Shown: positions 1-48,413 of the stretch, piece after piece
How positions within the stretch are numbered: position 1 is the first letter of the stretch
Layout of the letters: the number at the start of each line of letters is the position of its first letter
Assembly: GCA_025062245.1 (NCBI GenBank)
Contig: JANXAD010000012.1
Coordinates: forward strand, 1-48,413
Direction of reading: 5' to 3'
From: Thermodesulfobacteriaceae bacterium
GTDB taxonomy: Bacteria > Desulfobacterota > Thermodesulfobacteria > Thermodesulfobacteriales > Thermodesulfobacteriaceae
DNA: 48,413 bases
The notes under the pieces: model-generated
The model's database searches: none
Seen by the model: only the letters and a program-made list of their open reading frames with translations
What the model was told of the DNA's origin: nothing
Position numbers and translations under genes: made by a program

Positions 1-790
1 TATACTCTATCTCTTTCAAAAGTTCTCTTATATAATCTTTATACATTTCAAGAACTTGTTCTTTTTTCTCATTTTTAGTAGGATTAACTATTAATTTTTC
101 TGCTATTTCTTGACTAATTTTTAATTCCTTAGCTACTTTACTAATAAAACTTTTTAAACCTAAATTTAGAAGTTCTCTTCCATAAACAGGGGCTTTTTTT
201 TCACAAAAGAAAAGCTTAATTTTACTATATCCCCAATCTATAATTAATTTATTTTCTTCCTCATAAAAAAATTCAGTATAATTATGTAAATTTACTATAT
301 CCGCATCAATGTTTACTATCTCAAAACCAAGATGATTAAAAAGTTTTGCATAACTATCTACTATACTTTTTTTAGAAACTATATAAAAAACCTCATAATT
401 ACCACCTGAAGGGATTGTATAATAATCATAATAAACATCCTCTATTTTGTAAGGAATTTCATCATCAATTTGCTTTTTAATAGCTTCTAAATTTTCTATA
501 TCTTTGGTAAAAAAGTTTCCTAAAATGACTAAATCATAAGGAAGAGAAAGATAAACTTTTTTAATAGAAGGTTTAAAAATATCTAAAAGATTTTTTATAT
601 TATAAAAAAGTAATTCTTCATTATTGATAATTCCATTTATTATGGCATTTTCAAAAGTTTTACCTCTAATAAACCCGGTAAGAATAGGATTATCTCCCTC
701 TTGTTGAATTTCTGCTATTTTGATATAAGAAGAACCTAAATCAAAAGAAAGAAAACCTTCTCTTTTAATTCTTTTTAAAAATTGTAACAT
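1..790 (-). CDS. pilM: Type IV pilus assembly protein PilM-like (partial; C-terminus beyond left edge)
   Basis: The minus strand is open from an ATG at 790 down to base 1, about 263 codons without a stop, so only the 5' part is present. The protein starts MLQFLKRIKREGFLSFDLGS; the FDLGSSYIKIAEI stretch (about residues 16-28) is the phosphate-1 loop of the actin/FtsA fold as seen in PilM. Further on come IPYKIEDVYYDY, matching the PilM 'IPF.lee...dy' segment, and a second-lobe NIDADIVNLHNYTEFFYEEENKL region with an IDWGYSKIKL strand. In the family PilM is a cytoplasmic actin-like protein that binds the PilN N-terminus and links the inner-membrane pilus platform to the ATPases. pilN, pilO and pilP would be expected just beyond the left edge. 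No strong Shine-Dalgarno is seen before the ATG. The fold is well supported; assignment to PilM rather than another FtsA-like protein rests on motif similarity. Confidence 0.82.
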   Translation of the reverse strand, partial: MLQFLKRIKREGFLSFDLGSSYIKIAEIQQEGDNPILTGFIRGKTFENAIINGIINNEELLFYNIKNLLDIFKPSIKKVYLSLPYDLVILGNFFTKDIENLEAIKKQIDDEIPYKIEDVYYDYYTIPSGGNYEVFYIVSKKSIVDSYAKLFNHLGFEIVNIDADIVNLHNYTEFFYEEENKLIIDWGYSKIKLFFCEKKAPVYGRELLNLGLKSFISKVAKELKISQEIAEKLIVNPTKNEKKEQVLEMYKDYIRELLKEIEY

Positions 791-940
791 TTAAACTAAG
801 TATTAACAAATTTTTGAAAAAATCAAGAGATTATTTTAAATCTTAAAATTATTGATAAAGTTTTAAAAATATAGCCATATTTCTTTTCATTACTTATGTC
901 CCAGCCTTTTTAGCTTTTTACCTATAGGGTAATGTTTTTT

Positions 941-1220
941 TGGATTGCTCCCCATTTTTTTGGACACTTTGAAGGTTAGGGTAAATATTATAGCCTCAAA
1001 AAGACCAAAAAACCTGAAGAAAAGTCTTTTTTAAGTATCCCTTTTATGGATATAAGAAAATAACCCTTCTTTTAAGATAGGAAGTAAGAGGTTAACCACA
1101 AGAGGGTTTTAGAGAGTTTTCACAGGGTTTTAGGGGGAAGTATTTGGAGGAAATGGATAAAGGGGTGCGAAAAAGCCCACACCCTAAGATTTTAAGGGTC
1201 CAAATTTTGGGGACATCTCA
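941..1220. mobile_element. Relic of an insertion element (MITE-like) with ~40-bp imperfect terminal inverted repeats
   Basis: The sequence starting at 941 and the reverse complement starting at 1220 align for about 42 positions. Both begin TG, then share TCCCCA, TTTGGAC, CTT and TTAGGGT blocks in the same order with one-base gaps, about 29 matches in 40. Both flanks are TTTTTT (935-940 and 1221-1226), compatible with a short target duplication but low in complexity. No transposase reading frame exists in the 280 bp. The TG...CA ends and the CCCCA...TTTGGAC pattern recall IS3-type termini; the family assignment is an inference. It may be a non-autonomous element or an internally deleted IS. 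Confidence 0.6.
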
Positions 1221-1378
1221 TTTTTTATAAATTTATGTTAAAAATTCAAATAATAAAGATTTTAAGAGCTTTTAAACAAGGTCTATCAGCAATTGGGAGA
1301 CCCCGTGAAACACTTTACATTTTCTTAAAAAAAATTATATTTTATTTAATCCTATAAAATTTTGAAAGGAATTAACTT
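1221..1378. other. Leader region of the 1379 gene; contains a 40-codon open stretch
   Basis: From the ATG at 1235 a 40-codon frame runs to a TAA near 1357, with residues such as RAFKQGLSAIGRPRETLYIF. It has no clear ribosome-binding site and no family I recognise; it may be a fragment of a decayed gene next to the relic element. Upstream, 791-940 is AT-rich with no gene I can support. Confidence 0.3.
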
Positions 1379-2287
1379 ATGACCCAATCCCACAAAAAGC
1401 CTGAAATGAAATCTTTTTCTAATCCCTCAGAGGAGGAATCTATTTTAAAGGAAATGGATAAACAGGAAATTCGTACCCTAGGGGACCTTATTAGAATCCT
1501 TATCGCAAGACCGGATTGGCTTACATTTTTAAGAACGGTAATTTTGACTACAGAACTTATAGAACTTCCACAAAAATTTCAAAAGTTTTTAGAAGAAGAA
1601 TTTAAACCGCTAAAACAGGATGTAGCCGTATTAAAGCAGGATGTAACCGTATTAAAGCAAGATGTAGCCGTATTAAAGCAAGATGTAGCCGTATTAAAGC
1701 AAGATGTAGCTGTATTAAAACAAGATGTAGCTGTATTAAAACAAGATGTGGAAGTATTAAAACAAGATGTAGCTATATTAAAGCAAGATGTAGCTGTATT
1801 AAAACAGGATGTAGCTATATTAAAGCAGGATGTGATTTATCTTAAAGGGGAGGTTTCCTATTTGAAAGGAGAATTTGGAAGATTTAAAGGTAGAGAGTTT
1901 GAAAGAACGGTAAGAGAGCGTTACTATGCCTATTTTGGCAAACTTCTAAGGAAATGTAAACTTATTCCTTTTGAAGAAATTCTTCCCCTTCTTGATATGG
2001 CAGAAGAAGAGGGGTTGATCAGTGAAAAACAGAGGGAGTCAGTATTACAACTTGACTTAGTAGTTTCAGGGGAAATAAAGTCCACCAAAAAGTCGGTGTG
2101 CTTAGCAGTTGAAGTATCCTATAGTTTGCAAGAGGATGACCTTGAGAGGGCAGTTGAACGCGCTGGAGTTTTAGCCTATCTTTTAAAAAGTGAAGTTATT
2201 CCTGTAGTAGTTTATGTAGAAAGTAAAGAAGAGGTCGAAAAACAGGCAGAAGAAAAGGGTATTTTAGGTATAAAAGTAGATTATTAA
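1379..2287 (+). CDS. Coiled-coil protein with LKQDV heptad repeats and a putative PD-(D/E)XK-like C-terminal domain
   Basis: 302 residues in three parts. Residues 1-75 are a polar N-terminal section. Residues 78-168 are a heptad coiled coil made of eleven near-identical LKQDVxx units followed by two divergent LKGE units, with Leu and Val in the d and a positions. Residues 170-302 form a globular domain beginning [17 protein letters not shown]. There LQLDLVVSG, then [23 protein letters not shown], resemble the D...ExK core and following helix of the PD-(D/E)XK nuclease-like proteins (DUF3782 type) found in thermophiles, with Ser where the Lys usually sits. No signal peptide or membrane segment is visible. 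GAAAGGA lies 8 nt before the ATG. queF starts 5 nt after the stop, so the two are probably cotranscribed. The function is unknown and nuclease activity is not proven by sequence. Confidence 0.7.
1610..1840 (+). repeat. Tandem 21-bp repeat, 11 copies, inside a coding region
   Basis: Eleven consecutive 21-bp units each encode LKQDV plus two residues. The next two units (1841-1882) have diverged to LKGEVSY and LKGEFGR. Copies differ mainly by synonymous changes (CAG/CAA, GTA/GTG, GCC/GCT), so the array has been expanded and is being maintained. Because 21 is a multiple of three, gain or loss of a unit changes coiled-coil length without breaking the frame. Confidence 0.95.
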
Positions 2288-2292
2288 ATTAT

Positions 2293-2670
2293 ATGGAAAA
2301 GAAATATGGAGAAATAGCTATAGAAACTGCTGAACTTGAAGCTTGGGATAATCCTTATCCAAATAGGGATTACCTTATTGAAATTACTTTCCCTGAGTTT
2401 ACTTGTCTTTGTCCCCGTTCAGGATATCCTGATTTTGCAGTAATTAAAATCTCTTACATACCCTCTGAAAAAATTGTAGAACTTCGCTCTTTAAAACTTT
2501 GGCTTAATAAATTCAGGTCTCGCTATATTTCTCACGAATCTGCCACTAATGAAATTTTTGATGCTCTTTGGAATCTTCTTAAACCTAAAAAACTAAAAGT
2601 AGTTGGAGATTTTAATCCTCGGGGAAATGTGCATACCATAATAACAGTGGAAAAATCAATTCATCCATGA
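2293..2670 (+). CDS. queF: NADPH-dependent 7-cyano-7-deazaguanine (preQ0) reductase, type I
   Basis: 125 residues, a compact unimodular type I QueF. The protein reduces preQ0 to preQ1 in the cytoplasm, the last step before insertion into tRNA during queuosine synthesis. The active-site segment [14 protein letters not shown] (residues 36-49) holds the nucleophilic Cys40 that forms the thioimide, and Asp47, the presumed proton donor. [10 protein letters not shown] (about 62-71) is the family's substrate and NADPH-binding strand, and [10 protein letters not shown] follows. It starts 5 nt after the coiled-coil gene and shares an ATGA overlap with the siroheme decarboxylase gene, so all three are likely one transcript. 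No other queuosine gene is in the window, and the tiny upstream gap leaves no room for a preQ1 riboswitch of its own. Identification is secure. Confidence 0.95.
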
Positions 2671-3137
2671 ATCTTAGTGCTAAAGAAGAGAAGGTTTTAA
2701 ATTCCCTAATAGAGGGTATCCCTTTGGTTGAAGAACCTTTTAGAAAGATGGCTGAAAAAATTCAAATCTCTGAGGAGGAATTTTTAGAAATAGCTCAAAC
2801 TCTTTTAAAAAAAGGCTATCTTAGAAGAATTGGAGCAATTCTTAGACACAATCTGGTTGGGTATAAGGGAAATGCTCTGGTAGTTTGGAAAATTCCTGAG
2901 GAAAAAGTTGAAGAGATCGGCCAATTTTTTTCCTCTAAATCCTTTATTTCTCACTGTTATCTTAGAGAAACTCTTCCAGAATGGCCCTATAATCTTTATA
3001 CTATGATTCATGCTAAAAACGAGGAGGAAGTTTTGCAAATGGTTCAAAAACTATCTCAAGAGCTCAACCTAAAAGATTATGAAATCCTTTTTACTGAAAA
3101 AGAGATAATAAGAAAACATGCCTTCTACTCTCCTTAA
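2667..3137 (+). CDS. Siroheme decarboxylase, Ahb (AhbA/AhbB, NirDL-like) family
   Basis: 156 residues with the Lrp/AsnC-like architecture of heme d1 and siroheme decarboxylase subunits: an N-terminal winged helix (1-60) ending in [23 protein letters not shown], then a ferredoxin-like RAM domain with [21 protein letters not shown] (about 94-115). The RHN and YNLYTMIHA segments are hallmarks of the family. AhbA and AhbB together remove the acetate carboxyls of C12 and C18 of siroheme to give didecarboxysiroheme in the alternative heme route of sulfate reducers and archaea. Only one subunit is encoded here, so a partner should lie elsewhere. The substrate branch is supplied by hemC and cobA-hemD at 36.8-39.2 kb. 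It overlaps queF by 4 nt. The family is certain; AhbA versus AhbB is not decided, though overall resemblance leans to AhbB. Confidence 0.88.
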
Positions 3138-3146
3138 GAGAAAATC

Positions 3147-4784
3147 TTAACTAAAAGTGTAATAGAGAAAACTTTCAGTTTCTCCTGGGTATTTTCCTTT
3201 AACTAAGACATAAAAAATTTGATTATTAAAAACTCCCACTCCAGTTATAAAACCTGCTTGTTGGTCTAAGAGATTTCTAAAAAAGTAAGTCCCTTCGTAT
3301 CCTAAAACTAATACCTGAGAGACTGCACTTTCTAAAGGAAGTCTTCGGGTTTCTTTGATCACCGTTTCTAAGGGAAAATTAGCTGACACAAAGAGAAGTT
3401 CCTTTTGGCCATCTCCATTTAGATCAGCTATAACCGGTGTGATTAAAGGAAACACTACCTGCTTAACTACTTCCTGTCCCCTTTTACCTTTTAAAATTTC
3501 TACTTGATAAAAGTGAGAAACTATACGATAAGGAGTAGCCCAAACTAAATTTAAACCTTTATAAATAGCCAATCTTCCATCGGCTAAATAGGTAAAAATT
3601 TCCACTTGTCCATCTCTATCTAAATCTGCAAAACCTCCTCCTATACTTCTAAACTCAAGGGGAACCTCAAGCCTTTTAGCATAAACCAACTGTTGGTTTT
3701 CCCTTTTTAAAATATAAACTTCCTTTCCAAAAAAATGGTCTGGATCAAAAAGCTGACCTATAAGGGTATCCTTAAAACCTCTTCCTGTGTAATCTACAAA
3801 CTGAAGAATTAAGTTGGCATTAGTAATCACAGGAATTAATCCTTGAGGGGAAAACTTTAAAATTTCACTTCTCATCCCTACTCTATCTTCGTATACATTT
3901 AAGGCTATCCATCCCTGGTGTCCCACAGAAAAATTGACTATTTTTCCAGAAAGAGGTTTATATCTTGCTAAAAGACCTCCCTTAATTTTTACTACAAACA
4001 AACCTTGAGAATTAAAGTAAACCATCTCCAGTTGACCATCCTGGTCTAAATCAGCAAACTCTGACTGATAAACCTCACCTATCATTTTTCCCAAAGGGGA
4101 GGGAACCTTATAAGTAAAAAGACCTAAAGGTTGGGGCTTAGAAAGCCCTAAAGTAGGGGAAGAAATCTGAACTTTAGCATACTCTATCTCTCCATAAAGT
4201 CTAACTAAGTCTAAGTAACTGTTGTAAATTTTTATGCCTCTTTCATCCTCTACAAATACCAAATCTATTCCCTCAGAAAAAAGCTGGGAAGGAGAAATTT
4301 GAGAAAGCCTTTTCTGAGAAGAAAAGGTTATTTCACACTCTGGAAGGGTGGTTTTTAAGGTTAAATACAGATTCTCACTTAAGGAAGTCTTCTCAGAGAG
4401 AACTAAAATTTTTAAGTCTGAAAAACGTTTAGCCGGGGTAGGAACAGAAATTTCTTCCTTTTTGGAAATTATTCTACCTACGGAAAAGTTTTCTTCAGTT
4501 TTGGAAATTTCAATTTTACCGATAGGTTCCTTTAAAAACCCTAAGGTTTCTTTGGTTTCTGGATGGACAATCTTTTTTACCTTTTTATAAATGGTAAAGA
4601 TATCCTTAGGTTTGACTCCCTGCACAGCTCCCTTATCTATGATTACCTTACTATCTTCTATTCCAATAATTAAAGTTGATAAAGGAGTGAAATCTTTTCT
4701 TACCTCTTCATAGATTTTAGAATAAACCAAGGATACTTTATTAAAAAACAAATAAATAATTATGAAAAGAAAAAATTTTTTCAT
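3147..4784 (-). CDS. Secreted FG-GAP/VCBS-repeat protein
   Basis: 545 residues. A hydrophobic signal sequence spans residues 4-22. Residues 34-105 form a small beta-rich module (IIGIEDSKVIIDKGAVQGVKP...) of the 'G.V.Gv..gd.f.vy' type also seen in FlgT-like periplasmic proteins. Residues 125-200 look like a domain estimating an exported protein's activity, of unknown function. The C-terminal half is a probable beta-propeller with three calcium-loop FG-GAP motifs: DLDQDGQLE (245-253), DLDRDGQVE (387-395) and DLNGDGQKE (453-461). It begins within the last 4 nt of ftsH (ATGA overlap), so it is translationally coupled. Its role may be in envelope assembly or quality control given the FtsH neighbour, but that is speculation. 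The gene ends 9 nt from the convergent Ahb gene. Confidence 0.75.
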   Translation of the reverse strand: MKKFFLFIIIYLFFNKVSLVYSKIYEEVRKDFTPLSTLIIGIEDSKVIIDKGAVQGVKPKDIFTIYKKVKKIVHPETKETLGFLKEPIGKIEISKTEENFSVGRIISKKEEISVPTPAKRFSDLKILVLSEKTSLSENLYLTLKTTLPECEITFSSQKRLSQISPSQLFSEGIDLVFVEDERGIKIYNSYLDLVRLYGEIEYAKVQISSPTLGLSKPQPLGLFTYKVPSPLGKMIGEVYQSEFADLDQDGQLEMVYFNSQGLFVVKIKGGLLARYKPLSGKIVNFSVGHQGWIALNVYEDRVGMRSEILKFSPQGLIPVITNANLILQFVDYTGRGFKDTLIGQLFDPDHFFGKEVYILKRENQQLVYAKRLEVPLEFRSIGGGFADLDRDGQVEIFTYLADGRLAIYKGLNLVWATPYRIVSHFYQVEILKGKRGQEVVKQVVFPLITPVIADLNGDGQKELLFVSANFPLETVIKETRRLPLESAVSQVLVLGYEGTYFFRNLLDQQAGFITGVGVFNNQIFYVLVKGKYPGETESFLYYTFS

Positions 4785-6619
4785 TGTTCCTCCGATTTTT
4801 GATATAGTAAAGTTTCAAGTTCACTTCCTTCTAAAACTTCCTTTTCTAAAAGAAGTTCTACCATTTTTTCCAAAACTTCTCTTTTTTCTTCTAAAATTTT
4901 CTTAGCCCTTTCATAGGATGTTCTTAAGATTTTAGCAATTTCTTGATCTATTAATTTAGCAGTTTCCTCAGAAATTAATTCTCTCTCTTTAAAGGGAACA
5001 TCTAAGAAAAGGTGTTCTCTTTTTCTAAAAGTTTGAGGACCAAGAACTTCGCTCATGCCATAATCCATAACCATAGCTCGAGCTATTTCGGTAGCTTTTT
5101 CAAGGTCATTTTGGGCTCCGGTTGATATTTCTTTAAATACTAATTCTTCTGCTACTCTACCACCAAAAAGAACTGCAATTTTGGCTAAAATTTCCTGTTT
5201 AGTCAAAAGATATTTCTCTTCAGTAGGAAGTTGTAAAGTATAACCTAAGGCTGCTACTCCTCTGGGAATAATAGATACACGATGTACCTTTTCGTTGGGA
5301 GTTAAAACTGAAGCTACGATAGCATGACCTGCTTCATGATAGGCAATACATTTTTTTTCTTCTGGCGAAAGATAACGATTTTTTTTAGCCAACCCTGCTA
5401 TAACTCTATCTATAGCTTCTTCAAAGTCTTCCATTTCAACGGCAGACTTTCCTTTTCGAGCTGCAAGAAGGGTGGCTTCGTTTACGATGTTGGCTAAATC
5501 TGCTCCAACCATGCCAGGGGTTCTGGCAGCTATTACCTTTAGATCTACATCAGGGGCCAATTTTATATTTCTACAGTGAATTCTTAAAATTTCTTCTCTA
5601 CCCTTCAAATTAGGTCTATCAACCACAATAACCCTATCAAATCTCCCTGGCCTAAGTAAAGCTTGGTCTAAAATTTCTGGGCGATTGGTAGCGGCTATAA
5701 TGATTACTCCTTTCTTAGGATCAAAACCATCCATTTCAGTAAGAAGTTGAGTTAGAGTATGTTCCCTTTCTTCTGTTCCTCCAAGAGGAGAAAGTCCACG
5801 CACCCTTCCCACGGCATCTATTTCATCTATAAAGATTATACAGGGAGCCATTTTTTCTGCTTGAGAGAATAGGTCTCTTACGCGAGCTGCTCCCACCCCT
5901 ACAAACATTTCTACAAAAGAGGAACCAGAAATAGAAATAAAAGGCACACCCGATTCTCCTGCCACAGCTCTGGCCAGTAAAGTTTTTCCAGTTCCCGGAG
6001 GTCCTATAAGTAATACTCCTTTGGGAATTTTAGCCCCTAAGCGGGTAAACTTCTGAGGATTTTTCAAAAATTCTATAATCTCTTTCAACTCCTCTACCGC
6101 TTCGTCAACCCCTGCAACATCCTTAAAAGTAACCTGAATCTCGTTTTCTACATAAATTTTGGCCTTACTTTTACCAAAACCCATAATTCCACTTTCAGGA
6201 GACGCAAACTTCTTAAAAATAAATAGCCAAAACCCTACAAAAAGTAGCAAAGGTATCATCCAAGAAAGAAAGGTAATCCAAAAGTTGCTCTCAGGTTTCA
6301 CCTCAAATTTAATCCCCCTTTCTTCTAAAAAAGGAACTAATTCAGGATCTTCAGCCTTGTATACTCTAAAATAAGGTGTATCTTTTACCTTTTGATTTCT
6401 AAGTTGAGACAATCTTTCAGAAGCCCTTTCTTTAAATTGTCCATTAATCTCAGTTTTCTTTAAAATTAAATTGTCAACTAACCCTTCCTTTAACAAAATT
6501 TTAAATTCACTGTAGGTAAGTTTTTCATAGTAAAAATGTTCCCTTTCTAAAAAAAAGAAAAATAAAATGAAAAAGAAAAAGGAACTTAAAACTAATAAAA
6601 CTTTATAATTTTTTTTCAT
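4781..6619 (-). CDS. ftsH: ATP-dependent zinc metalloprotease FtsH
   Basis: 612 residues, standard length. Membrane-anchored AAA+ protease that degrades misfolded membrane proteins and short-lived regulators. Two transmembrane segments (about 8-24 and 113-136) flank the periplasmic domain. AAA module: Walker A GPPGTGKT (206-213), Walker B IIFIDEID (261-268), and the second region of homology [19 protein letters not shown] (311-329). Protease: HEAGH (428-432) with zinc ligands His428 and His432 and third ligand Asp505 in [11 protein letters not shown]. The C-terminus is Glu/Lys-rich. Its start codon lies inside pfk (17-nt overlap) with no clear Shine-Dalgarno, suggesting translational coupling. 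It sits in a purL-hisD-pfk-ftsH-FG-GAP chain, so a household protease is tied to metabolic genes on one transcript. Identification is secure. Confidence 0.98.
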
Positions 6620-7967
6620 CAGCGCTGTTTTTTAAATAACTTTGGCCTGTAGATTCTAAAACAGAAAGCCAATATCTGCTATTTAAAATTACTTGTTTTC
6701 TGCGTTTAATGGCTTCTTTAATAGGTATATGAACAAATTGGTCATGTAAATAACTTATCATCAAACCAGTTTTACCTGCCATACCAGCATGCACTGCATA
6801 TTGTCCTAAAAAACCACAATAAATTCGGTCTTCCACATTAGCAGGAACACTCCTTATTATGTAACTTGGATCAATATATCTAATTACTACTTCTATACCT
6901 TTTTCCTTAAAATATCTCTCTATAGCTTGTCTAAGGAAGGTTCCTATGTCTCCTAATTTTATATTTCCAGAAGCATCATATTCTGGAGGATCTTTAATGA
7001 CATATTTTTGACCTGCACCCTCTGCTACTACCACCACGGCGTGCTTCCTTAAATGTAATCTTCTTTCTAACTCTGCTAAAAATCCCCTTTCGCCTTCCAA
7101 ATCAAAGTCAAGCTCTGGTATGAGACAAAAGTTTACTTCCTTAGTAGCTAAGGTTGCTGCAGCTGCTATAAATCCAGAATGCCTACCCATAAGTTTAACC
7201 AGTCCTATACCATTAGGAACGGCAATAGCTTCAGTATGGGCACATCTTATAGCTTCGCAAGCCAACTCTACAGCTGTATCAAAACCAAAGGTCTTAGATA
7301 CTAACCAAATATCATTGTCAATAGTTTTGGGAATAGCCACTATGGCAATTTTTAACCCTCTTTTTTGAATTTCCTCCTTTATTTTATTAGCAGCTTTGAA
7401 AGTCCCATCTCCTCCTATCATAAAAAGAATTTGAATGTTCATTCTTTCCAAAGTGTCCACAATTTCTTCAATGGGCTGATGACCTCGAGAAGTACCTAAG
7501 AAAGTTCCTCCCATAGTGTGAATGTCCTTTACCACTTCAGGAGTAAGTTCTATTATTTTGTGTCCATACTTAGGAATAAAACCTTGAAGACCATAGCGAA
7601 AACCTATAATTTTGTCTACTCCATAGGAATAATAAAGAGTCATTACTATAGATCGAATCACATCGTTAATGCCAGGACAAAGCCCACCACAAGTTACAAT
7701 TCCTGCCTTGACCTTGGAGGGATCAAAATATATGTAAGGTCTTGGCCCTGCAAGTTCAACTGAAGGGGGGAGTTTGTTTTTACTTAAAGTTTCTTTTAGA
7801 TAATTATAATTCACTCTTAAAGTAATTTTATGCTCATCAGTTACAAAATTCATCTGGGATAACTTCATAGAATTAGGGATTTTACAAGGGCCTAAGTTTT
7901 CAATTTTAGTATCAATTTCTTCAATAATTTCTTCTGTAAATTCTAAAATACTAAAATATTCTTTCAT
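6603..7967 (-). CDS. pfkA: 6-phosphofructokinase, long ATP-type (group with GGDGT and PKTIDND)
   Basis: 454 residues, longer than the 320-residue E. coli enzyme because of an extra N-terminal segment of about 85 residues, as in plant, trypanosome and spirochaete enzymes. VTCGGLCPGINDVIRS (91-106) is the nucleotide loop. GGDGT (185-189) has Gly at the position that is Asp in pyrophosphate-dependent enzymes, pointing to ATP as donor, while PKTIDND (213-219) carries Lys where E. coli has Gly. This mix is typical of the non-allosteric long ATP-PFK clade. Catalytic Asp is in TIDND, and GRHSG (261-265) contacts the sugar phosphate. The GGGGG ribosome site lies inside the end of hisD, with a 17-nt overlap; it also overlaps ftsH by 17 nt. 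Phosphoryl donor is inferred from residues only. Confidence 0.9.
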   Translation of the reverse strand: MKEYFSILEFTEEIIEEIDTKIENLGPCKIPNSMKLSQMNFVTDEHKITLRVNYNYLKETLSKNKLPPSVELAGPRPYIYFDPSKVKAGIVTCGGLCPGINDVIRSIVMTLYYSYGVDKIIGFRYGLQGFIPKYGHKIIELTPEVVKDIHTMGGTFLGTSRGHQPIEEIVDTLERMNIQILFMIGGDGTFKAANKIKEEIQKRGLKIAIVAIPKTIDNDIWLVSKTFGFDTAVELACEAIRCAHTEAIAVPNGIGLVKLMGRHSGFIAAAATLATKEVNFCLIPELDFDLEGERGFLAELERRLHLRKHAVVVVAEGAGQKYVIKDPPEYDASGNIKLGDIGTFLRQAIERYFKEKGIEVVIRYIDPSYIIRSVPANVEDRIYCGFLGQYAVHAGMAGKTGLMISYLHDQFVHIPIKEAIKRRKQVILNSRYWLSVLESTGQSYLKNSADEKKL

Positions 7968-9294
7968 TTTTTGGTAACCCCCTTTCCATCTTTTCTAATC
8001 TTATTTTAACAGCCTGAGCATGGAAAGGAAGATTCTCAGCCTCTGCTAAGTTAATCACCGCTTGAGCTTCCTTCTTTAAACTTGAAAAGGAATACTGCAT
8101 AAAGTTAATCTTTTTTAAAAACTTTTCTGTAGAAAGAGAGGAGGTAAATCGGGCCAGTCCCATAGTAGGTAAAATGTGATTAGGGCCTGCTAAATAATCT
8201 CCTATAGCTTCAGGAGTATAGGCTCCTAAAAACACAGCTCCTGCATTTTTTACTAAATATAACCATTCCCAAGGATTTTCAAGCATGATTTCTAAATGTT
8301 CTGGAGCTATAAGGTTAGAAATTTCAAAAGCTGTTCTCAAATCCTTAACCAGTATAATACCCCCTCTTTGAGAAAGAGCTTTAGAGGCTATCTCACTTCG
8401 AACCCCCTCTTTTAAAGCTAAGAAAAGTTTCTCCTTAACTTCTTTAACCAGTTTAGCTGAATTAGTAATAAGAAGGGGTAAACTAAAGGGATCATGTTCG
8501 GCTTGAGCTAAAAGGTCCCAAACGATAAATTCGGAAGGAGCGCTTTGGTCTGCAATGATTAAAACTTCACTGGGCCCTGCCAAAAGGTCTATACCCACCC
8601 AAGAAGAAACTATTTTTTTAGCTAAGGTTACATAAATGTTTCCTGGACCACAAATCATTTCTACCTTTGGTAAGGTTTCTGTCCCATAGGCCAATCCAAA
8701 AATAGACCAAGGACCTCCTATTTTGTATATCTCGTCAATTTCTGCTTCTTTAGCAGCAACCAAAAGGGCTGGATGTAAAGTTTTGTTCTTTCTGGGAGGT
8801 GAAACCATAACTAACTTTTTTACTCCAGCTATTTTAGCTGGAATAGCACTCATAATTACAGTAGAAATAAGAGGGGTTTCACCAGCCTTACCTCCAGGTA
8901 TATAAAGACCTACACTTTCAACAGCTCTAACCAATTGTCCTAAAACTAAACCTTCCTCCTCATACTCAAACCAAGAAAGGCTTAGTCCCTTTAAATGGAA
9001 TTTTCTAATTTTTTCAATAGCTAATCTTATAGCCGAAAGAAGTTCCTCGGAAACCTCTTGATAGGCTCTTCTTATTTCTTCTTCCTCAACTCTAAATTCC
9101 TTAGAAGTCATTAAAACTCCGTCAAATTTTGAAGTATATTCTATAAGAGCTTTATCTCCCTCTTTTCTAACTCTATTTCCAATTTTTTTGACTTCCCTTT
9201 CTATTTTTTCCGGAAAACTTTCTACCCTATCTTCAAGCTTTTTTAAGAAAAGCTTAGCTTTTTTAGAAGGATATTTAAAAACTCTTATTTTCAT
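7951..9294 (-). CDS. hisD: Histidinol dehydrogenase
   Basis: 447 residues, standard length. The zinc enzyme oxidises L-histidinol to L-histidine in two NAD-linked steps, the end of histidine synthesis. Recognisable motifs are GLYIPGG in the nucleotide region, GPGNIYV, GPSEVLI, LAQAEHDP with the zinc-binding Gln and His, IAPEHLEI with the catalytic Glu-His pair, and GDYLAGPNHILPT. The start is 29 nt after purL in the same direction, and it overlaps pfk by 17 nt. No other his gene is in the window, so hisD is separated from a classical histidine operon. Identification is secure. Confidence 0.97.
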   Translation of the reverse strand: MKIRVFKYPSKKAKLFLKKLEDRVESFPEKIEREVKKIGNRVRKEGDKALIEYTSKFDGVLMTSKEFRVEEEEIRRAYQEVSEELLSAIRLAIEKIRKFHLKGLSLSWFEYEEEGLVLGQLVRAVESVGLYIPGGKAGETPLISTVIMSAIPAKIAGVKKLVMVSPPRKNKTLHPALLVAAKEAEIDEIYKIGGPWSIFGLAYGTETLPKVEMICGPGNIYVTLAKKIVSSWVGIDLLAGPSEVLIIADQSAPSEFIVWDLLAQAEHDPFSLPLLITNSAKLVKEVKEKLFLALKEGVRSEIASKALSQRGGIILVKDLRTAFEISNLIAPEHLEIMLENPWEWLYLVKNAGAVFLGAYTPEAIGDYLAGPNHILPTMGLARFTSSLSTEKFLKKINFMQYSFSSLKKEAQAVINLAEAENLPFHAQAVKIRLEKMERGLPKNERIF

Positions 9295-9323
9295 ATCTTC
9301 AAAACCTCTTTTAATTTATAAGT

Positions 9324-12300
9324 TTACCACTTTAAAAAGGGTTCTTGCCAGGCCTTTTTAAGTTCTTTAAGTTCCACCTTAAGGAGGATTCGGCCAGAAA
9401 AATCCTTTATAATTAAAAAAGGCTCTGCTATAGTTTCTCCGATAAGGCTTACAGGAAGATCCTCCATAAGAGCTTCAAAATCTCGTCTTTTTTCTTTTTT
9501 TACCGTAACTAAAATTCTTCCTGCACTTTCAGAAAAGAGAAGAAAATCCTCCCTTTTCTCTCCTTCGTAATATACAGCACTTAAATCCACAGTTATTCCA
9601 TATCCTCCTGAAAAGGCTTTTTCAGCTAAACTTACAGCAAGTCCCCCATCTGAAAGATCATGGGCTGATTCAACAAGTCCACTATATATGGCCTCACGTA
9701 ATCTTAAATATAGCTTCCTATTTAAATATGGATTAGGTTTGGGCACCACTCCACCTTTAAGTCCTAAAAGATTAAAATATTCCGATCCAGCTAATTCCTC
9801 CTTAGTTATTCCTAAGAGATAAACTAAATCACCAATGCCTTTAACCTCCAAAGTGGTAGCTAAACTAACCTCAGGTATTTTAGCTACCACAGAAAAAAGT
9901 AAAGTAGGTGGAATAGAAATTTTCAAACTTCCATCAGGTAAAATGCTTCCTACTCCGTAAGGATTTTTATCTTGAGGAGATAATCCTATTTTCATAAGAT
10001 AATCATTTTTCATAGAATCCTTCCCTGAAATACAGGGAACTCCATAAACTTTAGTATATTCATAAAGAGCCATATTAGCTCTAACTAACTGGGCTAATTT
10101 ATATGGTCCATCTGGATTTTTTTCACTCTCTATGGGATCGCACCAACAGAAGTTGTCAAGCCCTGCCATGTATTCTAAATCTCCCCCTACACAAACTGCA
10201 TTTCTTATAGCCTCATCTATGGCATTAGCTACCATAAAGTAGGTATCATAATCAGAAAACTTAGGACAAATTCCATGGGCTATCACAATTCCTGCTTGAC
10301 TTTCTAAGTCATAGCGAAGAACTGCTGCATTACTTGGGCCATCATTTTCCAGTCCTACTAAGGGTTTTATTACACTTCCTCCTTGAACCTCATGATCGTA
10401 TTGCCGAACCACATACTCCTTAGAACACACATTATAACTTTTTAGAATTTGAAGAAGAAGTTCTTTATAGTCAGTAGGTGTTTCAAGAGGTATTTTTTCA
10501 GGATAAGAAGGTTTTTTCCAAATAGCTTTCAATTCGAGTTGGGGCACTCCCTCGTGTAAAAATTTAAGAGGTAAAAGTCCCACAGTTTTTCCTTCATAAA
10601 GGATATGAAAAAAACCAGAGTTAGTAAATTTTCCTAAAACGGTAGCCAAAACTCCCATTTTTTGAGCCAGTTCTAAAAATCTTTCTAATTTTTCAGAAGG
10701 AACAGCCAGAGTCATTCTTTCTTGGCTTTCCGAAAGTAGAATTTCCCAAGGAAGAAGTCCTGGATACTTTAAAGGAGCCTTAGCTAAGTCTATTTCAGCT
10801 CCTCCACTTTCTTTAGCCATCTCTCCTACAGAAGAAGAAAGTCCTCCTGCTCCGTTATCCGTTATAGAGTTATATAGGTCTTCATCTCGAGCTTTAAGTA
10901 AAAAGTCTACCAACTTTTTCTGAGTAATAGGATCTCCTATTTGAACAGCAGTTACGGGAGAGCCTTCGTGCATCTCCTCTGAAGAAAAGGTTGCTCCGTG
11001 AATTCCATCTTTTCCAATTTTTCCTCCTATCATTACTACAAAATCACCAGGTTTTGCTCCTTTTTCCCAAGAGGGTTTTCCATTTATAAAAAGAGGCAAA
11101 ATTCCACCTGTTCCGCAGTAAACTAAAGGTTTTCCTAAAAATCTGGGATCAAAAACTATAGAACCATTTACGGTAGGAATTCCACTTTGATTTCCTCCAT
11201 GTTCCACCCCCTCTCTTACTCCTTCAAAAATTCTTCTGGGATGAAGAATTCGAGGGGGAAGAGGTTTATCCCAATCAGGAGGAGCAAAACAAAAAACATT
11301 AGTATTGAAAATAAGTTTAGCTCCCCTTCCTGTTCCTAAGGGATCTCTATTTACTCCTACAATACCTGTTAAAGCTCCTCCATAAGGGTCTAAAGCTGAA
11401 GGACTATTGTGAGTCTCCACCTTAAAGGCTAAAGCCCAGTTTTCATCAAGCTTTATAACTCCTGCATTGTCTATAAAAACGGATAGGCAAAAGTCCCTTT
11501 CCCCCTTTTCTCTTCTTATTTCTTCAGTAGCTTTCTTTATATAAGTCTTGAAAAGACTGTCAATAAGTATCTTTTCTCCGGTTTCTAAATCCTCATAGTG
11601 AATGAAAGCATTAAAGATTTTGTGTTTACAATGTTCAGACCAAGTTTGGGCCAAACTTTCAAGTTCCACATCCGTTATATGAGAGTCTAAACCATAGGCT
11701 TTTCTTACTTTTTTAAACTCGGGATCAGAAAAAAATTTTTGAATAGTTTGCATTTCCTTTAAATTTAAAGCCAAAAGTCTATTTTTAGAAAGTTCTATAA
11801 GTTCAGAATCAGAAAACTTATTTAAGTCAAAGGTTTCCACTAAAGGAGGAAAATACTCGGTAACTCTTGGAACAGGATATGAAATTCCTTTTTTCCTAAA
11901 ATCTTCATAAGAAAGAATAAAAAATCTTTCTATAAGTTCATTAGCTAAAAGTTCTTTAGCTATTTTTTCTACTTCTTCATAGGTAAGAAAACCCTTAATT
12001 AAAAACTGACGAGCAAAATAGATTCCTTCCTTAGAGGGATCTAAAGGTCTTCCAAGTATGTAACTTAAGGCTTCTTCAGCAGTTTTTCCTTCGTTATCTG
12101 TGACTCCTGGGCGATAGCCTATCTCTAAAAGCCAGTCAAAAAGTTCTCCTCTTTTTAAAGCTAAAGGCTCATCTATGGTATATTCTTGAATTACAGGATC
12201 ACAAAGGGCTGACTCTGTAAAAATTTTAATAGTCTCTAAGGAAAAATCTCCTTCTACTAAGTAAACTTTAATAAACCTAAGGTCTTTTACCAAAAAGTTA

Positions 12301-12389
12301 AAAGCTTGGTTAATTTTTTTACCCACCCTATTTCCTATAGCATCTTTGAGGTGCTTTTTAAATCCAACTTCAACCCTTCTGATCTTCAT
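9324..12389 (-). CDS. purL: Phosphoribosylformylglycinamidine synthase, PurS-PurL fusion without glutaminase
   Basis: 1021 residues, between small PurL (about 730) and large PurL with its own glutaminase (about 1300). The first 170 residues resemble PurS-like sequence (MKIRRVEVGFKKHLKDAIGN) followed by a linker. The remainder is the duplicated AIR-synthase-like catalytic core: SEHCKHK, the FKVETHNSPSALDPYGGA loop, DNGAGGLSSSVGEMAKESGG (about 510-530) and HDLSDGGLAVSLAEKAF (about 907-923). No class I glutaminase domain with its Cys-His-Glu triad follows, since the protein ends at KKAWQEPFLKW. A separate PurQ should therefore supply ammonia. The enzyme converts FGAR to FGAM in de novo purine synthesis. 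A promoter-like pair lies so close to the ATG that the mRNA may be almost leaderless. First gene of the chain to 3147. Confidence 0.93.
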   Translation of the reverse strand: MKIRRVEVGFKKHLKDAIGNRVGKKINQAFNFLVKDLRFIKVYLVEGDFSLETIKIFTESALCDPVIQEYTIDEPLALKRGELFDWLLEIGYRPGVTDNEGKTAEEALSYILGRPLDPSKEGIYFARQFLIKGFLTYEEVEKIAKELLANELIERFFILSYEDFRKKGISYPVPRVTEYFPPLVETFDLNKFSDSELIELSKNRLLALNLKEMQTIQKFFSDPEFKKVRKAYGLDSHITDVELESLAQTWSEHCKHKIFNAFIHYEDLETGEKILIDSLFKTYIKKATEEIRREKGERDFCLSVFIDNAGVIKLDENWALAFKVETHNSPSALDPYGGALTGIVGVNRDPLGTGRGAKLIFNTNVFCFAPPDWDKPLPPRILHPRRIFEGVREGVEHGGNQSGIPTVNGSIVFDPRFLGKPLVYCGTGGILPLFINGKPSWEKGAKPGDFVVMIGGKIGKDGIHGATFSSEEMHEGSPVTAVQIGDPITQKKLVDFLLKARDEDLYNSITDNGAGGLSSSVGEMAKESGGAEIDLAKAPLKYPGLLPWEILLSESQERMTLAVPSEKLERFLELAQKMGVLATVLGKFTNSGFFHILYEGKTVGLLPLKFLHEGVPQLELKAIWKKPSYPEKIPLETPTDYKELLLQILKSYNVCSKEYVVRQYDHEVQGGSVIKPLVGLENDGPSNAAVLRYDLESQAGIVIAHGICPKFSDYDTYFMVANAIDEAIRNAVCVGGDLEYMAGLDNFCWCDPIESEKNPDGPYKLAQLVRANMALYEYTKVYGVPCISGKDSMKNDYLMKIGLSPQDKNPYGVGSILPDGSLKISIPPTLLFSVVAKIPEVSLATTLEVKGIGDLVYLLGITKEELAGSEYFNLLGLKGGVVPKPNPYLNRKLYLRLREAIYSGLVESAHDLSDGGLAVSLAEKAFSGGYGITVDLSAVYYEGEKREDFLLFSESAGRILVTVKKEKRRDFEALMEDLPVSLIGETIAEPFLIIKDFSGRILLKVELKELKKAWQEPFLKW

Positions 12390-12399
12390 AACATAGTTG

Positions 12400-12427
12400 A
12401 ATATATCTTTAATAAAAATTTTTTCAA
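12400..12427 (-). promoter_or_regulatory. Putative sigma-70-type promoter of purL chain
   Basis: On the minus strand TTGAAA (12427-12422), a 16-bp spacer and TATATT (12405-12400) precede the purL ATG at 12389. Transcription would begin near 12393, leaving a leader of only a few bases. No Shine-Dalgarno is visible before the ATG, which agrees with a leaderless or very short-leader message. Confidence 0.5.
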
Positions 12428-12439
12428 CAAGCTATAAGG

Positions 12440-12740
12440 TTGGGGGCTGCTTCCTATGTGATATTCCATATCAAAGCATCCATCAATCTCTTATAAATTT
12501 CACCTTTCCTACCTGAGGGCACTTTTTTCTAAATCTCAAATTTCTTTAGTGAACTTAACTTAGATATATGAGAGTTTAAAACTTACTATCCCTATTTCTA
12601 AAGCTCTTTCCTTCTATAATAGTTTTTGAAACTTCAAAGGCAACTTTAGTAGCTTAGGTGCTATAATTTATGGTGCACTCTTATAAATTTAAGCCTAAGG
12701 AGAACCTCTTTTTTGAAAGACCATACTTGACCTCTCTATC
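12440..12740 (-). pseudogene. Decayed coding sequence, related to the remnant at 47.6-47.8 kb
   Basis: The 485-bp gap 12390-12874 has no intact gene. On the minus strand short coding-like pieces remain: EVLLRLKFIRVHHKL around 12710-12665, ATKVAFEVSKTIIEGKSFRN around 12655-12580, and VPSGRKGEIYKRLMDALIWN around 12520-12462, in different frames and separated by stops. The first piece matches EVLLRLKVIKFHDK in the 47.7-kb remnant both as protein and as DNA. A 61-codon plus-strand frame at 12670-12855 covers the same bases but has no ribosome site or family resemblance and is not called. The original family is unknown. Confidence 0.45.
12681..12716. repeat. Dispersed repeat, copy 1 (pairs with 47672-47708)
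   Basis: The 36-bp stretch matches 47672-47708 with one substitution and one single-base indel; the central 20 bp (from AAGCC to CCTCTT) are identical. In both copies the minus strand reads EVLLRLK, so the repeat is a remnant of a shared gene rather than a regulatory site. Confidence 0.75.
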
Positions 12741-12874
12741 CCTTTTCCTATTTCAAAGAAACCGAACTTATGCAAATTTAGAGTTAAAATGGACTAAAGT
12801 AATAGTGGTTTTTATAAGATGTGATAAAATAGGGTTTGCAAGAGGCCTTTGGTAAATAGTAGGAGGTTTTAATT

Positions 12875-15694
12875 ATGGACTGGAAAGATACTTTAAATCT
12901 TCCTAAAACGGACTTTCCTATGAAAGCTAATTTAGTAGAAAGGGAGCCTTGGTTTTTAGAATTTTGGCAAAAGGAAAAAATTTATGAAAAGATGTTAAAC
13001 CGAAGGGAAAAGGCACCTTTATATGTTTTACACGATGGCCCTCCCTATGCTAACGGACCCATTCATTTAGGAACGGCCTTAAATAAAATTTTGAAAGACC
13101 TTATTGTAAAGAGTAAAATTATGGCAGGCTATAAAGTTCCCTTTGTGCCAGGTTGGGATTGTCATGGACTTCCTATAGAACTTCAAGTAGAAAAGGAGTT
13201 AGGGGTAAAAAGGGGAGAACTATCGCCTCTTGAGGTTCGCAAAGCCTGTAGGAAATTTGCTCAAAAATATATCGACCTTCAAAGGGAAGAATTTATAAGA
13301 CTGGGAGTTTTTGGAAGATGGGAAAATCCCTATCTTACCATGAGTCCTAAATATGAGGCAGTTATTGCCAGAGAATTTTTAAGATTTTTAGAAACCGATC
13401 AGGTTTATCAGAGGAAAAAACCTGTTTTTTGGTGTCCCAGTTGTGTTACTGCTTTAGCTGAAGCAGAAGTAGAATACGAAACTAAGACCTCTCCCTCTAT
13501 TTATGTAAAATTTACTTTAACTTCTGAAACCCAAAATTTTCTAAACAGAGTTTTGACTTTAAACTTAAAGGAACCTATTCACATATTAATTTGGACTACC
13601 ACTCCCTGGACTCTTCCTGCCAATTTAGCTTTGGCTTTTCATCCTGAATTTGACTACGCCTTAGTTAAATGGGAAGGGGAATATTTCATTTTAGCAGAAG
13701 GAAGGATTTCTGCTCTTTGTGCAGAACTAAATAGGGACTTACCTAAAATTTTAGCCCGTTTTAAAGCACAAATTTTAGAAAATAAACAGGCTCAACATCC
13801 CTTTTATGAAAGGGAGAGTTTAATAGTTTTAGAGGATTTTGTAACCTTAGATACTGGAACAGGAATTGTGCATATTGCACCAGGACATGGAGAAGAGGAT
13901 TATCAGTGTGGTTTAAAATATGGCCTTGAGATCTATGTTCCTGTAGATGAAGAGGGTAAATTTTATCCTGAGGTGCCTTTAGTCGGAGGATTGGGTCTTA
14001 AAGAGGCTGATCAAGTAATTCTTAAAAGGATGTCCCAAAATCAAAAACTTTTCTTTAAAGACAGGGTTCAACATAGTTATCCTCACTGCTGGAGATGTAA
14101 AAAACCTGTGATCTTTAGAGCAGAACTTCAGTGGTTTATTTCCATGTCTGCTAAGGCTTTAAGAAAAAAAGCTATAGAATGGGCTGAAAAGATTGAGTTT
14201 ATTCCATACTGGGGAAAAAATCGCTTAATTTCTATGTTAGAAAAAAGACCAGATTGGTGTATTTCCCGTCAGAGGGTCTGGGGAGTTCCTATCACAGTTT
14301 TTAAATGTAAAAAATGTAAAGAAATTTTAAAAGAATTTAAATATTACCAGAAGGTAATTGAAATTTTTGAAAAGGAAGGTTGTGACCCTTGGTTTGTTAA
14401 GTCTCCTCAGGAACTTTTACCAGAGAATACTTCTTGTCCTTCCTGTGGTGGAGAGGAGTTTGAAAAAGAAAAGGATATTTTAGATGTGTGGTTTGATTCT
14501 GGAGTTTCCTTTGCAGGGGTTTTAGAAAAAGAAGAAACCTTAAAATTTCCGGCAGACTTATATTTGGAAGGTTCAGACCAACACCGAGGTTGGTTTCAAA
14601 GTTCTCTCCTATGTTCCGTAGGAACCAGAGAAGTTCCTCCTTATAAAACTGTTTTAACCCATGGATTTGTAGTAGATGGACAGGGAAGAAAGATGTCTAA
14701 AAGCTTAGGTAATGTGATTCATCCTCAAGATTTAATAAAAAAATATGGAGCAGAAATTATAAGACTTTGGGTTTCTGCTGAAGATTATCGTGAAGATATA
14801 AAAATCTCTAAGGAAATTTTAGATCGCTTAGTTGAAGCTTATCGAAAAATTAGAAATACTTGTAGATTTCTTTTAGGAAATCTTTATGACTTTAACCCAG
14901 AAAGAGATCTTGTAGAGTTTGAAAAACTGCCAGAATTTGAAAAGTTTATCCTTTCTCGTTTAGGAAAGCTTATTGAAAAAGTTAAAAAAGCCTATGAAAA
15001 ATTTGAATTTCATCTGGTTTATCATGAGCTCTATCGTTTTTGCATAGTTGAACTATCCGCTCTAATTATTGATATAAATAGAGACTATCTTTACTGTGAA
15101 CCTCCTAATAGTTTTAAAAGACGGGCTACCCAAACCGTATTTTATTATGCCTTAGACTCCTTAGTTAAACTTATGGCTCCTATTCTTTCTTTTACTGCAG
15201 AAGAAGTTTGGCAAAGTCTTCCTTACCCAAGGGAGGCCTCTTCAGTAATGCTTACTGATTTTCCTTCTTACAAATTTGAGCTTTCAGAGGAAGAGTTAAA
15301 AAAATGGGAAAATATTTTAAAATTAAGAGAAGAATTTTTAAAGGCTTTAGAAATTGCAAGAAAGGATAGAAAACTTATAGGAAGTTCCTTAGAAGCTGAG
15401 GTATGGGTGCGAACTTCTTCTGACTCTAAATCCTATTTAGAAAATAAAGAGTTTTGGGAATATTTTCTTATGGTAGCTAAATTTGAAGGGGTAGAGGCTT
15501 GGGAAACTATTTCTAATTTTGAGAGGGAAGTCTTTTATGTTTCTGAAAATGTGTTTCCTATGGAAATAAAGGTAAGACCTACTAATTATAGAAAGTGTGA
15601 AAGGTGTTGGCAGAGAAAACCTGAAGTAGGAACCCTTGAAAACCCTGAATTATGTAAAAGATGTTTAGAAGTAGTAAAATCCTTAACCTCCTAA
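12875..15694 (+). CDS. ileS: Isoleucine-tRNA ligase
   Basis: 939 residues, the usual bacterial length. Class Ia synthetase that charges tRNA-Ile and edits misactivated valine. Signature PYANGPIHLGT (57-67) holds the HIGH-type sequence HLG; KMSKS is at 606-610; the editing domain includes TTTPWTLPANLALAFHPE; GSDQHRGWFQSSL precedes KMSKS. A C-terminal zinc finger is intact: CERCW...CKRC in the last 40 residues. A strong AGGAGG lies 8 nt before the ATG. No T-box leader is visible upstream, where the sequence is decayed. lspA follows after 7 nt, an ileS-lspA pairing common in bacteria. Confidence 0.98.
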   Translation: MDWKDTLNLPKTDFPMKANLVEREPWFLEFWQKEKIYEKMLNRREKAPLYVLHDGPPYANGPIHLGTALNKILKDLIVKSKIMAGYKVPFVPGWDCHGLPIELQVEKELGVKRGELSPLEVRKACRKFAQKYIDLQREEFIRLGVFGRWENPYLTMSPKYEAVIAREFLRFLETDQVYQRKKPVFWCPSCVTALAEAEVEYETKTSPSIYVKFTLTSETQNFLNRVLTLNLKEPIHILIWTTTPWTLPANLALAFHPEFDYALVKWEGEYFILAEGRISALCAELNRDLPKILARFKAQILENKQAQHPFYERESLIVLEDFVTLDTGTGIVHIAPGHGEEDYQCGLKYGLEIYVPVDEEGKFYPEVPLVGGLGLKEADQVILKRMSQNQKLFFKDRVQHSYPHCWRCKKPVIFRAELQWFISMSAKALRKKAIEWAEKIEFIPYWGKNRLISMLEKRPDWCISRQRVWGVPITVFKCKKCKEILKEFKYYQKVIEIFEKEGCDPWFVKSPQELLPENTSCPSCGGEEFEKEKDILDVWFDSGVSFAGVLEKEETLKFPADLYLEGSDQHRGWFQSSLLCSVGTREVPPYKTVLTHGFVVDGQGRKMSKSLGNVIHPQDLIKKYGAEIIRLWVSAEDYREDIKISKEILDRLVEAYRKIRNTCRFLLGNLYDFNPERDLVEFEKLPEFEKFILSRLGKLIEKVKKAYEKFEFHLVYHELYRFCIVELSALIIDINRDYLYCEPPNSFKRRATQTVFYYALDSLVKLMAPILSFTAEEVWQSLPYPREASSVMLTDFPSYKFELSEEELKKWENILKLREEFLKALEIARKDRKLIGSSLEAEVWVRTSSDSKSYLENKEFWEYFLMVAKFEGVEAWETISNFEREVFYVSENVFPMEIKVRPTNYRKCERCWQRKPEVGTLENPELCKRCLEVVKSLTS

Positions 15695-15701
15695 AAATAT
15701 T

Positions 15702-16142
15702 ATGTTAATTTTTTGGATAGGTGCCTTTATAACCTTCTTTTTAGATAGAATTACTAAATTTTGGGTTTTAAAATGGGAAGGAAATTTTTGTTCTTTAACT
15801 TCCTTTCTGAATTTAGTAAAGGTTTGGAACAAAGGGATAGTCTTGGGATTTTTTAGTGAGTCAGGAATTATTTTACAATTTTTGTTAATTGTTACGGGTT
15901 TAGGTGTCTTGATAGTGGCCTATCTTTGGGCTAAAAAATCTGACAAGTTCACTAAGGGTGCCTTAGGTATGCTTTCAGGTGGAGGATTAGGAAATTTAAC
16001 CGACCGTGTTTTATATTTTGCAGTGCTTGATTTTATAGACCTTCACTTAATGGGGTATCACTGGCCAGCTTTTAACTTAGCTGATGTAGGAATTACTCTT
16101 TCCATAGTAATTTTGTTCATTAAATTATTTAATAAAAATTGA
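15702..16142 (+). CDS. lspA: Lipoprotein signal peptidase (signal peptidase II)
   Basis: 146 residues with four hydrophobic segments (about 2-18, 55-75, 80-100, 120-143). The inner-membrane aspartyl protease cuts prolipoproteins before the lipidated Cys. The two conserved catalytic blocks are present: GNLTDRVLY with its Asp and FNLADVGI with its Asp. A substrate encoded nearby is FlgH with its LIGGC lipobox. It starts 7 nt after ileS and its TGA overlaps a possible TTG start of the next gene. Identification is secure. Confidence 0.96.
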   Translation: MLIFWIGAFITFFLDRITKFWVLKWEGNFCSLTSFLNLVKVWNKGIVLGFFSESGIILQFLLIVTGLGVLIVAYLWAKKSDKFTKGALGMLSGGGLGNLTDRVLYFAVLDFIDLHLMGYHWPAFNLADVGITLSIVILFIKLFNKN

Positions 16143-16144
16143 AG

Positions 16145-18073
16145 ATGTTCTTAAAACTTCTAGAATTTCCTAAAATCTGGAATCTTATTTTTAAAGCTAA
16201 AACTTCCGAAGCTAAACAATATTTAGAGGGTCTTATTTCAGAAATTTCTGAAATTAAAAGACTTAATGGGATTTTTAAAATTTCTCCCAAAGGAGTGTTA
16301 CTTTTACCTAAAATATTTGAAAAATTTAAAAATTATTTTGCTAAGGAACTTCTTAATTCTCCCTGTCCCTTTTCTTTTTATCTTTTTGATGGAGATCCAG
16401 AGCTACCTGATTTACTACCTTTAAGGGCAGGAAAAATCTATTTTGAAAACTCCTTAAAGGATGAATTAGAAAATCTTTTAAAGGAAGTATCTATTTTTCA
16501 TAAAATTGTAGACTGGTTTGAGCTTAAAGAACTTGTTTTTTCGGTTAATGTAGATCCTAAGCTCTCCTTTTTCTTTAAAGATATATTTTTAACAGGAAAA
16601 GATGCTTTATGTTTTTTTTGTCATACCAATGGACATCCTTGGAATAGTTGTCCAGGTCTTTTAATCTCAGAACCTTGGAAAAATTTTGATCTTCTACTAA
16701 AGGAAAATCTTTTCCAATTTTCAGAAAAACTTTGGGAAACTTTAAAAAAAGGAGAAAGCTCCTTTAAAACTAAGGAATGGGAACTTTTTTATACCCGTTA
16801 TTTTTTTTTATTTCCCAGTTTTTTGAAAATTATTTCTTATAAATTTCCTGAGTTAGAAAGCTGGGGAGGTCTAAACTTACAATCCAATATTCCTGTAAGA
16901 GGAGGGGACTTAGGTCTAAGTTTAGAAGCTTTGGAGTTAGGTAAGATAAAAGAAGCTCAAGATAGGATCCTTCTTTTGGATGATGAAGATTTTAGAAAAT
17001 CCTTAGTTCTCTCCTTTTGCTTCCTTCTTAGAGGAGTCTTTGATAAAGCTAATTATTATTTAGAAGATGCCTTAGAAAAGGTAAAAACTAATTTTTTAAA
17101 GGGTTTTCTTTTCTTTTTAAGGGGCTATCTCCTTTATTATAAAGGAGACCTTTTTTTGGCAGAGGAATTTTTTGATAAAGCCTTAAAGATTGATCCCCTT
17201 TGTTTTCCTGCTTTTTATTTTTTAGCCTCAAGTAAGTATCAACGGGGAGAAGGATTTTCTAAAATAAGTCTTAACTTTGTTCATCCCTGGCTGTTAACCT
17301 GGATGTATCTGGACCCTTTATTACTGAAAAACCAGAAGGAAGTAGAAAATCTTTTAGAGGGTAAAATTCTTGAAAAAAGAGAAAGTGCTGTAAAACGGTT
17401 AAAGGAAGGAGAAGATAAATTTTTTGAACTAAAACCTGTGATGAACGAAGAAGAGATTAAAAAATATACGGAAAAAATAGAAACTCTAAGAAAAAAAATT
17501 TATGAGGGAGGACTTAAAGCTATTGAAAAGGCTGAAGAACAAGCCTTGGAATTAATTTTAGAACTACAAGCCTATATTTATAATCAAATTAAAAATATTC
17601 AAGAAAGTTTAAAGGAAATCACCCAAGAATATGAAAAATTGAAATTTTTCTGGGAAAAATATCCCTATAAACAGGAAGATATCTTTTTTGGAACAATTTT
17701 AAAAGAAATTGGAGAAAGTATAAATAAAATAGGAGGAATTCTTAAAAAAAGGGATGTAGGTAAAGAAATTAAGTTTATTTTAAATAATCTTAAAGAAAAT
17801 AGGGAAAATTTAAATTATTTAAAGGGTCATCGAGAAAGATTAAAAAATAAATGGTATTTTCGAAAAAGGCTTTCCTATTTTCTTAAAGTTTTTCTTATAG
17901 GAGAGGGGACCTTAGTAACTCTTTACTTATTACCCTTCTTTTTAGCTCCCTTTAGTCCAATTGCCTCGATTTTCAGTTTTCCCTGGTTTATTTTACTCTC
18001 TTTTATAATTTTAGTTATTTCTCTAATAAGTGTAAAATTTAGACAGGATGATGAACTCCTTTTTATGGATTAA
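16145..18073 (+). CDS. TPR protein with CCHC zinc-knuckle motif and C-terminal membrane segments
   Basis: About 642 residues from the ATG at 16145; a TTG at 16139 overlapping the lspA stop is the alternative start. Residues 156-169 read CFFCHTNGHPWNSC, spacing C-X2-C-X4-H-X4-C with Gly before His and Pro after the last Cys, the exact zinc-knuckle pattern. Residues about 260-365 contain TPR-like helices (ALELGKIKEAQDRI, LRGYLLYYKGDLFLAEEFFDKALKIDPLCFPAFYFLA). A long Glu/Lys-rich coiled coil spans about 410-580, and two hydrophobic segments (about 583-632) end the protein. It would therefore be a membrane-tethered cytoplasmic scaffold. The 3' end overlaps the pabBC start by 26 nt. I do not know a named function; zinc-knuckle TPR proteins of this look exist in other sulfate- and metal-reducers, from memory only. 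Confidence 0.65.
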   Translation: MFLKLLEFPKIWNLIFKAKTSEAKQYLEGLISEISEIKRLNGIFKISPKGVLLLPKIFEKFKNYFAKELLNSPCPFSFYLFDGDPELPDLLPLRAGKIYFENSLKDELENLLKEVSIFHKIVDWFELKELVFSVNVDPKLSFFFKDIFLTGKDALCFFCHTNGHPWNSCPGLLISEPWKNFDLLLKENLFQFSEKLWETLKKGESSFKTKEWELFYTRYFFLFPSFLKIISYKFPELESWGGLNLQSNIPVRGGDLGLSLEALELGKIKEAQDRILLLDDEDFRKSLVLSFCFLLRGVFDKANYYLEDALEKVKTNFLKGFLFFLRGYLLYYKGDLFLAEEFFDKALKIDPLCFPAFYFLASSKYQRGEGFSKISLNFVHPWLLTWMYLDPLLLKNQKEVENLLEGKILEKRESAVKRLKEGEDKFFELKPVMNEEEIKKYTEKIETLRKKIYEGGLKAIEKAEEQALELILELQAYIYNQIKNIQESLKEITQEYEKLKFFWEKYPYKQEDIFFGTILKEIGESINKIGGILKKRDVGKEIKFILNNLKENRENLNYLKGHRERLKNKWYFRKRLSYFLKVFLIGEGTLVTLYLLPFFLAPFSPIASIFSFPWFILLSFIILVISLISVKFRQDDELLFMD

Positions 18074-19826
18074 TGCTAAAAAAATTCCCTATCAAGTTTG
18101 GGACTTTGGATCTCCTTTAGAAAAACTTATTTTATATAGTCCTGAAGAAATAACTTCTTTTTTTGAAAAATTAGAAAGTTTTTTAAAGAAGGGTTATTAC
18201 TTAGGAGGTTTTTTTAGTTACGAGTTGGGTTATTTTTTGGAAAAAAAACTGGAAAGGCTTGGAAAACCTTTTTATGAGTTTCCCTTAGCCTATTTTAGCA
18301 TTTTTAAAAAACCTAAAAACTTCTCTAAGTTTCCTCAACCCCTTTTAAATTTAGAAAAGGATTTTCAAGATCTATCTCCTAATCTTAAAAAAGAAGACTA
18401 TCTTGAAGCCATAGAAAAAATTAAAAAGTATATCTCCCAAGGAGATACCTACCAAGTAAATTATACCTTCAAAATAAAATTTACTTACCGTGGAAATTTA
18501 GAAAAACTTTTTGACGAGCTTCTTTTTCGTCAAAGGTGTGAATACGCCTTTTTTATTCAAGAAAAAGATTGGGCTATTTTATCTCTTTCTCCAGAACTTT
18601 TTATGAAAAAAAAGGGAACTCTTATTGTAAGCTCTCCCATGAAAGGAACTATCAAAAGAGGAAATACCCTTTCTGAGGATTTTAAAAACAAAAACTTTTT
18701 AAAAAGGGATCTTAAAAATCAGGCAGAAAATGTAATGATTGTAGATCTAATCAGAAATGATTTGGGAAGGGTCTGTAAGCCTGGAAGTGTCTATGTTTCT
18801 GAATACTTTAAAATAAAGACCTATCCTACTTTACATCAGATGATTTCTACTGTTAAAGGAACCTTAAATACTAATAATTTTTTTGAAATTTTGAAGGCTC
18901 TCTTTCCTTGTGGCTCAGTAACAGGTGCTCCTAAAATCAGAACTATGGAAATAATTCAGGAGTTAGAAAAGGAAGAGAGAAGGATTTACACCGGAGCCAT
19001 AGGATTTATCACTCCTCGAGGCGATTTTCTCTTTAATGTAGCCATAAGAACTCTTCTTTTTTGGACCTTAGATGAAAATTTTTATAAAGGAGAAGTAGGT
19101 ATTGGTGGGGGAATTGTATGGGATAGCGTAGGAGAAAAAGAATACGAAGAAGCCCTTCTTAAAGCTAAATTTTTTACCCATACCTTTCCTTACTTTGAAC
19201 TTATAGAAAGTATCTATCTGGAACCTTATCGAAAAAATCCTCTCTTACCTTTACACTTTAAAAGACTAAAAACTTCAGCTCGTTATTTTGGATTTAAAAT
19301 TCCTAAGGAATTATTAACTTTTGAACACTGGAAATCTTTCATAGAAAATAAAGTAAAAGTCGAAAAACCCTCTCGTATCCGAATTCTTCTTTCCCCCTCA
19401 GGAGACCTAAAATTTGAAATTTATAATTTTGAACCTTGGAAAAACAGTCTTAAAATTGGCTTAAAAAAAAGAGACTTTCCTCAAACTCCTTTTTTATATC
19501 ATAAAACTACCCATCGTCAAGAATACGATTTTTATCGAAAAGAAGCTTTAAAACTAAACTTAGAAGAAATAGTTTTTTATGACGAAGAAGGCTTTTTATT
19601 GGAAGGAACTATTTCTAACATTTTTATAGACTTAGGAGATGAGGTTCTTTATACTCCTCCTATCGAGTTAGGACTCTTAAATGGAGTTTTAAGATCCTAC
19701 CTTATTTCTCAAAAAAGGGTTAAAAAAAGAAAATTAAAAATTGAAGACCTTAAAAAGGCTAAGGGAATTTACCTTGGAAATGCAGTTCGTGGCCTTGGTA
19801 AAGTTTCAGAATGGATTATATTATAA
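18048..19826 (+). CDS. pabBC: Aminodeoxychorismate synthase component I / aminodeoxychorismate lyase fusion
   Basis: 592 residues, a PabB-PabC fusion. The N-terminal part (about 1-355) is a chorismate-binding enzyme: DTYQVNYTFKIKF, SSPMKGTIKRG with Lys199 of the PabB-type P(I/M)KGT motif that distinguishes it from anthranilate synthase (usually PIAGT), DLIRNDLGRV, and CGSVTGAPKIRTMEII. The C-terminal part (about 365-592) is a fold-type IV PLP enzyme with the KTTHR lysine segment and LEGTISNIFI plus LGLLNGVLR. Together they make p-aminobenzoate for folate from chorismate using ammonia from a PabA-type glutaminase, which is not in the window. The start ATG lies 26 nt inside the preceding gene; a second ATG follows immediately. 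The N-terminal segment before residue 100 is reduced compared with E. coli PabB. Confidence 0.93.
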   Translation: MMNSFLWINAKKIPYQVWDFGSPLEKLILYSPEEITSFFEKLESFLKKGYYLGGFFSYELGYFLEKKLERLGKPFYEFPLAYFSIFKKPKNFSKFPQPLLNLEKDFQDLSPNLKKEDYLEAIEKIKKYISQGDTYQVNYTFKIKFTYRGNLEKLFDELLFRQRCEYAFFIQEKDWAILSLSPELFMKKKGTLIVSSPMKGTIKRGNTLSEDFKNKNFLKRDLKNQAENVMIVDLIRNDLGRVCKPGSVYVSEYFKIKTYPTLHQMISTVKGTLNTNNFFEILKALFPCGSVTGAPKIRTMEIIQELEKEERRIYTGAIGFITPRGDFLFNVAIRTLLFWTLDENFYKGEVGIGGGIVWDSVGEKEYEEALLKAKFFTHTFPYFELIESIYLEPYRKNPLLPLHFKRLKTSARYFGFKIPKELLTFEHWKSFIENKVKVEKPSRIRILLSPSGDLKFEIYNFEPWKNSLKIGLKKRDFPQTPFLYHKTTHRQEYDFYRKEALKLNLEEIVFYDEEGFLLEGTISNIFIDLGDEVLYTPPIELGLLNGVLRSYLISQKRVKKRKLKIEDLKKAKGIYLGNAVRGLGKVSEWIIL

Positions 19827-19860
19827 GCTTACAAACATTTTCTAAACAGGGGGGACTTAA

Positions 19861-20940
19861 ATGCAGAAGAAAAATTATCAAATTGCAGTTATACCTGGGG
19901 ATGGAACTGGACCTGAAGTAATAAGAGAAGGAGTAAAAGTTTTAGAAGCAGCAGGTAGGAGATTTAACCTTAAGTTTAATTGGAAGTTTTTTGATTGGGG
20001 AGGAGAAAGATATTTAAAAACTGGAGAAACTATTCCAGAAGGAGGTATAGAGGAACTTAAAAAATTCGATGCTATTTATCTGGGAGCCATCGGTCATCCT
20101 CAAGTAAAGCCAGGAATTTTAGAAAAGGAAATTTTACTCAAAATAAGATTTGAACTGGATCAGTATATCAACTTAAGGCCGGTTAAACTTTATCCAGGAG
20201 TCTGGACTCCTTTAAAGGATAAAACCTCTGAGGATATAGACTTTGTCGTTGTTAGAGAAAATACCGAAGGCCTTTATGCTGGTGGAGGCGGATTTTTAAG
20301 AAAGGGAACTCCCTATGAGGTAGCTATCCAAGAATCAATAAACACAAGATACGGAGTTGAAAGATGTATAAGATTTGCCTTTGAGTATTGTAGAAAAAGA
20401 AATAAAAAGAAAAAGGTTACCTTAGTAGGAAAGACTAATGTGTTAACCTATGCTTGGGATCTATGGTTTAGAGTTTTTCAAGAGGTTGGGGAGGAATATC
20501 CTGAAATTGAAAAAGATTATGCCCATGTAGATGCAGTTTGTATGTGGTTTGTCAAAAATCCCGAATGGTTTGATGTAGTGGTCACAGATAACATGTTTGG
20601 AGATATTATTACCGACTTAGGAGCTATTATCCAGGGAGGAATGGGAATTGCTGCAGGAGGGAATATTAATCCTAAAGGAGTTTCTATGTTTGAGCCTATT
20701 GGTGGTTCTGCTCCCAAATATACAGGTAAAGGAGTAATTAATCCTTTGGCTACTATTTGTGCCGGAATGATGATGCTTGAATTCTTAGGAGAAATTGAGG
20801 CTTCCCAAGCTATAGAAAGGGCTGTAATTAAAGTTTGTAGAGATCACTTGAAAAGCCTTTCTGCTGGAGAAATGGGATATTCCACTTCTGAAGTAGGAGA
20901 TTTGGTAGCTAAGTATACTGAAGAGGGGGTAACCCTCTAA
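19861..20940 (+). CDS. leuB: 3-isopropylmalate dehydrogenase-like (isocitrate/isopropylmalate dehydrogenase family)
   Basis: 359 residues. The family oxidatively decarboxylates 2-hydroxy acids with NAD(P). Motifs: IAVIPGDGTGPEV at the N-terminus; RFELDQYINLRPVKLYPG, the substrate-Arg loop; VVRENTEGLYAG; the Lys and Tyr segment KTNVLTYAWDLW; DVVVTDNMFGDIITDLGA with metal-binding Asp residues; and GSAPKYTGKGVINPLATI in the coenzyme site. The NLRP and VRENTEGLYAG forms fit LeuB-like enzymes, but homoisocitrate, D-malate and tartrate dehydrogenases share them. No leuA, leuC or leuD is adjacent, so the leucine role is inferred rather than shown. A GGGGGG ribosome site lies just upstream, and uvrC follows after 4 nt. 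Confidence 0.82.
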   Translation: MQKKNYQIAVIPGDGTGPEVIREGVKVLEAAGRRFNLKFNWKFFDWGGERYLKTGETIPEGGIEELKKFDAIYLGAIGHPQVKPGILEKEILLKIRFELDQYINLRPVKLYPGVWTPLKDKTSEDIDFVVVRENTEGLYAGGGGFLRKGTPYEVAIQESINTRYGVERCIRFAFEYCRKRNKKKKVTLVGKTNVLTYAWDLWFRVFQEVGEEYPEIEKDYAHVDAVCMWFVKNPEWFDVVVTDNMFGDIITDLGAIIQGGMGIAAGGNINPKGVSMFEPIGGSAPKYTGKGVINPLATICAGMMMLEFLGEIEASQAIERAVIKVCRDHLKSLSAGEMGYSTSEVGDLVAKYTEEGVTL

Positions 20941-20944
20941 AAAG

Positions 20945-22750
20945 GTGCTAAACTTAAATTTAGAGGAAGTTCCTTCCTCTTGCGGAGTTTATCTCTTTAA
21001 AGGAGAAAGGGGAGAAGTTTTATATGTTGGCAAGGCTAAGGACTTAAAAAATAGACTTTCTTTTTATTCCAAGGGCTCCTTTCTTTCTCCCAAAGTTCAT
21101 CATTTAGTTCAAATTACAAAGGAAGTAGATTTTTTTTTAACCCATAACGAAAAGGAAGCTCTTCTTTTAGAAGCTAACCTTATTAAAAGATATCGCCCTA
21201 AGTATAATGTTTTACTAAGGGATGATAAAAATTATCCTATTTTAAAAATTTCTCTAAATGAAGAATATCCAGCCTTAAAGATAGTTCGTAAAAGAAAAAA
21301 GGGAGAAAGGGCGCTTTATTTTGGACCTTTTACTTCAGCCAGAGGATTAAGGGAGATTTTAAAAATTTTATCCACAATGTTTCCTTTAAGAAAATGTAGT
21401 CTTTCTGAGATGAAAAGAAGAAAAAATCCCTGTGTTTATTATCAAATTAAAAAGTGTTTAGCTCCTTGTGTAAACCCAGTCTCTAAGGAGGAGTATGAAA
21501 GATTAGTTAGAGGGGTAGTAGAGTTTTTTCAAGGCAAGGGAAAGGACCTATTAGAAAAATTAAAGGAAGAGATGCATAGATTAGCTGAAAATCTTGAATT
21601 TGAAAGAGCAACCTTTATAAGGGACCGAATAAGAGACTTAGAAGGACTTCTAGAAAACCAAGCCGTGGTCTTAAGGGAACCCTTAGACCTTGACCTCTGG
21701 GAAACTAAAAGAGAGAAAAATAAAGACTACTTCATCGTGCTTTTTGTGAGATATGGATATCTTTACGGTTTTCAAACCTTGGAAAGTAAGAACTGGTTAG
21801 AAGAGTCAAGTTTAAAGGAGATAATTCTGCAGTTTTATACTGAGGGCAGAATAATTCCTGAAAAAATTTTAGTTCCTGAAATATGGGAAGATAAGGAGGA
21901 GTGGGAAAAATTATTTAGTGAGATCTCAGGGCAAAGGGTAGAAATTTTACCTTTTTCTACTCAGGAAGAATTGGTCTTACTTCACGAAATAGCCTTAAAA
22001 AATTTAGAAAGTTATCTTAACTCTATAAAGAAAAAATCAACTTCCTCTTATGAAGTTATTTCTCAGGGTTTAGAGGAACTTTTAAAACTTTCTCGAGAAC
22101 CACGTTTTATAGAAGCCATAGATCTTTCCCAATTTTATGGAGAAGCCAAAGTAGGAGCAGTAGTTTGCTTTTTTGAAGGAACACCTCTTAAAGAAAGATA
22201 CCGTCATTATCACATAAAGAGTTCAGCTAAAGATGACTACGCCATGCTTTATGAAGTTCTGGAAAGAAGACTTAAAAGAGGATTGGAAGAGAATACCTTG
22301 CCTGATTTAATTCTTATTGACGGAGGAAAGGGACATCTGGAAACTGCCTTGAGAGTTGCAGAAGACCTTGGAATTAAAGAAGTTGAAATAAGAGCCATAG
22401 CTAAAAATGAAAAAAGAGAACCTGAAAAGATTTATCTCCCAGGGAGAAAAAATCCCCTCTTTTTAAGAAGATACCAAGAGGTTTACCACTTTATAGGAAA
22501 TATTATGGAAGAGGCTCACAGGTTTGCCAAAAGTTTTGCTGAAAAAACCAAAAGTGCTCTTACCTTAAGCTCAGCTTTAGAAAAAGTCAAAGGTATCGGT
22601 CCTAAAAGAAAGGAAATTATTTTAAGACATTTTAGAGATTTAGAAGAACTTACCTCAGCTTCTCTTGAAGAATTATCTAAGCTTCCAAGTTTTAATTTAA
22701 AATTAGCTAAAGTTTTGAAAGAAAATTTAAAAAATATTTTAAAAATTTAA
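20945..22750 (+). CDS. uvrC: Excinuclease ABC subunit C
   Basis: 601 residues. Nuclease subunit of UvrABC nucleotide excision repair; it makes both incisions around a lesion. The N-terminal GIY-YIG domain shows GVY (14-16), YVGKAKDLKNRL (27-38) and NEKEALLLEANLIK. A UVR UvrB-binding helix pair (LEKLKEEMHRLAENLEFERATFIRDRI) lies at about 200-235. The RNase H-like 5' nuclease follows, with EAIDLSQFYGEAKVGAVVCF and ILIDGGKGHL. Helix-hairpin-helix motifs (KVKGIGPKRKEIIL; LSKLPSFNLKLAKVL) end the protein. Start is GTG at 20945 with GAGGGGG overlapping the end of the leuB-like gene. Identification is secure. Confidence 0.97.
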   Translation: MLNLNLEEVPSSCGVYLFKGERGEVLYVGKAKDLKNRLSFYSKGSFLSPKVHHLVQITKEVDFFLTHNEKEALLLEANLIKRYRPKYNVLLRDDKNYPILKISLNEEYPALKIVRKRKKGERALYFGPFTSARGLREILKILSTMFPLRKCSLSEMKRRKNPCVYYQIKKCLAPCVNPVSKEEYERLVRGVVEFFQGKGKDLLEKLKEEMHRLAENLEFERATFIRDRIRDLEGLLENQAVVLREPLDLDLWETKREKNKDYFIVLFVRYGYLYGFQTLESKNWLEESSLKEIILQFYTEGRIIPEKILVPEIWEDKEEWEKLFSEISGQRVEILPFSTQEELVLLHEIALKNLESYLNSIKKKSTSSYEVISQGLEELLKLSREPRFIEAIDLSQFYGEAKVGAVVCFFEGTPLKERYRHYHIKSSAKDDYAMLYEVLERRLKRGLEENTLPDLILIDGGKGHLETALRVAEDLGIKEVEIRAIAKNEKREPEKIYLPGRKNPLFLRRYQEVYHFIGNIMEEAHRFAKSFAEKTKSALTLSSALEKVKGIGPKRKEIILRHFRDLEELTSASLEELSKLPSFNLKLAKVLKENLKNILKI

Positions 22751-22810
22751 AAATAGTTTAAAAATGGGATTTTTTTACAAATTTTGAGTTTTTAGTAGAC
22801 TTTTTCATAC

Positions 22811-22839
22811 TTGACTCTTTAAGTTAAAATCTTTATAAT
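22811..22839 (+). promoter_or_regulatory. Near-consensus sigma-70 promoter of the porin gene
   Basis: TTGACT (22811-22816), a 17-bp spacer and a perfect TATAAT (22834-22839) precede the ATG at 22884. The leader of about 38 nt carries a very strong GGGGGGGG ribosome site. This is the best promoter in the window and predicts abundant constitutive porin expression. Confidence 0.85.
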
Positions 22840-22883
22840 TTTTTAACAAATTTTATTTATTTTAATTTTGAAGGGGGGGGATT

Positions 22884-24191
22884 ATGAAAATAAAATTTAA
22901 GAGAGTTTTTTTTCCTTTCCTTTTAGGAGGTTTGGTTTTTTGCAGTTCTTTAAAGGAAGCTCAAAGTTTTCAAATTAAAGTGAGTGAGGAAACCTTTGCA
23001 GACATGTATGCTCAAATAAGAGTTTTTTATTTAAATAGAGATAAAGATAAAGATCATAATTATAAATGGAATGATTTTCAGATTTATAAATTCAGATTGG
23101 CTATAAAAGGCCAAATAAATCCTTTAGTTCAGTTTTATGGAATGCTAGATGCCAATGAAAATGAGGGGTATCAGGCTAAGCTTTGGGAAGCCGGAGTTCA
23201 ATTTACCTTTGCCCCAGAATTTGTAGTTAAGGTAGGAGAATTGCGAGTCCCCTTTAGCAGGCACAACTTTGTAGCCCGCCATGATAGTGTAGTTATGTCA
23301 AGTGACGGAAATTACTTTTTACCCAGCCAGTTTAAAGATGCCCTAAGAGCTGTAGATCCCTATGTAGGAGGATATAGAGGAAAAGAGCAGCCTTTTAAAA
23401 GAACGGACTTTGGAACCGTGATAGCAGGCTCCATAAAAGACGGACTTTTTAAGTATTACTTAGGAATTTTTAATAATGACCGTTTTCCTGGAAATAAAGT
23501 ATGGAGATTAACGGGTGGTTTTGGTAATGCAACGGCTTCTCCTAAGGATAAAAAGAATTTTGAATATGACCTAAGATTAGAATTTACCCCTACTTTTTGG
23601 GGATTTAAATCGGAAGAAACTGTTTTTGATCCTTCTTTAAGAGTAAGACAGACCTATCTTGGAAAAAGAGACACTATGACTTTTGGTCTTGGATACCATC
23701 ATGAAAAACACTTAGAGGGGCTTAATCCTGCAACCTACAAAACTTCCTCTTTAACAAGAAAAGCCTGGGCAGCAGATTTCTTTGTAGAAAAAACCTTTGG
23801 AAAGTACATTCCTGGTTTAGAATTAGGTTATATGTATTTTGATGATACTCACCTTTATCAAGCTACTCCTACTACCTATAAAAAAGGAGATGCCTATACT
23901 TGGTATGTGGATGCCCACCTTATTTATAAGGAAAAAATAGGCTTTGGAATTCCTGGAATAGGTTTTAGATATGAATATGTAAATGTAGATGGAAATTTTC
24001 AAAATAAGAAAGACTTAGCTTATGATCGCTATGGAGTTTGTTTTACCTACTATTTACACGGAGCTGCTACTAAATTAGGTATAGGTTTTGACACAGTTAA
24101 AGCTAAGGATGCTTTAAAAGCCTATATTAAAAATAGGAAGTGGGAGGATTCTACCACTACTTGGTATGTAGGGCTTTATGCTCAGTTTTAA
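22884..24191 (+). CDS. Outer-membrane beta-barrel porin
   Basis: 435 residues with a signal sequence (positive MKIKFKR, hydrophobic 8-22, probable cleavage after SLKEAQS-F near residue 29). The rest is alternating polar/aromatic beta strands such as FYGMLDANENEGYQAKLWEAGVQFTF, FGLGYHHEKH and YVDAHLIYKE. The protein ends WYVGLYAQF with the C-terminal Phe recognised by the BAM machinery. The LPVPFSRHNF-like segment (VGELRVPFSRHNF) and overall length resemble phosphate-selective OprO/OprP-type porins, but selectivity cannot be read from sequence. It is monocistronic: near-consensus promoter upstream, hairpin terminator downstream, and the opposite-strand flgL ends 2 nt away. High expression makes it a candidate for the major porin. 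Confidence 0.85.
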   Translation: MKIKFKRVFFPFLLGGLVFCSSLKEAQSFQIKVSEETFADMYAQIRVFYLNRDKDKDHNYKWNDFQIYKFRLAIKGQINPLVQFYGMLDANENEGYQAKLWEAGVQFTFAPEFVVKVGELRVPFSRHNFVARHDSVVMSSDGNYFLPSQFKDALRAVDPYVGGYRGKEQPFKRTDFGTVIAGSIKDGLFKYYLGIFNNDRFPGNKVWRLTGGFGNATASPKDKKNFEYDLRLEFTPTFWGFKSEETVFDPSLRVRQTYLGKRDTMTFGLGYHHEKHLEGLNPATYKTSSLTRKAWAADFFVEKTFGKYIPGLELGYMYFDDTHLYQATPTTYKKGDAYTWYVDAHLIYKEKIGFGIPGIGFRYEYVNVDGNFQNKKDLAYDRYGVCFTYYLHGAATKLGIGFDTVKAKDALKAYIKNRKWEDSTTTWYVGLYAQF

Positions 24192-24193
24192 TT

Positions 24194-25135
24194 TTAAATA
24201 AACTTAGCTAAGCTTAAATCGGCCACCATAGTGGTGGCCTTTAAAGCTGCTTCATAAGCAGTAGTTAATCTGTGAAGTTTAGTTGCCAGTTCTGCCAGAT
24301 CGGCACTTTCTATATTTCCGAGATTGGATTCTAAGATTTGTCTAAAATCTGTATAGAGTTCTTTTTTAGTCTCAAGATGGGAAATTTGAGCTCCCATTTG
24401 ACTTCTTTTTTCAGAAATATAGGAATAAATACTATCAAGTTTTCCTATAAAATCTTGAATGTTATACCTTTCTTGGTGATAATTTATTTGGGTATTAACC
24501 TCTAAAAGTCTTTTTAAACCCAAAAGAGTTTCAAAAATTCCTGAATCCATAAAAATTTTTTGTCCGTTTTCTCCCAAAGTTATCGAAAGATCTATGTCAT
24601 AACTTATTACAAAGTCCTCTACAGAACCATTATAAACTACATATTCCATAATTTCTCCCCCAGGAAGGGTTTCCCTTTTTAATTCAAAGGGGGTTTGTTT
24701 TTCTAAGTAGCCACTGGTTTTTTGACCAGCAAAAAGGTATTTTTCTCCCAGTTGGGAATTAGCAAGAGCTAAAATTGCTTTCAAAATAGAATCTACTTCT
24801 TGGGCAGTTGCTTTTCTTGATTCTGCATTTTGGGTAGCATTAGATGCTTGAATAGCAAGAATTTTAGCTTTAGCTACAAGTTCCTCTACACTTGCTAAGG
24901 TTGCTTCTTGAGCTTTAAGAAAAGCTAAACCGTCATTTATGGCTTTTTGATACTTTTCAATCCTTGCTAAACCCTGTTTATAGTTTAAAGAAATAACTAC
25001 CTCAGATGGATTATCTGAGGGTCTTAAAAAATTTTTACCTGAAGAAATCTTTAATTGGGTAAGATTAATTTCTGAGGAGAGTCTATTTAGGTCAGTTAAA
25101 ATACTATGGTATTTAGTATTAAAACCAATTCTCAC
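24194..25135 (-). CDS. flgL: Flagellar hook-associated protein 3 (hook-filament junction)
   Basis: 313 residues, normal length. Forms the junction between hook and filament together with FlgK. The N-terminal D0/D1 helices (LNRLSSEINLTQLKISSGKNFLRPSDNPSEVVISLNYK) are flagellin-like, and the C-terminus AELATKLHRLTTAYEAALKATTMVADLSLAKFI is the matching D0 helix. AGQKT (about residue 140) is part of the central domain. Last gene of the flg operon, 14 nt after flgK. Its 3' end carries, on the opposite strand, the terminator hairpin of the porin gene. Confidence 0.95.
   Translation of the reverse strand: MRIGFNTKYHSILTDLNRLSSEINLTQLKISSGKNFLRPSDNPSEVVISLNYKQGLARIEKYQKAINDGLAFLKAQEATLASVEELVAKAKILAIQASNATQNAESRKATAQEVDSILKAILALANSQLGEKYLFAGQKTSGYLEKQTPFELKRETLPGGEIMEYVVYNGSVEDFVISYDIDLSITLGENGQKIFMDSGIFETLLGLKRLLEVNTQINYHQERYNIQDFIGKLDSIYSYISEKRSQMGAQISHLETKKELYTDFRQILESNLGNIESADLAELATKLHRLTTAYEAALKATTMVADLSLAKFI
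24221..24239 (+). terminator. Hairpin terminator of the porin gene, inside flgL 3' end
   Basis: GGCCACCA (24221-24228), loop TAG, TGGTGGCC (24232-24239): a perfect 8-bp GC-rich stem in otherwise AT-rich DNA, 30 bp past the porin stop. Only a short T run follows, so efficiency is uncertain. The stem is encoded within the last codons of flgL on the opposite strand. Confidence 0.55.
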
Positions 25136-25149
25136 AAATACCCCCTTTT

Positions 25150-28100
25150 TTATCTTTTAGCAGCAATTAAATTTTCAAACATTTCTTCAACAGTTGATAA
25201 TAATTTAGCTGAAGCTGTAAAGGCTTGCTGATATTTTATGAGATTGGCCATTTCTTCATCTAAGGAAACTCCAGAAATTCCGTCTCTTATAGCTTTAAGC
25301 TGAGAAAGAAGAGCCTCTAAAAAATTCTTATTTTCCTTTACAGCTTTAGTCACAGCTCCAATTTCTCCTACCATACTTGAATAATAATTTTCTAAGTTTG
25401 AATAATTAAGCTTTTCCCTGATCGCAGATGATAGGTCTGCTATAGCTTGGGCAGTTCTATTATCCCCCCTCTTAAACTCATATCCCCTAAGATAATTTAT
25501 AAAACCCTGATCCTTAGGAGTTTGAACAAAGGTTTGCCCTCCATCCCGTGAGTATTCATCTTGGATAATAAAGGTTTTAGTTTGGTAAAGCCCAGTTGTT
25601 TCTATAATCATTTTTCCCTGACGATCAAGTCTAGCCATAAGTCCATAAAGGGCATTTTCAGAAGCATTGATTTTTCTTATTAAATCAAAAAGGGTTTTAT
25701 TATTAGAAGGATTAGTAAACTCTTCAAGGTTTATCCGAAAAGTATGAATAAGTTGGCCTCTCTCGTTAAAGAGATAAAAAGAAAGATAGTCTTCTTCTGA
25801 GGTAGAGGTAAAAGGATAGTCTTCAAATCCTGTTATAATTCTTGTAATTGAATTCTTAGGATCCCCTCTAAAAGCAGGAAGATACATTCTTTGAGTCTTT
25901 AAGAAATCAACAAAACCATTAGCTGTAGAATTATCTCCTACCTCTAAAGCATAAACTTTATTTTGATTAGGTTCAAGTTCCACTATTGCATATCCCTCAG
26001 CATCTATATACGCTCTTATATAGGGAAGCCTGTCAATTTTTTTAAGAATTTTAGAAAGAACTTCTCCTGGCTCTATAGGAACTTCTATAAAGTATTCCTC
26101 TGAAGAATTAAGGCTCCACTTATAATTAGCACCAAAAATAGGATTTTGAATAAGCTCATTTGAAAGAAAAGAAAGATTACTTTCTCCACTAAGTTTATTT
26201 TCTATAACAAAGATTCCGTCTTTTAAATATACCCTTACCGTGTTGTCGTAATGGTTTTCTATAGTTTTCATAAGATCTTTTATAGTAGTAAAAGGATTTA
26301 TATTAAAAGTAATCGGACCTATAGGGGAACCATCATACTTAGAACCAGAAAAATTGAGAAAAGTTCCTGCTAAAAAACCAAGGTCTGCAAGCCTGGTTTC
26401 CTCTCCTACTTCTTTTCCAAGGATAAAAAAAACCTTTTCATTTCGCGGATTTATCGAAAAAAGAGAAACTTGCTTAACTTTATCATCGTAGAGTTTTAAA
26501 TAAATTTTTGACAAAGAGTTATCAAAGGACTGATTAGGATTAACGGTTTGAGTGCTTTTAAAAACTCCGAAAAGGGGAGTTTCTGTTTTAAAAGAATTTA
26601 GATCCATTTTTCCTGAAGCTAAAAGTTGAGGTTTATAGATAAGATGGGGATTTATATTTATTTCTTCTGGCTCGGTTCCCACAAAAAATAGATTTAAACC
26701 TGCTGAAAGAAGGATTCCTGAAGTATCATTAGAAAAAGCAAAAGCATAGTGGTCTTCTGCTTGAATAACCAATCTTCCATTTCTAACCAAGGCTTCAAGA
26801 TTATTATTAAATCCAACTTCTTCCAAGGCTTCGTTTATTTTAGAAGCCAAGTCCTCCAAGGTAGCATCTACCCCAAGTCCCTCCATAGATACCTTTACAG
26901 GGATAATCCTCTCTTGAGGATCTTTCACCCAGAGATAGAAAAATCCAGAAAACTCTGTTCCACTTTGATTTTTAGCAAGATCTAAAAAATAGGGAAGTTC
27001 TTTTAGGTATTTATTAACAAAATAGGCTCCTTCAAGTTCTTTGGTATAAAAGGTTAAACCTACTCCCTGGGTATGAAGTTCGTTTACAGCTTTTAGTAGT
27101 TCTTCTCCAAATAGTTTTAACTTTCCCGTAAGGTTTAACTCAATAACCCTTCTCTGATAGGCTGGATTATCAAAAGTTCCCAAATCTAAAGGGCCACTAA
27201 CTGAGAAATTAAGTTTCCCTGGTCCTCTAAATTTATCTTCTATAAAGATTCTTCCATCCTTTATATAGGCTCTAATGGTAAAATTGTAAGCCCTTTCTAT
27301 TTCATCTAAGAATTCCCTTAGAGTGGTATTAGGATTAACATTTATTATTAAATTTGAAATAGGGGTTCCAAAGTGATCGGTTCCATTTATGGTAAAATCG
27401 CTGGGATTTAAAAGTCCAAGTTCAGAAAAGGTAGTTCCCTCGTTTATTATATTTCCATTTACATAAATTGTCCTATTTCCTGAAACATATTCGTAATTAT
27501 AACTATCAGACAGTTGTTCAATTAATCTAAGCCATCCACCCAGTTCTCCAGAGGCTACTTCTCTGCTGGTTAGGGGAATTTTGTTTCCTTGAGTATCAAT
27601 CCAATAAATATCCGTTCCTGAAATTTCAATCTTCCAAGTTCTGTCTATATTTACCAAATTAAATCCCCTACCAATAATTACATTATAGGCTCCTTCTTTG
27701 CTTTCAAAATACTGAATAGATACAAGTTGAGATAATTCCCTTATTAAGGAATCCCTTTGGTCTCTTAAATCATTGGCAGATTTTCCTCCTGCCTCCAGAG
27801 CTATGACTTGAAGATTAAGTTGGGCTATCTGAGAAGAAAGGGTGTTAATCTTGTCAACCAGTGTTTTAAGTTTTAATTTAATGTGGGTTTCTAAGTCCTT
27901 TAAAGTTTGAAACTTACCTTTAAAAAGTTCTGTTATAAGTTTACCATATTCCAAGACTTGGGTTCTGGCTGCAAAGTTTTCAGGATTGGTGGCCAGGGTC
28001 TGCCAGGAGTTCCAAAAATTTCTTAAGGTCTCTGTAAAACCAACTCCTTGAATTACTTCATTAAAAAGACTTTCAAGTACCGTAAGTCCTTCCTCCTCAG

Positions 28101-28368
28101 CCTTAAAAAGTCCAAAGTCAGTGTATTTAAGATTTATATTCCTTTCCAAAAAGGTATCAAAAAATCTTTTTATAGATTCTATCCTTACTCCTGTTCCTAT
28201 AGAACCTACCGGTGAAGGACTGGGAGGATAGGTAGTCTCAATAACTTTCTGTCTGGAATAGGTTTCATTATTTACATTAGAAATGTTATGCCCTATTACT
28301 TGAGTAGCAAGTTGAAAGGCCAGAAGAGAATTTTTAGCTATATTTAAAGCTCCGGTAAGTCCGGCCAT
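25150..28368 (-). CDS. flgK: Flagellar hook-associated protein 1, unusually long (1072 residues)
   Basis: Caps the hook and joins it to FlgL. The ends are canonical: residues 1-45 (ALNIAKNSLLAFQLATQVIGHNISNVNNETYSRQ) and 1035-1072 (SLDEEMANLIKYQQAFTASAKLLSTVEEMFENLI) form the D0 coiled coil, and 90-215 the D1 helices. The middle is about twice the usual size (typical FlgK 450-650 residues). It contains two clearly duplicated modules, about 303-392 and 648-737, each running 'ELGLL...G...G.PI...NVNP.TT...IE..Y..T+R.Y+KDG..IE.K', and two further looser repeats near 475-565 and 860-940. These should be surface-exposed domains added to the D2/D3 region. Sits between flgN (16 nt away) and flgL. Confidence 0.95.
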   Translation of the reverse strand: MAGLTGALNIAKNSLLAFQLATQVIGHNISNVNNETYSRQKVIETTYPPSPSPVGSIGTGVRIESIKRFFDTFLERNINLKYTDFGLFKAEEEGLTVLESLFNEVIQGVGFTETLRNFWNSWQTLATNPENFAARTQVLEYGKLITELFKGKFQTLKDLETHIKLKLKTLVDKINTLSSQIAQLNLQVIALEAGGKSANDLRDQRDSLIRELSQLVSIQYFESKEGAYNVIIGRGFNLVNIDRTWKIEISGTDIYWIDTQGNKIPLTSREVASGELGGWLRLIEQLSDSYNYEYVSGNRTIYVNGNIINEGTTFSELGLLNPSDFTINGTDHFGTPISNLIINVNPNTTLREFLDEIERAYNFTIRAYIKDGRIFIEDKFRGPGKLNFSVSGPLDLGTFDNPAYQRRVIELNLTGKLKLFGEELLKAVNELHTQGVGLTFYTKELEGAYFVNKYLKELPYFLDLAKNQSGTEFSGFFYLWVKDPQERIIPVKVSMEGLGVDATLEDLASKINEALEEVGFNNNLEALVRNGRLVIQAEDHYAFAFSNDTSGILLSAGLNLFFVGTEPEEININPHLIYKPQLLASGKMDLNSFKTETPLFGVFKSTQTVNPNQSFDNSLSKIYLKLYDDKVKQVSLFSINPRNEKVFFILGKEVGEETRLADLGFLAGTFLNFSGSKYDGSPIGPITFNINPFTTIKDLMKTIENHYDNTVRVYLKDGIFVIENKLSGESNLSFLSNELIQNPIFGANYKWSLNSSEEYFIEVPIEPGEVLSKILKKIDRLPYIRAYIDAEGYAIVELEPNQNKVYALEVGDNSTANGFVDFLKTQRMYLPAFRGDPKNSITRIITGFEDYPFTSTSEEDYLSFYLFNERGQLIHTFRINLEEFTNPSNNKTLFDLIRKINASENALYGLMARLDRQGKMIIETTGLYQTKTFIIQDEYSRDGGQTFVQTPKDQGFINYLRGYEFKRGDNRTAQAIADLSSAIREKLNYSNLENYYSSMVGEIGAVTKAVKENKNFLEALLSQLKAIRDGISGVSLDEEMANLIKYQQAFTASAKLLSTVEEMFENLIAAKR

Positions 28369-28384
28369 CTTTTATGTAACCTCT

Positions 28385-28732
28385 TTAAATTACCTTAGAA
28401 ATAATCTTGGGAAGAGAACTATCTTCTTTCTTTAATTTTTTATCCTCTCTCCCATAGGTTTCCTTTTCATAAAGGAGTCCTGTTAGAAATTTGTAGGCTT
28501 CTTCAATAAAGTTTAGTCCAGCTTGAATGATTTGTTGATTTCTTTCATTTAGTCTTTTTATTTCTTCAAGAAAATTTCTTTCTTCAAGAGAAAATTCCTT
28601 ATCCTTTAAATACAAGATAAGCCTACTTTTATAGGAAGCCCACTTTAAAATTTCTTCTATAGCCCCTTTTATTAAGGCTTCCCTTTCTGCCTCTAAAACC
28701 TCCTTAAGCTCAAGGAGTTCCTTACTTATCAT
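28385..28732 (-). CDS. flgN: FlgN-like flagellar export chaperone
   Basis: 115 residues, all-helical and Glu/Lys-rich, with long amphipathic helices (LLELKEVLEAEREALIKGAIEEILKWASYKSRLI; LNERNQQIIQAGLNFIEEAYKFLTGLL). FlgN proteins chaperone FlgK and FlgL in the cytoplasm until export. The sequence alone is only a weak match, as usual in this family, but size, helical pattern and position directly before flgK support the call. Confidence 0.75.
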   Translation of the reverse strand: MISKELLELKEVLEAEREALIKGAIEEILKWASYKSRLILYLKDKEFSLEERNFLEEIKRLNERNQQIIQAGLNFIEEAYKFLTGLLYEKETYGREDKKLKKEDSSLPKIISKVI

Positions 28733-28745
28733 AAAGGTTCCCTCC

Positions 28746-29063
28746 TTATTTAATATCGGTATTTTGCTTGTTCTCTTTAAGGGTTTTACTTAAATATTTA
28801 TAAAGGTAATCTCCTAACCCTCCGGATCTTCCAGAGACCTCTCTGGCAATTTCTTGAAAAAGAAAGTCTTCAAAAAACTTTCTTTCCAAAGTTTCAGGAA
28901 AAAAACCGCTTTTAATGAGGCTTCGGTTAAATCCTTTTAAAATTTCATGCCATATTAAAGCTTCAAATTCTGAAGTAACCTTTTTTAAAGCTAACCCAGG
29001 ATTTTCTCTTTTAAGTTGATTAAGTTCATTAAGTTTGTGATAATAAATCCCATATCCCTTCAT
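28746..29063 (-). CDS. flgJ: FlgJ-like rod-binding protein, muramidase domain absent
   Basis: 105 residues corresponding to the N-terminal rod-binding half of FlgJ. Key segments are ALKKVTSEFEALIWHEILKGFNRSLIKSG (about 25-53) and FEDFLFQEIAREVSGRSGGLGDYLYKYLSK, equivalent to the 'F.amll.qm.......gmf......y.dml..q....la...GiGla..i...l' pattern. The peptidoglycan hydrolase domain of enterobacterial FlgJ is missing, as in many phyla, so a separate enzyme must open the wall. Located between flgI and flgN. Confidence 0.85.
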   Translation of the reverse strand: MKGYGIYYHKLNELNQLKRENPGLALKKVTSEFEALIWHEILKGFNRSLIKSGFFPETLERKFFEDFLFQEIAREVSGRSGGLGDYLYKYLSKTLKENKQNTDIK

Positions 29064-29074
29064 AAAAGGCTCCT

Positions 29075-30181
29075 TTAGATAATAATTAATTCTGCGTGAA
29101 GGGCTCCTGCAGCTTTTATAGCCTGTAAAATGGCAATAAGTTCTCTAGCGGTTGCTCCCACCGCATTAAGGGCTCTTACCAGTTCTCCCAAGGTGGCTCC
29201 CTCTTCTAAAATTACCACTCTGGCTTTTTCCTCCTTAGGTCTTATTTCAGTTCTTGGGACTACTACTGTTTCTCCTGGAGAAAAGGGATAGGGCTGAACT
29301 ACTTCTGGAAATTCCCTTACTTCTACACTTAAAGTTCCATGAGCTACAGCTACTTTTGAAATTCTAACCTTTTCTCCTATAACCACTGTTCCTGTTCTTT
29401 CATCTATGACCACTTTGGCTGGACTGTCAGGAAGGATTTCCAGTTTCCCAAGTTCTCCTAAGAGTTCAACTACCCGATCTTTATAGGCAGAAGGAATGGT
29501 CAACTCTATGTTTCTGCCATCAAGAGCTTTAGCATACTTTCCCTTTAAGTAATCGTTAATGGAACTTGCAACTTGAGAGGCTGTAGAAAAGTCTTCCGTT
29601 CTTAAAGAAAGAGTAAGTTTAGAATGTAAATTTAAAGGATTTCCCACATAAGTTCTTTCTACTATAGCGCCTCCAGGAATTTTCCCTACTGTAGGGTGAC
29701 CAACCTGAACTTGAGCACCTGGAGCTTGAACTGCAAATCCTCCTACCGAAATAGGTCCTTGAGCTAAGGCCATCAATTGACCATCTGGACTCATAAGAGG
29801 GGTTAAAAGTAAAGTTCCTCCCTGAAGACTCTTAGCATCCCCTAAGGCTGAAACCGTAACATCTATTCTTTGACCCGAAGGAGTATAGGGTGGAAGATAG
29901 GCAGTAACCATAACTGCAGCTACATTTTTTAGCTTTACCTGTTCCTTAGGAACTCTTATTCCAAATCTTTCAAGTAGGTTGACTACCGACTGAACGGTAA
30001 ACTTAGTTTGATCTCCATCTCCTGTTCCTTTAAGTCCTACCACTAAACCATATCCTACTAAGGGTACCCCTCGAACTCCCTCTATATCTACAATATCCTT
30101 AAGCCTTGTTCCTAAGAGGAAAGAAGGAAAAAGGAGTATGCCTATTATTAGAAGTAAGGTTTTGGTTATTAGTTTCTTCAT
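29075..30181 (-). CDS. flgI: Flagellar P-ring protein
   Basis: 368 residues from the ATG at 30181, preceded by GGAGGGGGGAAAGAGGGT and beginning MKKLITKTLLLIIGILLFPSFLLGTRLKDI, a Sec signal peptide. An upstream in-frame start at 30250 would add 23 residues, disrupt the signal peptide and overlap flgH, so it is rejected. Periplasmic FlgI builds the P-ring bushing in peptidoglycan. Diagnostic parts are DIEGVRGVPLVGYGLVVGLKGTGDGDQTKFT, KNVAAVMVTAYLPPYTPSGQRIDVTVSALGDAKSLQGGTLLLTPL and the C-terminal LVRALNAVGATARELIAILQAIKAAGALHAEL. Identification is secure. Confidence 0.96.
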   Translation of the reverse strand: MKKLITKTLLLIIGILLFPSFLLGTRLKDIVDIEGVRGVPLVGYGLVVGLKGTGDGDQTKFTVQSVVNLLERFGIRVPKEQVKLKNVAAVMVTAYLPPYTPSGQRIDVTVSALGDAKSLQGGTLLLTPLMSPDGQLMALAQGPISVGGFAVQAPGAQVQVGHPTVGKIPGGAIVERTYVGNPLNLHSKLTLSLRTEDFSTASQVASSINDYLKGKYAKALDGRNIELTIPSAYKDRVVELLGELGKLEILPDSPAKVVIDERTGTVVIGEKVRISKVAVAHGTLSVEVREFPEVVQPYPFSPGETVVVPRTEIRPKEEKARVVILEEGATLGELVRALNAVGATARELIAILQAIKAAGALHAELIII

Positions 30182-30200
30182 ACCCTCTTTCCCCCCTCCT

Positions 30201-30872
30201 TTAAAAGGGCCAAAATATTTGTAAAAGTCTGGTAAAAACTCCTGGTCCACTTACTGCTTCACTACTTGGCCCCTTACCACTGTATTCTAAATAGGCATCA
30301 GAAATCTGGGTAGATAAAATAGAATTGTCTGGAGCAATATCTTGAGGTCTCACAATTCCTGTAAGGGTTATATATTCTAAGTCTTTATTTCTTTTTATAG
30401 CTCGAGATCCTTGAATTACTAAATAGCCATTAGGTAACACTTCCACTACTCGAGCACTAAGGGTAGCTACAATTCTACTTTCTCTACTAATCTGGCCTTG
30501 TCCAGAAGTAGAAGTGCTTAGGTCTCCTTTAAAAAGATTGGAAGGATTGGCGTTGGGAAAGATTTCTCCTATTTTATTTTCAAATCCCAGAAAGGCTGAA
30601 ACCCCTGCTGAAGAAGAACTGGTTTTGGCGCTTTGCTGTTTAACGGTGTTAGAACTTTGATAGGTTTCTACAATCTTTATGGTAATTAAGTCTCCCACCT
30701 CTTTAGCTCTAAAATCGGCATAGGAAAAAAAGAGTTGAGGTTTTTTAGGAGGTACTTCTACTTTAGGAGGCGGAGGTGGGGGAGGAGGAACCTTGGGGTC
30801 ATATTCAAAACACCCCCCTATCAAAAAACTAACTAATCCAGCTATTAAAAAAATCCTAATTTTCCTTTTCAT
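30201..30872 (-). CDS. flgH: Flagellar L-ring lipoprotein
   Basis: 223 residues. Signal peptide with lipobox LIGGC places the lipidated Cys at residue 21. An unusual proline run (eight Pro in KVPPPPPPPPKVEVPP) follows, a probable extended spacer. The FlgH core is clear: KEVGDLITIKIVETYQSSNTVKQQSAKTSS, SGQGQISRESRIVATLSARVVEVLPNGYLVIQGSRAIKRN, and YITLTGIVRPQDIAPDNSILSTQISDAYLEYSGKG. It forms the L-ring in the outer membrane and depends on LspA (15.7 kb). Start is 3 nt after the flgA stop. Confidence 0.97.
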   Translation of the reverse strand: MKRKIRIFLIAGLVSFLIGGCFEYDPKVPPPPPPPPKVEVPPKKPQLFFSYADFRAKEVGDLITIKIVETYQSSNTVKQQSAKTSSSSAGVSAFLGFENKIGEIFPNANPSNLFKGDLSTSTSGQGQISRESRIVATLSARVVEVLPNGYLVIQGSRAIKRNKDLEYITLTGIVRPQDIAPDNSILSTQISDAYLEYSGKGPSSEAVSGPGVFTRLLQIFWPF

Positions 30873-30875
30873 AGC

Positions 30876-31592
30876 CTAAAAGCTCACCTCCACTTCTTCT
30901 GAAGATACTACCTTACCTAAAAGCACCTTTTTACTACTTAGGTTTTGAATTTTTATTATTTCCCCTACCCTACCATTTTGCAAAGCCTTGCCTTGAGCTT
31001 TAACTATAATTTTTCCATTTTTAGCTACTATATTTACTAAGCTATTTTTTTTAACTACCATAGGAGCTTCTATGAAACAACTTCTTAATACATTTCCAGC
31101 TTTAAGGCTTGTTTTAAGCTGTTTCCCTATCACGGAGTTTACATCCAAGACTACATCTTGAGGAAGCCTTGAAAGAGGTCTTTCTTCTAAAGCTAAATCC
31201 TCTGGTCTCAATAAATTTTTAGCATTAAGTGGTCTTTGAGCTACTACCACAGGAACTTGAGCTTCCACGTATCCCCAAATTCTAACTAATTCTGGATTTT
31301 TTCCCAAAAAAAAGGTAACCAAAAGGGTGTTAGAACCTAATTTAGGACTGGAAATAAATTTGGTTTTAAAAGAAGCACTTTGGGGAATTTTTAAATTTTC
31401 AGGCTCTACTCGGAGGTTTTCCAAAATTAAAGTTCCGTTAATCCAAGAAAGCTCCTTTTTAATTTCCTTTAGAAATAAAGCTTTAAAATCTTCTAAAGTA
31501 TAAAAGGAACTATTTTCTAATTTTGCCAGGCTTTTATTTACCATAAACAAAAAGCTCAATAATACAGCTAAAGTTAGGGTTAACCCTTTCAT
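30876..31592 (-). CDS. flgA: Flagellar P-ring assembly chaperone FlgA
   Basis: 238 residues with a signal peptide (MKGLTLTLAVLLSFLFMVNKSLA). The C-terminal SAF-type domain is typical: LVTFFLGKNPELVRIWGYVEAQVPVVVAQRPL, NLLRPEDLALEERPLSRLPQDVVLD, IGKQLKTSLKAGNVLRSCFIEAPMVVKKNSLVNIVAKNGKIIVKAQGKALQNGRVGEIIKIQN. FlgA is a periplasmic chaperone for FlgI polymerisation. It lies 2 nt after flgG and before flgH and flgI, the common order in many Gram-negatives. Confidence 0.94.
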   Translation of the reverse strand: MKGLTLTLAVLLSFLFMVNKSLAKLENSSFYTLEDFKALFLKEIKKELSWINGTLILENLRVEPENLKIPQSASFKTKFISSPKLGSNTLLVTFFLGKNPELVRIWGYVEAQVPVVVAQRPLNAKNLLRPEDLALEERPLSRLPQDVVLDVNSVIGKQLKTSLKAGNVLRSCFIEAPMVVKKNSLVNIVAKNGKIIVKAQGKALQNGRVGEIIKIQNLSSKKVLLGKVVSSEEVEVSF

Positions 31593-31594
31593 TT

Positions 31595-32377
31595 TTACCT
31601 CTTAAGATTATTAGCCATTTCTAAGAGTTGGTCAGCGGTAAGAACTCCTTTAGAGTTAGCTTCGTAGGCTCTTTGAGTAATAATCATTTTTACCATTTCT
31701 TCTACCACATCTACATTAGACATTTCTAAATAGCCCTGGGCAATGGTTCCAAAGCCGTTTTGACCAGGATTTCCTTCTACCACATCTCCTGCAGCATCGG
31801 TAGCTCTAAAAAGATTTCTTCCTACTGCATAAAGTCCTGCAGGATTAGGAAAGTCATAAAGTAGAATTTGAGCTTGAGCTAAAACCTCTCCATTAACTCC
31901 CAAAGCTGTAATAACTCCGTCAGGAGTTACTTCAATTTTTACGGTCCCAGTAGGAACGGTAAATTCAGGTTGAAGTCTTGCTCCATCAGGAGTAACTATA
32001 TATCCATCTCGGTCTAATTTAAAATTTCCGGCCCGGGTGTAATATTCCTCTCCTCCCATAATAACTCTAAAAAATCCCCTACCCTCTATAGCTAAGTCTA
32101 ATTCTTGATTGGTAAGTTGATATTCTCCCTGAGTAAAAAGTTTAGGTATAGCAACAGGTCTTACACCTAATCCTACCTGCATTCCAACCGGCACTTGTGT
32201 TCCCTCGGCTGTAAGTGCTCCAGGTAGTTTAATATTTTGATAAAAAAGGTCTTCAAAGTCTACTCGGCTTTTTTTAAAGCCTGGAGTATTAATATTAGCA
32301 AGATTGTTGGCAATAACATCTAACTGAAGTTGTTGGCCTTGCATACCTGTGGCTGCACTCCATAGGGCTCTTATCAT
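31595..32377 (-). CDS. flgG: Flagellar distal rod protein
   Basis: 260 residues, standard length. N-terminal MIRALWSAATGMQGQQLQLDVIANNLANINTPGFKKSRVDFEDLFYQ contains the flagellar basal-body rod motif, and the C-terminal GYLEMSNVDVVEEMVKMIITQRAYEANSKGVLTADQLLEMANNLK is the matching D0 helix. GRGFFRVIMGGEEYYTRAGNFKLDRDGYIVTPDGARLQP marks FlgG. Forms the distal rod through the P- and L-rings. Starts 14 nt after flgF. Confidence 0.97.
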   Translation of the reverse strand: MIRALWSAATGMQGQQLQLDVIANNLANINTPGFKKSRVDFEDLFYQNIKLPGALTAEGTQVPVGMQVGLGVRPVAIPKLFTQGEYQLTNQELDLAIEGRGFFRVIMGGEEYYTRAGNFKLDRDGYIVTPDGARLQPEFTVPTGTVKIEVTPDGVITALGVNGEVLAQAQILLYDFPNPAGLYAVGRNLFRATDAAGDVVEGNPGQNGFGTIAQGYLEMSNVDVVEEMVKMIITQRAYEANSKGVLTADQLLEMANNLKR

Positions 32378-32391
32378 AGTTACTTACCTCC

Positions 32392-33156
32392 CTATCTTCT
32401 CGTAGTTTCTAAAAGTTTTTCTGTAGCTTCATCCCAACCTCTAATCAATCTTTGAACCGCCTCAAAACTACGATGAATTTCAATTAAGTTAACCATCTCC
32501 TTAATGGGATTTACATTAGACTTTTCAATAAAACCCTGTTTTACTTCATAGTTGGTAGCAGGTCTTTCTTGAGCCTCTTCAGCCATAAAAAGATTTTCTC
32601 CTACCTTTTTTAGTTTGTTTAGGTCATCAAAGGTGACTACCTCTAATCTTCCCACCTCTGTTCCATCAATAGATAGAATACCTTCTGGAGAAACCTGAAG
32701 TCTCAAATTTTCCATTGTAAGAAGTCCCTCTCTACTCATAGCAGGATCTATCACTAAGGGAGCCCCATTAGCTAAAACTGGATATCCCTGAGGGGTAACC
32801 AGTCTTCTTTGGGCATCTAAGGTAAAATTTCCAGATCTGGTATAGGCTACACCCTTAGGAGTTTGAACTTTAAAAAAACCTTCTCCCACTATAGCTAAAT
32901 GTAAGGCTTCACCAGTTAGCTCAAGTTCTCCCTGTTCCATTCCTATATAAGGAAGTGTTTCTTTAAAAGCCCTTCTATAGCGGGGACCTATCTTTCTCAT
33001 TAAAACCTCTCTAAAAGATAGCTCTGATTTTTTGTATCCAGGAGTATCAATATTGGCTAAGTTGTTAGTATGGGTATCAAGTTTTCTAACTAAAAGTTGC
33101 CCAGCCTCTAAGGTTTCCAAAAGTCCAAGCTGTGGATTAATTCTTAAACCATCCAT
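32392..33156 (-). CDS. flgF: Flagellar proximal rod protein FlgF-like
   Basis: 254 residues of the FlgF/FlgG family: LDTHTNNLANIDTPGYKKSELSFREVL (26-52) and GFIEKSNVNPIKEMVNLIEIHRSFEAVQRLI near the end, with GEGFFKVQTPKGVAYTRSGNFTLDAQRRLVTPQGYPVL in the middle. As first gene of the operon and partner of flgG it is called FlgF; it is a rod subunit exported by the flagellar type III apparatus. Transcription must start in 33157-33463. I see no convincing sigma-28 or sigma-54 site. Confidence 0.9.
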   Translation of the reverse strand: MDGLRINPQLGLLETLEAGQLLVRKLDTHTNNLANIDTPGYKKSELSFREVLMRKIGPRYRRAFKETLPYIGMEQGELELTGEALHLAIVGEGFFKVQTPKGVAYTRSGNFTLDAQRRLVTPQGYPVLANGAPLVIDPAMSREGLLTMENLRLQVSPEGILSIDGTEVGRLEVVTFDDLNKLKKVGENLFMAEEAQERPATNYEVKQGFIEKSNVNPIKEMVNLIEIHRSFEAVQRLIRGWDEATEKLLETTRR

Positions 33157-33463
33157 AATATAAGCTCTAACTTAAGTTTTTTCTTAATTTTATTCAAATC
33201 AAAAATTATGCCTAATAAAAAAGCTCTTTAAGAAAGATTCGGTCTAATCCCACTACCTAAGCCTTTTTCTTGGCTATCTCATAAATGAAGCTTGGAATTT
33301 AACTCCTGATAGAGAAGATTTTCTCCTATCGAGAATTGAGAAGTCCTTTTTCTATTAAATTTAATTTGGCAAAGGTCTCTCTTAGTGAAAAAGGGAAATT
33401 TTTTCCTTTTTTGAAAAGAAGACAGGAAAAATTTTTCGTCAAAAAAATGACGATGTCAAAAAT
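33157..33463. other. Gap between trkH and flgF with hairpins and a possible eroded frame
   Basis: 307 bp without an intact gene. On the minus strand, 33385-33212 is one frame interrupted by four stops but with coding-like pieces (LRETFAKLNLIEKGLLNSR, IPSFIYEIAKKKA, VVGLDRIFLKELFY), perhaps an eroded gene of unknown family. GATAG...CTATC (33308-33330) makes a 9-bp stem with one bulge. On the minus strand an A/T-rich hairpin at 33414-33389 (AAAAAGGAAA/TTTCCCTTTTT) followed by T residues could end the trkAH transcript. The flg operon promoter should be here; a CATAAT near 33209 is the only weak -10 candidate. Confidence 0.4.
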
Positions 33464-34912
33464 TCATTTTTTCCAAAAGGCAGGAAAAAAAAGTAGAATT
33501 ACGGTATAATATTCTAATCTGCCTATCAACATACACAAAATAAGGGTCCATTTGCCTAAGGGATGGATAAAGGAAAAATTTCCGGTGGGTCCTGCTTCTC
33601 CAAAAGCTGGTCCCACATTATTTAAAGTAGTAGCTACGGTAGAAAAGGCTGTAAGGGGATCTAACCCGGTGCTTGCTAAAATAAGGGTAGCTATAAAGGC
33701 TACTAAATTTAAAAGAAAAATAAATCCCCAAATACTTCCCAAGATACTTTCAGAAACCACATTTCCGTTTAATTTAATAGAAATAACTGCTTTAGGATGA
33801 AGGAGTTGATAAAGTTCTTTATAAAGGTATTTAAAAACCAGTATTATTCTAACCATTTTTATACCACCTGCGGTAGACCCTATCATACCTCCAAAAAACA
33901 TACTAAAGAGGAGTAGGACCTGAGAGACATAGGGCCATTGTAAATAGTCCTCTGTTCCATAGCCTGTAGTGGTAATGATGGAAATTATTTGAAAACCAGA
34001 GACTCTAAAGGCCTTTTCCCAATTAAGAGCATGAAAAAATTTCAAAAAAAGGGTATTAAGGATAATAAAGCTTATAATTAATAAAAGATAAACCCTAAGC
34101 TCGGTGTTTTTCTTAAGTTTAGAAAAGTCTTTTTTTATAATGTAATAGTAAATAGTGAAATTAGTTCCTCCCATTAACATCCCAAGACACACTACATATT
34201 CTAACCAGGGCTTCTTAAAGTGCCCAATACTTTCATTTTTTGTAGAAAAGCCTCCGGTAGAAATAGTAGTAAAGGTATGACAAATAGCATCAAATAAACT
34301 CATTCCAGAGATTAGGTAAGCTAAGACTAAAAAAATAGTAATCCCTATATAGATTTTCCAAAGTAATTTAGCGGTATCGATAATTCTTGGCTTTAATTTA
34401 TCTGGAGTAATTTCAGGAACTTCGGCTTTAAAAAGTTGCATACCTCCAGAACCTAACCAGGGAAGAATAGCTAAAACAAAAACTACTATCCCTAAACCAC
34501 CTATCCATTGAGTTAAGGCTCTCCAAAATAGAATAGAGGAAGGTAAATTTTCTACTTGAGTGAAAACACTTGAACCTGTGGTAGTAAAACCTGACATAGC
34601 CTCAAAATAGGCATCTGTAAAACTTTTTAAAACTCCGCTCCAAAGATAGGTAAGACTTCCAAAAAAAGCTACTACTATCCAAGTAAGAGTTACTACCAAA
34701 AAGGCTTCCCTTCTTCCTATATCTTCTTTTTTAGCTTTTTTAGTTAGAAAATAACCTAAGATTCCTATCCACAAGGTTAAAATCCAAACCTTTAAAAAGG
34801 TGTAAAAAGGCTTTTCTTGAAAAAGAATAGAAACTATAAGGGGTAAAATTAAAAAGAAAGAAAAAAGGATTAAGTTTAAACTGACTAAGTGAAGAACAAA
34901 AAGGAGATTCAT
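33464..34912 (-). CDS. trkH: Trk potassium uptake membrane subunit
   Basis: 482 residues with about ten hydrophobic segments and four pore-loop repeats: SGFTTTGSSV (about 105), TISTGGFSTKN, ITTTGYGTEDY and TTLNNVGPAFG, each with the conserved filter Gly. This arrangement defines TrkH/KtrB channels that import potassium under control of a TrkA/KtrA gating ring. The start ATG overlaps the trkA stop by 4 nt, so the two subunits are translationally coupled. The C-terminus GRLEYYTVILLFFPAFWKK matches the TrkH 'GRLE' tail. Identification is secure. Confidence 0.95.
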   Translation of the reverse strand: MNLLFVLHLVSLNLILFSFFLILPLIVSILFQEKPFYTFLKVWILTLWIGILGYFLTKKAKKEDIGRREAFLVVTLTWIVVAFFGSLTYLWSGVLKSFTDAYFEAMSGFTTTGSSVFTQVENLPSSILFWRALTQWIGGLGIVVFVLAILPWLGSGGMQLFKAEVPEITPDKLKPRIIDTAKLLWKIYIGITIFLVLAYLISGMSLFDAICHTFTTISTGGFSTKNESIGHFKKPWLEYVVCLGMLMGGTNFTIYYYIIKKDFSKLKKNTELRVYLLLIISFIILNTLFLKFFHALNWEKAFRVSGFQIISIITTTGYGTEDYLQWPYVSQVLLLFSMFFGGMIGSTAGGIKMVRIILVFKYLYKELYQLLHPKAVISIKLNGNVVSESILGSIWGFIFLLNLVAFIATLILASTGLDPLTAFSTVATTLNNVGPAFGEAGPTGNFSFIHPLGKWTLILCMLIGRLEYYTVILLFFPAFWKK

Positions 34913-36249
34913 TTAAGAAGCTTTTCCAAATCCTTTATGGCTCTACTTAAAACAAACATGATTATTCGGTCCTTAGCTTGCAAAATATCCTTCCCCTTAG
35001 GAATAATTATCTCTTCACCTCTTTTAATAATTCCTACTAAAGAGCCCTTAGGAAATTTAATTTCTTCTAAGGTTTTATTAATTAAAGAAGAGCGATAATT
35101 TAATTCAATTTCCATGATTTCAGCTTTATGGTCAGCAATAGCAGTAAGAGAAAGAATTTCTCCCTTGCGAATATACCTTAGAATAAGGCTAGCTGTTAAA
35201 AGACGAGGATTTAGAACCGACTCTATTCCTAAATGGTGGGCTAAGGGAAGGTATTCACTTTTATTTACTATAGCAATTACCCTTCTTACTCCTAATCTTT
35301 TAGCTAAAAGACAGGCCATGATGTTAAGTTCTTCATTATCTGAAACTGCTACAAAGGCATCCATATCTCTTATATTTTCTTGGAGAAGAAGTTCTTTATC
35401 TGTTCCATCTCCACAAAGAATTAGGGATTTTTTTAAGTGTTGAGATAAAAACTGACATCTTTCAGGTTTTTTTTCTATTATTTTAACTCTCATTTTATCT
35501 TCAATAAAGGAAGCTACATAATACCCTACCCTACCTCCACCCATTATCATAACATTTTTAGTGGTTATTTCAGAAACTCCAAGAATTCGGGCCACCTCCT
35601 CCACATTATCTCTTAACACTGGAAGATAAATTAAATCTCCTTCTTCTAAATGATTGTCTCCCCTCGGAACAATTACCTGCTCATCTCTTACTATAAATCC
35701 AATAATAAATCTATTTCTAAAATAGGAACTCAAATCTCTCAATTTTTCTCCAATTAAAAAACTTTTGGAGGGAATTTTATAAGCTAAGATTAAAATTTTA
35801 CCTCTTTCAAATTCTATAACTTCAGAGGCAAAGGGTATTTCTAAAAGTCTAACGATAGCATGGGCAACTTCAAGTTCAGGATTAATAGCTGGATCTATGT
35901 CTAAGTATTCTTTACTTAAAAGTACTTTATTAAAAAAGTAATCTGGATTTCTAATACGGGCTATTCTTCTTTTTATATTAAACATAGCCTTAGCTAAGAG
36001 ACAAGCTATCATGTTAGTTTCGTCGCTATTGGTTACTGCTAAAAGAAGATCGGCTGTGTCTGCCTCTGCAGCCTTTAAAACTTGGGGATCTCCTCCTTCT
36101 CCATGAACGACAGCTACATCAAGCTCTTCTACTAATTCTCTAAGTTTGTTTTCATCTTTATCAATAATTACTACTTCTACACCTTCCAAGGTTAAATACT
36201 TAGCTACTTGATATCCAACCTGCCCTGCTCCTATTATTATTGCTCTCAT
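34909..36249 (-). CDS. trkA: Trk potassium uptake regulatory subunit with tandem RCK domains
   Basis: 446 residues from the ATG at 36249, giving the usual start MRAIIIGAGQVGYQVAKYL; a TTG two codons upstream is less likely. Two RCK repeats are seen: Rossmann motifs GAGQVGYQVAKYL (8-20) and GGGRVGYYVASF (about 232-243), each followed by an acidic residue after the second strand (VVIIDKDE; VKIIEKKPE) for NAD(H) binding and by a TrkA-C domain. It gates TrkH in response to nucleotides. No strong Shine-Dalgarno precedes the start. First gene of trkA-trkH. Confidence 0.94.
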   Translation of the reverse strand: MRAIIIGAGQVGYQVAKYLTLEGVEVVIIDKDENKLRELVEELDVAVVHGEGGDPQVLKAAEADTADLLLAVTNSDETNMIACLLAKAMFNIKRRIARIRNPDYFFNKVLLSKEYLDIDPAINPELEVAHAIVRLLEIPFASEVIEFERGKILILAYKIPSKSFLIGEKLRDLSSYFRNRFIIGFIVRDEQVIVPRGDNHLEEGDLIYLPVLRDNVEEVARILGVSEITTKNVMIMGGGRVGYYVASFIEDKMRVKIIEKKPERCQFLSQHLKKSLILCGDGTDKELLLQENIRDMDAFVAVSDNEELNIMACLLAKRLGVRRVIAIVNKSEYLPLAHHLGIESVLNPRLLTASLILRYIRKGEILSLTAIADHKAEIMEIELNYRSSLINKTLEEIKFPKGSLVGIIKRGEEIIIPKGKDILQAKDRIIMFVLSRAIKDLEKLLK

Positions 36250-36548
36250 AATCAAAAAAGTTTAAGCTAAAAATCTTTTTTAGCAAGTTTATACACCTAA
36301 TCCATAAAATTTTAGTAGACCTTTTAGTCTTCCCCATTAAAGTTAACTTTTTTTCATAATCTCACAACTTACTTAAAATTAAACCCTCAAACCGAAATTG
36401 AAAAAGAAAGAAAAATTATGATAAAGAGTAAAGATAATATCGAAAGAGGATTTATTAAATCCTATAAGTCTCATCCATCTACATTGACTAAATAAAATAA
36501 AGTATTATTTTAATTTTTCACCAAAGTTACTTTTTAGGGGGGATGAAA
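36250..36548. other. Gap between divergent trkA and the FmdB gene
   Basis: An A/T-rich hairpin (36266-36283, GCTAAAAA/TTTTTAGC) lies just upstream of trkA. On the plus strand an open frame of about 55 codons ends at the TAA near 36495 (pieces NPQTEIEKERKI and NIERGFIKSYKSHPSTLTK); it lacks a ribosome site and may be a gene remnant. TTGACT at 36484-36489 with TTTAAT at 36509-36514 (19-bp spacer) is a weak promoter candidate for the fmdB-hemC transcript. Confidence 0.3.
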
Positions 36549-36767
36549 ATGCCTATTTTTGAGTTTCAATGTGAAGAATGTGGAGAAATTTTTGAAGAAC
36601 TTATTTTAGGGAGTCAATCGGGAAAAGTTAGTTGTAAGAAATGTAAAAGTACTAAGGTTAAAAAATTAATTTCCCAAGTAGCTTTTAAATCAGGCAATAA
36701 ATTTGTAAGCTCCTTAGGAGCAAGTTGTAGCACCTGTAAAACAGGAACTTGTAGTTCCTGTCATTAA
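36549..36767 (+). CDS. FmdB-family zinc ribbon protein
   Basis: 72 residues from ATG 36549 (MPIFEFQCEECGEIFEELI), the usual FmdB start, with AGGGGGG 6 nt before it; an ATG two codons earlier sits too close to that site. The first zinc ribbon is CEECG...CKKC (residues 8-36). The C-terminus adds a Cys-rich tail, SCSTCKTGTCSSCH, giving nine Cys in total. These small regulatory-type proteins are widespread with no settled function. It lies 16 nt before hemC and may be cotranscribed with the tetrapyrrole genes. Confidence 0.85.
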   Translation: MPIFEFQCEECGEIFEELILGSQSGKVSCKKCKSTKVKKLISQVAFKSGNKFVSSLGASCSTCKTGTCSSCH

Positions 36768-36783
36768 AAACTTTCTTAAGATA

Positions 36784-37704
36784 ATGTTTCCAAACCTAAT
36801 TAAGGTAGGAACCAGAGGAAGTAAATTAGCCTTAGCTCAAACGGATGAAGTAATCTTGGCTCTTAAAAAGTCTTATCCGGAGTTAGAATTTGAAAAGGTC
36901 GTCATTAAAACTACAGGAGATAAAATTTTGGACTCTCCTTTAAGTAAGATAGGAGGAAAGGGACTTTTTGTAAAGGAAATTGAGGAAGCCTTACTAAGAG
37001 AGGAAATAGATTTAGCTGTGCACAGTATGAAAGATGTTCCTACTCGTATTCCCTCGGAACTTGAAATAGCAGCCATTCCTAAAAGGGAATCCCCTTTTGA
37101 TGTCTGGATATCTAACTATTTAGAAGTCAAAAAACTTCCCTTAGGATCTAAGGTAGGCACAAGTAGCTTAAGAAGGCTTTCTCAACTCAAAAAAATTAGA
37201 AAGGATCTCAAAGTGGAACCCTTAAGAGGAAATGTAGATACTCGTATAAGAAAATGGATGGAAGGACAATTTGATGGTATAATCCTTGCTGAAGCAGGTT
37301 TAAAAAGACTAAAGATAGATATAAAATATCAAAGACTAAATTTAGAGGAGATGATTCCAGCTGTAGGACAAGGGGCTTTAGGAATAGAAATTCATAAGGA
37401 AAAAATTTGGCTTAAGAAACTAATAAAGGTTATTAACTGTGAAAAAACAGCTTTGGCTATAAAGGCTGAAAGAGCTTTTCTTTCTACCTTAGAGGGAGGA
37501 TGCCAAGTTCCTTTAGGAGCTTTAGCTTACCTTTTTAATGGGAAACTTATTATGACAGGATTTATAAGTGATTTAGAAGGAGAAAGGTTTTATAGATGGA
37601 CTGAAGAGGGAAAAATTGAAGAGGCAGAACTCGTAGGGGAAACTTTAGCTAAAAAACTTTTAAAAATGGGTGGAGAAAAAATTTTAAAGGAACTATCTCC
37701 ATAA
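36784..37704 (+). CDS. hemC: Hydroxymethylbilane synthase (porphobilinogen deaminase)
   Basis: 306 residues. Polymerises four porphobilinogens to hydroxymethylbilane. Motifs: VGTRGSKLALAQTDEV (8-23), HSMKDVPT (80-87) with the catalytic Asp84, GTSSLRRLSQL and LRGNVDTRIRK for substrate carboxylates, and EGGCQVPLGA (237-246) whose Cys240 anchors the dipyrromethane cofactor. Upstream spacing is 16 nt and the Shine-Dalgarno is weak. It is followed 9 nt later by the cobA-hemD fusion, so the two encode consecutive steps to uroporphyrinogen III and precorrin-2. Confidence 0.97.
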   Translation: MFPNLIKVGTRGSKLALAQTDEVILALKKSYPELEFEKVVIKTTGDKILDSPLSKIGGKGLFVKEIEEALLREEIDLAVHSMKDVPTRIPSELEIAAIPKRESPFDVWISNYLEVKKLPLGSKVGTSSLRRLSQLKKIRKDLKVEPLRGNVDTRIRKWMEGQFDGIILAEAGLKRLKIDIKYQRLNLEEMIPAVGQGALGIEIHKEKIWLKKLIKVINCEKTALAIKAERAFLSTLEGGCQVPLGALAYLFNGKLIMTGFISDLEGERFYRWTEEGKIEEAELVGETLAKKLLKMGGEKILKELSP

Positions 37705-37713
37705 TTTTCTATT

Positions 37714-39240
37714 ATGTTAGAAAAAACAGGAAAGGTTTATTTAATTGGGGCTGGTCCAGGAGATCCAGGCCTTCTCACTTTAAAAGGAAAGGAAGTTCTA
37801 AGTATAGCTGAAGTAGTAATTTATGACTATTTAGCTAATCCAGAACTTTTAAAATATTGCCAAGAGAGAGTTGAAAAAATTTATGTAGGAAAAAAGGGAG
37901 GGGAGCCCAGTTTTTCACAAGAAAAAATTAACGAGCTTTTAGTTAAAAAAGCTAAGGAAGGAAAAATAGTAGCTCGTTTAAAAGGAGGAGATCCCTTTCT
38001 TTTTGGAAGGGGTGGAGAAGAGGTTGAAGAGCTTGAAAAACATGGTATTCCTTTTGAAATCGTACCTGGGGTTACTTCTGCAATTGCTGTTCCAGCTTAT
38101 GCAGGAATTCCCGTAACCCATAGAAACTATACTTCCACCTTAGCTATAGTTACAGGGCACGAAGCTCAAAGTAAGGAAAAAACTCAAATTGATTTTAAGG
38201 CTCTTTCCAGAATAGGAACCTTAATTTTTCTTATGGGAGTAAAAAATTTACCCAATCTCGTAGAAAATCTCCTCAAGGAAGGAAAAAGTCCAAATACTCC
38301 CTGTGCCATCATTCAGTGGGGAACTACACCTTGTCAAAAAACCTTAACCGGAACTCTTTCTGATATTTTGGAAAAAGTTAAGACCTCTTCAATTGGTTCT
38401 CCAGCTATAATTGTAGTGGGTGAAGTGGTAAATTTAAGAGAAAAATTTAATTGGTTTGAAAAAAAGCCTCTCTTCGGAAAAAAAATTCTTATTACCAGAA
38501 CAAGGGAACAGGCAAGTAAATTAAAAAAGTCCTTAGAAGACTTGGGAGCCTTAGTTTATGAAGTTCCCACTATTAAAATAGTTCCTCTCTTAAACGAAGA
38601 AGTTTTTCAAACTTTAAAGGAACTTCACCGCTATCACTGGATAGTCTTTACTTCTGAAAATGGTGTTAGAGTTTTTTATGAAATTATATTAAGAACTGGT
38701 TTAGATCTTAGAATTTTTGGTCCTTTAAAGATAGCAGTCATAGGAAAGGCTACCAAAGAAGCTTTAGAAGTTCTGGGAATAAAACCAGATTTAATTCCTG
38801 AAAAAGAATATACTCAAGAGGGATTAGCCTTAGCCTTTAAAGGAATAGATCTTAAAAATCAAAGAGTTCTTCTGGTAAGAGCTAAAGAGGCCAGAGAGGT
38901 TTTACCGAAAGCCTTAGGTGAAAGGGGAGCAGAGGTTAAAATTCTTTCTGTTTATGAAACTGTGCTTCCCGAGGATTCTAAGATGAAGTTAAATCAAGTT
39001 TTAGAAGAGGATCTAGATTTGATTACTTTTACCAGTTCTTCTACGGTTAAAAATTTTTTTACCCTACTTGAAAGCAAAGAGAAACTTAAAGAAGTAAAAT
39101 TCGCCTCTATAGGTCCCATAACTTCTCAAACTTTGAGAAGTTATGGGTTTGAACCCCACTTAGAGGCTAAGGAATATACTATAGAAGGTTTAGTTTTAGC
39201 TATAAAAGAGTTTTTTAAAGAGGGGGGAGTAAAATGTTAG
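37714..39240 (+). CDS. cobA-hemD: Uroporphyrinogen-III C-methyltransferase / uroporphyrinogen-III synthase fusion
   Basis: 508 residues. Residues 1-245 are the SAM-dependent methyltransferase (SUMT): [18 protein letters not shown] (8-25), [38 protein letters not shown] and [13 protein letters not shown]. Residues about 255-508 are the HemD cyclase: [55 protein letters not shown] and [28 protein letters not shown]. The fusion closes the ring and methylates C2 and C7 to precorrin-2, directing flux to siroheme, cobalamin and, through Ahb, heme. Such fusions are typical of sulfate reducers and clostridia. It overlaps tyrS by 7 nt. Confidence 0.96.
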
Positions 39241-40466
39241 AGGAGACCAAAGAGGCCCTTAAAATTTTAAAAAGGGGTGTGGTCCATCTTATTGAAGAAG
39301 AAGATTTAATTTGTAAATTAGAGGAATCTTATAAAAGTAAAAAGCCTTTAAGAATAAAGGCTGGGTTTGACCCCACAGCACCTGACTTACACTTAGGACA
39401 TACGGTTTTACTAAGAAAACTTAAACAATTTCAGGATTTAGGGCATGAAGTTTATTTCTTAATTGGAGATTTTACGGGAATGATAGGAGATCCTACGGGG
39501 AGATCAGAAACTCGTCCAGCTTTAACTAAAGAAGAAGTTTTAAAAAACGCTCAAACCTACAGAGAACAGGTCTTCAAAATTTTAAATCCTGATAAAACTA
39601 AGGTTGTTTTTAATAGTCACTGGTTTTCTAAGATGACCGCCGAAGAGGTGGTTAAGCTTTGTGCTAAATATACAGTAGCAAGAATGCTTGAAAGAGAGGA
39701 TTTTAAAAAGCGTTTGGAATCTGGAATTCCTATTAATATTCATGAATTAATTTATCCACTTTTTCAAGCTTACGATTCTGTAGCTTTGGAAGCTGATGTA
39801 GAATTGGGAGGAACGGATCAACTTTTTAATCTCCTCATTGGAAGGGATATTCAAAAAGAATATGGGCAAGAACCTCAAGTGATCATAACTTTACCCCTTT
39901 TAGAGGGATTAGATGGAGTTCAAAAGATGAGTAAAAGCCTTGGAAACTATGTAGGAATTATGGAACCACCCTTTGAGATGTATGGAAAAATTATGTCTAT
40001 CCCAGATAATCTTATGTGGAAGTATTATGAACTCTTAACAGAATTTTCTACCGAAGAAATTGAAAAGATGAAAGAAAAAGTTTCTAAGGATGAACTTCAT
40101 CCTAAGGAGGTCAAAAAAAGATTAGCCAGAACTTTAGTAAGCTATTTCCATTCTGAAAAGGAGGCTTTAGAGGCTGAAGAAGAGTTTGAGAGAGTATTTA
40201 GTAAAAGGGAAGCTCCTACTTTAATACCAGAGGTTGAGCTTTCTTCTGGCAAGCTATGGATACCAGGTTTTCTTAAAGAACAGGGACTGGTTAAAAGCAA
40301 CTCTGAAGCTCGGCGATTAATAAGTCAAAAAGCCTTAGATTTAACCTTTTTAAATCTAACTCCTTCTAAAGTAGAAACTCTTACTCAAGAGGAAATTTTT
40401 ATAAATCCTGGAATATATCTTTTAAAGGTGGGTAAGAAAAAATTTTTAAAATTAAAGGTTATCTAA
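39234..40466 (+). CDS. tyrS: Tyrosine-tRNA ligase
   Basis: 410 residues. Class Ic synthetase: [12 protein letters not shown] (45-56) carries the HIGH equivalent, [24 protein letters not shown] binds tyrosine, and KMSKS is at 231-235. A C-terminal S4 RNA-binding domain (about 345-410: [19 protein letters not shown]) is present. Its length and HLGH sequence fit the TyrZ-type branch common in Gram-negatives. Start overlaps cobA-hemD by 7 nt with GAGGGGGG just inside that gene. Its 3' end overlaps the convergent HIT gene by 15 nt. Confidence 0.96.
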
Positions 40467-40958
40467 GCTTTTAATTTCTTGAAAGTAAGGAAATAGGACT
40501 CTATAGGTAGAAATTAAATGTTGAGAAATTAGCCTAACCTCATCCAAAATGGCTAAAAAGTTAATATCCCCTTCCCAGCGGGGAACAATTTGAAGATGGA
40601 TATGATCAGGATATCCTGCCCCTGCAACCTTTCCAAGATTAAAACCCACATTGAAACCCTGCGGATTTAGTACTTTTTTTAAAATTTTAAGGCTTTCCTT
40701 GGTAATTTTCATAAGAGCTAAAAGTTCATCCTCATTTAAATCTTCTAATTCTTTAACATGTCTTACAGGAGCTATTAAAAGATGTCCTGTGTTATAGGGA
40801 AACTTATTCATAATAACTAACACCCTTGGGTCTCTATAAAGAATAAGTCTTTCTTCATCAGGGAGAGAAGAATTAGGGGGACAAAAAATGCATCCCCTTT
40901 CTCTTTTTCCTGAAACATATTCTCCCCTCCAAGGTGCCCATAAAATTTTCCTTTCCAT
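40452..40958 (-). CDS. HIT-family protein (probable diadenosine tetraphosphate phosphorylase/nucleotide hydrolase)
   Basis: 168 residues. The HIT motif region reads [12 protein letters not shown], with His119, His121 and Gln123: the third His of the usual HxHxH is Gln, as in the Ap4A phosphorylase/GalT branch, so the catalytic nucleophile is expected to be His121. CIFC (23-26) plus His68 and His119 could bind zinc, as in the actinobacterial-type Ap4A phosphorylases. [12 protein letters not shown] fits the same branch. Substrate is unproven. AGGGAGAT precedes the ATG by 6 nt. It is divergent from the membrane-protein gene at 41060 and overlaps tyrS tail to tail. Confidence 0.85.
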
Positions 40959-41034
40959 TTAAAATCTCCCTAAGGATTAAAAAATTGGTAGAAATAAAAT
41001 AGCATAAAAATTAAGTTTTAAAAGAGGTAAGATG

Positions 41035-41043
41035 TGGTATACT
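41035..41043 (+). promoter_or_regulatory. Extended -10 promoter upstream of the flippase-like gene
   Basis: TGG followed by TATACT (41038-41043) forms an extended -10 element, with no good -35. Transcription would begin near 41050, a leader of about 10 nt before the ATG at 41060. Confidence 0.45.
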
Positions 41044-41059
41044 AAAAGTTAAAAAGGCT

Positions 41060-42019
41060 ATGTATAAAAATTTTCTGTATGGATTTTGTATCACTATCAT
41101 AGTCATTTTAACTTCTTTTGGTTACATCATTTTTAAAACCTTTCCTCCTAACTTTTTTCAAGTCCTAATGGGACTTAATAAAAAGTATCTTATTTCTTCT
41201 TTTATTTTCTTAATCTTTTATCATACCTTTGATAATTTGAGACTATTTTTTATTGCCAGAAGCTTAAATCTTAGATATCCATTTTTATATGGTTATTTAG
41301 TTTCTTTGGTTAGTACTTTTGGAGCTACAGTAACTCCTGCCCATTTAGGGGGAGAAGTTTTACCTCTTTATACTCTTTCACGTAAAGGAGGTGAATTTTA
41401 TAAAATTCTTACTGCAGTTACTATTAAAGGTGTTTCGGGAACCCTCTTTTATGTGTTTTTCTTACCCTTTACTCTTCACACCCTTTTTAAAAATCCTAAA
41501 CAAACTAAGGAATTTTTAGTTATAGTGTTTTTATTAATTTTTCTTTTTGTTTTAGGATACCTTTTATGGCAAAAATTGGTAATCAAAAATGAATCCCTAT
41601 TAAAGGGAAAATTAAGAAAGAAACTGAAAAATACCTTTTTAAAATATATAGCTACCTGTAAACAATTTATAAAGAAAGATAAAAAAGTGTTTCTTACAGT
41701 ATTAATTTTTAGTTTTCTTCTCTATTTTTCCTTTATCTTTATAGGGATTTTTTTACTTAAAGCCTTTCATGTCAATATAAATTGGAAAGAAGTGTATTTA
41801 AATCAATTACCTTTAGTTTATGCTATATTTATGAGTCCTACCCCAGGAGGAAGTGGAGTAGGGGAATTGGGAGCTCTTCCTATTTTTTCATCCTATCTTT
41901 CTGAAACCTATTTAGGAATCTTTGTTATTCTTTGGAGAATAATTAGCCAATACTTGAGTGCTTTTTTAGGTGGCATTATTTTTTCTATTTTCCTTTTAAA
42001 GGATTTAAGAAAAAATTAA
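41060..42019 (+). CDS. Lysylphosphatidylglycerol synthase TM-region / UPF0104 flippase-like membrane protein
   Basis: 319 residues with about eight membrane segments. Motifs shared with the UPF0104/AglD/YbhN group are TPAHLGGEVLPLYTLSRKG (about 94-112) and PTPGGSGVGELGALPIF (about 263-279). These proteins are the membrane parts of MprF-like enzymes without the aminoacyl transferase domain, and are thought to move lipid-linked substrates across the inner membrane. No transferase domain is present. It lies 7 nt before lpxK, suggesting a role in envelope lipid biogenesis, which is inference. Confidence 0.82.
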   Translation: MYKNFLYGFCITIIVILTSFGYIIFKTFPPNFFQVLMGLNKKYLISSFIFLIFYHTFDNLRLFFIARSLNLRYPFLYGYLVSLVSTFGATVTPAHLGGEVLPLYTLSRKGGEFYKILTAVTIKGVSGTLFYVFFLPFTLHTLFKNPKQTKEFLVIVFLLIFLFVLGYLLWQKLVIKNESLLKGKLRKKLKNTFLKYIATCKQFIKKDKKVFLTVLIFSFLLYFSFIFIGIFLLKAFHVNINWKEVYLNQLPLVYAIFMSPTPGGSGVGELGALPIFSSYLSETYLGIFVILWRIISQYLSAFLGGIIFSIFLLKDLRKN

Positions 42020-42026
42020 CCCTTAT

Positions 42027-42959
42027 ATGCTTAAATTCCTAAATCCTTATTTTTACTTTTTAAAGGCAAGAAACTTTGCCTATCAAGTAAATCTTTTCAA
42101 AAGTTATCAGTTGGAAGTGCCTGTTATTTCGGTAGGAAATCTTTCCTTAGGAGGAACAGGAAAAACCTCTTTAATAAGATTTTTATGTGAAAAATTTTCT
42201 CTCCAATATCATGTGGTAGTTCTCTCCAGAGGTTATAAAAGAAAAAGTAAGGGAACTTTAGTAGTAGCCTTTAAAGGGAAATTATTGGAAAATTGGGAAA
42301 AAGCAGGAGATGAACCCTATCTTTTAGCTAAAATAGCGGAAAGTAAAGGTTTAAAAGTAAGTGTAGTAGTAGATGAAGATAGGGTAAGAGGAGGTAAATT
42401 GGCTGTAAAAGAACTCCAAGGAGAATTAATTTTGTTAGATGACGGTTTTCAACACCTTAGATTAAAAAGAAATCTAAACTTAGTTCTTATAAAAAAAAAG
42501 GATCTAAAAGAAAGCCTTTTTCCCTGGGGAAGACTAAGAGAACCCCTTAAAAATTTAGAAAGAGCAGATGCTATTATCCTAAGTTATCAAGAACTTGAAC
42601 CTTTTAATTTTAAATTTAAAAATAAACCCATTTTTAAGCTTTATCGAAAGGACTGGAAAGTTATTAACTGGAAAGGAGAAAGTATAAGTAACTACAAAGA
42701 TCAAGAATTTTTAGCCTTTTGTGGATTAGGTGACAATCAACAATTTTTAAAAACTCTTAAACACCTTGGAATAAAAATAAAGAAATTCCTTTCCTTTCCA
42801 GACCACTACCACTATAGAAATTTTCAACTTTTACCTCATGAAAATTACATAACTACTTTGAAGGATGGAATTAAGTTCAATTGGTCTCCCAATTTGTATT
42901 TCTTAGATTATTCGATAGAGGTAAAGGGACTGTTAGAATTTATTAATTCTAAACTTTAG
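42027..42959 (+). CDS. lpxK: Tetraacyldisaccharide 4'-kinase
   Basis: 310 residues. Phosphorylates the 4' position of the lipid A disaccharide at the inner membrane. P-loop GNLSLGGTGKTS (37-48), VVLSRGYKRKSKG, GDEPYLLAKIA and LLDDGFQHLRLKRNLNLVLI (with the DDGFQH catalytic block) are all present; the N-terminus LNPYFYFLKARNFAYQ is a membrane-surface helix. The gene shows that the cell makes lipid A. No Shine-Dalgarno is apparent, so it probably relies on coupling to the gene 7 nt upstream. Confidence 0.95.
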   Translation: MLKFLNPYFYFLKARNFAYQVNLFKSYQLEVPVISVGNLSLGGTGKTSLIRFLCEKFSLQYHVVVLSRGYKRKSKGTLVVAFKGKLLENWEKAGDEPYLLAKIAESKGLKVSVVVDEDRVRGGKLAVKELQGELILLDDGFQHLRLKRNLNLVLIKKKDLKESLFPWGRLREPLKNLERADAIILSYQELEPFNFKFKNKPIFKLYRKDWKVINWKGESISNYKDQEFLAFCGLGDNQQFLKTLKHLGIKIKKFLSFPDHYHYRNFQLLPHENYITTLKDGIKFNWSPNLYFLDYSIEVKGLLEFINSKL

Positions 42960-43093
42960 TTCCTTACAAAATTGTATGATTTTCAAAAACAAATTTACCT
43001 TCTAAAGAAAATTTTGTATGAGATTTTTATAGGGATGCTTAGGTATAAAAATTGAAAAAGATTTTTTTAAAAAATTTAAAAGGGGGGGTAGAA

Positions 43094-43297
43094 ATGGTTA
43101 AAAAGTTTTTAGGTATGTTAATGGCTTTAGGACTTTTAGTTTCACCTGTTATGGCTACTCAAAACAAAACAGCTAATGTCACTACCAATGCTACTCCAGA
43201 GAAAAAGGCAACTAAGGTAGAAAAAAAGAAAGTAAAGAAAGCAAAGAAAGCTCCTAAGAAAGCGATTAATGCTACTGAAGAAAAAAAGGCTCAATAA
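43094..43297 (+). CDS. Small secreted Lys-rich protein, 67 residues
   Basis: From ATG 43094 the protein is MVKKFLGMLMALGLLVSPVM followed by A and then a Lys/Ala/Thr-rich tail with KKATKVEKKKVKKAKKAPKK. Residues 1-21 are a classic signal peptide with AxA-like cleavage (VMA-T). The mature part is about 46 residues, strongly basic and disordered, resembling small acid-shock-type (Asr-like) periplasmic proteins in composition only. An AGGGGGGG ribosome site sits 6 nt before the ATG; the in-frame TTG at 43052 would place that site inside the gene, so it is rejected. A perfect hairpin follows the stop. Function unknown. Confidence 0.75.
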   Translation: MVKKFLGMLMALGLLVSPVMATQNKTANVTTNATPEKKATKVEKKKVKKAKKAPKKAINATEEKKAQ

Positions 43298-43307
43298 TTA
43301 ATCTCTC

Positions 43308-43335
43308 TTGATTTTTCCTTAAAAAAGGTTATTAT
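43308..43335 (+). promoter_or_regulatory. Possible promoter of the thioredoxin-like gene
   Basis: TTGATT (43308-43313), 16-bp spacer, TATTAT (43330-43335). If used, transcription would begin within the hairpin at 43338-43369, putting that stem at the 5' end of the message. Confidence 0.3.
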
Positions 43336-43337
43336 GG

Positions 43338-43369
43338 ATAGGGAGTTAGGTCTTATCCTAACTCCCTAT
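43338..43369 (+). terminator. Hairpin after the small secreted protein gene
   Basis: A perfect 13-bp stem (ATAGGGAGTTAGG, loop TCTTAT, complement) begins 41 nt after the stop at 43297. Only a weak T run follows, so it may act as a terminator, as an RNA-stabilising 3' stem, or as a 5' element of the next gene. Confidence 0.6.
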
Positions 43370-43390
43370 ATTTAGTTAATCCTTTTAAAA

Positions 43391-43873
43391 ATGAGAAAAG
43401 GAATTTTTATTTTAATGATATTAGTAGTTTTTTTATCAGGCTTTAAAAATGAAGTTACTGCTTTTGATTTTTCTTTTTATACTTACGATGGAAAAAAATA
43501 TTCTCTTTCTAATTTTAGAAACAAATTTTTACTAATAAACTTTTTCACCAGTTATTGTCAACCCTGCATTCTGGAATTAAAGGTTTTGAAACAAATTAAC
43601 GAACGTTGTGGTGATAAAAACATGCAAATTATTTCCTTTATGATAGATAAAGAAGGAATTCCTCTGCTTTCTAAGATTGTTTCCTCAAGAGGTTTAAACT
43701 ACTTGATAGGATTGGCAGACTCCCAAGTACTCAAAAATTTTCCAGATTTATCTACCACACCTACTACCTACTTGATAGATAAAACGGGACAGAGATTAGA
43801 AAAGTTAGTAGGATATAAGAATTATAATGGTTTCTTAGAGATTCTTAATAAATATCAAATTTGTAAAAATTAA
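43391..43873 (+). CDS. TlpA/ResA-like periplasmic thioredoxin
   Basis: 160 residues with a signal peptide (1-24, hydrophobic 4-17). The thioredoxin fold shows FTSYCQPCILELKVLKQI with a CxxC active site (Cys57 and Cys60 region) and the cis-Pro loop STTPTTYLIDKTGQ. The Tyr-Cys-Gln-Pro-Cys active site fits extracytoplasmic reductases used in cytochrome c maturation or peroxide/disulfide handling. No Shine-Dalgarno is visible before the ATG. It ends tail to tail with selD, sharing 4 nt. A role with c-type cytochromes is an inference. Confidence 0.85.
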   Translation: MRKGIFILMILVVFLSGFKNEVTAFDFSFYTYDGKKYSLSNFRNKFLLINFFTSYCQPCILELKVLKQINERCGDKNMQIISFMIDKEGIPLLSKIVSSRGLNYLIGLADSQVLKNFPDLSTTPTTYLIDKTGQRLEKLVGYKNYNGFLEILNKYQICKN

Positions 43874-44919
43874 GGTAATACCTCTATATAAGGTTCTCCT
43901 TCTTTAACTTCTCCGATTAAATTTATAGAAAGACCTCTTTCTTTAGCTTTTTCTTCAAAAAGAATTCTTTTTTCTTGAGGAACGGATATCAAAAAACCTC
44001 CAGAAGTTTGAGCATCAGCTAAGATGAAAAGATCTTCTTCTGACACTTGAGGATTAATTTTTAAAAGATTTTTGCAAAAATTAAGGTTATAATAGTCTCC
44101 TTCTGGGATAATTCCCATCCTTATAAATTCTTTGGCTTCTTTAAAATAGGGAACCTTTGAAGCATAAAGAAGTATAGTTTTTTTGCTGGCTAAAGCCATC
44201 TCTAAAGCATGCCCTAAAAGGCCAAAGCCTGTAATATCGGTTGCTCCTTTAAGTTCTAACTCTAACATTACTTCAGAGACTCTATTATTAAGTTCCGTCA
44301 TAATAGAAATCATTTGTTGATATACTTCAGATTGAGGCTGAATAAGCTTAGCTTTATAAGCTGTAAGAAGTATTCCTAAACCTAAGGGTTTGGTTAGATA
44401 AAGGAGATCTCCTGCTTTAGCTCCTTTATTAGTAATAATTTTATTTGGGTGAGCTATTCCGATTACTGCCAGTCCGTATTTAGGCTCTGGGTCATCCACA
44501 CTATGTCCACCTACAAGTAAAGCTCCAGCTTCTTTTATCTTAGAATAGCCTCCTTTTAAAATTTCTTTAAGGATTTCCTTAGAAAATCCTTTTTTTGGAA
44601 AGGAAATTAAATTTAAAGCTAAAAGAGGTTTGGCTCCACTTACATAAAGATCTGAAAGGGAATTAGCTACAGCAATTTGGCCAAAAACAAAGGGGTCATC
44701 TACTATTGGAGTAAAAAAGTCAACACTAAAGACTAAGGCTATCTCTGGAGTAAGTCTGTAGATAGCAGCATCAGCACCTTCTTCAAATCCTTGAAGAAGG
44801 TCAGGATGGGTTGGAACTTCAAGTTCCTTTAAAATCTCCACAAGAAACTCTTGTGGAAGTTTTGAAGCTCAACCTGCTGCCCTTACCATTTGGGTTAAAC
44901 TAATTTCTGGCACACTCAC
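43870..44919 (-). CDS. selD: Selenide, water dikinase (selenophosphate synthetase), selenocysteine-containing
   Basis: Read from GTG 44919 through TGA 44871-44869 as selenocysteine, the protein has 349 residues, the normal SelD length. It activates selenide with ATP to selenophosphate, the Se donor for selenocysteine and selenouridine. The N-terminus reads TQMVRAAGUASKLP: U17 occupies the catalytic Cys/Sec position, followed by the essential Lys20. ADAAIYRL, SVDFFTPIVDDPFVFG, ANSLSDLYVSGAKPL and GGHSVDDPEPKYGLAV are family motifs for ATP/metal binding. Starting at ATG 44841 would delete 26 residues including the catalytic site. GGGAG lies 6 nt before the GTG, which is inside the end of the mog gene (20-nt overlap), so it is coupled to it. 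A hairpin follows the TGA. The catalytic codon, start and hairpin agree; incorporation is not yet shown experimentally. Confidence 0.95.
44838..44856 (-). promoter_or_regulatory. Bacterial SECIS hairpin within selD
   Basis: On the minus strand CCACAAG (44856-44850), loop AGTTT and CTTGTGG (44844-44838) form a perfect 7-bp stem, extendable by U-A and U-G pairs. It begins 12 nt after the TGA, the spacing expected for a bacterial SECIS, and the small apical loop contains GU as SelB-binding loops do. It overlaps the codons after U17. Confidence 0.85.
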
Positions 44920-45391
44920 TTGAATCTCCCTTTATTTTAGAAACAGCGTGTTTGATAATTTCTATTAAGTAGGGAAAAATTTCTTCTATAGCTTTAGGAC
45001 TTCCTGGAAGGTTGATAATTAGGGTTTGTCCACGAATACCTGAAACTCCACGAGATAGCGCTGCAAAGGGAGTAGAAGGATAACTTATAAATCTTATATA
45101 CTCAGAAATCCCTGGAATCTCTTTTTCCAAGATTTCTTTAGTGGCCTCTGGAGTTACATCTCGAGGATAAACTCCTGTCCCTCCTGTAGTAATAATAACC
45201 TCAAGATGCTCTTTATCACACCAAGTAATTAAGGTATTTATAATTTCTTCTTTTTCATCAGGAATCACCTGATATCTTTTTAAAACCCATCCTAGTTTTT
45301 CTATACTTTCTTTAAGAATCTTTCCAGAAAGATCTTCCCTTTCGCCCTTACTTCCTCTATCACTTATAGTTAATATTCCTACTCTAATCAT
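44900..45391 (-). CDS. mog: MogA/MoaB-family molybdopterin biosynthesis protein
   Basis: 163 residues. The family adenylylates molybdopterin (MogA) before molybdate insertion. Motifs: ILTISDRGSKGEREDLSG (6-23), VIITTGGTGVYPRDVTPEAT (65-84) with the catalytic Asp-containing TGGTG loop, and LIINLPGSPKAIEEIF. TGGTG and RDVTPEAT support a molybdopterin-binding enzyme; MogA and MoaB cannot be separated by eye. It overlaps the EF-G-like gene by 4 nt and selD by 20 nt, so Mo cofactor and Se supply are cotranscribed, as needed for selenocysteine formate dehydrogenases. Confidence 0.88.
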   Translation of the reverse strand: MIRVGILTISDRGSKGEREDLSGKILKESIEKLGWVLKRYQVIPDEKEEIINTLITWCDKEHLEVIITTGGTGVYPRDVTPEATKEILEKEIPGISEYIRFISYPSTPFAALSRGVSGIRGQTLIINLPGSPKAIEEIFPYLIEIIKHAVSKIKGDSSECARN

Positions 45392-47364
45392 TTCTCACTA
45401 GTTTCGGAAGCTGCTTTAGCTTCAGCTATAATTTTTTCTGCGATAAAAGGTGGAACTTCTTCATAATGAGAAAATCTACTTACGAATCTCCCTCTTCCTG
45501 CTGTAAAACCATGTAAGGTTATTACATAATCTTGAACTTCTGCCATAGGAGCAAGAGCTCTAATTTTAGTATATTTTCTCTCCTTATCAATACTTAAAAC
45601 CCTTCCTCTTCTAGCATTAAGATCTCCGATTACATCTCCTACATTTTCATCGGGAACCCAAATTTCTAATTCTAAGTAAGGTTCTAAAAGAATAGGGTCT
45701 GCCTGTTCAAGTCCTTTTTTGAAACAGTGAAAAGCTGCAATTTGAAAGGCTAAATCTGAAGAATCAACTTCATGGGATTTACCATCATAAAATTGAACTT
45801 TAACATCTACTACGGGATATTTAGCTAAAATGCCTTTAGTCATAGCTTCCTTTACACCCTTTTCTACTGCTGGAACAAAATTTCGAGGAACATTCATTCC
45901 TGTTAAAGTTTCTAAAAATTCAAATCCCTTCCCTCTTTCTAAAGGAAAGAGATTAAAATGCACCTCAGCAAATTGTCCCCTTCCTCCGCTTTGTTTCTTG
46001 TGTCTATAAATAACACTTTGAACAGACTTTCGAATGGTTTCTCTATAAGGAATTTTAGGAACGCTTGTTTTTACCTTAACTCCATATTTTTCTCTTAATT
46101 TCTCTATGGTTTTATCTATATGGGTTTTTCCTATACCAGAAATTAGAAGTTCACGAGTTTCTTCATCTCTTCTAAAAATCAAAGAAGGATCTTCCTCTTT
46201 AAGTTTAGCAATAGCTGCGCTAATTTTATCTTCGTCTGCTCTGGTTTCTGGATGTAAAGCTAAGGTAAGCATAGTAAAAGGCATCTCAGGAACTTTAAAA
46301 GCCTCCTTTATAGAATTGGAAGAAAAGGTAGTTCCAGTTTTTAAAATCTCTACTTTAGCAAAAACTATAATTTCTCCCTCAAAAACCTCTTTGGTTTGCT
46401 GAAGAGAGTCTCCCTTAGGAATAAAAATTTGAGTATATTTTTCTTCCTGTCCATCTGCAGTGTAAACCATACCATCAGAAGTAAACTTTCCTGCATAAAT
46501 TCTTCCATAAGAAAGTTTTCCTGCATAAGGATCTATATAATTTTTAAAAATAAATCCTATGGAAGGAACTGAAAGGTTTTCTTTTTCTAACTTCCTCTTA
46601 TAAGAAGGCGTAAGTTCAATTATTTGATTTAAAAAGGAAATTAAACCCCAATTACTCTCTGCAGAACCCATAAAAACAGGAGCTACTTTCCCACTAATAA
46701 TCCCTTCTTTAAGTCCCTCTAAAATCTCTTCCTCAGTTAAAGTTCCCTCCTCCAAATATTTTTCTAATAATTCATCTTTTCCTTCCGCTGAAATCTCAAT
46801 TAAAGTTTCTTTTAAAGGTTTTATTTGAGATTTTAAATTTTCAGAAAGTTCTTCAAACTTAAGTTTAATCCCATCTTCTATAACTTTTTGTTCTTTAATT
46901 ATGTCCACTAACAAAGGAGTTGAGTTTTGCAAACCTAAAAATTGTATTAAATGGGCTTGAGAAATTTCTAAATTATTTTTTAAATCTACTAAAACCTGAT
47001 TTAAATTAGCTTTTTCATGGTCTAATTTATTAATAAAAATGGCTAAAGGAAGATTGTATTCTTGAGCAATTTCAAAGGCTCTAATTACCTGATACTTTAA
47101 AGAAGCTGAAGCATCTATCACTAAAACACCCATATCTGCTGCGTTAATGGCCCATATTACCTCTCCAATAAAATTTTCATCTCCAGGAGTATCTAAAAGA
47201 TAAATAGGTATATTTTTATATTTCAATCCATAAGTTTTTAAGTAGGTAGTACTTTCTTTTTTACTACTTTTAAGCGATTCTCCACAGAGTTTACATAAAT
47301 TCTCTAATAAGGTGGTCTTTCCACCTTCACTTTGGCCTAAAAAAGCTAAAACCTTAGGTTCCAT
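45388..47364 (-). CDS. EF-G-like translation GTPase (EF-G paralogue)
   Basis: 658 residues, about 35 shorter than canonical EF-G. G1 reads GQSEGGKTT (10-18) rather than GHIDAGKTT, G3 is DTPGDENF (58-65) and G4 NKLD (112-115). Switch I is short (TTYLKTYGLKYK). Domain II (about 265-345), domain III, domain IV (YRHKKQSGGRGQFAEV..., about 440-560) and domain V (LELEIWVPDENVGDVIGDLNARRGRVLSI) follow in order. Domain IV tip HGFTAGRGRFVSRFSHYEEVPP is present. It is the divergent 'EF-G-like' paralogue found in many thermophiles, role unknown, probably ribosomal. It is not SelB, since it lacks the C-terminal winged helices. First gene of a three-gene transcript with mog and selD. GGGGAGGA precedes the start. 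Confidence 0.88.
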   Translation of the reverse strand: MEPKVLAFLGQSEGGKTTLLENLCKLCGESLKSSKKESTTYLKTYGLKYKNIPIYLLDTPGDENFIGEVIWAINAADMGVLVIDASASLKYQVIRAFEIAQEYNLPLAIFINKLDHEKANLNQVLVDLKNNLEISQAHLIQFLGLQNSTPLLVDIIKEQKVIEDGIKLKFEELSENLKSQIKPLKETLIEISAEGKDELLEKYLEEGTLTEEEILEGLKEGIISGKVAPVFMGSAESNWGLISFLNQIIELTPSYKRKLEKENLSVPSIGFIFKNYIDPYAGKLSYGRIYAGKFTSDGMVYTADGQEEKYTQIFIPKGDSLQQTKEVFEGEIIVFAKVEILKTGTTFSSNSIKEAFKVPEMPFTMLTLALHPETRADEDKISAAIAKLKEEDPSLIFRRDEETRELLISGIGKTHIDKTIEKLREKYGVKVKTSVPKIPYRETIRKSVQSVIYRHKKQSGGRGQFAEVHFNLFPLERGKGFEFLETLTGMNVPRNFVPAVEKGVKEAMTKGILAKYPVVDVKVQFYDGKSHEVDSSDLAFQIAAFHCFKKGLEQADPILLEPYLELEIWVPDENVGDVIGDLNARRGRVLSIDKERKYTKIRALAPMAEVQDYVITLHGFTAGRGRFVSRFSHYEEVPPFIAEKIIAEAKAASETSEK

Positions 47365-47424
47365 TATATCCTCCCCTCTTTAAAAAATTTTAAAATTAAC
47401 CGTTATAATTTTAACTTTAAATTT

Positions 47425-47798
47425 TTACTTTCCAAGTTTTTGTATGAGACCATAGGATTGGGGACTGGGTATTATTTCTATAAATTCTTCACCATAACAT
47501 CTTAAAGGCAGCTTATTATTTAAATCATAAGGCCCCTCTCCTCATTCTACTATCTCAAATAAGCCATTAATTTCCTGTTTAAGGCCTCTAAATCCCCTAA
47601 CAGCTCCTCTTCTTCCTATACTCCCTCTATGAGATGCTCTTTTAATTCAGTGCCATATTTATCGTGAAACTTTATAACTTTAAGCCTAAGGAGAACCTCT
47701 TCTTTTGAGAAAGCTTCTTTTATAACCCTTAGTCTTTCTAACCTTTTAGCCTCTTTGATAAGATTAAGAGAAATAGAGAAACACGAATAGATCCTTAC
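47425..47798 (-). pseudogene. Decayed small genes (antitoxin-like and partner fragment)
   Basis: On the minus strand 47798-47642 is open and reads LIKEAKRLERLRVIKEAFSK, then EEVLLRLKVIKFHDKYGTEL. After the A5 run near 47640 the family-like sequence continues only in another frame (KEHLIEGV, stop, EEEELLGDLEALNRKLMAYLR), which indicates a frameshift and stop. A second fragment ending TAA at 47427-47425 reads KLPLRCYGEEFIEIIPSPQS plus a short tail. The first piece resembles small antitoxin-like proteins next to DUF6516-type toxins in thermophiles, and the second could be the tail of the partner; this rests on recall. The gap 47365-47982 has no other gene I can support. Confidence 0.5.
47672..47708. 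repeat. Dispersed repeat, copy 2 (pairs with 12681-12716)
   Basis: 37 bp nearly identical to 12681-12716 (one substitution, one indel). It lies within the decayed antitoxin-like frame and encodes SKEEVLLRLK on the minus strand, so it marks a second copy of the same former gene. Confidence 0.75.
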
Positions 47799-47939
47799 TT
47801 AAAGATAATTTTTCGTTTTTGATTTTACTACCTTTTTATTTTCCCCAGGGAGATAGAACTTATACAGGTATGGGGGTAGAACTTTTACATATTTCTCGCT
47901 GATTTTCCGATAGAACTCCAAAAAAGGTCTCTCAAACAT
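47799..47939 (-). CDS. Small ORF, 46 residues, possible fragment
   Basis: An ATG at 47939 opens a 46-codon frame (MFERPFLEFYRKISEKYVKV, then LPPYLYKFYLPGENKK...) that ends at TAA 47801-47799, just before the decayed frame. The composition looks coding but there is no Shine-Dalgarno and no family I recognise. It may be the start of the gene whose later part is now eroded, or a remnant. Confidence 0.35.
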   Translation of the reverse strand: MFERPFLEFYRKISEKYVKVLPPYLYKFYLPGENKKVVKSKTKNYL

Positions 47940-47982
47940 TGTTATTTATTGACTTTCAATTTTTGACTTATTTTAAAAATAT

Positions 47983-48413
47983 TTAGCAAACCTCTACTCT
48001 ATTTTTACCTCTACTTTTGGCTTTATATAAAGCTTGGTCAGCTAAATTTATAAGCTCCTCTAAATTAGCTTCAGGATGCAAAGAAAGAGAAGTTACCCCA
48101 AAACTGGCTGTTATTTTAAGATTCTCTAAAGTAAGTTCTTCTATAGCCTTTCTAATTTCTTCTGCTCTTTTTGAAGCATTCTCCACATTACAATAACTCA
48201 AAATAATAAGAAACTCTTCCCCTCCATATCTTATAAGAAAATCCCCTGGTCTAATTTTCTGAGAAAGTAAATAACCCATTTTTTTTAATACAAAATCACC
48301 TACAATGTGCCCATGTTGGTCATTAATAGTTTTAAAATTGTCTATGTCAACCATAATGAAACTTAAGTCAAATCCGTGTTTCTTAGCCTTCTCAAATTCC
48401 TTTAAAACAAATT
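47983..48413 (-). CDS. GGDEF-domain diguanylate cyclase (partial; N-terminus beyond right edge)
   Basis: The frame is open at base 48413 and ends at 47983, giving about 143 residues. An ATG at 48354 is internal to the domain: the upstream residues FVLKEFEKAKKHGFDLSFIMVDIDNFKTINDQ belong to the GGDEF fold. Substrate motifs FKTINDQHGHIVGD and the active site RYGGEEFLII are intact, so GTP to cyclic di-GMP synthesis is expected. RPGD sits five residues before GGEEF, matching the RxxD inhibitory site for product feedback. The sensor domain, if any, lies beyond the right edge. Confidence 0.92.
   Translation of the reverse strand, partial: FVLKEFEKAKKHGFDLSFIMVDIDNFKTINDQHGHIVGDFVLKKMGYLLSQKIRPGDFLIRYGGEEFLIILSYCNVENASKRAEEIRKAIEELTLENLKITASFGVTSLSLHPEANLEELINLADQALYKAKSRGKNRVEVC

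Follow-up and report, generated by a model that had tools for sequence, protein, structure and literature searches.

The window analysed here, a stretch of 48,413 nucleotides from a Thermodesulfobacteriaceae bacterium, carries on its minus strand a selD gene whose standard-code ORF lacks the active-site residue of the family, which raises the question of whether an in-frame TGA further upstream is read as selenocysteine (Sec). We addressed this question by computation, through the reading frame, its homology, the conservation of the UGA, the covariation of a hairpin, the machinery genes and the TGA-bearing genes of other selenoprotein families. The gene is almost certainly selD, encoding selenophosphate synthetase (selenide, water dikinase) in its Sec-containing form, with UGA-17 decoded as Sec. 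The features of the locus are as follows.

43870..44919, minus strand: full selD frame, 349 aa with Sec at residue 17 (TIGR00476 match and translation)
43870..44841, minus strand: standard-code ORF of selD, 323 aa from GTG 44841 (ORF list)
44917..44919, minus strand: GTG start codon of selD (18 of 28 family genes have a start codon here)
44926..44930, minus strand: GGGAG, a Shine-Dalgarno-like site 6 bases 5' of the GTG (sequence)
44869..44871, minus strand: TGA predicted to be read as Sec, residue 17, in AAG-U-ASKLP (translation and alignment of relatives)
44836..44858, minus strand: SECIS-like hairpin just 3' of the UGA, 10 pairs with a GUU loop (predicted fold and covariation of nine pairs)
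44900..45391, minus strand: moaB/mogA-like gene of molybdenum cofactor synthesis (TIGR00177, 131.5 bits, cut-off 85.35; PF00994)

The reading frame and its identity as selD

The frame runs from GTG 44919-44917 to TAA 43872-43870 and is free of stops except for one TGA at codon 17 (44871-44869). The original prediction had traced this frame through the TGA to the GTG with GGGAG 6 nt before it, and its coordinates were confirmed, whereas the apparent start at 44841, which it had given as an ATG, is actually a GTG. It was right that a conventional call omits the catalytic residue, as the standard-code ORF is without the first 26 residues of the frame. The situation is peculiar to selD among the tested window ORFs: no other has a TGA as the first in-frame stop on its upstream side and, beyond that TGA, a start codon. 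The test covered 37 of the 38 listed ORFs of at least 100 aa (the antisense ORF 35114-35443 was excluded), and for the ORF at 47983-48354 the frame ran to the window end without an upstream stop. At the other end of selD, a thioredoxin-like gene on the plus strand (43391-43873) converges with it, and the two overlap by four bases (43870-43873). Elsewhere in the window, a TrkH-like gene (33464-34912, minus strand) ends in a TGA after which the frame stays open for 45 more codons; the ORF before this TGA already matches PF02386 over profile positions 9-497 of 502.

The 349-residue product matches the selD profile TIGR00476 with 343.5 bits (cut-off 125) over positions 2-310 of 311, that is, across nearly the whole profile. 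It aligns with the 2yye/2zod chain over residues 6-339 (E 7.9e-70) and with 3u0o over residues 5-339 (E 2.8e-63); we take these solved SelD proteins to be those of Aquifex aeolicus (2yye/2zod) and Escherichia coli (3u0o). The original prediction had placed the TGA at the catalytic Cys/Sec position of the family, and U17 indeed aligns with the Cys of G-C-A-A-K in 2yye, a protein that has Cys rather than Sec. The predicted Sec is followed three residues on by a Lys (G-U17-A-S-K20), an arrangement that mirrors what we take to be the active-site residues of E. coli SelD, Cys17 and Lys20.

The selD start and its overlap with moaB

At the place of GTG 44919, 18 of the 28 selD genes of the family have a start codon (17 GTG, 1 ATG). 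A second in-frame GTG lies two codons further (44913); since this place is occupied by GCT, GCG or GCA in six of those 18 genes, 44919 is favoured as the start. Eight more distant family genes (L120 to L127) have the second GTG only, and two others (L117 and L119) show an insertion or shift, yet every start seen in the family lies 5' of the TGA. Ten codons lie between the moaB overlap and the TGA; there, the 28 genes differ pairwise by 0.152 at first, 0.146 at second and 0.571 at third codon positions, which is a coding pattern of substitution.

The moaB/mogA-like gene lies directly upstream of selD, and its last 20 bases (44900-44919) overlap the selD start. A tblastn match to moaB, with 53 to 100% identity, was found at all 28 family selD loci and also at L129, which holds only a selD remnant. 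In 26 of the 28 genes, 31 bases separate the moaB stop from the TGA, which corresponds to the same 20-base overlap with the place of GTG 44919; of the other two, L117 has its moaB end 67 bases before the TGA, and L110 has a selD remnant between moaB and selD. Among 80 loci from named genomes, the best 80 of at least 532 relatives, moaB matches stand beside selD in all seven family loci, whereas none adjoins selD at E 1e-5 in the 73 non-family loci; the sole non-family match at this threshold (L079) is weak and lies 1.5 kb or more from selD. This search covered flanks of up to 5 kb, some of which end at contig ends, and it could miss more distant MoaB proteins. A literature search on selD, moaB and selenocysteine yielded no title on the overlap of these genes.

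The arrangement suggests that selD may be translationally coupled to moaB, and it could link the supply of molybdenum cofactor with that of selenium, both of which would be needed by a Sec-containing formate dehydrogenase. Compatible with a Sec-containing SelD is also the idea that UGA-17 acts as a selenium-sensing switch, with translation stopping at codon 17 when selenium is low and continuing when selenium is available; the UGA comes very early in the frame, and early termination could alter coupling in the 26 of 28 genes where selD overlaps moaB, but any gene with a Sec codon shares such a property to some degree, and we consider such a switch rather unlikely. The fuller scheme, in which a conserved moaB-selD coupling ties molybdenum cofactor to selenium-donor supply for a selenium- and molybdenum- or tungsten-dependent formate dehydrogenase, with the early UGA as a selenium-sensing checkpoint, is likewise rather unlikely.

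Conservation of the TGA

A Sec-containing SelD predicts that relatives carry either TGA or a Cys codon at this position. Alignment with Sec- and Cys-type SelD proteins, which had been proposed as a check, placed U17 at the Cys/Sec position, with TGA in 59 and TGC or TGT in 21 of the loci from named genomes (best 80 of at least 532 relatives). Within the family, a selD of full or nearly full length is present in 28 of 30 genomes, and every one of these genes has TGA at the same codon; one of them (L023) lies on a contig that bears the title Thermodesulfobacterium hveragerdense DSM 12571. The two sets overlap by seven genes, L020 to L026 of the 80 named loci. In the two remaining genomes the selD search matched only distant paralogues (G005, 72% complete) or a selD remnant near a contig end (G016, 82% complete), and because both genomes are incomplete and the remnant lies near a contig end, loss of selD cannot be claimed.

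Two relatives have a selD remnant adjoining moaB (L024:3221-3388 in G014 and L129:1432-1614 in G016) in which the start and the UGA are preserved (KASG or QGSG, UGA, AAKLPQ), roughly residues 24 to 249 are missing and stops occur further on. Over the 300 bases that surround the UGA, the two are 89% alike; roughly half of this stretch lies upstream and is mostly moaB. In G014 a nearly full-length TGA-type selD starts about 250 bases beyond the remnant, while in G016 the contig ends 225 bases past the remnant UGA. This looks like a selD that was duplicated in tandem and whose first copy has since decayed.

A SECIS-like hairpin follows the UGA

Folding of the 62 nt that start at the UGA gives -20 kcal/mol (z -2.78), a value matched by 3 of 200 shuffled sequences; a 72-base stretch gives a similar result (z -2.76, 2/200), whereas a 60-base stretch beginning 9 bases 5' of the UGA reaches only z -1.57 (16/200). 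No Rfam family matched in the window at gathering scores, so the case for the hairpin is built on fold and covariation.

Covariation was scored for nine of the ten pairs in an alignment of the 28 family genes, which reduce to 26 distinct rows. The nine pairs are paired in 91.0% of cells, as compared to 40.2 to 55.1% in six slid versions of the structure. The covariation score of 0.326 was reached by none of 500 shuffles (mean 0.131). Four pairs have changed on both sides, a number equalled by 14 of the 500 shuffles, and there are eight further pair types, which 2 of 500 shuffles reach and of which the version slid by -2 has nine. The outermost of the nine pairs is unpaired in 9 of 26 rows, and RNAalifold alone recovers the inner six pairs.

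In the best covarying pair, the wobble base of codon 22 (Pro) faces the second base of codon 27. Among the 28 genes the combinations are CCA with Val (11), CCG with Ala (13), CCT with Glu (1) and CCG with Val (1, a G-U pair), and the pair is broken in two genes (CCC and CCG, each with Glu). As the 28 relatives are kin, these are not 28 independent cases; on a tree built without the hairpin region, the pair state has changed at least eight times, with at least six changes per side. A silent base therefore varies in step with an amino acid, a behaviour that a hairpin constraint predicts and that selection on the protein alone does not readily explain. The compensatory changes are as expected of a bacterial SECIS element lying directly 3' of the UGA, to which SelB would putatively bind.

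These observations bear on the possibility that the enzyme is a Cys-type SelD and that sequencing or assembly has turned a TGC or TGT into TGA. The gene lies on one contig of an 89-contig assembly, and a single wrong base would suffice, but the TGA stands in all 28 full-length or nearly full-length selD genes from the 30 family genomes, which makes such a slip very unlikely, and it is followed by a conserved hairpin; the chance that the codon is an artefact seems to us close to nil.

Sec machinery and other candidate selenoprotein genes

A Sec-containing SelD would also call for the machinery of Sec insertion in the same genome (1.63 Mb in 89 contigs, 93% complete), and a search for selA, selB and tRNA-Sec, as the original prediction had advised, found all three. 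SelA and SelB score 606.4 and 378.5 bits, respectively, and tRNA-Sec gave one strong match (85.4 bits, E 1.8e-18) with the anticodon TCA according to ARAGORN. Of the 13 weaker matches to RF01852, the seven checked with ARAGORN are Ser, Leu and Gly tRNAs. Across the 30 family genomes, selB was found in 28 and tRNA-Sec in 25; the five genomes in which tRNA-Sec was missed are 64, 82, 86, 89 and 90% complete, and in four of them the scoring covered only 98 of the candidates. Neither tRNA-Sec nor selB was found in the 64% complete genome (G008), yet a TGA-type selD is present there. A search with TIGR03167 (E up to 0.001) found no selenouridine gene mnmH/ybbB in the bacterium's own, 93% complete genome, which leaves the Sec trait as the sole selenium use shown.

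Other selenoproteins had been expected in this genome, and at least three further candidates emerged when it was searched with PF00384, PF07992, PF02662 and PF00374. Each has one in-frame TGA, at what we take to be the usual Sec place of its family. The first is fdhA on contig C88 (TIGR01553, 1428.3 bits, cut-off 814.2; RI-U-HSPTVA, residue 166), the second an HdrA-like gene (C7:22284; CSI-U-ILAPKM) whose best NCBIfam match, HdrA2, scores 994.6 bits, under the cut-off of 1100, and the third an FlpD/MvhD gene (C7:25238; PF02662, 155.5 bits, cut-off 22.3; CHW-U-AYT). As good a hairpin after the UGA arose in 1 of 300 single-base shuffles for fdhA and in 7 of 300 for the HdrA-like gene, while the flpD UGA has no outstanding hairpin (87/300). 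A hydrogenase-like gene has no TGA within its two PF00374 stretches. On sequence grounds, the expectation was thus borne out by fdhA, hdrA-like and flpD.

The TGA-bearing HdrA-like gene, with two HdrA-like halves, and the TGA-bearing FlpD gene share a cluster (L149, G000:C7:20500-28500) with a carbon-monoxide-dehydrogenase-like gene (PF03063, 373.6 bits; TIGR01702, 408.3 bits, under the cut-off of 478), another FlpD-like ORF and a gene for an Fe-S protein.

That translation truly starts at GTG 44841, or that a nonsense mutation has broken the gene, leaving a 323-residue protein without the active-site residue, is the outcome of a mechanical ORF call, but it is scarcely credible in view of the coding-type substitutions 5' of the TGA, the start codon place kept in 18 of 28 genes together with a Shine-Dalgarno-like site, the Sec machinery in the genome and a frame without any other stop.

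Discussion

The interpretation of this gene as a Sec-containing SelD is supported. The sequence of events that we propose, drawing on established knowledge of these families for Sec insertion, SelB binding and enzyme activity, is that translation of selD would start at GTG 44919, within the 3' end of moaB, and that the ribosome would then encounter the UGA at codon 17. The hairpin just 3' of it would recruit SelB with Sec-tRNA-Sec, and Sec would be inserted where other SelD proteins have Cys. The resulting enzyme would make selenophosphate from selenide and ATP, which SelA could use to produce more Sec-tRNA-Sec.

Compared with Cys-type SelD, represented by the 21 genes among the best 80 of at least 532 relatives, the family and the position are alike, and TGC or TGT replaces TGA. 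With bacterial Sec-SelD (TIGR00476) our gene has in common homology along nearly its entire length, a predicted Sec at the Cys/Sec position, a hairpin after the UGA and the co-occurrence of FdhA, HdrA and FrhD/FlpD selenoprotein genes, and we found no difference at the protein level. The position of its start within moaB, by contrast, is local to the Thermodesulfobacteriaceae. Tables 1 and 3 of PMC1794560 list Sec-SelD for several deltaproteobacteria and clostridia; a passage of Table 1 begins with FdhA (103), SelD (38), FrhD (19) and HdrA (16), and passages in PMC1794560 and PMC9312934 place Sec-SelD among the commonest bacterial selenoproteins. The selD described here is an ordinary further case of this long-known and widespread family; a literature search combining the phylum or genus with selenocysteine found no title on this gene.

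The finding is mainly a matter of annotation, since a key selenium enzyme loses its active-site residue when its ORF is called in the standard way. For the biology of the group, it means that the Sec trait, as judged from sequence, is present in most genomes of this Thermodesulfobacteriota family.
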